Shown: piece by piece, positions 1 through 47,865 of the stretch | Layout: each line of letters starts with the position of its first letter | Position numbering within the stretch: the first letter of the stretch is position 1 | Virus record (IMG/VR): IMGVR_UViG_3300025132_000063 | Location: 1 to 47,865 of that record | Reading direction: 5' to 3' (one strand) | DNA: 47,865 nucleotides | Source of the DNA: a virus | Program-made: the position numbers and the translations under genes | The notes under the pieces: generated by a model | Seen by the model: only the letters and a program-made list of their open reading frames with translations | Database searches by the model: none | What the model was told of the DNA's origin: nothing

Positions 1-10
1 TCTACCGTCA

Positions 11-1636
11 GTGAGATGGAATAAAAGTCGAAGGGCTAAGATTCTCAACGCTGCAATGAGTGATGACAATCTGAAGGAGTTCCTAGCAGACCCTGAGATG
101 TCTAAGTTAGTAGAAAGTAAAAACAACTACTTCATGAGAGACCTTGAGTTTGTTAAGAAACTAATCACTGAAGACACAATAACAACTAATCAAAATACTT
201 TCAAGTCTCTAAAGGAAATGTTAGGTGCAAGAGCAGCAGACATGAGTAAGAGATTAGATAGCATAGGTAAGGCAAAGAAAACTAGTCAAGGCAATATCCG
301 AGAAATAGACTCTGTTGAAAAATTCAAAGAATTCATTGATAACAAGAAAATCAAAGAACTGTTAGAAGCAGTAGAACCAAGAATGGCTAAAACTAGATTT
401 AGAGACTTCATAACAAAGGACAAGACATACAGGAAGAAACTCAAGGAAGCATCTTCAGGAACGGATGAGGAGGAAGGCGTGAACGTTCTTCTCCATGATG
501 GTGCGAAGACTTTCGATAGTTACGAATACACTGCCCCTATATCTCCTGATAGAGTCAAGAAATATGTGAAGTATGTTCTGAATTTAAACATGAGCAATTC
601 GGCTAAGAACAAATACATAGATTCTCCAAGTTCAAGAGGTGGTAAGAAACAACTCATGAATTTTATTTTCCACTCATCTAGAGGTCTACATCCCGCTATC
701 GAGTTTGTTTTAGATAACAAGTCGTTCAATACTTCCGCTATGCTAAAGGGAGGTTCTGTTCGTTCATCTAACATAGACAGTTATCTCATGGACAGATTGA
801 AAACAGGTAAAACAAGTAGAGTTGAAATTTCTGAGAGATTGAAGGCAGCATTTGATTTAGAACCAATTGGTGATGATGCAGATGTGGCTCTACCTCGTCT
901 TGAAAGGGCTAAGAAACAAAGTAGTGCTGCATTTCTTGAAGAATTAAAGGAACTATATCCCAAGGAGATGAAGGAATTCTCTGATGCTATGGTTGAAATG
1001 CAGAGAGAAAGAAGGGGTGAGTCTAAGGAAGGAGAGACTTATTCGATGTTATTGGATGATATCAAGAGTAACAATCTTGGTGATGTTAATGATGCTCTTG
1101 GAGTTAAACTATCTAGAGAGGAATTCAATGAGCAGAAGGAGATGTTGCTGGAAATTGCCAACAGATTGATTGATGGAACTGCTTCTGAAGAAGACAAGAA
1201 TAAGTTTCCAAGTGCAGTTCAAGAAACATCAGGCGAACATCCCTTCAGTGGTAGTGATTTCACTAGGTCGAATATAATGGGTATGGAAATAGGAACTAAG
1301 GCGACTCCTGCCAACATTGTCATTATTCTATCGATGTTGTCCGACTTAGTTAATGGCTCATTTTCTGATTATGAGATTGAAGATTATTTCAGCGATATCA
1401 AAGATATGGAAGAAGGTAGTTCTGAAATGGTAGAGAGAAGAGATGAGTTCTTGGATGAAGTCAGGAAAGACTACGAGAACATCAGAACAAGTTTTATTAC
1501 AAGAGTAGAGGACAATATGAAATTAGTATTGTCTGAAGGAATGAAAGAAAATTTGAAATTCGATAGAGGAAGTTCAAACATGGAATATCTTGAACCATAT
1601 CTATACATCAAGAAAATATTAAGGATAAGGGATTAA
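11..1636 (+). CDS. Hypothetical protein, possibly 5'-truncated by the window edge
   Basis: I do not recognise this 541-residue protein. It is charged and largely helical (many K, E and D), with no signal peptide or membrane segment. The listed start is a GTG at base 11, but the frame stays open to base 2, so the true start may lie upstream and the protein may be longer. It ends one base before the ATG of the next large unknown gene, so the two are probably co-transcribed and co-translated. Position upstream of the terminase suggests a virion-associated or packaging-related protein, but nothing in the sequence assigns a function. The alternative that it and the next protein are one gene split by a frameshift is unlikely, because the next gene has its own clean start context. 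Confidence 0.7.
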   Translation: MRWNKSRRAKILNAAMSDDNLKEFLADPEMSKLVESKNNYFMRDLEFVKKLITEDTITTNQNTFKSLKEMLGARAADMSKRLDSIGKAKKTSQGNIREIDSVEKFKEFIDNKKIKELLEAVEPRMAKTRFRDFITKDKTYRKKLKEASSGTDEEEGVNVLLHDGAKTFDSYEYTAPISPDRVKKYVKYVLNLNMSNSAKNKYIDSPSSRGGKKQLMNFIFHSSRGLHPAIEFVLDNKSFNTSAMLKGGSVRSSNIDSYLMDRLKTGKTSRVEISERLKAAFDLEPIGDDADVALPRLERAKKQSSAAFLEELKELYPKEMKEFSDAMVEMQRERRGESKEGETYSMLLDDIKSNNLGDVNDALGVKLSREEFNEQKEMLLEIANRLIDGTASEEDKNKFPSAVQETSGEHPFSGSDFTRSNIMGMEIGTKATPANIVIILSMLSDLVNGSFSDYEIEDYFSDIKDMEEGSSEMVERRDEFLDEVRKDYENIRTSFITRVEDNMKLVLSEGMKENLKFDRGSSNMEYLEPYLYIKKILRIRD

Positions 1637-1637
1637 G

Positions 1638-4307
1638 ATGAGTGAGGAATTTAACGCATTGATGACTGAAGGTAATCAAGGTCTTGTTCGTCTTTTAGGT
1701 AGTAGGAAGGAATCAAAGAATTATCGTAATAGTCTCAAGGCATCTGATGCCAGTCTTTTGATTAATTTTCTTGAACAGAGGGAAGTCGGAGAGAGAATAT
1801 CCGTAGAATCACCGAAGGCAAAAGACATAGATGCTCCTATTCTAACTAAAGATGATGCTGGAAATATAAGACTACAATCATATCTAACTGTGTTAACTAA
1901 TACTGAGGCAGGACAAAAAATACTGGATAAGATAGAATCAAAGTATGAGGGATTCACATACATACCTGAAGAATTACAGAAAGAAATGCTTCGGCAGTTC
2001 ATGGACAAGTATGAGAAGAAAATGACTGGTTCAACAGGAAAAAGAGTCGGTGGCGGCACTGTTAGTAATAAGGAATTAAGAAGAGAGTTGAATAGAGGTT
2101 TGTCGATATTCACAGACAGTGCAACTAATAGAGATATTACTAGTGGTAGGTTGGATAGGGTTAAGGGTGAAAAATTAATCATAGATTCTGATGCAACTAA
2201 CAGGGATAAGAAAGAAGCATTGGAAATATTTAGGAAACAACCTGACTATATGAAGGCAAAGGTAGAACCTTTCATAGAATTATTGGAGAAGGTTTTGAGG
2301 CTGGATTCCGATAAAGAAAGTTTGGAACAACCTAGTGATGTGCTTCAAGATTTGATTTCTAAAGGAGACTTAAGGCTAACAAAAAATCGAAGAAAGATAT
2401 ACGACTATTGGGAAGAGGTAGATGGTGAATATGAAAACCTTGCTAAGTCTCACAATAGGTTAATATCTGCATTTAAGAAGAGTTATCCGAAGACTTCAGA
2501 CATTGTAGACCCTGAACTCGCTGAGTATATAGAGAAATTTACTGAGGTTTCTGCTGAACAATTAAAATATGTATTCAAATATCCTTCTACTTTGTTGACT
2601 ACCGTAGATGGGAAGACTAAGACTCTTGAGATTCTAGATGAATTCTTGACTAAAACAAAGAGTCTTCCTGACTTGAGAGAAACATACCACATGAAAGAAG
2701 CAACTGGATATAGATTATCTAATGAATCAGGCGGTGGACAAGTGGCTGAGATAGACCAAAGAGCGGCTGCTGAGATGGGTGAAGAAGTTCGTGACTATGA
2801 AGCAGAACAAGAGAGAATCAAAGCGTTTGCAGAATTAGTTGACACTCAAATTATATCTTTGAGTGTAGACCCGCTTTATGCTTATGCCTATAAGATGGGT
2901 CAATCAGGATTCAATGTTTCACCTTCCATTGCAGGAGAAATGAAGAGTCTTATGAACAGAGCAAAAAAGACTGCTATCAGATTAGACTTAGACAACAGTA
3001 CACTGAGAGAACTCAAAAAATACATCAATGAAATTGATATGAAAACTGTGATAAGCGAAGGTGATTTTTATCTTCCACACCAAGAGAATGTCATGGACAC
3101 AGTACCCGGATATAAATCTGATAATCCTGTGAATACTAAGTACATAAGAGAATATCTAACTAATCTATCTCAGTTCATTTCAGCAGGTTCAGAATCAGAG
3201 AGACCTCTTGGAACTGGTGTTGACTTTGGGCATCGAGAACCAGCAGACCCAAAAACAGGTAAGAAATTTGAAGTCATTACAGAAGGGAAGGGAGTTTCTC
3301 TTCCATCTAAGGGTCTATTCAGAACTAAACTTCCTGAACTTGGCAAGGTCAATGTAGAGATAGAGGAAGAGAAACAGGATGGAGACGAAACCGTTACCGT
3401 TAAGGTTCAGGTTAACTTGGAAAAGGAGTTTAATAATTTATTAGATGCCGTAAAGAAATATTACTTAGAACCTGCAACATCTGATGCAAAGCCTCTTGCT
3501 AGAAAGTTTGAGTGGGTGGAAACCCAAACACTGTCCGTATTATCAAGAGGGAGAATGAAGAAAAACGCATTCATTACAATGTTAGGTTTACAGATGAGTG
3601 AAAAAAATCCGGGTGGAGTAATTTTAGATGAAGCCGATTTAAGACTTCTAATTACATTCTTGAAGAGACTTTCTACAAATGTTACTAAGCAGTCAGTTAC
3701 ACGATTCCTATCCTTAGCCGAAGATGCTGCTAGAGCAGTTGACGATGCGTTTGAGGGAGATGATTCTGAAGCAGTTAGTATGGAGTTTGGTAATATGGCC
3801 TACAAGATACTGAAAAAGAACAGTATAGAAACTGAAGACCTTGAGTTCGGTGTTAGTGGTAAGAAGAAATTAAAGGAATGGAGCGAAGAATATGAGAAGA
3901 AGAAAAACAACATCTTCCCATTCGCAGCATTGTACTATCACATAACATCCAGCAAAGAAAAATATTCTAAATTAGGAAGTGGCTATGTTAGCATCATCAG
4001 TGATATCAAGAACATAGAAGATAAGTTGGATGTAATTAGGAAGTCAGAACTAGAAATAAACTTCTTAAATGCACACGACAATATTAGAAAGATGATGAAT
4101 AAACCCCTATACTTCGGTATAAGTTCCGTTGACAATTATGAAGATATGCAGAATACTCTATCTATTATGAAGTCTAATTTTAACACTGATTTGACTGCTA
4201 TGGAAGTAGAAGGAATCGTGAAGGAACTAGATTCAATGGCGAACATAAGTCAAAAATATGGCATATCGAGAGAGGGGGTCTATTACCTCAAAGCAATACA
4301 CAGGTGA
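1638..4307 (+). CDS. Large hypothetical protein (889 aa)
   Basis: This 889-residue protein has no family I can name. It is rich in charged helices, with a Gly-rich stretch near residue 370 (E-S-G-G-G-Q) and an acidic segment near residue 580. The last 20 residues (I-S-Q-K-Y-G-I-S-R-E-G-V-Y-Y-L-K) read like one helix-turn-helix, but this is weak. The ATG follows the upstream stop by one base in a G-ATTAAG-ATG context that recurs before other starts here. A 541- plus 889-residue pair upstream of the terminase is a large investment and may encode internal virion or ejection proteins. That is inference from size and position only. Confidence 0.75.
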   Translation: MSEEFNALMTEGNQGLVRLLGSRKESKNYRNSLKASDASLLINFLEQREVGERISVESPKAKDIDAPILTKDDAGNIRLQSYLTVLTNTEAGQKILDKIESKYEGFTYIPEELQKEMLRQFMDKYEKKMTGSTGKRVGGGTVSNKELRRELNRGLSIFTDSATNRDITSGRLDRVKGEKLIIDSDATNRDKKEALEIFRKQPDYMKAKVEPFIELLEKVLRLDSDKESLEQPSDVLQDLISKGDLRLTKNRRKIYDYWEEVDGEYENLAKSHNRLISAFKKSYPKTSDIVDPELAEYIEKFTEVSAEQLKYVFKYPSTLLTTVDGKTKTLEILDEFLTKTKSLPDLRETYHMKEATGYRLSNESGGGQVAEIDQRAAAEMGEEVRDYEAEQERIKAFAELVDTQIISLSVDPLYAYAYKMGQSGFNVSPSIAGEMKSLMNRAKKTAIRLDLDNSTLRELKKYINEIDMKTVISEGDFYLPHQENVMDTVPGYKSDNPVNTKYIREYLTNLSQFISAGSESERPLGTGVDFGHREPADPKTGKKFEVITEGKGVSLPSKGLFRTKLPELGKVNVEIEEEKQDGDETVTVKVQVNLEKEFNNLLDAVKKYYLEPATSDAKPLARKFEWVETQTLSVLSRGRMKKNAFITMLGLQMSEKNPGGVILDEADLRLLITFLKRLSTNVTKQSVTRFLSLAEDAARAVDDAFEGDDSEAVSMEFGNMAYKILKKNSIETEDLEFGVSGKKKLKEWSEEYEKKKNNIFPFAALYYHITSSKEKYSKLGSGYVSIISDIKNIEDKLDVIRKSELEINFLNAHDNIRKMMNKPLYFGISSVDNYEDMQNTLSIMKSNFNTDLTAMEVEGIVKELDSMANISQKYGISREGVYYLKAIHR

Positions 4308-4311
4308 TAGA

Positions 4312-4875
4312 ATGGTAAGTATTGGTTCAGGTTTGTATTCGGAAGACCAAATGCTAGACCTGTTGAAGAAGTTTCATGGTGATGGCAAAGATTGGCCTAA
4401 ACCAAATGGCTTCAGACCTAGAAGCGTTTGGGGTGGTAACAAATACTCTAGTACCAACCCCGTATACTTCATGGCCTTTGATGGAGATAAGCCAGTAGGG
4501 TTTGGTGGATTTGAAGACAATGGAAAGTTCATGGTAAGTGCAGGAGTCAGTGTCCATCAAGACTATCGTGGTAAGGGGATAGCGAACAAACTCATTAGAA
4601 AGAGAAATGATAAGTATGCATCAGCGAACAAACCAGCACTTGTTGCTATGAATACTAAGACAATGGGTTCAGGAGACTGGAAGAGCAAGTGGGCAAGAAC
4701 TGGTTGGGTTGACTCACCTGAAGACTCGGAGATAAGCGAGAAAGACAAAAGTGCAATTCCGTCTGAAGTGTTAGAATATCATAGAAAGAGATACGGAGAT
4801 AACTGGATGTTGTATCCTGTCGGCTCTAAACCTATGGCAAAGGCTTGGTCGATTCTATACAAGGGGGATTTCTAA
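4312..4875 (+). CDS. GNAT-family N-acetyltransferase
   Basis: About 187 residues with the GNAT fold signature. A beta-strand segment (P-V-G-F-G-G-F) is followed by a second strand (V-S-A-G-V-S-V) and the acetyl-CoA pyrophosphate-binding loop D-Y-R-G-K-G-I-A-N-K-L, which matches the family motif R/Q-x-x-G-x-G/A. GNAT enzymes move an acetyl group from acetyl-CoA to an amine; the substrate here is unknown. I chose the ATG at 4312, just after the previous stop and preceded by GGTGATAG, over an in-frame ATG at 4258 that would overlap the upstream gene by 50 bases. The stop overlaps the terminase start as TAATG, implying translational coupling. It could modify a host or virion protein, or a small molecule. 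Confidence 0.75.
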   Translation: MVSIGSGLYSEDQMLDLLKKFHGDGKDWPKPNGFRPRSVWGGNKYSSTNPVYFMAFDGDKPVGFGGFEDNGKFMVSAGVSVHQDYRGKGIANKLIRKRNDKYASANKPALVAMNTKTMGSGDWKSKWARTGWVDSPEDSEISEKDKSAIPSEVLEYHRKRYGDNWMLYPVGSKPMAKAWSILYKGDF

Positions 4876-6308
4876 TGAGCATGGATGATTTAGATTTCAT
4901 GTCGTCTATGGATATGGAGTTATCAAAAACTTCCTTTCCATATTTCTTCAAGAATGTATTAGGAATGATGTTCCCACCGTATATGGAAGAATGGTTAGAG
5001 GGAATGGAAAAGACAGATAGAACTGTTATCATCTGTTCAAGAGACCACGGAAAGTCAGTTTTTATGCACTGTTGGGTGGTTTGGAATTTAATATTTCAAG
5101 AGCCACCATATCAGATGCTCTACATATCCTCTAACCAAAAACAGACATTAGTTCATATGAGGGAAATTGACAGATACTTCAATCATCCAGCATTAAAAAA
5201 ATTCAAGCCTAGTCGTGGATGGGCAATAGGAAACATTCAGTTAACCAATGGTAATGCGATTCTAGAGCGTTCCGTTGGTTCTCAGATTCGTGGGCTTCAC
5301 CCACAGGAGATTATTATTGACGACCCTTTGAAGGAGTTCAGTCTTGCTGGTATTCAGAGAGTTACTGACTGGTTCTTCGGTGATATGATTCCTACTCTGC
5401 ATCACACATCCAAGTTGAGAATGATTGGAACACCATTTACTTACACTGACATATTCGCACAGTTAGAAGACAATGAAGCATACACTGTTACAAAATACCC
5501 ATGTCTCAATGCATTGAATGAACCTCTTTGGCCTGAACGTTGGGATTTCGATGCTCTTATGCAAAGAAAGGCTGAGATAGGTTCTCTTAAGTTTACAAGA
5601 GAATATCTATGTGTTCCAATCTCTACTGGTACTGCACTGTTTAATCCTGAGTTTATCGAGAAATGTAAGAACAAGGAATATGTTCTGAAACTCGGAAACA
5701 GAAAAGACAAGGGTTACAGATACTATGTCGGTGTTGACCCTGCTATCTCGACTGATGGTGACTATAACGTAATCACTGTTCTAGAAGTTGATGATGAGCA
5801 GAACAAAGCAATTGTTCATGTTGACCGAGCAAAAAATATACAATTTAGGGAGAACATAGAGAAGATACGTTTGATTGGTAAAGTGTTTGAGCCGGAGGAG
5901 ATTCTCTTTGAGACCAACACTTTCGCAAAGGCTTTCACTCAAGAATTGAAGAGTATGACAGATTTGAATGTCAGGGACTTCAATACTACTAGGAAGAAGA
6001 AACAGGAGATAATTCTAAATCTTCAAATGAACATTGAGAATCAGAAGATAATAATGCCTTATGGTGATAACGCAAGCCGAAGACTTACTGGGGCTTTGGT
6101 TGAGGAGTTATCCATGTTCTCAATAACCTCGTCAGGAAGATTTGAGGGAGTTGGGGCTCATGACGACTTAGTTATGAGTTTGGCACTTGCAAATGCCGCT
6201 TCACAAGGAACAGGAGAACAGTTCATTTTACTAGATGACTTGGACATCTTTGATGAACCTTCTACTGTTCGGAGTAGTGTGTCGGGGATACTCGGCTTGA
6301 ATTTTTGA
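4875..6308 (+). CDS. terL: Terminase large subunit
   Basis: This is the DNA-packaging motor of a tailed virus: an ATPase that translocates DNA into the prohead and a nuclease that cuts concatemers. The 477 residues show a Walker A-like loop S-R-D-H-G-K-S at 55-61, a Walker B strand I-I-I-D-D-P with acids at 149-150, a motif III-like M-I-G-T-P after it, and an RNase H-like nuclease domain beginning Y-V-G-V-D-P with D288 and later acids in E-T-N (near 350) and H-D-D (near 428). The ATG at 4875 overlaps the GNAT stop and has a G-rich ribosome binding site (AAGGGGGAT). An in-frame start at 4845 would lie inside the GNAT gene. Length is normal for the family. Confidence 0.95.
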   Translation: MSMDDLDFMSSMDMELSKTSFPYFFKNVLGMMFPPYMEEWLEGMEKTDRTVIICSRDHGKSVFMHCWVVWNLIFQEPPYQMLYISSNQKQTLVHMREIDRYFNHPALKKFKPSRGWAIGNIQLTNGNAILERSVGSQIRGLHPQEIIIDDPLKEFSLAGIQRVTDWFFGDMIPTLHHTSKLRMIGTPFTYTDIFAQLEDNEAYTVTKYPCLNALNEPLWPERWDFDALMQRKAEIGSLKFTREYLCVPISTGTALFNPEFIEKCKNKEYVLKLGNRKDKGYRYYVGVDPAISTDGDYNVITVLEVDDEQNKAIVHVDRAKNIQFRENIEKIRLIGKVFEPEEILFETNTFAKAFTQELKSMTDLNVRDFNTTRKKKQEIILNLQMNIENQKIIMPYGDNASRRLTGALVEELSMFSITSSGRFEGVGAHDDLVMSLALANAASQGTGEQFILLDDLDIFDEPSTVRSSVSGILGLNF

Positions 6309-6317
6309 GGTGTAATC

Positions 6318-7778
6318 ATGGGAGAAAAGGGAGACGAACTCAGGGAAGCAGCAGAACTCGCTGACCAAGAAGAAGCCCTCGCCGAAGAAAGAAGAAGAAT
6401 CACTGACGGTATGAAAAACGCTTGGTTGTCAGAACAACCACTCTCTAGTCATACTGACATAGCGAAGAAGTTTGCAGAGGAACACAGATTAACATTAAGC
6501 GATGCACAAAAACATCTTTCTACTGATTTAAAGAAATATGAGATAGAAGGAAAAGACGTTCCAGCATTAATCAAAGAACTGAGGGATTATCGTAGGACTT
6601 TGAAAGGTCAGGAAAAAATAGCAGTAACTAAATCGATATCGAACATAATTACTTCATACTCAGACCATTTAGACAAAAGCATAGACAAAATATACTGGTT
6701 GAGAAAATATAAGCCAGCATTGAGAGACATGTCATACAACGAGGAGAAGATAATCAAACTTTCAATGGTAAAGGATGCAGATACTAGGAGAGATATAATC
6801 GATATACTTTGCAAGTATTGGGAAGATAAACTTGAGAGAAATGGTATGCCATTCAATGTTGAATATGCAAGATTGACTAAAGGAATGTCCACACACAAGA
6901 GAGACTTTAGAAATACTTTGAATAAGTATATGGTTAATATTGGACCTAAAGAAATACTGAAAAGACATATCATGAGACTTGTGTGTGAGGAACAAGGAGT
7001 TTCTTCTAGACAAATCTATGATAGGCTTCCTGCTAATATTGCTAGGAAAACTTCACCTGCTATAATTTCTAAAATGGCTAAGTCAGAGAATATAACAAAC
7101 GTCAATGGTGCATTGTATAAAATGAGTGATGATATCAAGAAAGATATCTACGCTTATACTGCTGCATTCATTGATTCTGATGGGTATATTACAATGGACA
7201 AGAACCATAATCCTAGAGTCGGATTAGTTGCAACCGGAGATAGAGGCAAGGCTTTCATGTTGGAGATGAAGAAGTCTCTAGGTATAGGAAGGCTACATTT
7301 AGACCAAAAATCCCCACAAGACACTAAACCAATTAACAGACTTAATTTCTATTCACAGGCTGAAGTAACAGAACTTCTAAACAAGTGTCTGCCGCATTTC
7401 AAACTTAAGAGGAAGAATGCAGACATACTTCTAGAACTAATGAGAATGAAGAAAAGTCATAAAAAAGCCAATTGGTACAAGGCTAGGAAAGTAGAACTGT
7501 TCAAACTTATGAAATATGAGAACCATAAAGACGATAAGAACTATGATTTCGGCAAGTATGAAATTGACATTGATAGTGTTGCTAAATACTATGACAATGA
7601 CAAATCAAAAGAGATGGATAAGTTGGAGTCAATACTGAAAGAAAATTCGGTAGATGATGCCATAGATGAGTTAGAAGAAATTGTAGAGGAACATGATTTA
7701 GAAGAAGAAGAGTGGGAATCTGTTGATGACGCATCTGATTATTTATTTGAACATAAAGTAAAGGATAAGGAGGAGTAA
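6318..7778 (+). CDS. LAGLIDADG-type domain protein with winged helix, between terminase and portal
   Basis: A 486-residue multidomain protein. Residues 1-60 are acidic/helical and then HTH-like (D-I-A-K-K-F-A-E-E-H). Residues about 215-272 look like a winged helix (S-S-R-Q-I-Y-D-R-L ... I-S-K-M). Residues about 275-395 carry a single LAGLIDADG-like motif, A-Y-T-A-A-F-I-D-S-D-G-Y-I, followed by the beta-rich and helical segments usual for that fold. The C-terminus is very acidic. In homing endonucleases the motif acids bind metal; here the acidic D-S-D-G is intact. Genes between TerL and portal often encode the small terminase or head proteins, so this may be a DNA-recognition subunit built on an endonuclease fold. 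A free-standing homing endonuclease gene is the alternative. Confidence 0.7.
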   Translation: MGEKGDELREAAELADQEEALAEERRRITDGMKNAWLSEQPLSSHTDIAKKFAEEHRLTLSDAQKHLSTDLKKYEIEGKDVPALIKELRDYRRTLKGQEKIAVTKSISNIITSYSDHLDKSIDKIYWLRKYKPALRDMSYNEEKIIKLSMVKDADTRRDIIDILCKYWEDKLERNGMPFNVEYARLTKGMSTHKRDFRNTLNKYMVNIGPKEILKRHIMRLVCEEQGVSSRQIYDRLPANIARKTSPAIISKMAKSENITNVNGALYKMSDDIKKDIYAYTAAFIDSDGYITMDKNHNPRVGLVATGDRGKAFMLEMKKSLGIGRLHLDQKSPQDTKPINRLNFYSQAEVTELLNKCLPHFKLKRKNADILLELMRMKKSHKKANWYKARKVELFKLMKYENHKDDKNYDFGKYEIDIDSVAKYYDNDKSKEMDKLESILKENSVDDAIDELEEIVEEHDLEEEEWESVDDASDYLFEHKVKDKEE

Positions 7779-7780
7779 AA

Positions 7781-9427
7781 ATGGTAGAAGAAAAGAAACC
7801 CTCGTTGTTCCAAAGATTAACTCGGAGGACAACGCCTAAACCTGAAGACAGAACGATATACAATCCGGGCATTCAAGAGAAAGATACATCTTATCTGATA
7901 ACTGGCCCTGTTGTCTATCATGTAGCATTTCAATCCGTTATTACTAGAACATGTGTGACGCAGTTGAAGAATGAGATATTCAGAAGAGGCTACACTTGGG
8001 AAGAGAAATTCACTGCTCGATGTGGAGATTGTGGGAGAGAACACAAACAACCAACGTTAGAGTGTGTAGAGTGTGGTAGCACTAACTTGGTCAAACCTAA
8101 TAGAGACCAACTCAAGTACATTCACAAACTCTTAGACGGTTATGTAAACAAGTCAGAGCAGTTGTTCATTGATGTTCTCAAAGAACTTGAAGATGACTTG
8201 AACATTATGGATGATGCATATCTAGTAATGGTCAAGGAATACTATGTGGATGGGAACGGAGATATTCGTATGCATCGAATCAAGGAAGTCTATCGTGGAG
8301 ACCCTGTTAGTATGCACATATATGCAGATGATAATGGAGAGAGAGGACATGAAGGATATACTTGTCTGACTCACCGTGACCAAATCACGAAAGACTCTTC
8401 CGCAAGATGTGACCTATGTGGTTCTGACCTTCATCCTGTTCACTATGTAAACCGAGCAAACGGAAAGGAACAGGCATTCATTGAAGGAGAAGTTCTACAC
8501 TTCAGCAAATACTCACCCTCTAGATTGTATGGTAGGTCTCCTGTCATGACATTATGGAATCACATTACCACACTGATAGCGATGGAGAATTATGTCAACT
8601 CGGCATACACCAAGGCTAGGAAGCCAAGAGGAATACTCGCAGTTCAAACTAGAAACATGGAATCCATGAAGTCGTTTTGGCGTGGGGTGAAAGAAAAAAT
8701 GGAAACAGACCCACACTTCATCCCAGTTATGGGTATAGAATCAGAAGGCGGTAAAGGCTCTGTTGAATGGGTCAATTTCATGGACAGTATCAAGGAGATG
8801 GATTACATACAAGTCAAGGAAGACTTGAGAGATAGAATCTCTGCATTCTATGGAGTAAGTAAAATTTTCATGGCAGACAACTCTGCAAATGGTGGATTGA
8901 ACAATGAGGGTATGCAGATACTTGTAACTAATAGAGCAGTAGAAATGGCACAGACTATTTGGAATAATTATGTATTCCCATTTATGACAGAAGAGTTTGG
9001 TATTACAGATTGGGTGCTAAAACTTCCACCATCAGAGGAAGAGGATGAAATTGCCAAACTAAGGAAGAAAGAAATCGAAGTCACAATTGCAGGTTCGATA
9101 AAGAATCTAGGGTTTGAGGTTGATATGGATGATGAAGGTAGATTTACCTACAAGAAACCTGACCCCAAACCTGAGCAACAAGGACCAGCACAAGAGGGCG
9201 AAGAACAGTTTGAGGTTGACCCGTATGCTGGAACAGACATAGATGCAAGTCAGTTAGGACAGTTACAAGAGCAACAACTGCTAGGTGCAAGCACACCACA
9301 GGAAAACCCACCTGCAACTAGAAACAAGCCTAGTAGTAGTACAGGACCGGATAAAAGATTCACAGGTCTTCCCGAAGATGCGGGTAATCAGAACGTGGAT
9401 AAAAGAACAGAGAGGCGGGTAGGTTGA
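7781..9427 (+). CDS. Portal protein with zinc-knuckle insertions
   Basis: The dodecameric ring through which DNA enters and leaves the capsid. The 548-residue protein follows the terminase, as usual. Its central and C-terminal part has portal-like features: G-E-V-L-H-F-S near 235, G-R-S-P-V, a long helix region with I-S-A-F-Y-G-V-S-K, then a helical stem and a disordered P/Q-rich tail after about residue 460. Unusual for the family are two apparent zinc-binding sites: C81-x2-C84 with C95-x2-C98, and C195-x2-H198 with C210-x2-C213. The start ATG lies two bases after the upstream stop. The call rests on context plus the region around residues 235-400. Confidence 0.87.
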   Translation: MVEEKKPSLFQRLTRRTTPKPEDRTIYNPGIQEKDTSYLITGPVVYHVAFQSVITRTCVTQLKNEIFRRGYTWEEKFTARCGDCGREHKQPTLECVECGSTNLVKPNRDQLKYIHKLLDGYVNKSEQLFIDVLKELEDDLNIMDDAYLVMVKEYYVDGNGDIRMHRIKEVYRGDPVSMHIYADDNGERGHEGYTCLTHRDQITKDSSARCDLCGSDLHPVHYVNRANGKEQAFIEGEVLHFSKYSPSRLYGRSPVMTLWNHITTLIAMENYVNSAYTKARKPRGILAVQTRNMESMKSFWRGVKEKMETDPHFIPVMGIESEGGKGSVEWVNFMDSIKEMDYIQVKEDLRDRISAFYGVSKIFMADNSANGGLNNEGMQILVTNRAVEMAQTIWNNYVFPFMTEEFGITDWVLKLPPSEEEDEIAKLRKKEIEVTIAGSIKNLGFEVDMDDEGRFTYKKPDPKPEQQGPAQEGEEQFEVDPYAGTDIDASQLGQLQEQQLLGASTPQENPPATRNKPSSSTGPDKRFTGLPEDAGNQNVDKRTERRVG

Positions 9428-9528
9428 GCGACCTGCTTACGATAGTTAAGAAATGGAAAGAAGAAACAGAGAAGCGTAATGCAGAGACGGATAAAAGAAT
9501 TAGGAAGTATTTGGAGGGAAAAGCATGA
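9424..9528 (+). CDS. Small ORF (34 aa), hypothetical
   Basis: A short reading frame filling the space between portal and the next gene. It starts with TTG overlapping the portal stop (TTGA), after the purine-rich GAGGCGGGTAGG, and ends in ATGA, overlapping the next start. The 34-residue product is a charged amphipathic helix beginning M-S-D-L-L-T-I-V-K-K-W. The four-base overlaps on both sides and the perfect fit to the gap favour a real gene. No function can be given, and spurious coding remains possible. Confidence 0.45.
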   Translation: MSDLLTIVKKWKEETEKRNAETDKRIRKYLEGKA

Positions 9529-9905
9529 CTCTTTGGTTTGAGGAATTAAAGAAAGAGAAAGATGCTTGCTACCATAAGGTCAGAAGCAGATACAAGAAGT
9601 GGCCTTCTGCTTATGCTTCAGGAGCATTAGTACAGTGCAGAAAAGTAGGTGCTAAGAATTGGGGAAACTCAGTTAAGAAAGGTGGGGATAACTTTGCTAG
9701 AGAAAAGGAAGAGGGGCTTCATGGTTGGTTTTCAAGAAGAGGTGGAGATGGTCAGAAAGGTTGGGTTTCCTGCCAGTCATGTGAAGACGATGAACCCGGA
9801 ACTAAACCTTGTGGAAGAAAGGATGCATCTAAAGGAACTAAGCAACGATGTAGGCCGACATGTTCCGCTTGCAAGGATTACAAGAGAAGGAGAGGAACAA
9901 GATGA
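9525..9905 (+). CDS. DUF5872-like Cys-rich protein
   Basis: A 126-residue basic protein. I recognise the segment K-D-A-C-Y-H-K-V with W-P-S-A-Y-A-S-G-A-L-V and C-R-K-V-G-A-K-N-W-G as the conserved core of a family of unknown function (DUF5872, from memory) found in marine phages and large algal viruses. The C-terminus has H-G-W-F-S-R-R-G and repeated Cys pairs (C-Q-S-C, K-P-C-G-R-K, R-C-R-P-T-C-S-A-C), suggesting metal binding. The N-terminus, M-T-L-W-F-E-E-L-K-K, resembles the M-S-W-x-x-I-L-K peptide of its neighbours. ATGA overlaps at both ends place it in a translationally coupled string. Its role is unknown; the basic charge suggests nucleic-acid contact. Confidence 0.8.
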   Translation: MTLWFEELKKEKDACYHKVRSRYKKWPSAYASGALVQCRKVGAKNWGNSVKKGGDNFAREKEEGLHGWFSRRGGDGQKGWVSCQSCEDDEPGTKPCGRKDASKGTKQRCRPTCSACKDYKRRRGTR

Positions 9906-10207
9906 GTTGGTTCACTGTTCTGAAGAAAAGGAAGAAACATCCTGCCTTGGAGAGAGCAGGTGTTAGTGGTTTCAGTAAACCCAAAAGAACTCCTAAACAT
10001 CCTAAGAAATCTCATGTAGTTGTTGTCAGAGATGGCAAGAAGGTCAAGACTATTCGATTTGGAGAACAAGGTGCTGATACAGTAACCGAGAAGAACCCAA
10101 AGGGAAAGAGAAAAAAGAAGAGGGCTTCGTTCAAGGCTCGTCATGCTAAGAACATCAAGAGAGGGAAGACCTCTGCTGCATACTGGGCAGATAAAGTAAA
10201 ATGGTGA
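9902..10207 (+). CDS. Small basic protein, DUF6321-like
   Basis: A 101-residue, strongly basic protein. The core S-H-V-V-V-V-R-D-G-K-K, then T-I-R-F-G-E-Q-G, then S-F-K-A-R-H-A-K-N-I and the C-terminal A-A-Y-W-A-D-K-V-K-W match a small family I know from phages and nucleocytoviruses (DUF6321, from memory; function unknown). I chose the ATG at 9902, which overlaps the previous stop as ATGA and gives the N-terminus M-S-W-F-T-V-L-K-K, the recurrent leader peptide of this region. An in-frame upstream start at 9860 would sit inside the previous gene. Confidence 0.8.
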   Translation: MSWFTVLKKRKKHPALERAGVSGFSKPKRTPKHPKKSHVVVVRDGKKVKTIRFGEQGADTVTEKNPKGKRKKKRASFKARHAKNIKRGKTSAAYWADKVKW

Positions 10208-10211
10208 TAAT

Positions 10212-10364
10212 ATGAAATGGTGGAATGTAATAAAGAATGAAATGATGGATATGGGTGGCACTACTGGCAGTGAGATAAAACCTGCAAAGGATATGGAAGA
10301 AGCAAGGGAACATCCAATTGACCCTGCTCTTGCTGAAGAAGAACAAGAAATAGACGGTGAATAA
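10212..10364 (+). CDS. Small ORF (50 aa) with MKWW leader
   Basis: A 50-residue acidic protein starting M-K-W-W-N-V-I-K-N, another variant of the W-x-x-I-x-K leader. It starts four bases after the upstream stop, preceded by GGTGATAAT, a good ribosome binding site for this genome. It ends one base before the next ATG. The product has no Cys residues or membrane segment. The start signal and shared leader support it as real. Function unknown. Confidence 0.6.
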   Translation: MKWWNVIKNEMMDMGGTTGSEIKPAKDMEEAREHPIDPALAEEEQEIDGE

Positions 10365-10365
10365 A

Positions 10366-10596
10366 ATGACAGAAGAAAAGAAAAGTGTAAGACAATTAGA
10401 AAGAGAACTAGCGAATGCAAGAGCAGAGCAATATGCTCATCATAACAATAAATCAACTGCAAATAGAGATTTGTCAGTTGGTGGTGTAGACCCTAATACG
10501 GTTGAGAAGAAGTCGCCTAATTCGGCAGACATACCTGATGCTATCCTGCTACCTAAGAAAAGAAAACCTAAAACACCAAACAATCCTTGGGGATGA
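10366..10596 (+). CDS. Small hypothetical protein (76 aa)
   Basis: A 76-residue hydrophilic protein with an N-terminal charged helix (S-V-R-Q-L-E-R-E-L-A-N-A) and a Pro/Lys-rich, probably disordered C-terminus. The ATG at 10366 follows the upstream stop in TAAAATG. An in-frame start three codons earlier would overlap that stop. It belongs to the string of small genes between portal and ligase. I do not recognise the family. Confidence 0.65.
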   Translation: MTEEKKSVRQLERELANARAEQYAHHNNKSTANRDLSVGGVDPNTVEKKSPNSADIPDAILLPKKRKPKTPNNPWG

Positions 10597-10601
10597 TTAA
10601 G

Positions 10602-11705
10602 ATGGATAATTCGTTCATGGATATACTTCGGAAAGAAGATGAGTCTGTGGATGAACCAAAAGTAGAAACTATCCCTCAGTTGTTAGACCGTGTTGCAGAT
10701 AAAAATCTAAAAGACACTGAGGTACTAATAAGGATATTAGACATATACTCAAAGAACTCTAATTTATCAGACTCTAAAATGCGACCCATCCTAAGAAAAT
10801 TCTTAGATATCTTTTCTGATAGAATAAATGACATAACATCATTAGTCAGAGGGCTATCCAAGAAAAGTGGATTTAACAAGTTAAGAAAGAAATTCGGAGG
10901 AAGATACTTTCCTGCATTTGCTAGATATACTAAGGACAAAGATGAGAAGAATGAATCTATAATTGAAATCATAAAATATAACAATAAAGATGCGGATAAC
11001 CTTTACCTTATGCTTATACGAGAAATTCCGGGTCTATCGACTACTGGTGGTGGTATCAGTGAAAAGAAGTACACGGAAGTTCTGAGTTATGTAGAGGATA
11101 TCGTGGATAATATAATGGATTTCAGTGAGTCAAAGGATAAGTTACAAGAAGCAATAGAAGTAGTGAAAGAGAAAGATACTGAAAAAATATCTGAGTCTTT
11201 CGAGAAAATAAGAAATAACATGTTGAACACCTTTACTGAGATGGCAATTGAGGTATCTGATTTCAAGGATGTTGCAGAAGATAAGGGATTCGATGGGCTT
11301 GAAGATGTTATAGACATGGGCTATATTGGAAGAGAAAGTAATATCTTTGACAAACTCAGTGGTAATTTAAAATTCTCAGTTGAGTATTTGGAAGTGGCTT
11401 TTTCATATGTTAGTCGAGTAGTTTCAATTCTAAGTGATATATCAATACAAGAAATTGGTTCTGATTTACAATCTTTAGTAGCAGATAATCCTTTGATTCA
11501 GGTAAACATCCCTGATGCTGAACCTGAAGATACTGAACCTAAAGTTATTGACAATAAGGTTTTAGCAATGGCAAAATTAACATTCTCTACTATGGAAAGA
11601 CTAGTTGATGATATTGATGGATATACATTTAAAATACCTAATGACGATGATATAGTAGTTGACTTAGAAGAAGATAAATTGAAAGAATTCACAAAAACAA
11701 AATAA
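10602..11705 (+). CDS. Hypothetical helical protein (367 aa)
   Basis: A 367-residue, acidic, almost wholly helical protein with several coiled-coil-like stretches. It begins M-D-N-S-F-M-D-I-L-R-K, a weaker form of the leader peptide seen in its neighbours. The ATG at 10602 follows GGATGATTAAG, the start context repeated elsewhere in this window. There is no signal peptide or catalytic motif. It is the only mid-sized gene in the small-gene cluster. Composition resembles the two large unknown proteins at the window start, but I cannot show homology. It could be a scaffold-like or internal head protein. Confidence 0.7.
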   Translation: MDNSFMDILRKEDESVDEPKVETIPQLLDRVADKNLKDTEVLIRILDIYSKNSNLSDSKMRPILRKFLDIFSDRINDITSLVRGLSKKSGFNKLRKKFGGRYFPAFARYTKDKDEKNESIIEIIKYNNKDADNLYLMLIREIPGLSTTGGGISEKKYTEVLSYVEDIVDNIMDFSESKDKLQEAIEVVKEKDTEKISESFEKIRNNMLNTFTEMAIEVSDFKDVAEDKGFDGLEDVIDMGYIGRESNIFDKLSGNLKFSVEYLEVAFSYVSRVVSILSDISIQEIGSDLQSLVADNPLIQVNIPDAEPEDTEPKVIDNKVLAMAKLTFSTMERLVDDIDGYTFKIPNDDDIVVDLEEDKLKEFTKTK

Positions 11706-11731
11706 ACTGAGGCATAGTAGGAGAGGATATG

Positions 11732-12052
11732 ATGGCGTGGCAGGAGATACTGAAAGCGTCTGACTTTTTAGAGAAACTAGAACCTAAGAAAAAGAAAAAA
11801 CTCAAAAAACTTCTACAAATTACTCAACCAACAAAGAACATGGGAGATGAGATGACCAAGTTGGAAAATCTGATTGAAGAACTAGAAAGTCTTGACTTAG
11901 TTAAAACAGATAAGGTTCTCACTAAGAAAGTAAAATCTTTTAGAGAAAAGAATCTAGACATACTCGCAAGTGCTGCGGAATTACGCAAGGACTATCAAAC
12001 ACTGTATGACCAAATCAGAAGTGTAGCGTACCCGAAGGGGGCGAAGAAGTGA
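11732..12052 (+). CDS. Small coiled-coil protein with MAWQEILK leader
   Basis: A 106-residue, Lys/Glu-rich protein predicted to form two long helices (for example M-T-K-L-E-N-L-I-E-E-L). It begins M-A-W-Q-E-I-L-K, the shared leader. Two ATGs lie in tandem (11729 and 11732); GGAGAGGAT upstream suits either, and I chose the second because it gives the leader its standard form. The stop overlaps the next small frame as GTGA. Function unknown. Confidence 0.7.
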   Translation: MAWQEILKASDFLEKLEPKKKKKLKKLLQITQPTKNMGDEMTKLENLIEELESLDLVKTDKVLTKKVKSFREKNLDILASAAELRKDYQTLYDQIRSVAYPKGAKK

Positions 12053-12123
12053 AACTCAGAGTAGTTCAAGAAATAGAATGGCACAAGGGAATGAGTTTAC
12101 CAATGTTAGGTGATGAAGAATGA
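12049..12123 (+). CDS. Mini-ORF (24 aa) between coupled genes
   Basis: A 24-codon frame with a GTG start overlapping the upstream stop (GTGA) and a stop overlapping the next start (ATGA). A strong ribosome binding site, GAAGGGGG, sits about seven bases upstream. The product (M-K-L-R-V-V-Q-E-I-E-W-H) is too short to classify. Exact overlaps on both sides suggest it is translated, perhaps mainly to couple the flanking genes. Confidence 0.4.
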   Translation: MKLRVVQEIEWHKGMSLPMLGDEE

Positions 12124-12368
12124 GTTGGAAAGAGATATTAAAATCGGATGAATTTTGCGATGAATGTGGAGATAGAATTAAAGATGGAGAATCTTATCCT
12201 GTTGAGTCTATGCCCCAAGATTTTCATTCGGGCAAGAAAGGAGAAAGTGCAACCCTTTGTGAGCATTGTTATGATGAATTAGGTATACCTACTAAAGATT
12301 GGGCTAAAGACCTGAACCCTTTCTTATTTATGAACGTCAGCAGGAAACCATCAGATAAAAAGGAGTGA
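12120..12368 (+). CDS. Small zinc-ribbon protein with MSWKEILK leader
   Basis: An 82-residue protein. After the leader M-S-W-K-E-I-L-K it carries C13-x2-C16 and C47-x2-C50, with a His at 36. This spacing fits a four-Cys zinc-binding domain of the LIM/treble-clef or zinc-ribbon type. Zinc sites of this size usually mediate protein or nucleic-acid contacts. It overlaps the preceding mini-ORF by ATGA. No specific family is recognised. Confidence 0.75.
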   Translation: MSWKEILKSDEFCDECGDRIKDGESYPVESMPQDFHSGKKGESATLCEHCYDELGIPTKDWAKDLNPFLFMNVSRKPSDKKE

Positions 12369-12373
12369 TTTAG

Positions 12374-12661
12374 ATGAGTTGGAAAAATACACTAAAGAAA
12401 AACCATAATGACATCTTTGGTGAAGACCCTGAAGATATGCTTGATTTCATGAATGTAACACCTAGAATGAAAGCGGAAGCAGAAAGAAGAAAGGCTAGAA
12501 GAATTTCAACTAAGGATTCAACAGGGCAGGATGAAGAAGCGGCTAAGAGAACTGAGGATAAAGAAGCAGAACTACTGGCTATGATACGAGAGCGAAACAA
12601 GGCTGCTAGAGAGAAACCAAATCAACCTGTTGAGAAACTTATAGAATGGGTAGAAGGGTGA
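12374..12661 (+). CDS. Small charged protein with MSWKNTLKK leader
   Basis: A 95-residue, highly charged protein that begins M-S-W-K-N-T-L-K-K. An acidic patch (E-D-P-E-D-M-L-D-F-M) is followed by a long Lys/Arg/Glu-rich helix. The ATG follows GGAGTGATTTAG, an extended form of the local start context. It has no Cys residues or membrane segment and no recognised family. It may be a prohead-internal or decoration-type protein if the leader is a targeting tag; that is inference. Confidence 0.7.
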   Translation: MSWKNTLKKNHNDIFGEDPEDMLDFMNVTPRMKAEAERRKARRISTKDSTGQDEEAAKRTEDKEAELLAMIRERNKAAREKPNQPVEKLIEWVEG

Positions 12662-12667
12662 TTTAGA

Positions 12668-12979
12668 ATGAGTTGGGAAGATATACTAAAAGCACCGCCA
12701 ATAAGAAATCCTAGAGAATCAGAGTTCAATGATAATGTCAATGACAATCTATCATGGCCTGAGTACGTTGACTTATTCAAAGAGAAGGCAGACCCAATAA
12801 TTGAAAGACAAGGTAGGCTGAAAATGGATTATGCAGATGTTAAACTCACTGACTTGAAAATGACAGAGAAGAAGGCTATGGAAGTAGCAAGGGAACTATA
12901 CAAAGGCAAAGGCTACGGTGCAATATTCGCAGACAATGGCATACTTACATTCAAACTAAAAGGAGAAGGAAAAATATGA
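12668..12979 (+). CDS. Small protein with MSWEDILK leader
   Basis: A 103-residue protein that begins M-S-W-E-D-I-L-K-A and repeats a related peptide internally near residue 28 (L-S-W-P-E-Y-V-D-L-F-K). The C-terminal half (K-K-A-M-E-V-A-R-E-L-Y-K-G-K-G ... G-I-L-T-F-K-L) looks like a small alpha/beta domain. The start follows GGGTGATTTAGA, and the stop overlaps the next start as ATGA. Family unknown. Confidence 0.7.
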   Translation: MSWEDILKAPPIRNPRESEFNDNVNDNLSWPEYVDLFKEKADPIIERQGRLKMDYADVKLTDLKMTEKKAMEVARELYKGKGYGAIFADNGILTFKLKGEGKI

Positions 12980-13206
12980 GTAAGAAAGAAGAAAACAATG
13001 AGATGTTATTATTGATGAAAGAACTAGTGGACAAGGTTAATGCCTTGGAGAAAGCAGTATACAACAAGGACAATATATTGATGAAGTCAGGATTTGTTGT
13101 GCGTAATACACCAACACCTTCAATATCAAACGTTGAAGTTCCCGATGGCGGTAGTTTGTCTTGGGATGAGATTCGTAAAATGACAGAAAAAATGGAGGGA
13201 AGATAA
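12976..13206 (+). CDS. Small protein with C-terminal LSWDEIRK motif
   Basis: A 76-residue protein. The N-terminal half is a heptad-like helix (L-L-L-M-K-E-L-V-D-K-V), the middle is Pro/Thr-rich, and the C-terminus has L-S-W-D-E-I-R-K at 61-68. That is close to the leader peptide found at the N-termini of neighbouring proteins and at the scaffold C-terminus. ATGA overlaps the preceding gene and TAATG the following one. Function unknown. Confidence 0.65.
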   Translation: MSKKEENNEMLLLMKELVDKVNALEKAVYNKDNILMKSGFVVRNTPTPSISNVEVPDGGSLSWDEIRKMTEKMEGR

Positions 13207-13427
13207 TGCCGGAAAAAGTAACTAGAGAAGAAAAAATAGTAGAATTGGCTATTGAAAAAGCCAAAGAGATAATACAGGAAGCAGGACATCTTGGTAGGAT
13301 AGAAAATACTGATGATGTCATGGGTGAAGAAGTCAAAGTAAAGAGACCTAAGAAAAACCCTGCTGAAGAGAAACTCCCTAAAACTAGTAATATTGAGGGT
13401 AATGCAGATTTAGTGAATGAAGGATAG
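13206..13427 (+). CDS. Small hypothetical protein (73 aa)
   Basis: A 73-residue hydrophilic protein with an N-terminal amphipathic helix (V-E-L-A-I-E-K-A-K-E-I-I) and a basic, Pro-containing tail that is probably disordered. The ATG overlaps the upstream stop as TAATG. It is the last of the small genes before the ligase. It lacks the Trp leader peptide of its neighbours. No family recognised. Confidence 0.6.
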   Translation: MPEKVTREEKIVELAIEKAKEIIQEAGHLGRIENTDDVMGEEVKVKRPKKNPAEEKLPKTSNIEGNADLVNEG

Positions 13428-13447
13428 AGAGAAGGTTTTGATGTATA

Positions 13448-16033
13448 ATGAAATCTTCAGGTGTATCTTTCGAGAAAGAAACTGAGGCTCTTACTAAAAG
13501 AGTATTAGATTTTTTCGAGAGAGTTAGATACTCCTATCTTTCTGCTAAAGAAAATCCCAAAGAGTATGGGAAGAAATGGAAATCCACTATTAAAAACATT
13601 AGAGAAAACTTTGATGGGCTTGGTAAGTTTTCTGAAATACTCAAAGAAAAGATAAACGAGAAAGACCTCTTTGATGATAGAGCAGCAGACCCTGAATCAA
13701 CCATTGCAAAGAAGGTCTATGAAGACGTAAAGAGAATGAGGTTTGAAACGTCTGAGGTAAGTGACCCATTTTCAAAACAACTAGGTGACAAGGTATTGGA
13801 CACCTTGTTAGAAGATGAAGCAGTATTCGCTTCATTCATTCACTATGCCTTGAGAAGCCATGCTAACACACTACCAAAGAAAGCATGGGAAGAGGCTAAA
13901 CTAAAGCCGGACGAGATAACACAGAACTCAATCGGTTTGGATATAGAGGTCAATGATATTCCTCTATACATCATTGAGCATTATGGTGATGATAAGGATA
14001 CCAAGAGAGTCAAGGGTAAATTCGACAAAGCATTATCCTTACTCAAAGAAGTTTACCGAAGTCGATATAGCAAAGAACAGTGGGATAATCTAAAAGACTT
14101 AGATATCGCTAAATCTGATGAAGAAAAGGCAGAAGTAGATTTTTTAATACCAAATAAACCAATGTATCGTATCTTTGAACTAGAAGATATGAAGGAGATA
14201 CTGGGTCTTAGTGGGGAGTATGTGGTTCAAGAAAAATATGATGGTATGCGAGTTCAGATTCACAAGTTCAATAATAAAGTCAAAATATTCTCATATAACG
14301 AGAAAGATATCACAGATAAATGTCCTGACCAAGTAGAAAAGATGGAAAACAAAGCCTTCGGTGATTGTATCCTAGATGGAGAACTAATGTTATTCGATGG
14401 TGATGAGGCTCTTCACAGAGCAGACACAATCACTCATGTCTTCAAGAAGAAACTAGATGGTGGAAAATTAAGACTGCATGTTTTTGATATAATGAGACAT
14501 GAAGGTAAGGATTTGACTGATGAGCCTCTAAGAGAAAGAATCAACATCCTGCTTTATCAATTCTCACAACATTCATCTGAGCCATTAGCATTTCCTTCTA
14601 AGAAAGATACAAGAATTGCAGACTCCATGAAAGAAGTAGGTGATTATGCTGAGAAGATAATGGAGATGCCAACATCTGAAGGTGTTGTCATAAAGGATAT
14701 TGAATCAACTTATTACATTGGGAAGAAAAAGAATCCAAAGTGGATTAAGTGGAAGAAGTTCGTTGACTTGGATGTAATTGTTCTAGATATGAAGAAAACT
14801 GGTAGTGGGATGTATTCTTACACAATGGGTGCAGGGCCATTGACTGCGGAAGAAAAGAGAGATATGAAATCTGTCGAATATGAAGACAAAGACTACGCCC
14901 CAGTAGGTAAGGCTCTGAATACAAAGATAGAGGTAGGCATCGGTAGCATAATACGAGTAAAGGTTGATGAGGTGAATAAAAAGAAAGGGGGATTCAGTCT
15001 TTATTCAGCCAAGTTAATCGAACTACCTGAAGTAGATGAGCCGGACAAGATTCGTACTTTAGAACAATTATCATCTAAGACTAAGAAATCACTATCAGGA
15101 ATTTTAGAACCAGTTACTACACCAAAAAGCCTAGTGAATCCATTAGCAGTGGTAGCGGAATTACAGGCTAAAGATTCCAAGAAAGTAAAGAAATACCTTG
15201 TTACAGATTACATTCATGGAGAAGCAGAAATAATCTTCAAGAGTGATGTTGAGGGTTTTACTGTTTACGGTCTCAAAGGAGATAAACTAATGGAAAAGAA
15301 TGCCATAGTAAATATGGAAGAAATGAAAGACCAGTTATCTAAGTTCATAAAAACTAGAAAATCCAAGTTAAGAGTCATTATAAGAAATATCATAGATGAG
15401 AATGGTTCACCTATGTCTTTTGATGACTTAGAAGAAAAACTTAGAGCAGAAGCATCGGATGCCTATGATGAGGTTTTCTCTCTTCAACCTAGAGAACTAT
15501 TACAATGGATGAAGAATCAAGATGCCTATGTTGAACTATCTAGCAATAGGTTCGACAATTCACCTGAAGTTATAATAAAAGATACTGAAGATTCAGAGGC
15601 TGCTGGTAAGTTTGAAGTTAGACAAAGAGACGATGGGAACATAGACTTCATTATAGAAACTGACAAAGACAGAATGGCTTGGTTGATAGATATAGATGAA
15701 CCAACAGATATCTACGACTTATTCGGTAAATCAGGCAAGTATCCTGCTAGGGTGTCTGATAAAATAGATAGCACTAAAGTTCTAGATAGTGGGGAATTAA
15801 TATTCGGAGTTCAAAAACACGGCTATCACGAATATAGAATGGAAGGAGATAAATTTCAGTCACGAATACATTTCAGAGTTGTGCCTCTAAAGGAGAAGAA
15901 GTCTTGGATTGTCTTTACTGGTAAACAACAAAAGATGCTAGATAAGGATAAAAACGAAGATGTTGTTAATATTAAACACGATAAGTATCGCAACTTAGAG
16001 TTGCCTGAAGCATTAACTCCTGATGATGAATGA
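13448..16033 (+). CDS. ATP-dependent DNA ligase with large N- and C-terminal extensions
   Basis: Seals nicks in duplex DNA through an enzyme-AMP intermediate. Superfamily motifs are all present: motif I E-K-Y-D-G-M-R with the adenylated K263, motif III D310-G-E, motif IIIa L-H-V-F-D-I-M near 345, motif IV E411-G-V-V-I-K and motif V K431-W-I-K-W-K-K. An OB-fold follows to about residue 530. The 861-residue protein is far longer than a minimal viral ligase. Residues 1-230 are helical and may be a DNA-binding domain. Residues about 560-720 are unassigned. Residues about 722-835 resemble the LigD 3'-phosphoesterase fold without its catalytic His. It sits between small head genes and the protease, not with replication genes. 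Confidence 0.9.
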   Translation: MKSSGVSFEKETEALTKRVLDFFERVRYSYLSAKENPKEYGKKWKSTIKNIRENFDGLGKFSEILKEKINEKDLFDDRAADPESTIAKKVYEDVKRMRFETSEVSDPFSKQLGDKVLDTLLEDEAVFASFIHYALRSHANTLPKKAWEEAKLKPDEITQNSIGLDIEVNDIPLYIIEHYGDDKDTKRVKGKFDKALSLLKEVYRSRYSKEQWDNLKDLDIAKSDEEKAEVDFLIPNKPMYRIFELEDMKEILGLSGEYVVQEKYDGMRVQIHKFNNKVKIFSYNEKDITDKCPDQVEKMENKAFGDCILDGELMLFDGDEALHRADTITHVFKKKLDGGKLRLHVFDIMRHEGKDLTDEPLRERINILLYQFSQHSSEPLAFPSKKDTRIADSMKEVGDYAEKIMEMPTSEGVVIKDIESTYYIGKKKNPKWIKWKKFVDLDVIVLDMKKTGSGMYSYTMGAGPLTAEEKRDMKSVEYEDKDYAPVGKALNTKIEVGIGSIIRVKVDEVNKKKGGFSLYSAKLIELPEVDEPDKIRTLEQLSSKTKKSLSGILEPVTTPKSLVNPLAVVAELQAKDSKKVKKYLVTDYIHGEAEIIFKSDVEGFTVYGLKGDKLMEKNAIVNMEEMKDQLSKFIKTRKSKLRVIIRNIIDENGSPMSFDDLEEKLRAEASDAYDEVFSLQPRELLQWMKNQDAYVELSSNRFDNSPEVIIKDTEDSEAAGKFEVRQRDDGNIDFIIETDKDRMAWLIDIDEPTDIYDLFGKSGKYPARVSDKIDSTKVLDSGELIFGVQKHGYHEYRMEGDKFQSRIHFRVVPLKEKKSWIVFTGKQQKMLDKDKNEDVVNIKHDKYRNLELPEALTPDDE

Positions 16034-16101
16034 ATCGCTTACTTGATATAGTAAGTGGTTCAGGTGTTGAGAGTGTTGTTACAACAGGAGGTTTTGATTA
16101 A
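16030..16101 (+). CDS. Possible leader ORF (23 aa) before the prohead protease
   Basis: A 23-codon frame whose ATG overlaps the ligase stop (ATGA) and whose stop lies a few bases past the AGGAGG that may serve the protease gene. The product (M-N-R-L-L-D-I-V-S-G-S-G-V) is not recognised. It may couple ligase translation to the protease. It overlaps the longest protease frame, so only one of them uses this stretch productively, or the protease starts later. Confidence 0.3.
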   Translation: MNRLLDIVSGSGVESVVTTGGFD

Positions 16102-17293
16102 GCAAGAGTCTAGTGATGGATTTACCATACTTAAGTCAGAAGAATTGACAATAGCAGGTTATGCATCAATAGAAGTAGTAGACAAGCAAAATGACTTGAT
16201 TACACTTGACGCACTGGAAAAAGCAGTAGCCGAATTCATGGAAAGAAAGTCTTATCGAAACGTCATGTCAAACCATTCAAATGTTCAGGTAGGGGAGGTA
16301 GTAGAGCAATATCGAGATACTAACGGGGTATTACACAAAACAGGTGTGGACAACGTTGGGTTTTATGTAGTTATCAAAATGAGAGATGACATAGAAAAAG
16401 CAAAAGAAATCTCAAGAGGTATTAGAAAAGGAACTCTACGGTCTTTCAGTATAGGTGGACAAGCAATATCAAAGAAACAAAGAAAATCGGAGGAATACGG
16501 AGAATACAACGAGATTGACAGTCTTGAATTACATGAAGTAACAATCTGTGAAAAAGGTATTAACCCCGAAGCAAAATTCGACATATTAAAACACGAAAAT
16601 GGAGGTGATAATTTGTCAGAAAAATTGGAAAATGCACTTGAGGAGTTGAATGGTCTGCTAAAGCAGGTTCAAGAAGCAACTGGTGCGATTGAAAACGAAG
16701 AAATTGTAAAAGATGATGAACACATGGAAAAAGAAATGATGGAAGAAACAACAGATGAGAAGATGGATGATGAGGAAGAGATGGCTGAGTATGCAGATGA
16801 TACTGCTGAAAAGGCTCTTGACGAAGATTCCACTAGGGATTACGAGGCTGGCGAACTAGTTGTCAGTAGCGGAAGACCTACGGCTGCACCAAGGCAACTA
16901 GGACCAATAAGCAAGGGTCTAGTGTCAGCAGACTTCACTACCCTCGACTTATCTGCTGAGAACGTTGAGAAAGCATACGAGCAATATCGTGCTGAACAAC
17001 TTGAGAAGTTGGCATACGACAACCTCTCAAAGCAGTTCGAGTCGAGACTTGCTGAAGAGATGGATATGAAGAAATCTCTAGCAGAGAAGGCTGAATACGA
17101 TGCCCGAACTGAGGTATCTGTTCTCAAGGAAGAGTTTGCTGAACTACGCAAGGCTCTAACCGCAGAAAAAGATGAAATTCGCAAGGCTACTGAAGTAGCA
17201 ATGTCAGTGCCTGAAGGCTTCCCAACTACATACGAAGATGTAGCAGGAATGTCTTGGGGAGATATACATAACCTTGCAAGGAGAGTGAATTAA
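16055..17293 (+). CDS. Prohead protease (XkdF-like) fused to scaffold domain
   Basis: Up to 412 residues. The N-terminal 190 match phage serine proteases of the XkdF/prohead type, which remove scaffold during capsid maturation. The candidate catalytic His is in V-M-S-N-H-S-N-V-Q-V-G-E-V-V and the Ser in L-R-S-F-S-I-G-G. Residues about 195-275 are an acidic linker; about 320-390 form a coiled coil typical of scaffolds, ending in G-M-S-W-G-D-I-H-N-L. Self-cleaving protease-scaffold fusions are common in HK97-type viruses. The start is unsettled: GTG at 16055 gives the longest form, while AGGAGG at 16086-16091 points to a later TTG (16094) or ATT (16097). The MCP gene follows directly, as expected. 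Confidence 0.85.
   Translation: MVQVLRVLLQQEVLIKQESSDGFTILKSEELTIAGYASIEVVDKQNDLITLDALEKAVAEFMERKSYRNVMSNHSNVQVGEVVEQYRDTNGVLHKTGVDNVGFYVVIKMRDDIEKAKEISRGIRKGTLRSFSIGGQAISKKQRKSEEYGEYNEIDSLELHEVTICEKGINPEAKFDILKHENGGDNLSEKLENALEELNGLLKQVQEATGAIENEEIVKDDEHMEKEMMEETTDEKMDDEEEMAEYADDTAEKALDEDSTRDYEAGELVVSSGRPTAAPRQLGPISKGLVSADFTTLDLSAENVEKAYEQYRAEQLEKLAYDNLSKQFESRLAEEMDMKKSLAEKAEYDARTEVSVLKEEFAELRKALTAEKDEIRKATEVAMSVPEGFPTTYEDVAGMSWGDIHNLARRVN
16086..16091 (+). promoter_or_regulatory. AGGAGG Shine-Dalgarno inside the protease 5' region
   Basis: A full AGGAGG, the strongest anti-16S match near this gene, lies inside the longest protease frame. Spacing is two bases to TTG 16094 and five to ATT 16097, so it suggests a start later than GTG 16055. 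It may also be fortuitous. Confidence 0.4.
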
Positions 17294-17294
17294 G

Positions 17295-18662
17295 ATGAGT
17301 GGATATATTAACACAATAAAAGACCTAGAAGCAGCCACATACGGATACGCTGGCCCACACGGTAACTCCGTGTTGAAGGCGGCTGGTGTCGTAGGTGGTT
17401 TCGGAACGCCCCATGATGTAACAAGCAACCCGTTTTCGGGTGCTACTGGATTGGGAGACCTATACAATGTTCTTTACGGACAGAAAGTTTGGTCAATGCT
17501 TAACCAAGAAGTTAACGCTTTGTCCATGCTTGCAAAGAGACCATACACTGCTAGTGGTTGGAGAGTTCTAAAGAGCCGACCTCAAGGTGGTTCAAGTTCT
17601 GCTTTCGCAATTGGTGCGGGAGCAACTGGAAGTGCTGCACCTGCTGCTGATAAAATCGGTGGTGTTGGTGAGAACGCTGCACTAGGAACTGATATCCCTG
17701 CAATTGCACCTGAGTATGAGAAACTATACATTAGCCCTAAGACTGTGGCTCACTTGTTCGAGTTCTCTGAACTTGGTATGGAACTTGCTGCTATCGATGA
17801 TGGTGTCGGTGACATTCGTGCAATCGTAAGAGAAGACATGGGTAAGCATCACGCTGAAACACAACAGTCAATGCTTCTAATGCCTCTTCAGAGGTACAGT
17901 GACGCAAACGCTGCAAACATCGAGAGAAACTACACTTCTCTAATGAAGATAGTTTCGTCTGCTGCTGAGATTGCTGCTATGTATACTGCTAACCTACTGG
18001 CTAACAGTGCATCAGATGGTAATGGAACACAAGTAGATACTGAAGTTAAGAGACTATTCGGAACTGAGAGAACTGTCGCAGTTGCTAGTAATAGCGTCAC
18101 ACCTGACCCTACTGCTTCCTTCTTGGATGCAGAAGTTGACTATGGTGCAGGATATGCTTCCGGTAACGCTAGAGTTCTAACTCTAAGCCTACTTAATGAC
18201 ATGATTCGCAGAATCCGTCAGAATGGTGGAAACCCGAAAGTTATCCTAACTGGATACGACACTGTTCAGAAGATTGCTGACTTGCTACAAAGCCAAGAGC
18301 GATTCATGGATAGAAAGGAGATTGTTCCAACACACAACGGAGTTCGTGGTGTTAAGGGTCAAGAAGTTGGTTTCAGAGTTGCAACATACTACGATATACC
18401 AATTATCCCAACAAAGGACATGCCAGCAACAAACGGTATGGCATCCCAAGCAACTGCAATGAGTGACTTGCTCATACTAGACACAGACCATCTGTGGCTA
18501 TCTGTGATGAAGCCTACTCAATACTTCGAGGATGGTATCACTAGCGGAAACCCATTCGGTGTTGGCAAACTTGGAAACCAAGGAATGTATCGAACTATGG
18601 GAGAAACCGGATGTTCGTTCTTCAAAGCACAGGGTAAAATCACCAACCTGAAGACTGCTTGA
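17295..18662 (+). CDS. Major capsid protein, HK97 fold
   Basis: A 455-residue protein directly after the protease-scaffold, the standard position of the major capsid protein. Evidence is the position, the size and an MCP-like layout: a Gly/Ala-rich N-terminal arm, G-L-G-D-L-Y-N-V-L-Y near 52, and an E-loop-like Ala/Gly stretch near 100-135. A spine-helix-like segment, V-R-E-D-M-G-K-H-H-A-E-T-Q-Q, lies near 180, and a late P-domain segment includes V-I-L-T-G-Y-D-T near 315. The ATG follows the upstream stop by one base. A hairpin lies just downstream. The assignment to the HK97 fold comes from gene order more than from sequence identity. Confidence 0.88.
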   Translation: MSGYINTIKDLEAATYGYAGPHGNSVLKAAGVVGGFGTPHDVTSNPFSGATGLGDLYNVLYGQKVWSMLNQEVNALSMLAKRPYTASGWRVLKSRPQGGSSSAFAIGAGATGSAAPAADKIGGVGENAALGTDIPAIAPEYEKLYISPKTVAHLFEFSELGMELAAIDDGVGDIRAIVREDMGKHHAETQQSMLLMPLQRYSDANAANIERNYTSLMKIVSSAAEIAAMYTANLLANSASDGNGTQVDTEVKRLFGTERTVAVASNSVTPDPTASFLDAEVDYGAGYASGNARVLTLSLLNDMIRRIRQNGGNPKVILTGYDTVQKIADLLQSQERFMDRKEIVPTHNGVRGVKGQEVGFRVATYYDIPIIPTKDMPATNGMASQATAMSDLLILDTDHLWLSVMKPTQYFEDGITSGNPFGVGKLGNQGMYRTMGETGCSFFKAQGKITNLKTA

Positions 18663-18698
18663 TTAAGATAACAATTAAGTGATGACGTAAAGTAGTGG

Positions 18699-18722
18699 CC
18701 TCTGCCCGTAACAGGGCAGGGG
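18699..18722 (+). terminator. Hairpin downstream of the major capsid gene
   Basis: A nine-base-pair stem (left arm CCTCTGCCC, right arm GGGCAGGGG, one G-T wobble) closes a six-base loop. It is the most GC-rich spot in the area and sits 37 bases after the MCP stop. An A-rich rather than T-rich tract follows, so it is not a textbook terminator. It may stabilise or delimit the abundant MCP transcript. Confidence 0.45.
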
Positions 18723-18753
18723 TTACTACCAACAAAAAAAATAGGTGATTATG

Positions 18754-19269
18754 ATGGCGAATGTTAAACTAAAAGAACACAACATAAGTGGGCCAATACT
18801 GCTAAGAAGAGCAGGGGTCTCATATGCATTAACTGCACAAGAAGATACTTTTATGCCACTTGGCATAGCAGTAGGTTTACTTGGAGATGATGCAGTGTTA
18901 GTGGAATTAAATTCAGACGATGAAAAAGAAATACTTGATGCGAGTGAGCATACTCTAGATTTAATTAGAGAAGAATTTGGGTTAGAAGGAGATGCTAAAG
19001 CAGTTCACGCAGCATTATTCCCAAAGAAATCACTAGCCGCTAAAGCGGTAAAGGCTGTGACACCAGCACCAAAGAAAGAAGAGGTAAAGGTAGAAGAGCC
19101 AGTAGAAGAACCAGTAGAAGAGCCAATAGAAGATGGTGATGCACCATTGGACATTGATTGGTCAGAACTAACAGTCAAGGAACTGAAAGTTATACTGGAA
19201 GAAAAAGGGCTTTCCACAGATGGGAAGAAAGCAGACTTGGTAGAGAGATTAAGTGCGGGGGATGAGTGA
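18754..19269 (+). CDS. SAP-domain protein downstream of MCP
   Basis: A 171-residue protein. The N-terminal 80 residues form a mixed alpha/beta domain (P-I-L-L-R-R-A-G ... A-V-L-V-E-L). A Lys/Glu/Pro linker contains a short repeat, E-E-P-V-E-E-P-V-E-E-P-I. The C-terminal 35 residues match a SAP motif (L-T-V-K-E-L-K-V-I-L-E-E-K-G-L then K-K-A-D-L-V-E-R-L), a helix-extended-loop-helix that usually binds DNA. Of tandem starts at 18751 and 18754, I chose the second because GGTGATT lies three bases upstream. Its place after MCP suggests a head-associated protein; the SAP domain could contact packaged DNA. Confidence 0.75.
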   Translation: MANVKLKEHNISGPILLRRAGVSYALTAQEDTFMPLGIAVGLLGDDAVLVELNSDDEKEILDASEHTLDLIREEFGLEGDAKAVHAALFPKKSLAAKAVKAVTPAPKKEEVKVEEPVEEPVEEPIEDGDAPLDIDWSELTVKELKVILEEKGLSTDGKKADLVERLSAGDE

Positions 19270-19565
19270 TGACTACTACCTGTCAAGGGAGTGGAGTTAT
19301 ATCCTCTTCAACCGTAGTCGCAGGACATACATGTAAGATAATGAGTGTTCATGCGACATCAACTGCAAATGCATTATTCACTGTCAAAATTTGGGACAGT
19401 AACAATACAACTACAACGGGTAAGAAGGAGGTTGCAAGACTGCAATTACATGCAGGTGGAACTGCTCAGACTCTTGAGCAAGACCTGCATGGTGTTCTAG
19501 TGGCTAACGGTATCTATGCACAGATAGCGGCAGGAACTGGAACTGTTTCAGTACAGTTTGCTTGA
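19269..19565 (+). CDS. Small beta-rich protein, possible head decoration
   Basis: A 98-residue Thr/Ala/Gly-rich protein with alternating hydrophobic strands (T-C-K-I-M-S-V-H-A-T, A-L-F-T-V-K-I-W-D, G-I-Y-A-Q-I-A-A-G) typical of a compact beta-sandwich. The ATG overlaps the SAP gene stop as TGATG. Small beta proteins after the capsid gene are often decoration proteins; here this is only a positional inference. Confidence 0.65.
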   Translation: MTTTCQGSGVISSSTVVAGHTCKIMSVHATSTANALFTVKIWDSNNTTTTGKKEVARLQLHAGGTAQTLEQDLHGVLVANGIYAQIAAGTGTVSVQFA

Positions 19566-19574
19566 GGTGCTTTC

Positions 19575-20000
19575 ATGCCAAGTATAGATACAGATACAAG
19601 ACTAATAATGACTGTTCTTTTTGTTGGGGCAGTTAGTGGAATTAACGTTTACTTCTTCTCACAATACGGAACGGCTTTCGTTTCAGCCTATGGTGCTTAT
19701 CCAGTAGCCGTAATATTCGGAGTTCTAACAGTAGGTGGAATAATGATATTGAAGGCATTATTCGATTTAATACTAAACGATTACATAGAGGATTTCCTAC
19801 TTCAACGACAGATTAACGCTTATTGGAACAGAAAGGCAAGAGACGAGGACAACAGAAAGAGAGTGAGGGAATCCATGAGAAACTTCCAACAACAGTTTGG
19901 AATGCCTATGGTTTACGGAGACAGTGTTCTACCTAATCTCCCACAAACTCAAGAGACACAAACTGTTAGTCCTACTTTCTTGACAGGTTTCAATGAGTGA
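19575..20000 (+). CDS. Membrane protein, two transmembrane segments
   Basis: A 141-residue protein with two hydrophobic helices at about 10-30 (L-I-M-T-V-L-F-V-G-A-V-S-G-I) and 42-66 (A-V-I-F-G-V-L-T-V-G-G-I-M-I-L), then a charged cytoplasmic-type helix (R-K-A-R-D-E-D-N-R-K-R) and a Gln/Thr-rich tail. There is no family match I can name. Membrane proteins are unusual between capsid and neck genes of a tailed virus. With the next gene and the GTPase it forms a small membrane-linked cluster. Confidence 0.7.
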   Translation: MPSIDTDTRLIMTVLFVGAVSGINVYFFSQYGTAFVSAYGAYPVAVIFGVLTVGGIMILKALFDLILNDYIEDFLLQRQINAYWNRKARDEDNRKRVRESMRNFQQQFGMPMVYGDSVLPNLPQTQETQTVSPTFLTGFNE

Positions 20001-20005
20001 TTAAT

Positions 20006-20227
20006 ATGGTTAGTGAAATCTTATTCGGGATGGATGAATCCACTCTCGCATATGATTTACAAAGAGCCCATTCTGCTGACGTTTGGTTTCTAAGGGCTAG
20101 GTTCTATCTTTGGGGTGGCATTGCTGCCGTGACTAGTTTCTTCGTAGGACATGCTATTTCCCTTTGGGGCATTAACTTGTATGAAGTTGGTTGGCATTTT
20201 CTTACTTCCCTTTGGGGCGGCCATTAA
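20006..20227 (+). CDS. Small membrane protein (73 aa)
   Basis: A 73-residue protein with a charged N-terminal half and an aromatic-rich hydrophobic C-terminal half (about 28-60: F-Y-L-W-G-G-I-A-A-V-T-S-F-F-V-G) that can span the membrane at least once. The ATG at 20006 follows GAGTGATTAAT. An in-frame GTG at 19997 overlapping the upstream stop is possible. It lies between another membrane protein and a GTPase. Function unknown. Confidence 0.6.
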   Translation: MVSEILFGMDESTLAYDLQRAHSADVWFLRARFYLWGGIAAVTSFFVGHAISLWGINLYEVGWHFLTSLWGGH

Positions 20228-20291
20228 CTTCTTAATCATTTTAATGCTCTACCGTATGCGACTCACTGAAGAGGTGATAGCATGTCGGTAA
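20181..20291 (+). CDS. Possible mini membrane protein (36 aa)
   Basis: A 36-codon frame, out of frame with and overlapping the end of the previous gene and the first bases of the GTPase gene. The product is almost one transmembrane helix (V-G-I-F-L-L-P-F-G-A-A-I-N-F-L-I-I-L-M-L) followed by Y-R-M-R. It fills the 54-base gap that otherwise separates the two genes. Heavy overlap with the 73-residue gene makes it uncertain. Confidence 0.3.
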   Translation: MKLVGIFLLPFGAAINFLIILMLYRMRLTEEVIACR

Positions 20292-20953
20292 TGGCAGGGT
20301 TTGCAATATTAATGGTAGAAGCCATTAACAAGTTGTATAATCGTCTTCATGCTATCAACTTCGGTGTCTATGGTGCTAGTCAAGCAGGGAAAACTACACT
20401 GCATAAGCAACTCATGACTAGAGGTGAAGTTCCTGAAATAGCAAAGAGAACAGTAGGCAGACATAGGGCAAGTAGAAAATTCGTAAAGATAGATGGCGAT
20501 GCACATACTGTAAAGACGGCTGATATAGGTGGTCAGACAGTATACTGGGGTGAATGGGTTAAAGATATGCGTAGTAGGCATGTGAAATACATTATATTCA
20601 TGTTTGATGATAGACACTTAAGTAAACACTATGACATTGAACAACAATTGTGTTGGACTTTTTTAGTGGATACTATATGCAATAAATATTGGGAAACTGG
20701 TGGTAGAAAGAAGAAAAAACAAGACCATGATTTTCCACTAGCAGTAGGTTTGTGGGCTAACAAGTATGATTTATGGAAAGACAAGTATCCTCATGATGGT
20801 AAAATAGAGAATCATCCTATCTTTGAGTCATTTAAACCCGGCCTTCAGAAACTCAATGATGCTGGTATTCCCTGCTTCAAATACATAGTCAGTGCTAAGT
20901 CAGATTCAGAGATGGTTTATCGAGGAATCCTAACAATGATAAAAGACTACTAG
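20282..20953 (+). CDS. Arf-like small GTPase
   Basis: A 223-residue protein with all five small-GTPase boxes in order: G1 P-loop G31-A-S-Q-A-G-K-T38, a switch I Thr (T57), G3 D81-I-G-G-Q85, G4 A-N160-K-Y-D163 and G5 S204-A-K206. The D-x-G-G-Q form is typical of Arf/SRP-receptor-beta-type GTPases rather than bacterial Era/Obg or MglA. Q85 corresponds to the catalytic Gln, so hydrolysis is plausible. Residues 1-25 form a hydrophobic/amphipathic helix like the membrane-binding helix of Arf and Sar1. The ATG follows GAGGTGATAGC. Neighbours upstream are membrane proteins. A role in membrane remodelling, intracellular assembly or host signalling is inference; the GTPase call itself is firm. Confidence 0.9.
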   Translation: MSVMAGFAILMVEAINKLYNRLHAINFGVYGASQAGKTTLHKQLMTRGEVPEIAKRTVGRHRASRKFVKIDGDAHTVKTADIGGQTVYWGEWVKDMRSRHVKYIIFMFDDRHLSKHYDIEQQLCWTFLVDTICNKYWETGGRKKKKQDHDFPLAVGLWANKYDLWKDKYPHDGKIENHPIFESFKPGLQKLNDAGIPCFKYIVSAKSDSEMVYRGILTMIKDY

Positions 20954-20968
20954 TTAGTCAGCATAGAC

Positions 20969-20987
20969 AGGCTCATAGCGTGAGCCT
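20969..20987 (+). other. Perfect hairpin upstream of the zinc-binding protein gene
   Basis: Seven-base-pair perfect stem (AGGCTCA / TGAGCCT) with a five-base loop, in the 56-base gap after the GTPase gene and just before an AAGGAG ribosome binding site. No T-tract follows, so a translational or mRNA-stability role is as likely as termination. Confidence 0.4.
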
Positions 20988-21009
20988 ATCAAAAGGAGTT
21001 GAAAAAAGA

Positions 21010-21702
21010 ATGGCAATGCAACAATTTCAGCCTCCAAGTTTAATTGGAGCAACAAATGCAACAGTAAATACAAATGGGGTTAATCCCTTCCTAGACCGCT
21101 TTACTGCGGCTAGGGCGGCTGGTCCTGTAATGGCTTATGAATACAAGGCGATGAAGCCTAAGAAGCAACTGAAAGAGATAGTAAAGGTACTAAAACCTGA
21201 GAAGAAATCCTTCCTAAAGATACCTTACTCTTTCAAGTATAACTACAAAGATAGATGTGTGATATGTGGAACGCAGAAGTTTTGGACCGCAGATGACACT
21301 AGAAGACCTCCGCTCCCACTACATAAGGTTCGTAAGGGATATCCAATGAGAGGAACTTACTGTGAGAAACATGCAGCAATACACATGCAGTATGAGATGC
21401 TAGAACAACAGATACTAGCAGAAGAACATGGTCTATCATTTAGTGCATACATCCCATCAGCCAAGAGTCTCAATCCAGTGAATCTAGTAAAGTCAGGACC
21501 ACTTACAACTTTGAGGCAAGAAGACATTAATTCTCTCGCTTCAGTTGGATGGTCTATTGTTCCACCGAGAAACGAATCTGCTACCCCTGAAGAACAATTA
21601 TATGCTCTAATGATAGAACAAGCAGCCATGTCTGAAAGGGTTAAGTCCTTATTGACGAAGGGTGTGGAAGTGACTGTCGAAACAACGGAGAGTGAATCAT
21701 AA
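21010..21702 (+). CDS. Zinc-binding structural protein (230 aa)
   Basis: A 230-residue protein with C83-x2-C86 and, about 31 residues later, C118-x2-H121, fitting a treble-clef-like zinc site. The N-terminal 80 residues are Pro/Asn-rich and then basic (K-P-K-K-Q-L-K-E-I-V-K-V-L-K), and the C-terminal part is helical. An HNH nuclease is not supported because the HNH catalytic residues are not evident. I chose the ATG at 21010, about 11 bases after AAGGAG; an upstream in-frame start at 20980 would overlap the hairpin. Position between the GTPase and head/neck genes suggests a virion protein. Confidence 0.65.
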   Translation: MAMQQFQPPSLIGATNATVNTNGVNPFLDRFTAARAAGPVMAYEYKAMKPKKQLKEIVKVLKPEKKSFLKIPYSFKYNYKDRCVICGTQKFWTADDTRRPPLPLHKVRKGYPMRGTYCEKHAAIHMQYEMLEQQILAEEHGLSFSAYIPSAKSLNPVNLVKSGPLTTLRQEDINSLASVGWSIVPPRNESATPEEQLYALMIEQAAMSERVKSLLTKGVEVTVETTESES

Positions 21703-22397
21703 TGGGATTATTTGGAACATCTAATGGAGCATTATCAACGCAAATGAATTCAATGAGTCAGCAGAACTTCAAATCTGTTAACAACTTATTGACTTTACAA
21801 GAGAACCATGTAGAAGAGTTCTTTCAATATCATGGAGAACAATTTCTTCGTGCATTTGAGCAATTACTAGAAGATGTAACTACTAGAGTAGTTAGTCAGA
21901 TGCTAGTAAAACTACAATTTGTTTCTAATACTAATGGGGATTTGGAAATACACCCTGACTCACTATCAGAGTTCACCACTATCACACAAGAGAACATAGA
22001 CTTGGATATTGTGAATCTACTGGCTACTGCCGTTAACTCGGAAGTCATCATGCAGAGAAGAATGGCAAAGCAACAATACCTAGAGTCACAAGGATTCACT
22101 TCTCCTTCACAAACTGGTGGGGGTGGGATGTCACCAGCAAATCCACAAGGCATGAATCCTGCAAATATACAAGGAAATAACATGGCAGTTGGTATGAACA
22201 ATGCAATGAACCAACAGGCAATGGCTTTCAATAATCAGTCAGGATATCCTGTACCACCATCGGGCTATGACCAAATGAACAATCCATATTGGATTGACCC
22301 TGCTACTGGTCAGCCAACTTATACTCCACCACAAAGCGGTCTTGGTCTAGCACAAGGAATAGGTAAAGCCGTAGCATGGGCAAAGTGGTTGGCGTAG
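21702..22397 (+). CDS. Hypothetical protein with Asn/Gln/Met-rich tail
   Basis: A 231-residue protein in two parts. Residues 1-130 are helical (N-L-L-T-L-Q-E-N-H-V-E-E-F-F and a later helix). Residues about 140-215 are low complexity, rich in N, Q, M, G and P, and probably disordered. The last 15 residues are hydrophobic/aromatic (A-V-A-W-A-K-W-L-A). The ATG overlaps the previous stop as TAATG. Disordered Q/N tails occur in virion linkers and in assembly factors. No family recognised. Confidence 0.65.
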   Translation: MGLFGTSNGALSTQMNSMSQQNFKSVNNLLTLQENHVEEFFQYHGEQFLRAFEQLLEDVTTRVVSQMLVKLQFVSNTNGDLEIHPDSLSEFTTITQENIDLDIVNLLATAVNSEVIMQRRMAKQQYLESQGFTSPSQTGGGGMSPANPQGMNPANIQGNNMAVGMNNAMNQQAMAFNNQSGYPVPPSGYDQMNNPYWIDPATGQPTYTPPQSGLGLAQGIGKAVAWAKWLA

Positions 22398-22412
22398 GTT
22401 GGGGCTAGATGA

Positions 22413-23675
22413 ATGAGCGAGATTGTAATTATAGATGACACTCTAATCGGTTCTAAGTTAGAACGAGACTATGAATTAACTTTAGAGAATGTTAACTCAT
22501 TGAGTGGCGATGCTAAGAAATTAACAGATGATTATCTAATACCCTTCTTGTTTACTGGCTTTAATGCTAATTTCCACAAAAATGATGATGTAGGTAAAGT
22601 AAAACTAAGAACTCGCAGAATACTAAGTGTAGATTCAAAAAAGTTTGATTCAGAGGAAGAGTATAAATCTTACAAAAAATACTTAGATATACTTCATGAT
22701 AAAATACAAGAAATGGATGTTTTGAAAACAGTAGAACGTATAACGATTCTAAGAGACCCTACGGTTATTTTTGGTGAAATGAAGACCAAGAGAGTAAAGA
22801 CAGACGAAGAATCAGCCATTACGGGAAAGGCTAAGACTGACACAGTTGAAGACACATCTAGGAACGTACTATACTCAAATCTAAAAAATAAAACATTTAG
22901 CGACCTGACTAATCCTGCTAAATTAGGCTCTAGTCTTACTGGTAACACTGAGAAAGGAATGGCCTTTAGAGGAAAGTTAGACAGAGGAGCAGAAGCGAAA
23001 GATTTGATTGACAAAGAGTTGCTGAAGAAAAAATTCACAATGCAACGTACTGGTGACACTGCAACATATACATTAGAAGTCAAGGAATATTACACAGAAC
23101 TCTTCAATCAAATGGGGCTTGACCTTGAAGATAACTTTGCTACTACTAAAAGAACTAAGGAAACAAAATACCCAGTTGGAAGTTTAGAATCAACATTAAA
23201 GAGACAACTTGAGCATGTTAAAGGAAAAAACCCTAATGACGTACTTGCCTTCAAGACATCTTTCAACAACGATAAAAGAATCGAAGTTGGAGAAATAGAT
23301 TCTAAGGGTGATTTTACTTATCAAATAGGAGGAATAGATGCGGGTAGAAAAAAGGCTATCTCAGAATTATTCCAAGAGAAAAAGAAAGAAGGACTTCTTG
23401 AAAGAGTTTTAGAGTCAGGTGTTTTCTTTTTCAAACCTGTTGGTGAAAACCAAAAAATAAGCATAAACGATTTACATATAGAAATTGCTTATACTCCAAC
23501 GGCAAAAGACCCTAACATAAGAGTATGGCAACCCTCAGATGAATTAGATATTAAACTAATGTCTAAGAAACAATTCATACAAACTTCAGGCATGGAAGGA
23601 ATGAAGCCTGTTGTTAAGATAGGAAGCATAAATAAAATGATGCGTTCCATAGACCGATATATAGCGAGGCTTTGA
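22413..23675 (+). CDS. Hypothetical structural protein (420 aa)
   Basis: A 420-residue hydrophilic protein of mixed alpha/beta composition without Cys clusters or membrane segments. Segments such as I-R-V-W-Q-P-S-D-E-L-D-I-K and a basic C-terminus do not point to a family I know. It lies between the head-associated genes and the adaptor, so it is probably a head, neck or head-closure component. A competing ATG at 22409 is in another frame and closes early. Confidence 0.65.
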   Translation: MSEIVIIDDTLIGSKLERDYELTLENVNSLSGDAKKLTDDYLIPFLFTGFNANFHKNDDVGKVKLRTRRILSVDSKKFDSEEEYKSYKKYLDILHDKIQEMDVLKTVERITILRDPTVIFGEMKTKRVKTDEESAITGKAKTDTVEDTSRNVLYSNLKNKTFSDLTNPAKLGSSLTGNTEKGMAFRGKLDRGAEAKDLIDKELLKKKFTMQRTGDTATYTLEVKEYYTELFNQMGLDLEDNFATTKRTKETKYPVGSLESTLKRQLEHVKGKNPNDVLAFKTSFNNDKRIEVGEIDSKGDFTYQIGGIDAGRKKAISELFQEKKKEGLLERVLESGVFFFKPVGENQKISINDLHIEIAYTPTAKDPNIRVWQPSDELDIKLMSKKQFIQTSGMEGMKPVVKIGSINKMMRSIDRYIARL

Positions 23676-23677
23676 AG

Positions 23678-24754
23678 ATGAGTAAACTATCCTCCCCAAG
23701 TGACTTTACCAATATTAATGCAAACTACTCACAAGGTAGAGGATTCTACACTACACACACTGATGTCTCACAGTTATTACAGATAGCAGCATTCAGTTCA
23801 AGCACTACTCCTTCTATCGCTGAAGTTGGTAATCTAATCAAAAGGGCAGAAGAAAGAGTGGATGATATTGTTGGACATTCATATCGACCAGTAATCTATC
23901 ACAACGAGTTTCATAATTTTGATTACTTTAGACAAGGTGCATATCCTGTGCAGAGGTACAAGGATTATGTTGGTTTTGTTCAACTTGAAAGAGCGGATGT
24001 TCAGAAGATAGTTAGATTAGAAGTTTGGGAAGGTGCAAAGTATGTGGATTTAGCATCTGCCACTGCTAGAATAAAAGTACCAAGTGGTCCTGAAAGCGGT
24101 GCTTGGAGAATAGTATTGGGAGTTGGAGCATATGATTTTCATCTTGATAAAGGAATAGATTTCTTCGATAACTATGGACCTAAGACAACTGCCAGTCAGA
24201 TAGCAGATGCAATCAATGAAGTCTTCCCACATAAAACTGCAAAGTTTACTGGTGAATCTTCTGCGAAGAACGTAACTGCTCAAGGAGCGAGTTCTGTAAA
24301 TATATCTGATTTCTTCTATGCTACAACCGATAGTGAAGCGGGAGATACAGTTGTAATTTCATCTTTGCTTCTAAGCGATGATGGTTCTGCTTGCACAATA
24401 ACCTCTACTGTTGGAGATGTTACTGCTTTCACTGACCATCAAGACCAAAGAAGAATGGGAGACTATTGGGTAATGGGTAAAGACGGGAAGATATTCTTTA
24501 GAAAGGAATATCCTCATCTACATTCTAATTCTATTAGGGTTGTTTATGTAACTGGTGAGTCTAGAGTTCCAGCAACCATACAAGATGCAGCGACTAAGTT
24601 GGTTGCGGCTGAAGTCATAAGACATGACGACAATTCCATCCTGATTGCCGATACAGGTTCTAACATCGACCTAAAGACAAAACATGACATTCTACTAGAG
24701 GAAGCCAATGCAATATTGAATGGTAAGAAAGATGTAATACACTTCATTATGTGA
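23678..24754 (+). CDS. Head-tail adaptor-like protein with an inserted beta domain
   Basis: A 358-residue protein. The N-terminal helical part (I-A-E-V-G-N-L-I-K-R-A-E-E-R-V-D-D-I-V-G) and the C-terminal helices (I-Q-D-A-A-T-K-L-V-A-A-E-V-I-R ... L-L-E-E-A-N-A-I-L) resemble gp6/gp15-type connector proteins, which bind under the portal. Between them, about residues 145-255, is a beta-rich domain (A-S-Q-I-A-D-A-I-N-E-V-F then V-V-I-S-S) similar in style to repeats in the LamG protein at 30458. Connectors are usually 100-150 residues, so the insertion is unusual. Start at ATG 23678, after the upstream stop; an overlapping TTG at 23672 is possible. The next genes encode neck and tail parts. Confidence 0.6.
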   Translation: MSKLSSPSDFTNINANYSQGRGFYTTHTDVSQLLQIAAFSSSTTPSIAEVGNLIKRAEERVDDIVGHSYRPVIYHNEFHNFDYFRQGAYPVQRYKDYVGFVQLERADVQKIVRLEVWEGAKYVDLASATARIKVPSGPESGAWRIVLGVGAYDFHLDKGIDFFDNYGPKTTASQIADAINEVFPHKTAKFTGESSAKNVTAQGASSVNISDFFYATTDSEAGDTVVISSLLLSDDGSACTITSTVGDVTAFTDHQDQRRMGDYWVMGKDGKIFFRKEYPHLHSNSIRVVYVTGESRVPATIQDAATKLVAAEVIRHDDNSILIADTGSNIDLKTKHDILLEEANAILNGKKDVIHFIM

Positions 24755-24758
24755 TACT

Positions 24759-24953
24759 ATGAGCGAAGAACTACGGAAATTAGATGCTCTCGAACAAAAC
24801 ATAAGAGAGTCTAGGGCGGTAATGAATGAGTTATCTATTCGTGGTGTCTCTCTAGGTATGTCTAAAAAGAAGATTGATGAAGAAGTCAGAGAGGCTTTAG
24901 TTTCTCATATGGAGAAAGTTATAGAAAAGAAGTTACAGAAAATGATTAGGTGA
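24759..24953 (+). CDS. Small helical protein (64 aa)
   Basis: A 64-residue charged helical protein (L-D-A-L-E-Q-N-I-R-E-S and V-S-H-M-E-K-V-I-E-K-K). It starts four bases after the adaptor stop and ends four bases before the next gene. Small neck-region proteins of this size occur in siphoviruses, but I recognise no family. Confidence 0.6.
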   Translation: MSEELRKLDALEQNIRESRAVMNELSIRGVSLGMSKKKIDEEVREALVSHMEKVIEKKLQKMIR

Positions 24954-24957
24954 TTGA

Positions 24958-25491
24958 ATGGATGAAGTAACTTTGATTATCAGACTTCTACAAGACAATT
25001 GGAGTTCTGCTGCATCAACCTTAGTCAGTGCTGGTGAAATTACTGTAAGTCACAATGCTACTCCTAAGTTTATTGATGTTCGCTCCATAGAACCACAAGA
25101 AGGTGGAAGAGTAGACATAGATTCTGAATCAGTAATTGTTGTCTTTGAAGACAGTGCTGCGTCATCTTATCCGACCATTGATTATGCCGTTAGAAATGAA
25201 GACTTCACATTTACCCTACATTTACGAGTTTTACATAGGCGAGATATGACCAGTAACACGTTTTCGAGAGATAGATTACAGTCACTTTATCGGATTGTCA
25301 GATATATACTTGAGAACAATTCTTTTAGGCCAACTGTCTATGCAACACCCGCCGATAACACTTCGGCGGTCTTAGGAGATGCGGATTTAATACGATTAAC
25401 ATCGAGAAGTGAAGCGAATGATAGAGGGAAAAGACTATTGGGATACAAGATTGGAGTAGAGTTAAAGCGGTTTGCAAGAGCGACAGTGTGA
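24958..25491 (+). CDS. Tail terminator / tail completion-like protein
   Basis: A 177-residue protein lying between the adaptor and the tail tube, where siphoviruses encode the tail terminator that caps the tube. The composition fits: N-terminal helix (V-T-L-I-I-R-L-L-Q-D-N-W), a beta-rich middle (V-I-V-V-F-E-D-S and F-T-F-T-L-H-L-R-V-L), a helix (D-R-L-Q-S-L-Y-R-I-V-R-Y-I-L) and a final strand (L-G-Y-K-I-G-V-E-L-K-R). The helix-strand-helix-strand layout resembles gpU-type proteins. Position carries most of the weight. Confidence 0.6.
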   Translation: MDEVTLIIRLLQDNWSSAASTLVSAGEITVSHNATPKFIDVRSIEPQEGGRVDIDSESVIVVFEDSAASSYPTIDYAVRNEDFTFTLHLRVLHRRDMTSNTFSRDRLQSLYRIVRYILENNSFRPTVYATPADNTSAVLGDADLIRLTSRSEANDRGKRLLGYKIGVELKRFARATV

Positions 25492-25501
25492 GGGAAGATA
25501 G

Positions 25502-27070
25502 ATGGTAAGTAATGAAGTGTTTGTAGGTGCTAATGCACAAGTAGGTTTTTGTCCTGAATTAGATTTGTTTTTCCCAACAGGGGATATTGATAACGCAACA
25601 AAATTGATTTTCACGTTATCCAGTGGTCAACAAGGTGACACACTATTAGTCCCTGACCTATATGCTGGATGTATGGCTAAAGTAGACCTAAACAATTCTG
25701 ACGCTCAAACAGAATACAGAACAATTGTTACTAATACTGCAAATACAATAACCTTAGATGCACCTACTACTTCAAGTGGTAGTGGTACTCACAATCTAAC
25801 TATAATGGCTTTTGGTGCTCCCGCCTATGCAAAGAAGTCAGGTAGCACTGCTCGTATTCAGTCTGATAACTGGGTAGGTCTAGTCAACACATTTACCCCA
25901 CCAAATGTAGAGGTGGAGATGAAGCAACTCAATCTAGCAGTTGCTGGTGGTAGAAACTTCGATTACCAGTACAAGGGAGCAGAGACAGTTAGTGGTGGTT
26001 CTCTAGACCTTTCATTAAACAATGGCTCTTGGCTATACTATGCTCTAGGGAAGATAACCAACCTCTCAGTTACCGCAGGTGCTAGTGGCTCAAACTCAGG
26101 TGTTAGTGGTTCACAGAACGGAATAGGATTCACTGTTGGAACTGGTAGTAGTAGAAAGGTTGTGAGAGTAATAGGACAGAACATGTATCCTGAGATATTC
26201 GATGGCTCTGACGCTTCAGGTGAAGACATAGTAAGCCCTGCTAACGTACCATTCAATGACAACGGTGCTACATTCAGTTACACGATTGACGAAGCAGACA
26301 ACGATGTTCTACCGTCCTTCGCTCTTGATGTGGTATACAGGAAGTCAGGTAGTACATCTGCTGCTTCTGCGGTAGATGCTCTTACACCAAATGAGAACAT
26401 GTACTCTAGAATCTTTACAGGTTGTCAGGTAAATAGTCTAGCAATGAACTTTGAAGAAGGGCAGGAACTCAAGTCAAGCGTAGAACTAGTAACAAGAAGA
26501 GCGTTTGATGCACCTAATGGATATCTACCATTAGGCGGAAATGGGGCTGACTTGACTGCTCCATCAAACACATCAGGTGGAAGTGGAATGCACAATTACA
26601 GTGCTACCTTAACAGACAACTACCCGTTCCTATTCTCAGATGGAAGTATCACACTATTCGGTCAGTCTATGGCTAGGGTGAAGGCTGGTTCTCTAACCAT
26701 TGCCAATAACCTAACCGGAGTTAGATATATTGGTAACTACAACAGGCAAACCATGTCTGCTCACATACCCGGACAGAGGACATACGAACTCAGCCTAACT
26801 ATGTTAATTACTGACACTAAACTTTGGGATGAGATGAGAAGTGCCAATGAATCAACTGGAACTCTACAACTCAAATTTGAGAAAGACAGTGGTGAAAAGA
26901 TAGACTTGCAATTTGCAGACTATACAATAAACTCAGTTAGTGTTCCTTTCCCTGAAGACAAGGGTGCAGTAGAAGTAGAAGTTACTGCTTCTGCTAGAAC
27001 CTTGAGTTCTTGTAATTATACTGGAAAGTGGGCTATTTACAACATCGGTGGTCAGGCAACAGGTAATTAG
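25502..27070 (+). CDS. Major tail tube protein
   Basis: A 522-residue Gly/Ser/Thr/Asn-rich, beta-dominated protein just before the chaperone/tape-measure block, the usual position of the tail tube subunit. The stretch F-T-P-P-N-V-E-V-E-M-K-Q-L near 140, then G-G-S-L-D-L-S-L-N-N-G near 160, and the later V-K-A-G-S-L-T-I-A-N-N-L-T-G-V-R near 395 read like tail-tube strands and loops. It is longer than a typical 150-300-residue tube protein, so it probably has surface-exposed extra domains (for example about 10-110 and 180-280). A hairpin with a T-rich tail follows. No sheath gene is present, consistent with a non-contractile tail. Confidence 0.75.
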   Translation: MVSNEVFVGANAQVGFCPELDLFFPTGDIDNATKLIFTLSSGQQGDTLLVPDLYAGCMAKVDLNNSDAQTEYRTIVTNTANTITLDAPTTSSGSGTHNLTIMAFGAPAYAKKSGSTARIQSDNWVGLVNTFTPPNVEVEMKQLNLAVAGGRNFDYQYKGAETVSGGSLDLSLNNGSWLYYALGKITNLSVTAGASGSNSGVSGSQNGIGFTVGTGSSRKVVRVIGQNMYPEIFDGSDASGEDIVSPANVPFNDNGATFSYTIDEADNDVLPSFALDVVYRKSGSTSAASAVDALTPNENMYSRIFTGCQVNSLAMNFEEGQELKSSVELVTRRAFDAPNGYLPLGGNGADLTAPSNTSGGSGMHNYSATLTDNYPFLFSDGSITLFGQSMARVKAGSLTIANNLTGVRYIGNYNRQTMSAHIPGQRTYELSLTMLITDTKLWDEMRSANESTGTLQLKFEKDSGEKIDLQFADYTINSVSVPFPEDKGAVEVEVTASARTLSSCNYTGKWAIYNIGGQATGN

Positions 27071-27111
27071 GAGGCGTGACCAAGTAGGTAACGCTATCCG
27101 ATTTTTATTCC

Positions 27112-27140
27112 ATCAACACGTTTGTTTGTTGATTAGTTTT
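27112..27140 (+). terminator. Terminator-like hairpin after the tail tube gene
   Basis: Seven-base-pair stem (ATCAACA / TGTTGAT) with an eight-base loop, followed by TAGTTTT. It lies in the 86-base gap between the tail tube and chaperone genes, one of the longest gaps in the window. A T-rich run (ATTTTTATT) precedes it. Confidence 0.5.
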
Positions 27141-27156
27141 GTAGGTGGAAAGAAAA

Positions 27157-27525
27157 ATGACAGAAAAAAAAATTGTAAATGATAAGAATACGCTGTTCGC
27201 AAGAGCAGCAACCGAAAGCCATCATCTCAGGGTTTCCCCTGATTCTGATGAATACCTCCAAGTTTGGGTTAAAGAACCAACTTGGTTACAGGTAGAACAG
27301 GCGTTGTCGTCTGTTATGGATGTAGATGCCCAAGGTCAAACTATGGGAATCAACCTTAACAAGATGTATCGCTTTATGGTTGAGAACTTTGTAGAAAAGA
27401 CAGAGCCTCAATTAAACACTACCGACTTGATTAGACTCAACCCCTATATTGGGGCTCAACTAAAAGAAATTCTCCCTAACCCATTTTTGGATGTTATGGG
27501 GGATGATATGGGAAACGAAAACTAG
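27157..27525 (+). CDS. Tail assembly chaperone, gpG-like
   Basis: A 122-residue acidic protein directly before the -1 frameshift site and the tape measure gene, matching the place of lambda gpG. Such proteins coat the tape measure during tail assembly and leave before completion. Features seen are a short beta part (E-Y-L-Q-V-W-V-K-E-P-T-W-L-Q-V-E-Q-A-L) and a helical C-terminus (I-G-A-Q-L-K-E-I-L-P-N-P-F-L). The ATG at 27157 follows GTAGGTGG; an in-frame start at 27145 is less well placed. Slippage at 27510-27516 would add 70 residues for a fusion of about 190. Confidence 0.8.
   Translation: MTEKKIVNDKNTLFARAATESHHLRVSPDSDEYLQVWVKEPTWLQVEQALSSVMDVDAQGQTMGINLNKMYRFMVENFVEKTEPQLNTTDLIRLNPYIGAQLKEILPNPFLDVMGDDMGNEN
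27510..27516 (+). promoter_or_regulatory. Programmed -1 ribosomal frameshift heptamer GGGAAAC
   Basis: The reading frame here is ATG GGA AAC GAA AAC TAG, so G-GGA-AAC is a perfect X-XXY-YYZ slippery site three codons before the stop. A -1 slip continues as CGA AAA CTA and stays open to 27728. Lambda uses GGGAAAG at the equivalent gpG-gpGT junction. I see no obvious strong downstream stem; lambda does not depend on one. Confidence 0.8.
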
Positions 27526-27536
27526 TTCGGAGGGCT

Positions 27537-27728
27537 TTGAAGGGTGGAAAGGTAGATGCAGTTATGGGGATGAAAATCATGCTCTATACATACTGCACCG
27601 CTTTTTCGGTAGACCCAAAAAACGCATATGAAACACCAGCACACTTAATTAAAGAAATGCTGGAAATACATGGTGAAGTGAAGAAAATAGAATCGGAGGA
27701 AATGGATAAAGTAAGAAAAGGGAAGTGA
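27537..27728 (+). CDS. gpT-like domain, read mainly as a -1 frameshift fusion with gpG
   Basis: The frame open from 27507 to 27728 encodes the T-part of the chaperone: a basic link (R-K-L-V-R-R-A-L-K-G-G-K-V-D-A-V) then helices (I-M-L-Y-T-Y-C-T-A-F-S-V-D and H-L-I-K-E-M-L-E-I-H-G-E-V). In lambda the T domain recruits tail tube subunits. Residues before 27537 are reached only after frameshifting. Independent initiation at TTG 27537 behind CGGAGGG is possible and would give 63 residues. The next gene, the tape measure, starts four bases later, which strongly supports the assignment. Confidence 0.75.
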   Translation: MKGGKVDAVMGMKIMLYTYCTAFSVDPKNAYETPAHLIKEMLEIHGEVKKIESEEMDKVRKGK

Positions 27729-27732
27729 TTAG

Positions 27733-29721
27733 TTGGGAGTAAAAGACGACATTGACGAACTCAGGAAGTCCTTCAATGAAATAGACAAATCTATTCTCGA
27801 TGGTGCTAAAGAATTCAGAACCCTTTCAGAATCCATAAGTAAAACAAATGCAGTTTTAGGTTCAAAGAATTGGCAAATTTTCTCAAGGTTCATTTCAGGA
27901 ACTCCCCTTTGGAGAATACAAAACAGAATCAAAGCAACAGTCATGTTGTTGAATGAACTGCAATTAGCAGGTGAGAAGAGAAGAACTGAACAGGCAAAGG
28001 AACTGAAGAACTTCTCCAAACTCGCTAAACTTCAAAGAGACAACGTAGGTATACAAGATAAACTGAATTCATTAAAGGAACTAGCAGGTAAAACAGACGA
28101 GAAAAGTGTAAAAGAGTACCAAAGCCAAATGGCTGCTTTGAGAGAAACCTCTGAGTTATTTGATGGTATGGTATTCAAATTAGGAGACCAAAATGATGCC
28201 ATAAAAGAAATGAGCAATCTGATAAAAAATCAAGTTGATGCAGGTAATAAACTTCAAGAACAAGCGAAAGAAACGGCGAATCTTAGAAAGAAAGAAGGAG
28301 AAGGAGAGTTTCAACATCTTGGAAGAATAATGAAATTTAAAATGAAAAGCAACAGTATGACAAAGGCATTCGCTAAATTCAAAGAAAAAACGGACAAAAA
28401 GGGTCATGCTTTCAACATGAAGACATATCAGAAAGAAATAAAACTCACTGAAAAAATGAAGAACATTGCTGCTAAGGCAGGACTAGACCCACAGGAGTTA
28501 TTGCGAAAGGACGGTTCAATGAAAGACCCAACTGCTGATAGAAATACAAAGCAAGTAGTGATGAGAAGAGGTTCTTCAGGAAAGGTACTAAACCCCAAAC
28601 AATTCAAAGCACTTCAGGACTTACACAAACTCGGAAAAAAACAGAATAGCAGAAGTAAAAAGTTCTACCGAATAATGTCTACACCCGTCAAGATGATGGG
28701 TGCGTTCTTCAAGAAAGTATTAGCATATCTGCTGAAGATGGTGTTATATGCAGCAGCATCTTTCATGAAAATGCTATTATTGTTAATGGTAACAATAGCC
28801 GCATTCAAAATGATTCAGCCATTCTTAGGCAATATCAAAGACGCTCTTGAAATAGGGGTTAAAGTTCTACTAGATGGATTAGCCTTGATATGGAGTGGTC
28901 TAAGTAAAATATGGGAAGGTGTAGGAGGAATGATAGATGGGATAATGAATTTAGACATTATGCAATTCCTTGAAGGACTATGGACCGTATTGGTAGGAAT
29001 GGCAGAGGTACTTGCTGGATTGCTACAAGTAGTATTCGGAGCAGTCATTGCTGCTGGAATAGGTTTCATATCTAGTTTGTTTAAGAGTGGTTTTGATAAA
29101 GTAGGTGGAGGCATAAAAGGAATAGCAAGTGGGATAGTCAATGTAGCCAAAGGAGTAGCAGGAGTGATAGGTGCTATCGCACTAGTCATTGGTACTATTG
29201 GTCTACTAATTGGTGCAGCGTTTGCACTTCCTGCATTGATAGTTGCAGGTATTGCCATTCTAATTTACTTAGTTATCACCAAGTTTGAAGACCAAATTGT
29301 ATGGTTTATCACTAAAATTGGTGAATTTGTTTCAACGATTAAACAATTAATTCTTGACCTTCCAAAAGGAATCGGCGATGCAATCAGAAACATTGGTGGT
29401 GGAATAAAGAAAGGAATTGGTAAAGCGTGGGGCGGTCTAAAGGGCATGGTTGGATTATCAACAGGTGGCAGGATAAAGCAAGGTGGAATGGCACTTGTTG
29501 GAGAAAAAGGACCGGAGTTAGTTACACTTCCTAGAGGGGCTCAGGTTCATTCTAATTCAAAATCTAAAGCAATGGCTTCGTCAGTTACCAATCACATCAC
29601 TGTTCAAGTCACAGGTAGAGTTGGAGCAAGTGACACAGAGATACGAGATATAGCAAATAAGGTAGCGAAGGAAATCAACTCAAGAATGAATAGAACATCA
29701 ACATCGGTGGTGAAATTTTAA
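27733..29721 (+). CDS. Tape measure protein
   Basis: Sets tail length and probably enters the cell envelope during infection. The 662 residues show a helical, Lys/Glu-rich first half, a long hydrophobic region at about 315-540 with many Gly-rich membrane-like helices (L-L-L-L-M-V-T-I-A-A-F; A-V-I-A-A-G-I-G-F-I), and the typical tape-measure C-terminal segment with G-G-M-A-L-V-G-E-K-G-P-E-L-V and L-P-R-G-A-Q-V-H near 582-605. At about 0.15 nm per residue it implies a tail near 100 nm. The TTG start follows AGTGATTAG four bases after the gpT stop. No lysozyme or peptidase domain is evident. Confidence 0.92.
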   Translation: MGVKDDIDELRKSFNEIDKSILDGAKEFRTLSESISKTNAVLGSKNWQIFSRFISGTPLWRIQNRIKATVMLLNELQLAGEKRRTEQAKELKNFSKLAKLQRDNVGIQDKLNSLKELAGKTDEKSVKEYQSQMAALRETSELFDGMVFKLGDQNDAIKEMSNLIKNQVDAGNKLQEQAKETANLRKKEGEGEFQHLGRIMKFKMKSNSMTKAFAKFKEKTDKKGHAFNMKTYQKEIKLTEKMKNIAAKAGLDPQELLRKDGSMKDPTADRNTKQVVMRRGSSGKVLNPKQFKALQDLHKLGKKQNSRSKKFYRIMSTPVKMMGAFFKKVLAYLLKMVLYAAASFMKMLLLLMVTIAAFKMIQPFLGNIKDALEIGVKVLLDGLALIWSGLSKIWEGVGGMIDGIMNLDIMQFLEGLWTVLVGMAEVLAGLLQVVFGAVIAAGIGFISSLFKSGFDKVGGGIKGIASGIVNVAKGVAGVIGAIALVIGTIGLLIGAAFALPALIVAGIAILIYLVITKFEDQIVWFITKIGEFVSTIKQLILDLPKGIGDAIRNIGGGIKKGIGKAWGGLKGMVGLSTGGRIKQGGMALVGEKGPELVTLPRGAQVHSNSKSKAMASSVTNHITVQVTGRVGASDTEIRDIANKVAKEINSRMNRTSTSVVKF

Positions 29722-30449
29722 TGGGAGTAGGAGACAATTACAACAACTTTAGCGTATGGCTAGAACTACAAAGAAGGAATGAAGAAGGCGGAGATAGAGC
29801 GGTCAATAGGATACCACTATTTGTTACTGAGGTTCAGATAGCCACATCAAAGAGTGTTCCAACTATTCCCGTTCCATTTGCAAGTATAGGAACTGGAAAG
29901 TCTGAAACATTGGCTTTCGATATGGGGCTGGCAAGCAAGACAGTTAGTTTGACAGGTGTTTTCCTGAATCAAAAACTATCAAAGAACTCAGGAGAAACAA
30001 TTGTTCATCCAACACTATCGCCCTTTGAGATGGCACAGTTGATTCACTCCTACGTTGATAGCAGTGCAGCACAGGATGACCAAGCAATGAACAAACTGAT
30101 TATCCTAATACCTAGTAGAGTAGACACTAATTTTCTACCACACACAGATACAAGTGAGTCAGATGACATAAATGCACTTCCTCAGATACCATTCACCTTT
30201 GAAAACAGAAGATACGATGAGAAATTCAAGAGAGTGGCAAATGACTACCTGCCATCTGCTCTAGAGGTAGATGAGTCACCATTAGAGGCTTTCACAAATA
30301 TGACACAAGTTGATGACTTATTAGGAATGACTGGGTTTATTCGCTCATTGAATACCACATTTAGTGGTGAACAACCGAATGAAGTTCCATTCACTCTTGA
30401 CTTTGAGATAGCCACAGTATTAGCGGAGAACCCGATTAACAGTTTGTAG
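29721..30449 (+). CDS. Tail protein after tape measure, distal-tail candidate
   Basis: A 242-residue protein whose ATG overlaps the tape measure stop as TAATG. This is the usual site of the distal tail (Dit) protein that links tube and hub. Strand-rich segments (R-I-P-L-F-V-T-E-V-Q-I-A; K-T-V-S-L-T-G-V-F-L; V-P-F-T-L-D-F-E-I-A-T-V-L) and a helical middle fit a baseplate-type component. No specific motif was recognised, so the label rests on position. Confidence 0.6.
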   Translation: MGVGDNYNNFSVWLELQRRNEEGGDRAVNRIPLFVTEVQIATSKSVPTIPVPFASIGTGKSETLAFDMGLASKTVSLTGVFLNQKLSKNSGETIVHPTLSPFEMAQLIHSYVDSSAAQDDQAMNKLIILIPSRVDTNFLPHTDTSESDDINALPQIPFTFENRRYDEKFKRVANDYLPSALEVDESPLEAFTNMTQVDDLLGMTGFIRSLNTTFSGEQPNEVPFTLDFEIATVLAENPINSL

Positions 30450-30457
30450 GGATTATT

Positions 30458-32935
30458 ATGGCATCAACGGCACATGTAGGAGATAGTAGAGCATTGATAT
30501 TTCCTGTAATGTGCAATGGATATCTACAATTGGATTACAGTGAGAATAACAATTCTAATTACAAGCACAATATATGGGGTCATAAAGATGAAGCATTTAC
30601 TTTTGAGGCGATAATTTCTCCGTATGATGTCAATGGTATCGGACATAGAACAAGTGGTAAGGGAAGACTGGATAGCACTAAGACACCACCAAGCCCAAAC
30701 CTATCATTAGATAATCATGCAGATGCAACTTCAAACTATGAGAGTGTGGCATACTTCGGTTCAGGTAGGAACACACATAAGATGATGTTGTTTCACAATC
30801 CTAAGTTTCAATTCTATTTGGAAAATACTACTTCATCTAACTTTAATCAACCAGCAGAATACAAATTAGTTTGCAAATTAATATCAGGAAGTAAAACCCA
30901 TACAATCGAATCTGATGCAGTAATAACATCCTCAAATAGTTTGAAAGGATATTATGACCCTGAAGGATTCTATGAGAATGGGGGGTTAGTATCTGATAAG
31001 ACTGAACTAAGTACAAGTGCTACTACGGCTTTTGAACAAGCAACAGTGACGATAAGTGGAAGCCTTGCTTCCTTCACTAACACTGCTGCTACATCAGCGT
31101 CTCTTGGTTCAACTACTATCACAGTAGGAACTCAGCCTACGACTGGGAATGGTTCTCTAGATACATCAGGAAGTTCTACTCCGGGTGGTTATGCTAGTGG
31201 AACTGTAACAATGAATTGGGATGGTACATTGGGTACATTCAATAGTTTCAATGTTTCAAATGCTATTACTGTTGGAACACAAATTGCGAATCACTCGGTC
31301 ACAGTATACAATGATGGAACTACTCAAACTGATGCACATCGTTTTGTTATGGTAGCCTCAAGTAATATGCCTAGTGGTGCGGCGACAGGTTCGTTGATAG
31401 ATGACTATCTAAATAGCGGGAGCGGAATAAGCCAAGACATTAGAACAATTATAGTTGAAAATAATGGTAATCAGGTTGATGTTGCAGATGCTCTTGCTGG
31501 TGCTATTTCAGGTGTGGGTAATAGTTTGAGAATTAATGCAAGTGCGTTGGGCAATACTAAAACCGTGACTTTAATGGCTCAGGCTCAAGGAGCAGCATAC
31601 AACAATACCATAACTGTTGGTTCTAGTCTAACAGGCTCGTCTTCAGGTGCTATTACCGCTAGTGGAATGTCGGGTGGTGCAACTGCATCATCTACAAACG
31701 GAACTAAGATTAACGAGTACATCACGATAAGCATGGGTAATGCGGCTGGTAATAGTCTGATAACCAAGCGGTTCAAGTTCGTTCCTGCCACACAGACTCT
31801 GAACGGAAGTTTTGTGACTCATAGCACAGGACAAACTATGACAACTGCTAATGGTACTTCTGTTGTCAAGGTAGTGACTCATACAAGTGCCAATACAAGG
31901 GCTTCAAGACTTAGACAGGCAATCAGAAGCACTAATGGATTCGGTTCGTCAAACACTACGAGTGTTAGTAGTAATGTAGTGACGGTAATCTCACCAAACA
32001 CCCATGCGTCTAGTAATCAGACGAATCAGAACATCACTGTAACTTCATCGCAATATGGTGCTGATGGTATAGTCACTATTGGTTCTAACCCATTTGATAA
32101 CTTCGCAGCAGCAACTTCTGCTACTACTCCTACTGCTTATATCACGATAACAGACTCTGTTGGCAATGCAATAAAATACAAACCAAGCAAAGGACATAAT
32201 GGTGAAAGCACAGGTTCAACTGGAACTGAGAACGGTGGTGTCACATACTTCCTGAATGATGCATCTAGCACAACAAATACTGCTACTAACCTGAGAACCG
32301 CAATAGCAAGTTCCAACGGTCATGGTCAATACAGTCCCGCAATAAATGCCTCTGCTTCTAGTAATGTAGTTACTGTACCTGCCACTGCTGCCACAGGTAG
32401 TCATGCACTTGCTAGAACATCGAATATGTCTTCTCAGATATCCGTATCATCTTTCAGTGGTGGTAGTGGAAATGCATTTACAGTTAGTTCAGGAGAGGCT
32501 GATGGTATTGGTGCTGGTAATCAGATATTCAACAACGCAGGGGTATTAATTGGAACAGTATTATCAGTCTCAGGAAATAACGTTACCTTATCTGCTTCTC
32601 CTGCTACTCCGATAACATCAACTCTGTATGTATCGCAACCGAGAGAAGCATTGTATATAGAACAACTAAACAAAGTGTCTTGCACTTTTGATAAGAGAAA
32701 TGTTTCTATCTACATCAACAATATATTAGTTCAGAGAAAGAAACTTGACATATTTTCCTTCGAGTTTGACGGTGTAGATTGCTACATAGGGCAAGACGGC
32801 ACAAACACGAATACACAGTTCATGGGTGAGTTGTATGAAGTCTCTATGCATAGGGCAATACAACCTTGTGCCACTATATCCACATTGACTCCTAATTTTA
32901 GCGATACGTTGTTCTATTATACTTTTGGTGAGTGA
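30458..32935 (+). CDS. LamG/concanavalin-like tail protein split by repeat-rich insertion
   Basis: An 825-residue protein with two halves of what looks like one jelly-roll lectin domain: residues 1-175 (F-T-F-E-A-I-I-S-P near 47) and 725-825 (N-V-S-I-Y-I-N-N-I-L-V; F-D-G-V-D-C-Y-I-G; F-M-G-E-L-Y-E-V-S-M). Between them are about 540 residues rich in S, T, G, N and A with recurring units of roughly 110-130 residues. Each unit holds a helix such as A-T-N-L-R-T-A-I-A-S or A-S-R-L-R-Q-A-I-R-S followed by S-S-N-V-V-T-V. LamG-type domains often bind carbohydrate, so adhesion is likely. The gene lies between the distal tail candidate and the hub. Confidence 0.7.
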   Translation: MASTAHVGDSRALIFPVMCNGYLQLDYSENNNSNYKHNIWGHKDEAFTFEAIISPYDVNGIGHRTSGKGRLDSTKTPPSPNLSLDNHADATSNYESVAYFGSGRNTHKMMLFHNPKFQFYLENTTSSNFNQPAEYKLVCKLISGSKTHTIESDAVITSSNSLKGYYDPEGFYENGGLVSDKTELSTSATTAFEQATVTISGSLASFTNTAATSASLGSTTITVGTQPTTGNGSLDTSGSSTPGGYASGTVTMNWDGTLGTFNSFNVSNAITVGTQIANHSVTVYNDGTTQTDAHRFVMVASSNMPSGAATGSLIDDYLNSGSGISQDIRTIIVENNGNQVDVADALAGAISGVGNSLRINASALGNTKTVTLMAQAQGAAYNNTITVGSSLTGSSSGAITASGMSGGATASSTNGTKINEYITISMGNAAGNSLITKRFKFVPATQTLNGSFVTHSTGQTMTTANGTSVVKVVTHTSANTRASRLRQAIRSTNGFGSSNTTSVSSNVVTVISPNTHASSNQTNQNITVTSSQYGADGIVTIGSNPFDNFAAATSATTPTAYITITDSVGNAIKYKPSKGHNGESTGSTGTENGGVTYFLNDASSTTNTATNLRTAIASSNGHGQYSPAINASASSNVVTVPATAATGSHALARTSNMSSQISVSSFSGGSGNAFTVSSGEADGIGAGNQIFNNAGVLIGTVLSVSGNNVTLSASPATPITSTLYVSQPREALYIEQLNKVSCTFDKRNVSIYINNILVQRKKLDIFSFEFDGVDCYIGQDGTNTNTQFMGELYEVSMHRAIQPCATISTLTPNFSDTLFYYTFGE

Positions 32936-32936
32936 A

Positions 32937-35900
32937 ATGGCTAAGACAAATGGAACTTATACCTATCCAATGTCTTCTCAGAAGGACGTTGGTGATGCTG
33001 GTTCAAATTATGATAACATAGTATCTGAGTTTAGCACTGGAACAGCGTTCAGAGATGTGACGGTTAATCCTATTCTGAAGACAACGCATGTTGATTCAGA
33101 GAACATTACCTCATCAGTTACTTCAGTACCATCAGCGATATTCACTGAAATAAGAAAAGGACCACATGATAGCAGTATCTCGAATGATTCAAACACAGGA
33201 ATAGGAAACAGAATACTTCCAGTAAATACCACCCTTTCTGACTATGGAACTGCTAAGGACAACTCACCACCTTTCAAGATAAAGGTGTATGACATTAACG
33301 AAGGTAATATTGATACAAACAAGAAATTTGTTTACCATTCGACTCAAGATGCACCTGCTACTGGTGTTTTAGGAATTGATATAGATAACTATGATTATTT
33401 CATTTTACTGAATCCATCTATAATACAAGACACTAGTTCTACGACTCAGACATCTGTTAGACCACACTTTGCAAAGATAACAGGGATAACTAGTTTTGAG
33501 GAGTTTGGGGATGGGCTAGAATTCTCACCTAAGTATCCTGTACCAGTACCAAAAGGAACTCAGTTTGAAATATACAAAGGACCGCATAAAACAAATGACA
33601 CGGATGTTGTGGCAGTAAGTTATGGTTTGAGGGGAGATGCCAATGCGAATACAGACAACTACGATGTTCTTAATGTCGTAAGCAAGCCTACATTCTACTT
33701 CTACAATGAAAGACTTGAGCAGGATGACCAATTGGACTACATGGAAAAGTATACTCTTACTAGAATGAGATGGTTTTCCACATTGACTAACATAACAGTG
33801 ACGGATACTGACCTACACCCAAAATACTCGGAAGGAAGTAGTTCTAGAAGATTTGAAGTTGCTAGTTCCGGTGATACGGATAAACTATGTGAAGGGATGT
33901 CCATCTTCAACAGTAGCAATTACTACTTAGGCAATATCAAAGACATAAGTGGTAATTTCTTTCAGTTGGACTATGCTAGACTTCTGATAAGTGCAGATGC
34001 TTCTAACCTAATATACAAGATTGGCAGAGGAATACAAAATGTAGTATTTAGGACTGAAGCAAGAGTAAAGGGAGCAATACCGAACAAAGGCAGACAAAAA
34101 CTAGATGCTATTCTTGTTGATAATCTCAGAACTTCAGATAACTCAGATGGTAACTTTCATCCTTCCTTTTGGAAGAAGTCGTTTGTGAAAATGAGAAGAC
34201 ATGAGCAAGACAGTACAACAGTCACTGACTCCATACTATTGCCTTTAAACTCAGGAGAACTAAATGGTCCTGCGAGATACATCACATCAGACCCAAGACC
34301 TTTCAGAAACGATAAGATAAGCCCGATGACGGATATCATAGTTAATAACCCAAGAAACAGAATGAGTAAATTTGCTAAGATGATAAGCATGAATAACTCA
34401 GGAATGCTTCCTCATAAGATACAAAGGGGTCAGAAACTCAAAGTCCTGCACACCAAGTTTAGCGATAAAACCACAATGAAGGAACTACCAGTATTGGCTT
34501 CTAAGACTGCTGGTGCGAATACCATTACTTTCACAGAGATAGATGCAGCACATGATTATCAACTATCTGAGAAACTACCAGTAAACTCAATCATAGAGAT
34601 AGGAGATTACTATTATGTTGTTCAGTCATTTGGTGCTAAAAGTTCAGGTAGTCAGGTTCTAACAACCAAGGCTCGCAAGACCAAAACAGAGAATACTTTC
34701 AGTACAGGAGCAACAGTTCATGAGTTCACTAATTTAGTTCCAAAGGTTGTATTTTGGACAGGAGTGCTAAATACCGATGGTTTTGACTCAGAAACTGATG
34801 TCATATATGCAGACAATCACCGATTGTCCGTTTCAGATTCTACAATCAATAAGGAAAACACCATGTTTTACAATTCAAGAATTACTTTCAATTCACTTTC
34901 ACATCATGAGAACCTTGTGGAGTTCATTGATAGAAACATGCAATATGTTAAGTTTCAGTTTCCTGATAAGAAATTCTACCAAGGTTCTAGCATACAGAGA
35001 TTCTACTATTATGATAATACGTTCAGTCTTCAGAAGGAGGCATTCAATGGAATAGTGGAGTCTACCGATAACGTGACTGAAAATGGTTTATCCACTATGG
35101 TCATAGAAGGAAGAGACAACTCATCTGCACTACTCAACAAGTTGGTAAATAGAAATCTCAACCATACAGAGGACTTGCTATTCAGCAGTTTGAACCCTAT
35201 TCTTCCTCAAGTTGGAGAGTATACAAATAGTGCAAATACAACGGTGTCAAATACCGGAACATTTCCTCTTGAGGGTAAAATAACATGGCCTACCAGTAGT
35301 GGAGATAAAAACTCTCCAAAGCATTCTATCGCCGTAATGAAAACAACTGGTCAAATCATAGGTGAGGTGGAGAGTAAGGCCACAGTTGGTAGTAACTATG
35401 TGGTTACTTTGAAGCATCAGGCACTTCATACAGGTAGTAGTAAAAACGTCTTATTCATCGACCCATATAGGTCAGCAAACTATCTCTCAGGAATTAAGGC
35501 ATTAAGTAGTAATCCACAGATTACATCTACTACTGACTTCAAGGGAACAAATGACAAGGGATTGGTTTTTCAAGACAGTCTTAGTCTGTTTAGAGAAGAG
35601 AATGGCACGATAAGTACGAAAAAACTAGAAGGTTCATCAAACAGTGTTGATACTACTGGTGCTACATCTAACACTTCAATACACAAATTGGGTTCTTTTG
35701 CGAATAACAGAACACTTGGTTTCGATATAGGCAAGTCAATAAGTGTTAATCAGTTGAATTCTAATCTATCAACAGAGGATTCTGTTTTTGCTTTCAAGAC
35801 TAAGGATGAGTCAGGAGTAGATGATAGTGATATTAGTGTCATGTCATTGGCAAGTGAATCTTATGATGTCGTTAATTTCGAGAGTAAGGATGATGGTGGT

Positions 35901-38900
35901 GCGGTTATGGAAATCGCATCAAGATGTCCTTTGGTTTTAGGAAGACTAGTTAATAACGAAGATGATACTAGAAGCAACTATTCATTTTACTTATTGAATA
36001 CACCAATAAATCATGGAGGTTTTCTTCATAGGCTTAGAAGAGAGGTTGATAAGATGTATATTAGTGAGGAAGTATACAGATATTGGGATTTGCAAAAATT
36101 CGATAATGGAACATTGCTTGGTAAAGATGCTGGAATATACAAAAGCCCATCTAAGTTGAATGCGTATGCAATAGCACATCCAATAGACACCGATGGCACT
36201 GATGGGTCTTCTTCATATGAAGTAGATAATAGACCACTTCTAGGTAGTAACTTCCTAGATGATGACTTAACTATTAAAAACTCAACATCAGGACCATTTG
36301 TTGATTTAACAGGCGTTACTGATATTACACCACCAATACAGTCTTTACCAAATAGAAGTCATACTGAAAGTACGAGACTAAATATATCATCAGTGACACT
36401 GAAGAACATAGACGATAAGGCACAAGTATATGATATATTCAGCACAGGAGACTTATATCCACATTCTAAATTGAGATATAACAATCTAGGAGCAAATTCT
36501 CTTGAGTTTAATCAACTGGGATGTTTGCTGCAATCAGAGGGAACTAAGTCTTCAACAACAGTAAACCATAGAGACTACGATGGAAACACACGAATGACTG
36601 ATATCAGGGATGGGAATTTCGAGACTGTTCCTATAAAATCCGCAAGTAAGAAAACAGATGAATTAAAGAGATTCGGTATTGCTAGATTAGTAGAGGCTAC
36701 ATTTGATTGGCACTTCAATCCAGTTGATTCCGATAATATGCCCACTCCTGAAGAAGCAGAAAAAACATTCGTTAGTTATCAGATGTTTAAATCAAGAGTA
36801 GCAGCACCAAATTTGACCATGAGCATAGTAAACGATGGCGGTGCATATAATCTAATACAAATACAACACACAGGTTCTAGTTTTGACTTGAGTAGCGGTG
36901 ATGCTGCATTTAGGGCTGATACTGGTGAGATGGTAGGTTACAAAGAATCAGGTTCAGACATGACAATTGCAGGTAACACTGCGGTTACTCTCAATCCCGC
37001 ACTTAGTAACGATTGGCAATCTATTGCTGGATATTCAAACACGGGTGACAACGTAACCAATCTACCAATCTACATAATGCCTGAATACAGGACTCTTACA
37101 TTCGACACACCAGTATTCAGGGATATTTTACAGAATGAAGAAACATCTAATCAGAAGGAAGGTAAGACTGACCTTTCAAGTGTATATCTAGTGAGACCGA
37201 ATTACAAATCACTAGGATTCTGTTTTGCTAATCTAAGAGGAGATGTTGTTACCTCACAAACAAGTGCATTATACACTGGTGGAAGCACTACTCTCACTCT
37301 GTCAAGCGTATCTAACTTCTCTAATGCAGGTGTTGGGGAAGTGAATGGAGTCAGAGTTCGTTGGTCTAGTAAGAGTGGTAGCAGCCCCGGCACTTTAACT
37401 CTAGATACTGGAAGAGATGACAACTTCCTCTATCTCAATAGAGACGAAGTAAGTATTGGTACTGATGTTATTGAATACAAGGATAACTATGATGCACCGA
37501 ATATACTCTTCCCAATGGTTTTCAATACTCTAAGTTCCTCTAGTCCAATAGCAGGAAAGGATGTAAGTCCGTATCATCCTGATTATGCTTGGAGTGGTCA
37601 TATAGATTACAATGGTCATTACTACCATTCATCAAGAGTGTTGGCAGCCAACGTATCTAACCAAACTACTTCTACCAGTTTGCAGGATTTAGATAAGTTC
37701 GGCTACTCTGATGATGCAAATCCTTACAATAACACAATTGGGGTTTTCAGGAACATAAGAAAAATATCCTCATCAGGTCCAACTCTTAACATCATTCAAA
37801 CCAGTTCTAGACTAGGAGTAAACCCATCAACAGAATATACTGATTGGCTAGGTGAGGCTGGAACATCCGCAGTCTTTCAGAACACAAGAAATACTATTGT
37901 CTTCCGTCAAGGAACTTCTTACTATTCAATGAGTGGAATAAATACCATAAGAGAAGGGTTGTCTACTGCTTCGGACAATAGACAGATAACTTTCTTGGAA
38001 GCAATGGACAAAAACCAAGTGTCAGGTAAAAGAGCGAACTATCATATTAATGCTCCCGAAGATACTGGCGGCGGGATATACAAGGCTCAGATGCTAATCA
38101 AACCATTCTTGGACACTAGTGATAGTAATGTCAGTATCAACAATGGTCTTGGTCAGGATTCCAAGACGATGACCATCAACATAGAGAGCAATACCTCACA
38201 ACACAATTGGATATCATACGTTCCCAATCTAACGGGATACTATCTAGTTCCTGAAAGGGGGTATGACACTCTAGCAACAGTTACGAATCAGGCAATCACT
38301 GACCCCGCTTTAGGAGCAGCACAAGGGGCTATGTTAGGGAGTAGAAGGGAGTTGAACTCAGCACATGTAATCAGGATAGAAACACATACACAACAACAAT
38401 CTACCTTTAGTGACTCTACCATCGACCATGTGATAACCGCAAAAACTGCTTTCGCTACAAATACTGTTTACAGATTAATGAAGTTCGCAGAGACAACATT
38501 CAGAGATACCCCGAATGAAATAATACTGAATAGGCTTCATTACACAGGGGTAGATTACAGTATGCCACCATCTAGTTTCAGAACAGGCTTGAATACTGCT
38601 AGACACTCATATGACGATAAACTGGCTGAAGGAGTTCTATCGATGTATGTATTAGTTAATACAGACGTTAGAAGTTCTAACAATGTAACTCATGATAGAA
38701 TATTTTCAACTTCTCCTTTAATCGCAGATAACATTATCGGTATTGATAGTGGTTCTACATTAGACATGTTCATTACTGATGGAACTAATAAAGATAGAAA
38801 AAGAGTGACCTACACCTATGGTATGTCAGATGACAAAAGACTTCGAGAATCAAAACTGTCGTTTTCAGAAACTCTCACAGGGAATGGTATTGTGTCTTTC

Positions 38901-40148
38901 TCTGAAATAGTAACTTTGGAGTTAGATAGAAAACCTGACTTGAGTAATATTTCCGCTTGTCATATCGGAACGACCATGCTGGTTGGAGAAGAGATTGAGA
39001 CTGCCATAGAAAGAATAGCCAAGGATGCTGGAATGACAACTGATACGATACAAACACAATCAGTGTTCACAGGAAACATAGTCAACAGTGCTAGTGCTAA
39101 TAACATAGTTACATGTAAAAAGGACATTGTTGGAATAGACGTTGATGATATAATATACACACATGAAGGGCTGCCTGTTGGGAGAGTAGCAAGTGTTTCA
39201 GGTTCTCAAATAACATTCAATGACCCTAATAGTGATGGTGACATTGACCTATGGTATGTACCGCAACCAAATGATGAATTAATTAAAAGAGAGAAAAGCA
39301 CTTTTATTGCTACTAACAACTTTACTGAAGTATCTGCTTTTGATGCTATGAACATACTAGCCAGCAAGAAGGAAATGGATTTCAATGTGAAAGGTAAGCA
39401 TATTGATTTCAGGAATATAGGAAAAACAGATTTATTGGTTAAAAAGAACATAAACTACGATACGAATAGACTATTCAAGGTTGAATCAAATGCTGCTCTA
39501 TTTGCAAAGGCGAGTAAGATTACAGTAGTGGGTGATAGAGTTACTGAATCTGCATCTGAGGATATAGATGGAACAGAGATAACATTTGTTGATTCAACGA
39601 TAAGAACTAGACAAGATGCGGTGGTTAGAGCGGTTGAGTTACTACAACTACATAATAGCGATAACAAAAGAATAAAACTAACTTTAGAGAAAAAGGGATT
39701 AGAAACATTGGAAGCAGGAGATGTTGTAAGACTTAGTTTTGAAGGACAAAACATACCTACTGGAAATTACATAATATTTGAAATAGAAAATATTCTTTCA
39801 AGTCAGATAACTATGATAGTGGGAACATTCGATAAAACGATAGCAGAAAGGCTTACTGAATTAGGAACTGGACAGAGACAGAACACTGCCACCACGTTTA
39901 GTAAGAACAAGGTATCAGCAAGTGGTACTACTCTGTTTGTAGATAAGATGAATATAGAAGTAACCAATGTTAGTTACACAATCTCAGGAACTGGTGCAGT
40001 ATCCAATGTTGGGTTCGGGGCAAAGGTAGGTTTCTTTGATGATGGGGCATCCGAGGATGTAATGGCGGAACTGGACGGGGGCGGAACAGAGGTTGGGTTC
40101 AGTAGGCAATCAGTGGGTGTGCTGGTAAAATACGATAGTGAGGATTGA
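32937..40148 (+). CDS. Giant tail hub / tip protein (2403 aa)
   Basis: By position and size this is the tail hub or tip attachment protein (gpJ/Tal-like) that caps the tube and contacts the cell. Around residues 655-740, segments such as F-N-G-I-V-E-S-T-D-N-V and M-V-I-E-G-R-D-N-S-S-A-L-L resemble the N-terminal hub domain of baseplate proteins. Around 2015-2310, E-E-I-E-T-A-I-E-R-I-A-K-D-A-G then D-A-M-N-I-L-A and L-E-A-G-D-V-V-R-L-S resemble the remaining hub domains. About 1270 residues of beta-rich sequence lie between. The ATG at 32937 lies one base after the LamG protein stop. Sequence evidence for hub domains is by pattern only. Confidence 0.75.
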   Translation: MAKTNGTYTYPMSSQKDVGDAGSNYDNIVSEFSTGTAFRDVTVNPILKTTHVDSENITSSVTSVPSAIFTEIRKGPHDSSISNDSNTGIGNRILPVNTTLSDYGTAKDNSPPFKIKVYDINEGNIDTNKKFVYHSTQDAPATGVLGIDIDNYDYFILLNPSIIQDTSSTTQTSVRPHFAKITGITSFEEFGDGLEFSPKYPVPVPKGTQFEIYKGPHKTNDTDVVAVSYGLRGDANANTDNYDVLNVVSKPTFYFYNERLEQDDQLDYMEKYTLTRMRWFSTLTNITVTDTDLHPKYSEGSSSRRFEVASSGDTDKLCEGMSIFNSSNYYLGNIKDISGNFFQLDYARLLISADASNLIYKIGRGIQNVVFRTEARVKGAIPNKGRQKLDAILVDNLRTSDNSDGNFHPSFWKKSFVKMRRHEQDSTTVTDSILLPLNSGELNGPARYITSDPRPFRNDKISPMTDIIVNNPRNRMSKFAKMISMNNSGMLPHKIQRGQKLKVLHTKFSDKTTMKELPVLASKTAGANTITFTEIDAAHDYQLSEKLPVNSIIEIGDYYYVVQSFGAKSSGSQVLTTKARKTKTENTFSTGATVHEFTNLVPKVVFWTGVLNTDGFDSETDVIYADNHRLSVSDSTINKENTMFYNSRITFNSLSHHENLVEFIDRNMQYVKFQFPDKKFYQGSSIQRFYYYDNTFSLQKEAFNGIVESTDNVTENGLSTMVIEGRDNSSALLNKLVNRNLNHTEDLLFSSLNPILPQVGEYTNSANTTVSNTGTFPLEGKITWPTSSGDKNSPKHSIAVMKTTGQIIGEVESKATVGSNYVVTLKHQALHTGSSKNVLFIDPYRSANYLSGIKALSSNPQITSTTDFKGTNDKGLVFQDSLSLFREENGTISTKKLEGSSNSVDTTGATSNTSIHKLGSFANNRTLGFDIGKSISVNQLNSNLSTEDSVFAFKTKDESGVDDSDISVMSLASESYDVVNFESKDDGGAVMEIASRCPLVLGRLVNNEDDTRSNYSFYLLNTPINHGGFLHRLRREVDKMYISEEVYRYWDLQKFDNGTLLGKDAGIYKSPSKLNAYAIAHPIDTDGTDGSSSYEVDNRPLLGSNFLDDDLTIKNSTSGPFVDLTGVTDITPPIQSLPNRSHTESTRLNISSVTLKNIDDKAQVYDIFSTGDLYPHSKLRYNNLGANSLEFNQLGCLLQSEGTKSSTTVNHRDYDGNTRMTDIRDGNFETVPIKSASKKTDELKRFGIARLVEATFDWHFNPVDSDNMPTPEEAEKTFVSYQMFKSRVAAPNLTMSIVNDGGAYNLIQIQHTGSSFDLSSGDAAFRADTGEMVGYKESGSDMTIAGNTAVTLNPALSNDWQSIAGYSNTGDNVTNLPIYIMPEYRTLTFDTPVFRDILQNEETSNQKEGKTDLSSVYLVRPNYKSLGFCFANLRGDVVTSQTSALYTGGSTTLTLSSVSNFSNAGVGEVNGVRVRWSSKSGSSPGTLTLDTGRDDNFLYLNRDEVSIGTDVIEYKDNYDAPNILFPMVFNTLSSSSPIAGKDVSPYHPDYAWSGHIDYNGHYYHSSRVLAANVSNQTTSTSLQDLDKFGYSDDANPYNNTIGVFRNIRKISSSGPTLNIIQTSSRLGVNPSTEYTDWLGEAGTSAVFQNTRNTIVFRQGTSYYSMSGINTIREGLSTASDNRQITFLEAMDKNQVSGKRANYHINAPEDTGGGIYKAQMLIKPFLDTSDSNVSINNGLGQDSKTMTINIESNTSQHNWISYVPNLTGYYLVPERGYDTLATVTNQAITDPALGAAQGAMLGSRRELNSAHVIRIETHTQQQSTFSDSTIDHVITAKTAFATNTVYRLMKFAETTFRDTPNEIILNRLHYTGVDYSMPPSSFRTGLNTARHSYDDKLAEGVLSMYVLVNTDVRSSNNVTHDRIFSTSPLIADNIIGIDSGSTLDMFITDGTNKDRKRVTYTYGMSDDKRLRESKLSFSETLTGNGIVSFSEIVTLELDRKPDLSNISACHIGTTMLVGEEIETAIERIAKDAGMTTDTIQTQSVFTGNIVNSASANNIVTCKKDIVGIDVDDIIYTHEGLPVGRVASVSGSQITFNDPNSDGDIDLWYVPQPNDELIKREKSTFIATNNFTEVSAFDAMNILASKKEMDFNVKGKHIDFRNIGKTDLLVKKNINYDTNRLFKVESNAALFAKASKITVVGDRVTESASEDIDGTEITFVDSTIRTRQDAVVRAVELLQLHNSDNKRIKLTLEKKGLETLEAGDVVRLSFEGQNIPTGNYIIFEIENILSSQITMIVGTFDKTIAERLTELGTGQRQNTATTFSKNKVSASGTTLFVDKMNIEVTNVSYTISGTGAVSNVGFGAKVGFFDDGASEDVMAELDGGGTEVGFSRQSVGVLVKYDSED

Positions 40149-40150
40149 AA

Positions 40151-40525
40151 ATGACAGTAGTAAACACAGGAGCAAATGAGATAGCAGACCATATAGCGGC
40201 GACTTATAGAGTAGTGGCAGTAGGCAATGGTGGGGATACAACATCCTTGCAGTCTACTGGTTTGAATAGTTTCGTTAGAATGAAAACAGGAATAATACCG
40301 GATGTGGTTGGTTCTTCTCTGATATACAACGTCAGTTTCACAGGAGCAGAGATTCCATCTTCAGGGATATCTGAACTTGGTATATTCAAAACAGGAACAA
40401 GTGAGAGTAGTGGAACGACCCCACCTAACGGTATTTTATTGAGCCGAGTCACCTTCACAAACACCGGAGTAGTTGGGTCGAGCGACACAGTTTCATTTCA
40501 AATAAGGTTCGAGGTGGGTAATTAA
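40151..40525 (+). CDS. Small tail fibre / collar-type protein
   Basis: A 124-residue, beta-rich protein beginning M-T-V-V-N-T-G-A-N-E-I-A-D and containing V-A-V-G-N-G-G-D-T and I-S-E-L-G-I-F-K-T-G. This is the pattern of small phage tail proteins that act as fibre attachment or collar modules (the segment S-E-L-G-I-F is common in them). The ATG at 40151 follows the hub stop; a TTG at 40145 overlapping that stop is in frame. The stop overlaps the next fibre start as TAATG. Confidence 0.7.
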   Translation: MTVVNTGANEIADHIAATYRVVAVGNGGDTTSLQSTGLNSFVRMKTGIIPDVVGSSLIYNVSFTGAEIPSSGISELGIFKTGTSESSGTTPPNGILLSRVTFTNTGVVGSSDTVSFQIRFEVGN

Positions 40526-43500
40526 TGACATCAAACATAGGTATAATCAGTGGAATGGATACTAGTGTAGCACAACTGAAAGACGGTGTTGACAACATTC
40601 ACAGTGGTATCATCAAAGCACTTCAAGCGGCTACTGGTGAGAACAGAGGAATAGATGGATTTGACTTGACACAAGGCACAAACGGTGGCACAACTAGATT
40701 CATAGTTCAAGGAGGTAAGGTTCTCAGAAATGGGAAATTAGTCTCTATCGCATCTGCAACTGACTTAGATACTAACACGAACACAATCGGTAGCGGTTCT
40801 TCTGACTGGTATGGCGTTATCGTAGTATGTGATGGTACAGAAAGTGGTGAGACCGCTAATACATTGATGTGGAGACACGGCACTGTAACTGGTTATGCTC
40901 TTAGAAACACATCTGCCACTGTTGCAGAGTTGAAAGGTGGAGATATACCAATAATTGTTGTAAAGATAGATGCTGCTTCATCTGCGGGTGTAACTACTAG
41001 AAAACATCAATATCTAGGTTATGAGCAATCAATCAGAGAGTTCTCAGCAATAAATGCAGGAACAGAGAGACTTAGGATAAACAAAGAAGGAACTCTAACC
41101 CATACTCCTAGTTCTACTTCTTACTCACTAACTCTTCCTTCAGCAAGTGGAACTATTGCTCTGACTTCTGACGTATCTAACTTAGCAGCAGGTAGTCTAG
41201 CAAGTGGTGCAGTAACCAATGCTAAACTTGCAAGCAATGCAGTTACAGAAGTCAAAATTGCAAATGATGCAGTTACATTCGCAAAAATGCAAGACCTATC
41301 TGCTACATACAAGTTGATTGGAACAGGAAGTGCTTCAGGGCAGGTACAAGAAGTATCGATAGCAAGTGGTCACATAGATGCTAATGCGGTAACTACTGCT
41401 AAAATTATCGATGGAGCAGTAACTTCAGCAAAGATTGCAAATGCTACTATTGTAGCGGCAGACTTAGCAAATGGGGCAGTAACACTGGATAAGATTACTG
41501 ATATTGCCCAAGATAGAATACTAGCAAGAATAGCAAGTGGTTCAGGAGATGTTCAGGCAATTACTGCTACTCAGTTAAGGACTTTAATTAATGTAGAGAA
41601 CAATGCCGATGTCACTGATACTGCTAATGTCAAGTCTGCTCTAGGTGGAAACTTAGGCACTTTCACTTTAGGAGATAGTAACGATTCTACTACTGTTGCT
41701 GGTAGTCTTACAGTAGCAGGAAACCTGACCATCAGTGGAACTACAACTACAATCGATTCAAACAACGTCAACATAGGAGATAGGATAATTACCCTAAACT
41801 CAGATTTGACAGGGACACCACCATCATCTGAAGATGCAGGAATAGAGGTAGAAAGGGGAAATCAGTCTAACAAATCACTTGTTTGGGATGAAAGTGCAGG
41901 AAGATGGACAGTAGGTTCTGAGACATTCGTTGCAGGAACTTTCATCGGTAATCTAACAGGAAATGTGTCGTCTGCTACTTCCTTGACTAACGCTAGAAAC
42001 TTTTCGATATCAGGGGATGTTACTGCTAATGCAGTATCTTTCGATGGAACTGGAAATGTTGCATTGGCTACTAGTCTTGCAGCAGGAGTTGTAGATACTG
42101 CGGAACTTGCTGGTTCAGCCGTTGAAACCTCTAAGATTGCTAATCTTAACGTTACTACTGATAAGATAGCAAATCAAGGCGTTACTTCTGCTAAGATAGC
42201 AAATGATGCTGTGATTAGTGCTAAGATTGCAGACGATGCAATTCTAACTGCTCATATCGCAGATGACCAAATTACTTCTCCGCTAATAGCAGATGATGCG
42301 ATAATCACTGCTCTAATCGCTGATAACGCAGTTACCAATGACCATCTAGCAGGTAGTATTGCACAGAACAAAATTACAGGATTGACCTCTGCACTAGCAG
42401 GTAAACAAGCATCTCTCACATTTGGAACTGGTCTATCTAACTCAGGTGCTACGATAAACGTAGACATTAGTGAGTTGAGCGTTGAGAATGGAATAGACAA
42501 AGATGCTGACCATCTGATGTTTAATGACAATGGAACTCTAAGAAAGACAACCCTGACTAATATATTCACCAAGATAAGTGAAGCAGACTTACCAAGTCTT
42601 CCCGCTTCTAAGATATCAAGTGGTGCATTCGCAGTCGCTAGAATACCCAACATATCAACTAGTAAGATAACAAGCGGTACATTCTCCACAACTAGAATAG
42701 CAGATAATGCAGTAACATTCGCTAAGGTTCAAGATATTGCTTCAGGCGTTTTATTAGGTAGAACTACTAATGGTTCAGGTGGTATAGAAACAATCTCTGC
42801 ATCTGCTGCTAGAACGTTTTTGAATGTTGATACTGCTGGAACAGACAATTCTACAAATGTTACTTTAGCAGGAAGTAGAAATTATCTTACTTTAAACGGT
42901 CAACAAATCACAATAGGTGAAATAGATATCTCAGATGATACGAATTTAGTAGCAGGAACTAACATATCACTATCAGGAGATACTCTTAATGTAGATACTG
43001 ACTTATCTAATTACAGTAACTCAAACTCAGGTTTCTTAACAACACACCCTACAATATCTAATGCACAGTCTAACACCAGCAATACAGGTAGAACATATAT
43101 ACAGAATCTAACATTCGATACTAATGGTCACGTTACAGGTGTAGCGGTTGCTACGGAAACAGTCACAGATACCCAATACTCAGTTGGTGATGGTGGTCTA
43201 ACACAAAACAACTTCACTAACAGTCTCAAAGCAAAATTGGATGGTATTACTGATAGTGCCAATAATTTCATCTTGACTTACGCTACTGCTTCTGCTCTTG
43301 GTGGAATTAAGGTTGGTACTAACCTATCTATTAATTCGGGAACAGGAGTTCTATCTGCTGATACCCAATCAGACGTAAACTTCACTTCCGCATTAAATAC
43401 TAAGTTAACAGGTATTGCCGCCGGAGCAACTGTCGGTGCTACTTGGGGAACTAATATATCAGGAACAATTTCTGTAACAAATGCTCAATTGGCTGGAAGT

Positions 43501-46500
43501 ATAGCAAACAGTAAGTTGGCTAACTCATCAATCACTATCAATGGAAGTGCTATTGCTCTTGGTGGAAGTGCTACTCTCACAACTGCAAACATAGCAGAAG
43601 GGTCTAATCTATACTTCACTAACGAGAGAGTGGATGATAGAGTTAATGCTCTGATTCTAGACGGAGAGGGAATAACCACCACTTACAATGATGGTAGTGG
43701 TGAATTAACCATAGACGCTGAAGTTGCTACTGATTCTAATAAGGGAGTTGCATCTTTTGCTAGTGCTGACTTTGATGTAAGTAGTGGAGCAGTAAGCGTA
43801 AAATCGGGAGGAATAAGTAATGCACAACTTGCTGGTTCTATTGCTAACGACAAACTTTTGGCTATTGCTCAAAGTAAGGTTACTGGCCTCACTACCGCAC
43901 TTAATTCTAAAGTAGCAAGTCTTAGTGATTTGAGCATAACTGCTTCTGCTGCTGAGATAAATATCTTAGATGGCGTTACCGGAGTTTCTGCTGCCGAAAT
44001 CAGTCATCTAGATGGCGTTACATCTTCAATTCAAACTCAACTAAATGCAAAACAAGCATCAGGAAACTACCTAACCACTAGTGCTACTATTAGTGATTTG
44101 AGTGGTATAACTGCATTAGATACCAACATGAAAACAGTTACAGGATATCATACAACAGTTCCTACCGCCACTGCGGTCAAAGAATATGTAGATTTGACAG
44201 TGTTCGATGCTAATGATACTCTATACAACTTCATCGTTGAAGATACACCCGGCTATACTAACTCAAAGAAACTGTCAATGGTTGGTACAGATAACACGAA
44301 AAGTAGTGTTGTATTTTCAGGTTCAGGAAACATTAGTGTTGAAAGATTGAATGAAACGATTGTTATTGCATCCACAAATAAACCAGTAAGTTCAGCAGCA
44401 TTCAGTGAAGGAACTCTCACATTTACTAGGTCAGATGACACAACATTCTCTACTACATTGCCTGATGCAACAACATCTGCTCACGGTTTGATGACTGATA
44501 CTCAGTTTGATAAACTGGCTGGAATCGAGGCTTCAGCAGATGTCACTGACAAAGCGAATGTGGTCGCTTCTCTCGCACTTCTTAATGAGAGTGATACTCT
44601 CTATGTTGGTGATGCTGGCAATGATACTACTGTTAGGGTTAGGGGCAATCTCTTTGTTGATGGAACAACTACAACAGTGAACCAAACTAAGGTAGATGTT
44701 CAGAACGCTTTCGTCTTTGAAGGGGCTACTGCTGATGCTCACGAAACAACTCTGAGGATAGTTGAGCCGACTGCTGACAGAACAATAAGCCTACCAAACA
44801 TTACTGGAACTCTAATTACCGATGGCGATACAGGAACAGTATCTTCAGGTATGATTGCAACAAATGCAATAACAAATGCAAAGTTAGCCAACAGTGCGGT
44901 TAATACTGCTGAGATAGCAGATAGTGCAATAACTAATGCTAAAATAGCAAATGATGCAATCACTCATGGGCAAATATCAGATGGAGCGATTATTACTGCT
45001 AAGATTGCTGCTGGTGGAGTAACAGGTGTTAAGATTGCAGATGATGGGGTTACTCCCGCTAAAGTGAATATATTTGATGACAACCTTGGTGCGACATCTG
45101 CACATATTATGGTTGGAAACGGTAGTGTATACCGCAACAAAGGAATCACAGGAGATTTAACTCTGACAAATAATGGTGTTTTGACTATTGATACAGGGGC
45201 AGTGGGAACAGGACATCTTGCAAACAATGCAGTGACATTCGCTAAGTTGCAACAATTGACTGAGCCTTCTTTCATCGGTAGAACTGCAAGTGGAACAGGG
45301 GATACCACACAAGTCAGTGCTGCCAATGCTAGAATAATACTGAATGTCGAAGATGGTGCTGATGTTACAGATGCAACAAATGTAGCGGCAGCAGGGGCAA
45401 TAATGGATAGTGATTTCTCGTCAAATGGATTGATGAGAAGAACTGGTGCAGGAACTTACACAGTAGTCTCAGTTGACTCTTCAGGACATCCTTCTGTCTC
45501 AGCAGCAAGTAGTAGTAACAACTCAGGAAGGACATACATACAGGATATTACTCTAGATAGTAATGGACACATAACTGCGTTGGCTACTGCGACAGAGACA
45601 GAAGTAAAGAGAACCCAAGAGGAGATTGAGGACTTCGTTGGTGGAATGGTCACAGGCAATACTGAGACTTTCATCGCAGTTACTTACAGAGATTCTGATG
45701 GAACGATTGACTTTGAAGTTCCTGTAAAAGACGAAGATAATATGTCATCAAACTCTGCTACACATCTCGCTACTCAACAATCCATTAAGGCTTATGTGGA
45801 TACTGAAGTGGCAAGTCTAGTAGACTCTGCTCCTGCTGCTTTGAACACACTAAACGAACTAGCAGCCTCAATCAATGACGATGCTAACTTCTCAAATACT
45901 GTCACTACTGCATTAGGTAACAGGCTGAGAGTAGATACTTCTTCTCAAGGTCTTACTGGTATACAACAGGCAAATGCTAGAACCAACTTGAATGTGGATG
46001 TAGCAGGAACAGATAACTCAACGAATGTGACTCTTGCATCTGTGTCAAACAACTATCTCAGTCTTTCAGGACAAGCAATCACTGCTGGAACTGTGCCTCT
46101 CTCACTGGGAGGAACTGGGGCTACTTCAGCATCTGCCGCAAGAAGTGCATTAGGTGTTGATGCGGCTGGAACAGATAACTCCACTAACGTCACACTAACT
46201 GGTAGTGGAAACTATCTCAGTATCAGTGGACAAGCAATTACAGTTGACCCAATAGATATCTCAGATGATACCAACTTAACTGCTGGAACAGGTTTGACTC
46301 TAAGTGGAGACACATTGAATGTAAATGCTGCACAATCAGGAATCACAAGTGTTGGAACACTATCTACTCTTATAGTAGCAGGAGATGTGGTGGTAGATAC
46401 TAACACATTGAAAATAGATACTACTAACAATCGTGTTGGTATTGGAACTACAACACCCGGATACAAACTACAAGTAGAAGGCTCATTCGCTGCACAAACT

Positions 46501-46824
46501 AAGTCTTTCGTTATTCCACACCCTACACAAGAAGGCAAGACACTACAACACGGTTCTCTCGAAGGACCGGAACATGGAGTGTATCACAGAGGCAGGTTAG
46601 AAGAAGAAAACATTATCCAACTTCCTGAATATTGGACAGAGTTAGTTGATGAGGATACAATCAGCGTTCAACTTACTGCTAATGGTGACTTCCAAATGTT
46701 ATATGTAGAAAAGATAGAAGACAACCAAGTGTTCGTGGCTAATGCAGCAGACGAGGGCATAGACTGTTTCTATCTGATTCATGGTGAGAGAAAGGATGTT
46801 GGAAAGATGGAGGTTGAATACTAA
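40525..46824 (+). CDS. Giant repeat-rich tail fibre (2099 aa)
   Basis: The main fibre candidate. Residues 1-180 form an N-terminal attachment part (D-G-V-D-N-I-H-S-G-I-I-K-A-L-Q). Most of the rest is repeats typical of trimeric phage fibres: about ten-residue units of the form A-K-I-A-N-D-A-V-T, modules with L-D-G-V-T, and A-G-T-D-N-S-T-N-V-T-L blocks. The last 100 residues are a conserved fibre-tip domain (K-T-L-Q-H-G-S-L-E-G-P-E-H-G-V-Y near 2009; I-Q-L-P-E-Y-W near 2031; E-R-K-D-V near 2090). Such fibres bind the cell surface. Repeats mean length may vary between relatives. Confidence 0.88.
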   Translation: MTSNIGIISGMDTSVAQLKDGVDNIHSGIIKALQAATGENRGIDGFDLTQGTNGGTTRFIVQGGKVLRNGKLVSIASATDLDTNTNTIGSGSSDWYGVIVVCDGTESGETANTLMWRHGTVTGYALRNTSATVAELKGGDIPIIVVKIDAASSAGVTTRKHQYLGYEQSIREFSAINAGTERLRINKEGTLTHTPSSTSYSLTLPSASGTIALTSDVSNLAAGSLASGAVTNAKLASNAVTEVKIANDAVTFAKMQDLSATYKLIGTGSASGQVQEVSIASGHIDANAVTTAKIIDGAVTSAKIANATIVAADLANGAVTLDKITDIAQDRILARIASGSGDVQAITATQLRTLINVENNADVTDTANVKSALGGNLGTFTLGDSNDSTTVAGSLTVAGNLTISGTTTTIDSNNVNIGDRIITLNSDLTGTPPSSEDAGIEVERGNQSNKSLVWDESAGRWTVGSETFVAGTFIGNLTGNVSSATSLTNARNFSISGDVTANAVSFDGTGNVALATSLAAGVVDTAELAGSAVETSKIANLNVTTDKIANQGVTSAKIANDAVISAKIADDAILTAHIADDQITSPLIADDAIITALIADNAVTNDHLAGSIAQNKITGLTSALAGKQASLTFGTGLSNSGATINVDISELSVENGIDKDADHLMFNDNGTLRKTTLTNIFTKISEADLPSLPASKISSGAFAVARIPNISTSKITSGTFSTTRIADNAVTFAKVQDIASGVLLGRTTNGSGGIETISASAARTFLNVDTAGTDNSTNVTLAGSRNYLTLNGQQITIGEIDISDDTNLVAGTNISLSGDTLNVDTDLSNYSNSNSGFLTTHPTISNAQSNTSNTGRTYIQNLTFDTNGHVTGVAVATETVTDTQYSVGDGGLTQNNFTNSLKAKLDGITDSANNFILTYATASALGGIKVGTNLSINSGTGVLSADTQSDVNFTSALNTKLTGIAAGATVGATWGTNISGTISVTNAQLAGSIANSKLANSSITINGSAIALGGSATLTTANIAEGSNLYFTNERVDDRVNALILDGEGITTTYNDGSGELTIDAEVATDSNKGVASFASADFDVSSGAVSVKSGGISNAQLAGSIANDKLLAIAQSKVTGLTTALNSKVASLSDLSITASAAEINILDGVTGVSAAEISHLDGVTSSIQTQLNAKQASGNYLTTSATISDLSGITALDTNMKTVTGYHTTVPTATAVKEYVDLTVFDANDTLYNFIVEDTPGYTNSKKLSMVGTDNTKSSVVFSGSGNISVERLNETIVIASTNKPVSSAAFSEGTLTFTRSDDTTFSTTLPDATTSAHGLMTDTQFDKLAGIEASADVTDKANVVASLALLNESDTLYVGDAGNDTTVRVRGNLFVDGTTTTVNQTKVDVQNAFVFEGATADAHETTLRIVEPTADRTISLPNITGTLITDGDTGTVSSGMIATNAITNAKLANSAVNTAEIADSAITNAKIANDAITHGQISDGAIITAKIAAGGVTGVKIADDGVTPAKVNIFDDNLGATSAHIMVGNGSVYRNKGITGDLTLTNNGVLTIDTGAVGTGHLANNAVTFAKLQQLTEPSFIGRTASGTGDTTQVSAANARIILNVEDGADVTDATNVAAAGAIMDSDFSSNGLMRRTGAGTYTVVSVDSSGHPSVSAASSSNNSGRTYIQDITLDSNGHITALATATETEVKRTQEEIEDFVGGMVTGNTETFIAVTYRDSDGTIDFEVPVKDEDNMSSNSATHLATQQSIKAYVDTEVASLVDSAPAALNTLNELAASINDDANFSNTVTTALGNRLRVDTSSQGLTGIQQANARTNLNVDVAGTDNSTNVTLASVSNNYLSLSGQAITAGTVPLSLGGTGATSASAARSALGVDAAGTDNSTNVTLTGSGNYLSISGQAITVDPIDISDDTNLTAGTGLTLSGDTLNVNAAQSGITSVGTLSTLIVAGDVVVDTNTLKIDTTNNRVGIGTTTPGYKLQVEGSFAAQTKSFVIPHPTQEGKTLQHGSLEGPEHGVYHRGRLEEENIIQLPEYWTELVDEDTISVQLTANGDFQMLYVEKIEDNQVFVANAADEGIDCFYLIHGERKDVGKMEVEY
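42115..42370 (+). repeat. Ten-residue repeat block in the fibre (first)
   Basis: About eight consecutive units with roughly 30-base spacing, each reading like A-K-I-A-N-D-A-V-T-S or A-D-D-A-I-I-T-A-L-I. They encode a regular rod segment. Similar but shorter blocks occur near 41190-41290 and 41390-41500. Units are diverged in DNA sequence, so this is an old protein repeat rather than a recent duplication. Confidence 0.8.
42826..42990 (+). repeat. A-G-T-D-N-S-T-N-V-T-L module, copy 1
   Basis: First copy of a module containing A-G-T-D-N-S-T-N-V-T-L, Y-L-T-L-N-G-Q-Q-I-T and I-D-I-S-D-D-T-N-L. Two further copies start near 45997 and 46159 in the same gene; the last keeps the same I-D-I-S-D-D-T-N-L ending. 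Confidence 0.75.
44851..45065 (+). repeat. Ten-residue repeat block in the fibre (second)
   Basis: About seven units of the A-x-x-A-I-T-x-A-K-I/L type in succession, for example N-A-I-T-N-A-K-L-A-N and N-D-A-I-T-H-G-Q-I-S. Same repeat class as the block at 42115, with the two blocks separated by about 2.5 kb of other fibre modules. Confidence 0.8.
45997..46325 (+). repeat. A-G-T-D-N-S-T-N-V-T-L modules, copies 2 and 3
   Basis: Two adjacent copies starting near 45997 and 46159. Each has D-N-S-T-N-V-T-L followed by a Y-L-S-x-S-G-Q-A-I-T segment. They are separated by L-S-L-G-G-T-G-A-T-S-A-S-A-A, a linker common in phage fibres. Confidence 0.75.
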
Positions 46825-47865
46825 TGGCTAACTCAGATAAGGACATACTAATTACACCGAACACCGGAGAAAGTGCGAAACCAAAGATAGAAGTTACAGG
46901 TGCTGATAACTCTACTAAGGCAATTACTGTAAATGATAATGGTTCATTATCATTCAACTCAACAATAGCCGCAACTTCAGGTTCTGTTGCTGATGGCAAC
47001 GCTAACTTAGTTACTGGCGATGCAGTATTCGACTACATAGCAGCAAACAATGGTGTTACTTCTATTGTTGCTGGAAGTAACATATCGATTAGTGGTGGAA
47101 CAGGTGCAGTAACCATTACAGGAACTGATACTAACACGCAACTTTCCACAGAACAAGTTCAAGATATTGTTGGTGGTATGGTAGATGGTGGTACTGAAAC
47201 CAACATAGCCGTTACCTACGATGATACTAGTGGGAAACTAAACTTCGTTTCAACAGATACGAATACCCAACTAACCGCCGAACAAGTTCAGGATATTGTC
47301 GGTGCTATGTTTACCTCTAACACAGAGACTAGGATATCTGCAACATACGAGGATGGCGATGGAACAATAGATTTAGTCGTTGATGACATGACTACCGATA
47401 CTAATACTCAACTTAGCACAGAGCAAGTGCAAGACATAGTGGGTGCTATGTTTACTAGCAATACTGAAACAGGTATCGCAGCAACATACGAAGATAGTGA
47501 CGGAACTATCGACTTAGTTGTTTCATCTGTTGGTGACACAACAGGAAATGCGGCAACCGCAACTGCATTAGAAACTGCACGAACAATAGGAGGAGTATCA
47601 TTTGATGGAACAACAAACATCAACTTACCCGGAGTGAATACGGCAGGTAATCAGAATACTAGTGGTAATGCAGCAACCTCTACTCTTGCAAGCACAGTGA
47701 CTGTATCTGATAGCACTGCTAACACTAACTTTCCTGTTGTATTCCATGATGAATCCAATGCACTTCTAGATGATACAGGAGCATTAAGATATAATCCAAG
47801 TACAGGAACTTTACTTGTTCCTAATTTAAGTGTTGCAGGAACTACTACTCAAGTAAATACAGTTA
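46824..47865 (+). CDS. Tail fibre-like protein, 3'-truncated by the window end
   Basis: The frame opens at an ATG overlapping the previous fibre stop (TAATG) and stays open through the last base, so at least 347 residues are present and the gene continues beyond the window. The N-terminus is M-A-N-S-D-K-D-I-L-I-T-P-N-T-G. Residues 101-237 hold three tandem repeats, and later segments (F-D-G-T-T-N-I-N-L-P-G-V-N; G-N-A-A-T-A-T-A-L) match modules I know from marine phage fibres. It probably forms a second fibre or a fibre extension. One copy of the same tandem-repeat unit also occurs in the preceding 2099-residue fibre near 45610-45730. Confidence 0.85.
   Translation, partial: MANSDKDILITPNTGESAKPKIEVTGADNSTKAITVNDNGSLSFNSTIAATSGSVADGNANLVTGDAVFDYIAANNGVTSIVAGSNISISGGTGAVTITGTDTNTQLSTEQVQDIVGGMVDGGTETNIAVTYDDTSGKLNFVSTDTNTQLTAEQVQDIVGAMFTSNTETRISATYEDGDGTIDLVVDDMTTDTNTQLSTEQVQDIVGAMFTSNTETGIAATYEDSDGTIDLVVSSVGDTTGNAATATALETARTIGGVSFDGTTNINLPGVNTAGNQNTSGNAATSTLASTVTVSDSTANTNFPVVFHDESNALLDDTGALRYNPSTGTLLVPNLSVAGTTTQVNTV
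47124..47534 (+). repeat. Three tandem 43-47-residue fibre repeats
   Basis: Units begin at 47124, 47253 and 47394. Each carries T-D-T-N-T-Q-L, E-Q-V-Q-D-I-V-G, T-E-T-x-I and a T-Y-D/E-D strand. The second and third are closest to each other (both have G-A-M-F-T-S-N-T-E-T), suggesting the later duplication. Confidence 0.85.

Follow-up and report, generated by a model that had tools for sequence, protein, structure and literature searches.

A small GTPase gene in an all-or-none five-gene block of tailed viruses resembling the Magrovirales

A small GTPase gene in the head/neck module of a tailed virus was found to belong to a block of five genes that is present as a whole or not at all in related loci. 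The gene lies in the window, i.e., the whole stretch of 47,865 nucleotides that was analysed (IMG/VR record IMGVR_UViG_3300025132_000063). As judged from sequence profiles and a predicted fold, its product is most likely a Ras-superfamily member that represents a separate, new viral family. The carriers of the block look like Magrovirales-like tailed archaeal viruses. The sequence-only reading of this DNA had noticed the GTPase, but not its membership of such a block. The coordinates of the features are listed in Table 1.

Table 1 Coordinates of the five-gene cassette and of neighbouring landmarks in the window
Feature	Coordinates	Strand	Evidence and remarks
ATP-dependent DNA ligase, context for the virus assignment	13448..16033	+	PF01068, 4.6e-33
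Major capsid protein (MCP, SU10/Druskaviridae type), upstream landmark	17295..18662	+	PF17236, 2.9e-9; phrog_24667, 5.4e-25; HCTV-1 MCP, 9e-23
99-aa post-MCP protein, perhaps for capsid decoration; marks the left edge of the cassette	19266..19565	+	Found also in cassette-free marine groups
Cassette gene 1, 141-aa membrane protein	19575..20000	+	Transmembrane segments 10-28 and 44-62 (hydropathy), charged C-terminal tail; always with the GTPase
Cassette gene 2, 76-aa hydrophobic protein	19997..20227	+	Borderline transmembrane segment, near-invariant AHSADVW motif
Cassette gene 3, small GTPase, most likely Ras superfamily, 223 aa	20282..20953	+	G boxes, N-terminal helix 2-22, profiles, predicted fold
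Cassette gene 4, 240-aa protein of zinc-binding type	20980..21702	+	C93xxC96-x31-C128xxH131, conserved H150
Cassette gene 5, 231-aa protein	21702..22397	+	Conserved N-terminal half, N/Q/P/G-rich stretch, hydrophobic C-terminal segment
420-aa ORF, variable slot between cassette and adaptor, outside the block	22413..23675	+	
Putative head-tail adaptor, right landmark	23672..24754	+	phrog_17057; the profile also matches the HCTV-1 locus; function from position

The reading frame of the GTPase is a genuine gene. It extends from an ATG at 20282 to a stop at 20953 and has a ribosome-binding site (AGGTGAT), with the purine-rich stretch AAGAGGTGAT directly 5' of the ATG. The GTP-binding boxes follow in order as G31-x4-GKT (31-38), T57, D81-x-G-G (81-84), N160-K-x-D163, and S204-A-K206. 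The complete small GTPase that the sequence-only reading had reported here is thus confirmed by the reading frame, the boxes, and the ribosome-binding site. In the alignment, G1, the switch-I Thr57, DxGG, NKxD, and SAK are invariant in all 138 distinct relatives, and in these sequences G1 to G5 lie in order within one domain of about 200 residues, as expected of the Ras superfamily (TRAFAC). Residue 85 varies, being Gln in the window copy and, across the relatives, Glu in 101 and Gln in 37 of 138, with at least three switches on a 68-row tree. Five intact boxes with a catalytic Gln had been described; the boxes stand, and since Glu prevails at position 85, the catalytic Gln holds for the window copy and not for the family.

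A first IMG/VR scan identified 253 stretches encoding a relative. A second scan, for which a 63%-identical member served as query, yielded 188 stretches that are partly shared with the first 253. The median dN/dS was 0.048 across 81 pairs, and the GTPase is under strong purifying selection. A chance reading frame was ruled out by relatives in more than 250 IMG/VR stretches, the invariant boxes, and the dN/dS of about 0.05. GTP binding and turnover by the viral protein are predicted from its sequence.

The N-terminus of the GTPase is helical in the AF2 model (residues 2-22). This helix is hydrophobic and moderately amphipathic, with a hydrophobic moment of 0.33-0.57 in six members, and its hydropathy is unlike that of a standard transmembrane segment. 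A hydrophobic helix like those of Arf and Sar1 had been proposed earlier; the helix and its hydrophobicity were recovered, the Arf identity at the family level was not. The protein may dock on a membrane via this helix, or the helix could merely pack against the G domain.

The term "Arf-like" fits features of the protein, namely DxGG and the N-terminal helix, and not its family membership. In Pfam scans of single sequences, Roc, MMR_HSR1, SRPRB, and Arf were matched weakly and about equally, for the window protein always below the curated cut-offs. The window protein had no match to Arf (PF00025) at E<=1 in one Pfam scan, nothing in the window exceeded the cut-off, and the best Arf score within the viral family was 3.8e-5. 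The viral DxGG is invariant but lacks the Trp of the Arf WDxGGQ. The NCBIfam model small_GTP (TIGR00231) was matched by all 28 scanned members (best E 5.7e-6), the window protein remaining below the model cut-off. In searches of the PDB with a GTPase profile, Ras, Arf-like proteins, and chain 8oun ("GTP-binding protein") were retrieved, all at E > 0.1. As for predicted structures, Foldseek against the PDB already gave Ras for a first model (pLDDT 64). A further AF2 model, built from a 40-row alignment, is of moderate confidence (pLDDT 71, pTM 0.72) and weakest near the P-loop and switch I; it retrieved Ras, Rab, Rho, and G-alpha, with a best E of 1e-7 and TM up to 0.53/0.68. With the Pfam families tied below their cut-offs and the structures favouring Ras, Rab, Rho, and G-alpha, the Arf-like class of the sequence-only reading was not supported. 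The profile and structure comparison proposed alongside it (Pfam, NCBIfam, two Foldseek searches) points to a Ras-superfamily G domain and to no packaging-ATPase family. A packaging ATPase or another phage NTPase was also ruled out: terminase and portal are separate genes, and profiles and fold indicate a small GTPase.

Among viral proteins, the GTPase was assigned to no known PHROG family, and no relative was found in 50,697 phage records, even at E 10. When the first model was compared with a library of viral structures, giant-virus Ras-like proteins were the top matches. Only two matches were obtained in cellular genomes, both on contigs of a "Maricaulis" MAG that is bacterial in GTDB (L085 and L086, NZMJ01 contigs). 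Both contigs carry the viral gene, at 63-74% identity; bin contamination is likely, and these copies are most likely of viral origin and not a cellular source of the gene.

Within the cassette, genes 1 and 2 overlap by 4 nt. Membrane proteins had been noted next to the GTPase; this is correct for gene 1, which has two clear transmembrane segments, and only borderline for gene 2, whose best 19-residue hydropathy is 1.53. In the protein encoded by gene 4, each Cys of the motif is present in 172-174 of 177 aligned sequences and the His in 171, the remainder being nearly all alignment gaps. The C-terminal region of protein 5 is of low complexity. The partner proteins match no Pfam or NCBIfam family and no known phage (PHROG) family. 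The block is flanked by the putative decoration gene on its left and the putative head-tail adaptor on its right, in agreement with the head/neck location given earlier.

Several side observations concern the surroundings of the block. The slot between cassette and adaptor holds one of several unrelated large ORFs (379-1326 aa) depending on the relative, a variable site in a module that is otherwise fixed. The gene after the MCP (18745-19269) ends with a SAP domain of DNA-binding type, which is odd for a capsid module, and a GNAT acetyltransferase-like gene (4258-4875) lies directly upstream of the terminase. A scan limited to promoters of the sigma-70 type, as distinct from archaeal ones, showed no excess.

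To follow the block through related viruses, profiles of the neighbouring genes were built and searched in every locus. Of the 229 loci in which the MCP is followed by 4.5 kb or more of sequence, 202 had the five genes, 27 had none, and no locus had a part of them. In the 202 carrier loci, order and strand are identical. As many of these loci had been picked by the GTPase itself, the tally was repeated on loci selected by the MCP only, which is free of that bias: 77 of 101 had the five genes, 24 had none, and again none was partial. The loci overlap and share ancestry, and the counts are therefore not independent events. Where the MCP of the window itself had served to find the loci and enough sequence was available, the GTPase block was present in 52 of 52. 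The survey of related contigs suggested with the sequence-only reading thus shows the GTPase kept at the same locus in close relatives. The pairwise distances of the GTPase correlate with those of the cassette partners (Spearman 0.80-0.83) more than with those of the MCP (0.72).

On a quick tree of 86 MCPs, presence of the cassette maps as one change (SH-aLRT 87), so that it can be explained by one gain or, alternatively, by one loss in the sister line. The relatives without the cassette comprise viruses of the haloarchaeal Druskaviridae type, two viruses of methanogens, and two marine sister groups. In the latter, the space from the small post-MCP protein to the adaptor is taken up by one large ORF (577-1034 aa), for which no relation to the slot ORFs downstream of the cassette in carriers was detectable. 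No GTPase match elsewhere was found in 14 cassette-free virus records, some of which are fragments.

The nature of the carriers was assessed from the MCP and from long relatives. Among named phage records, the MCP matched Druskaviridae and methanogen viruses only. The long relatives are records of 73-185 kb, most of them 84-102 kb; PolB was found in 19 of 20, often as two ORFs, and a chaperonin in 9 of 18. In the records inspected by hand, PolB is on the strand opposite the GTPase. Split PolB, chaperonins, and opposite modules have been described for the ICTV order Magrovirales (PMC10768690; PMC12999244). The features by which this order was recognised, 90-110 kb, PolB, opposite-strand modules, and a Druskaviridae-related MCP, were all found. 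Indeed, the carriers share with Aoguangviridae and Apasviridae marine genomes of 90-100 kb, PolB (often split), a ligase, a chaperonin (in half of the carriers), and replication and structural modules that run in opposite directions. As Poseidoniales are the hosts of Magrovirales (PMC10768690; PMC12999244), these ocean archaea are probably, by analogy, the hosts of the carriers. PolB is one frame of about 950-990 aa in three records near the window (G001-G003) and mostly two ORFs in the other carriers. In one contig of 184733 bp (L116/G016), PolB sets and chaperonin genes each occur twice, at a distance of about 90 kb and with scores that differ between the copies; the assembly has probably joined the genomes of two related viruses, or the contig is a tandem of a genome of about 92 kb.

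Among cellular systems, the viral GTPase resembles in its layout ArvA (OapA), a vesiculating GTPase that occurs in the archaeal groups Euryarchaeota and DPANN (PMC10927574). ArvA of Haloferax is a small GTPase whose N-terminus forms an amphipathic helix predicted to bind membranes, and its loss abolishes RNA-associated vesicles; the operon also encodes ArvB and the zinc-ribbon protein ArvC, the loss of which raises vesicle output (PMC10927574). Both GTPases have a single domain, a membrane-type helix at the N-terminus, a protein with a zinc motif encoded close downstream, an archaeal setting, and matches to PF01926 and the Arf profile. The viral block, in contrast, adds membrane proteins. ArvB/OapB (PF09846) was found in none of 10 viral records, the control being detected in Haloferax volcanii and Methanosarcina, and the viral zinc-motif protein adjoins the GTPase but has no Pfam match to DUF2072, the ArvC family. 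BLASTP with an approximate ArvA sequence gave 33% over 82 aa with the viral GTPase, which is a lead only. Searches with an approximate ArvA query retrieved bacterial GTPases of the Era, Der, IF-2, and FeoB types from plasmids and Sak4-like ATPases from viral contigs; scanning for an ArvA motif gave no match.

Similarities to other systems are confined to parts of the block or its setting. Arf, Sar1, and SRPRB (PF00025, PF09439) share DxGG, a hydrophobic helix before the G domain, and an ANKxD box, but the window protein scores below their curated cut-offs, no family stands out, and the catalytic Gln is often Glu. Giant eukaryotic viruses (pithovirus, mimivirus relatives) also encode Ras-superfamily G domains, namely Rab/Ras-like GTPases, but their hosts are eukaryotes, they are not archaeal tailed viruses, and identity in structural alignments is 9-18%. 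The Druskaviridae HCTV-1 and HVTV-1 have a homologous MCP, an adaptor profile match, and the same gene order around the slot, where HCTV-1 has gp116, a small protein whose N-terminus is hydrophobic; in contrast, profile search found no GTPase, zinc protein, or other cassette gene in them. No mention of a GTPase was found in the magrovirus and archaeal tailed-virus papers and ICTV profiles consulted, although the annotation tables of further key papers may list one, and searches found no virus gene block like the cassette.

The ArvA-like layout, with a helix-bearing GTPase and an adjacent zinc-type protein, together with the membrane proteins, favours a membrane-associated late GTP switch. It is tentatively proposed that a functional Ras-superfamily GTPase in a late cassette of magrovirus-like viruses acts as such a switch at the host membrane. 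GTP binding would free or stabilise the N-terminal helix, by which the GTPase would dock on the inner side of the membrane at the place occupied by cassette proteins 1 and 2. The zinc-motif protein may be a regulator or effector and protein 5 a scaffold, while GTP hydrolysis would reset the switch. The complex would act late, e.g., at the assembly site or in the exit of progeny virions. The invariant boxes, the low dN/dS, the Ras-superfamily fold matches, helix 2-22, the two hydrophobic neighbours, the CxxC...CxxH motif, the all-or-none linkage, the GTPase distances that follow those of the partners, and the single change on the MCP tree are consistent with this proposal. Since vesicle formation in Haloferax is driven by a small GTPase that has a predicted membrane-binding helix and a zinc-ribbon protein in its operon (PMC10927574), Euryarchaeota are known to use such a principle. 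That the viral GTPase acts late and in connection with a membrane is plausible; late expression, interactions between the partners, and a role in assembly or exit we infer. It is unlikely that the block goes as far as a membrane-remodelling machine by which progeny exit or assemble through GTP-driven budding and not plain lysis, as a counterpart of ArvA and Arf outside eukaryotes.

The location within the head/neck module equally suits a part in virion assembly. The GTPase could act as a checkpoint or chaperone when heads are completed or joined to tails, with the hydrophobic proteins in a structural or scaffolding role, a possible but rather doubtful explanation. The exact position of the block between the putative decoration protein and the adaptor, its fixed order and strand in 202 loci, and a conservation like that of the capsid protein (mean identity 0.71 for the GTPase and 0.67 for the MCP) speak for it. 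Nevertheless, the block is missing from the marine sister groups and from Druskaviridae, whose MCP and adaptor are homologous, so the cassette is not needed to make such a head and tail, and a two-transmembrane protein would be awkward in a non-enveloped head. To our knowledge, moreover, no small GTPase takes part in any tailed-virus assembly pathway. Another, improbable, explanation is an effector that competes with or replaces host small GTPases and thereby redirects the host or blocks its defences. Small GTPases do control vesicle formation in Euryarchaeota (PMC10927574), a membrane biogenesis role has been proposed for the Rab-like GTPase of mimivirus (PMC4569851), and the best viral structure matches were giant-virus Ras-like proteins. 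Such genes, however, tend to be variable, sporadic, and often early, whereas the GTPase is universal in its clade, lies within the structural module, and is slightly more conserved than the capsid protein; a search of a defence-system library gave no match.

Hydrophobic small proteins among head genes recall the internal ejection proteins of phages. Cassette proteins carried in the virion might be released with the DNA and form a membrane complex that helps the genome to cross, the GTPase acting inside. The chance of this is small: the cassette proteins match no known phage family, there is no GTP outside the cell, and relatives with similar heads enter without the cassette. Smaller still is the chance that the protein is a nucleotide-binding scaffold without useful hydrolysis, its G domain being structural or GTP-sensing. 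This explanation is considered because residue 85 is not fixed, with Glu in most relatives and repeated switches on the tree, but the remaining G-box residues are all invariant. Furthermore, in Ras, intrinsic hydrolysis persists or even increases when the equivalent residue is Glu (Q61E), so a Glu in place of Gln need not abolish it.

Membrane traffic in eukaryotes is governed by small GTPases as its master switches, and much of the debate on how eukaryotes arose centres on the archaeal relatives of these proteins. In tailed viruses of probably abundant ocean archaea, a core gene thus most likely encodes a small GTPase, locked to four partner genes. The cassette represents a compact and testable viral small-GTPase system, offering two candidate partners at the membrane as well as a candidate regulator, and it bears on the exit of tailed viruses from archaeal cells in the absence of lysis genes of the bacterial type.
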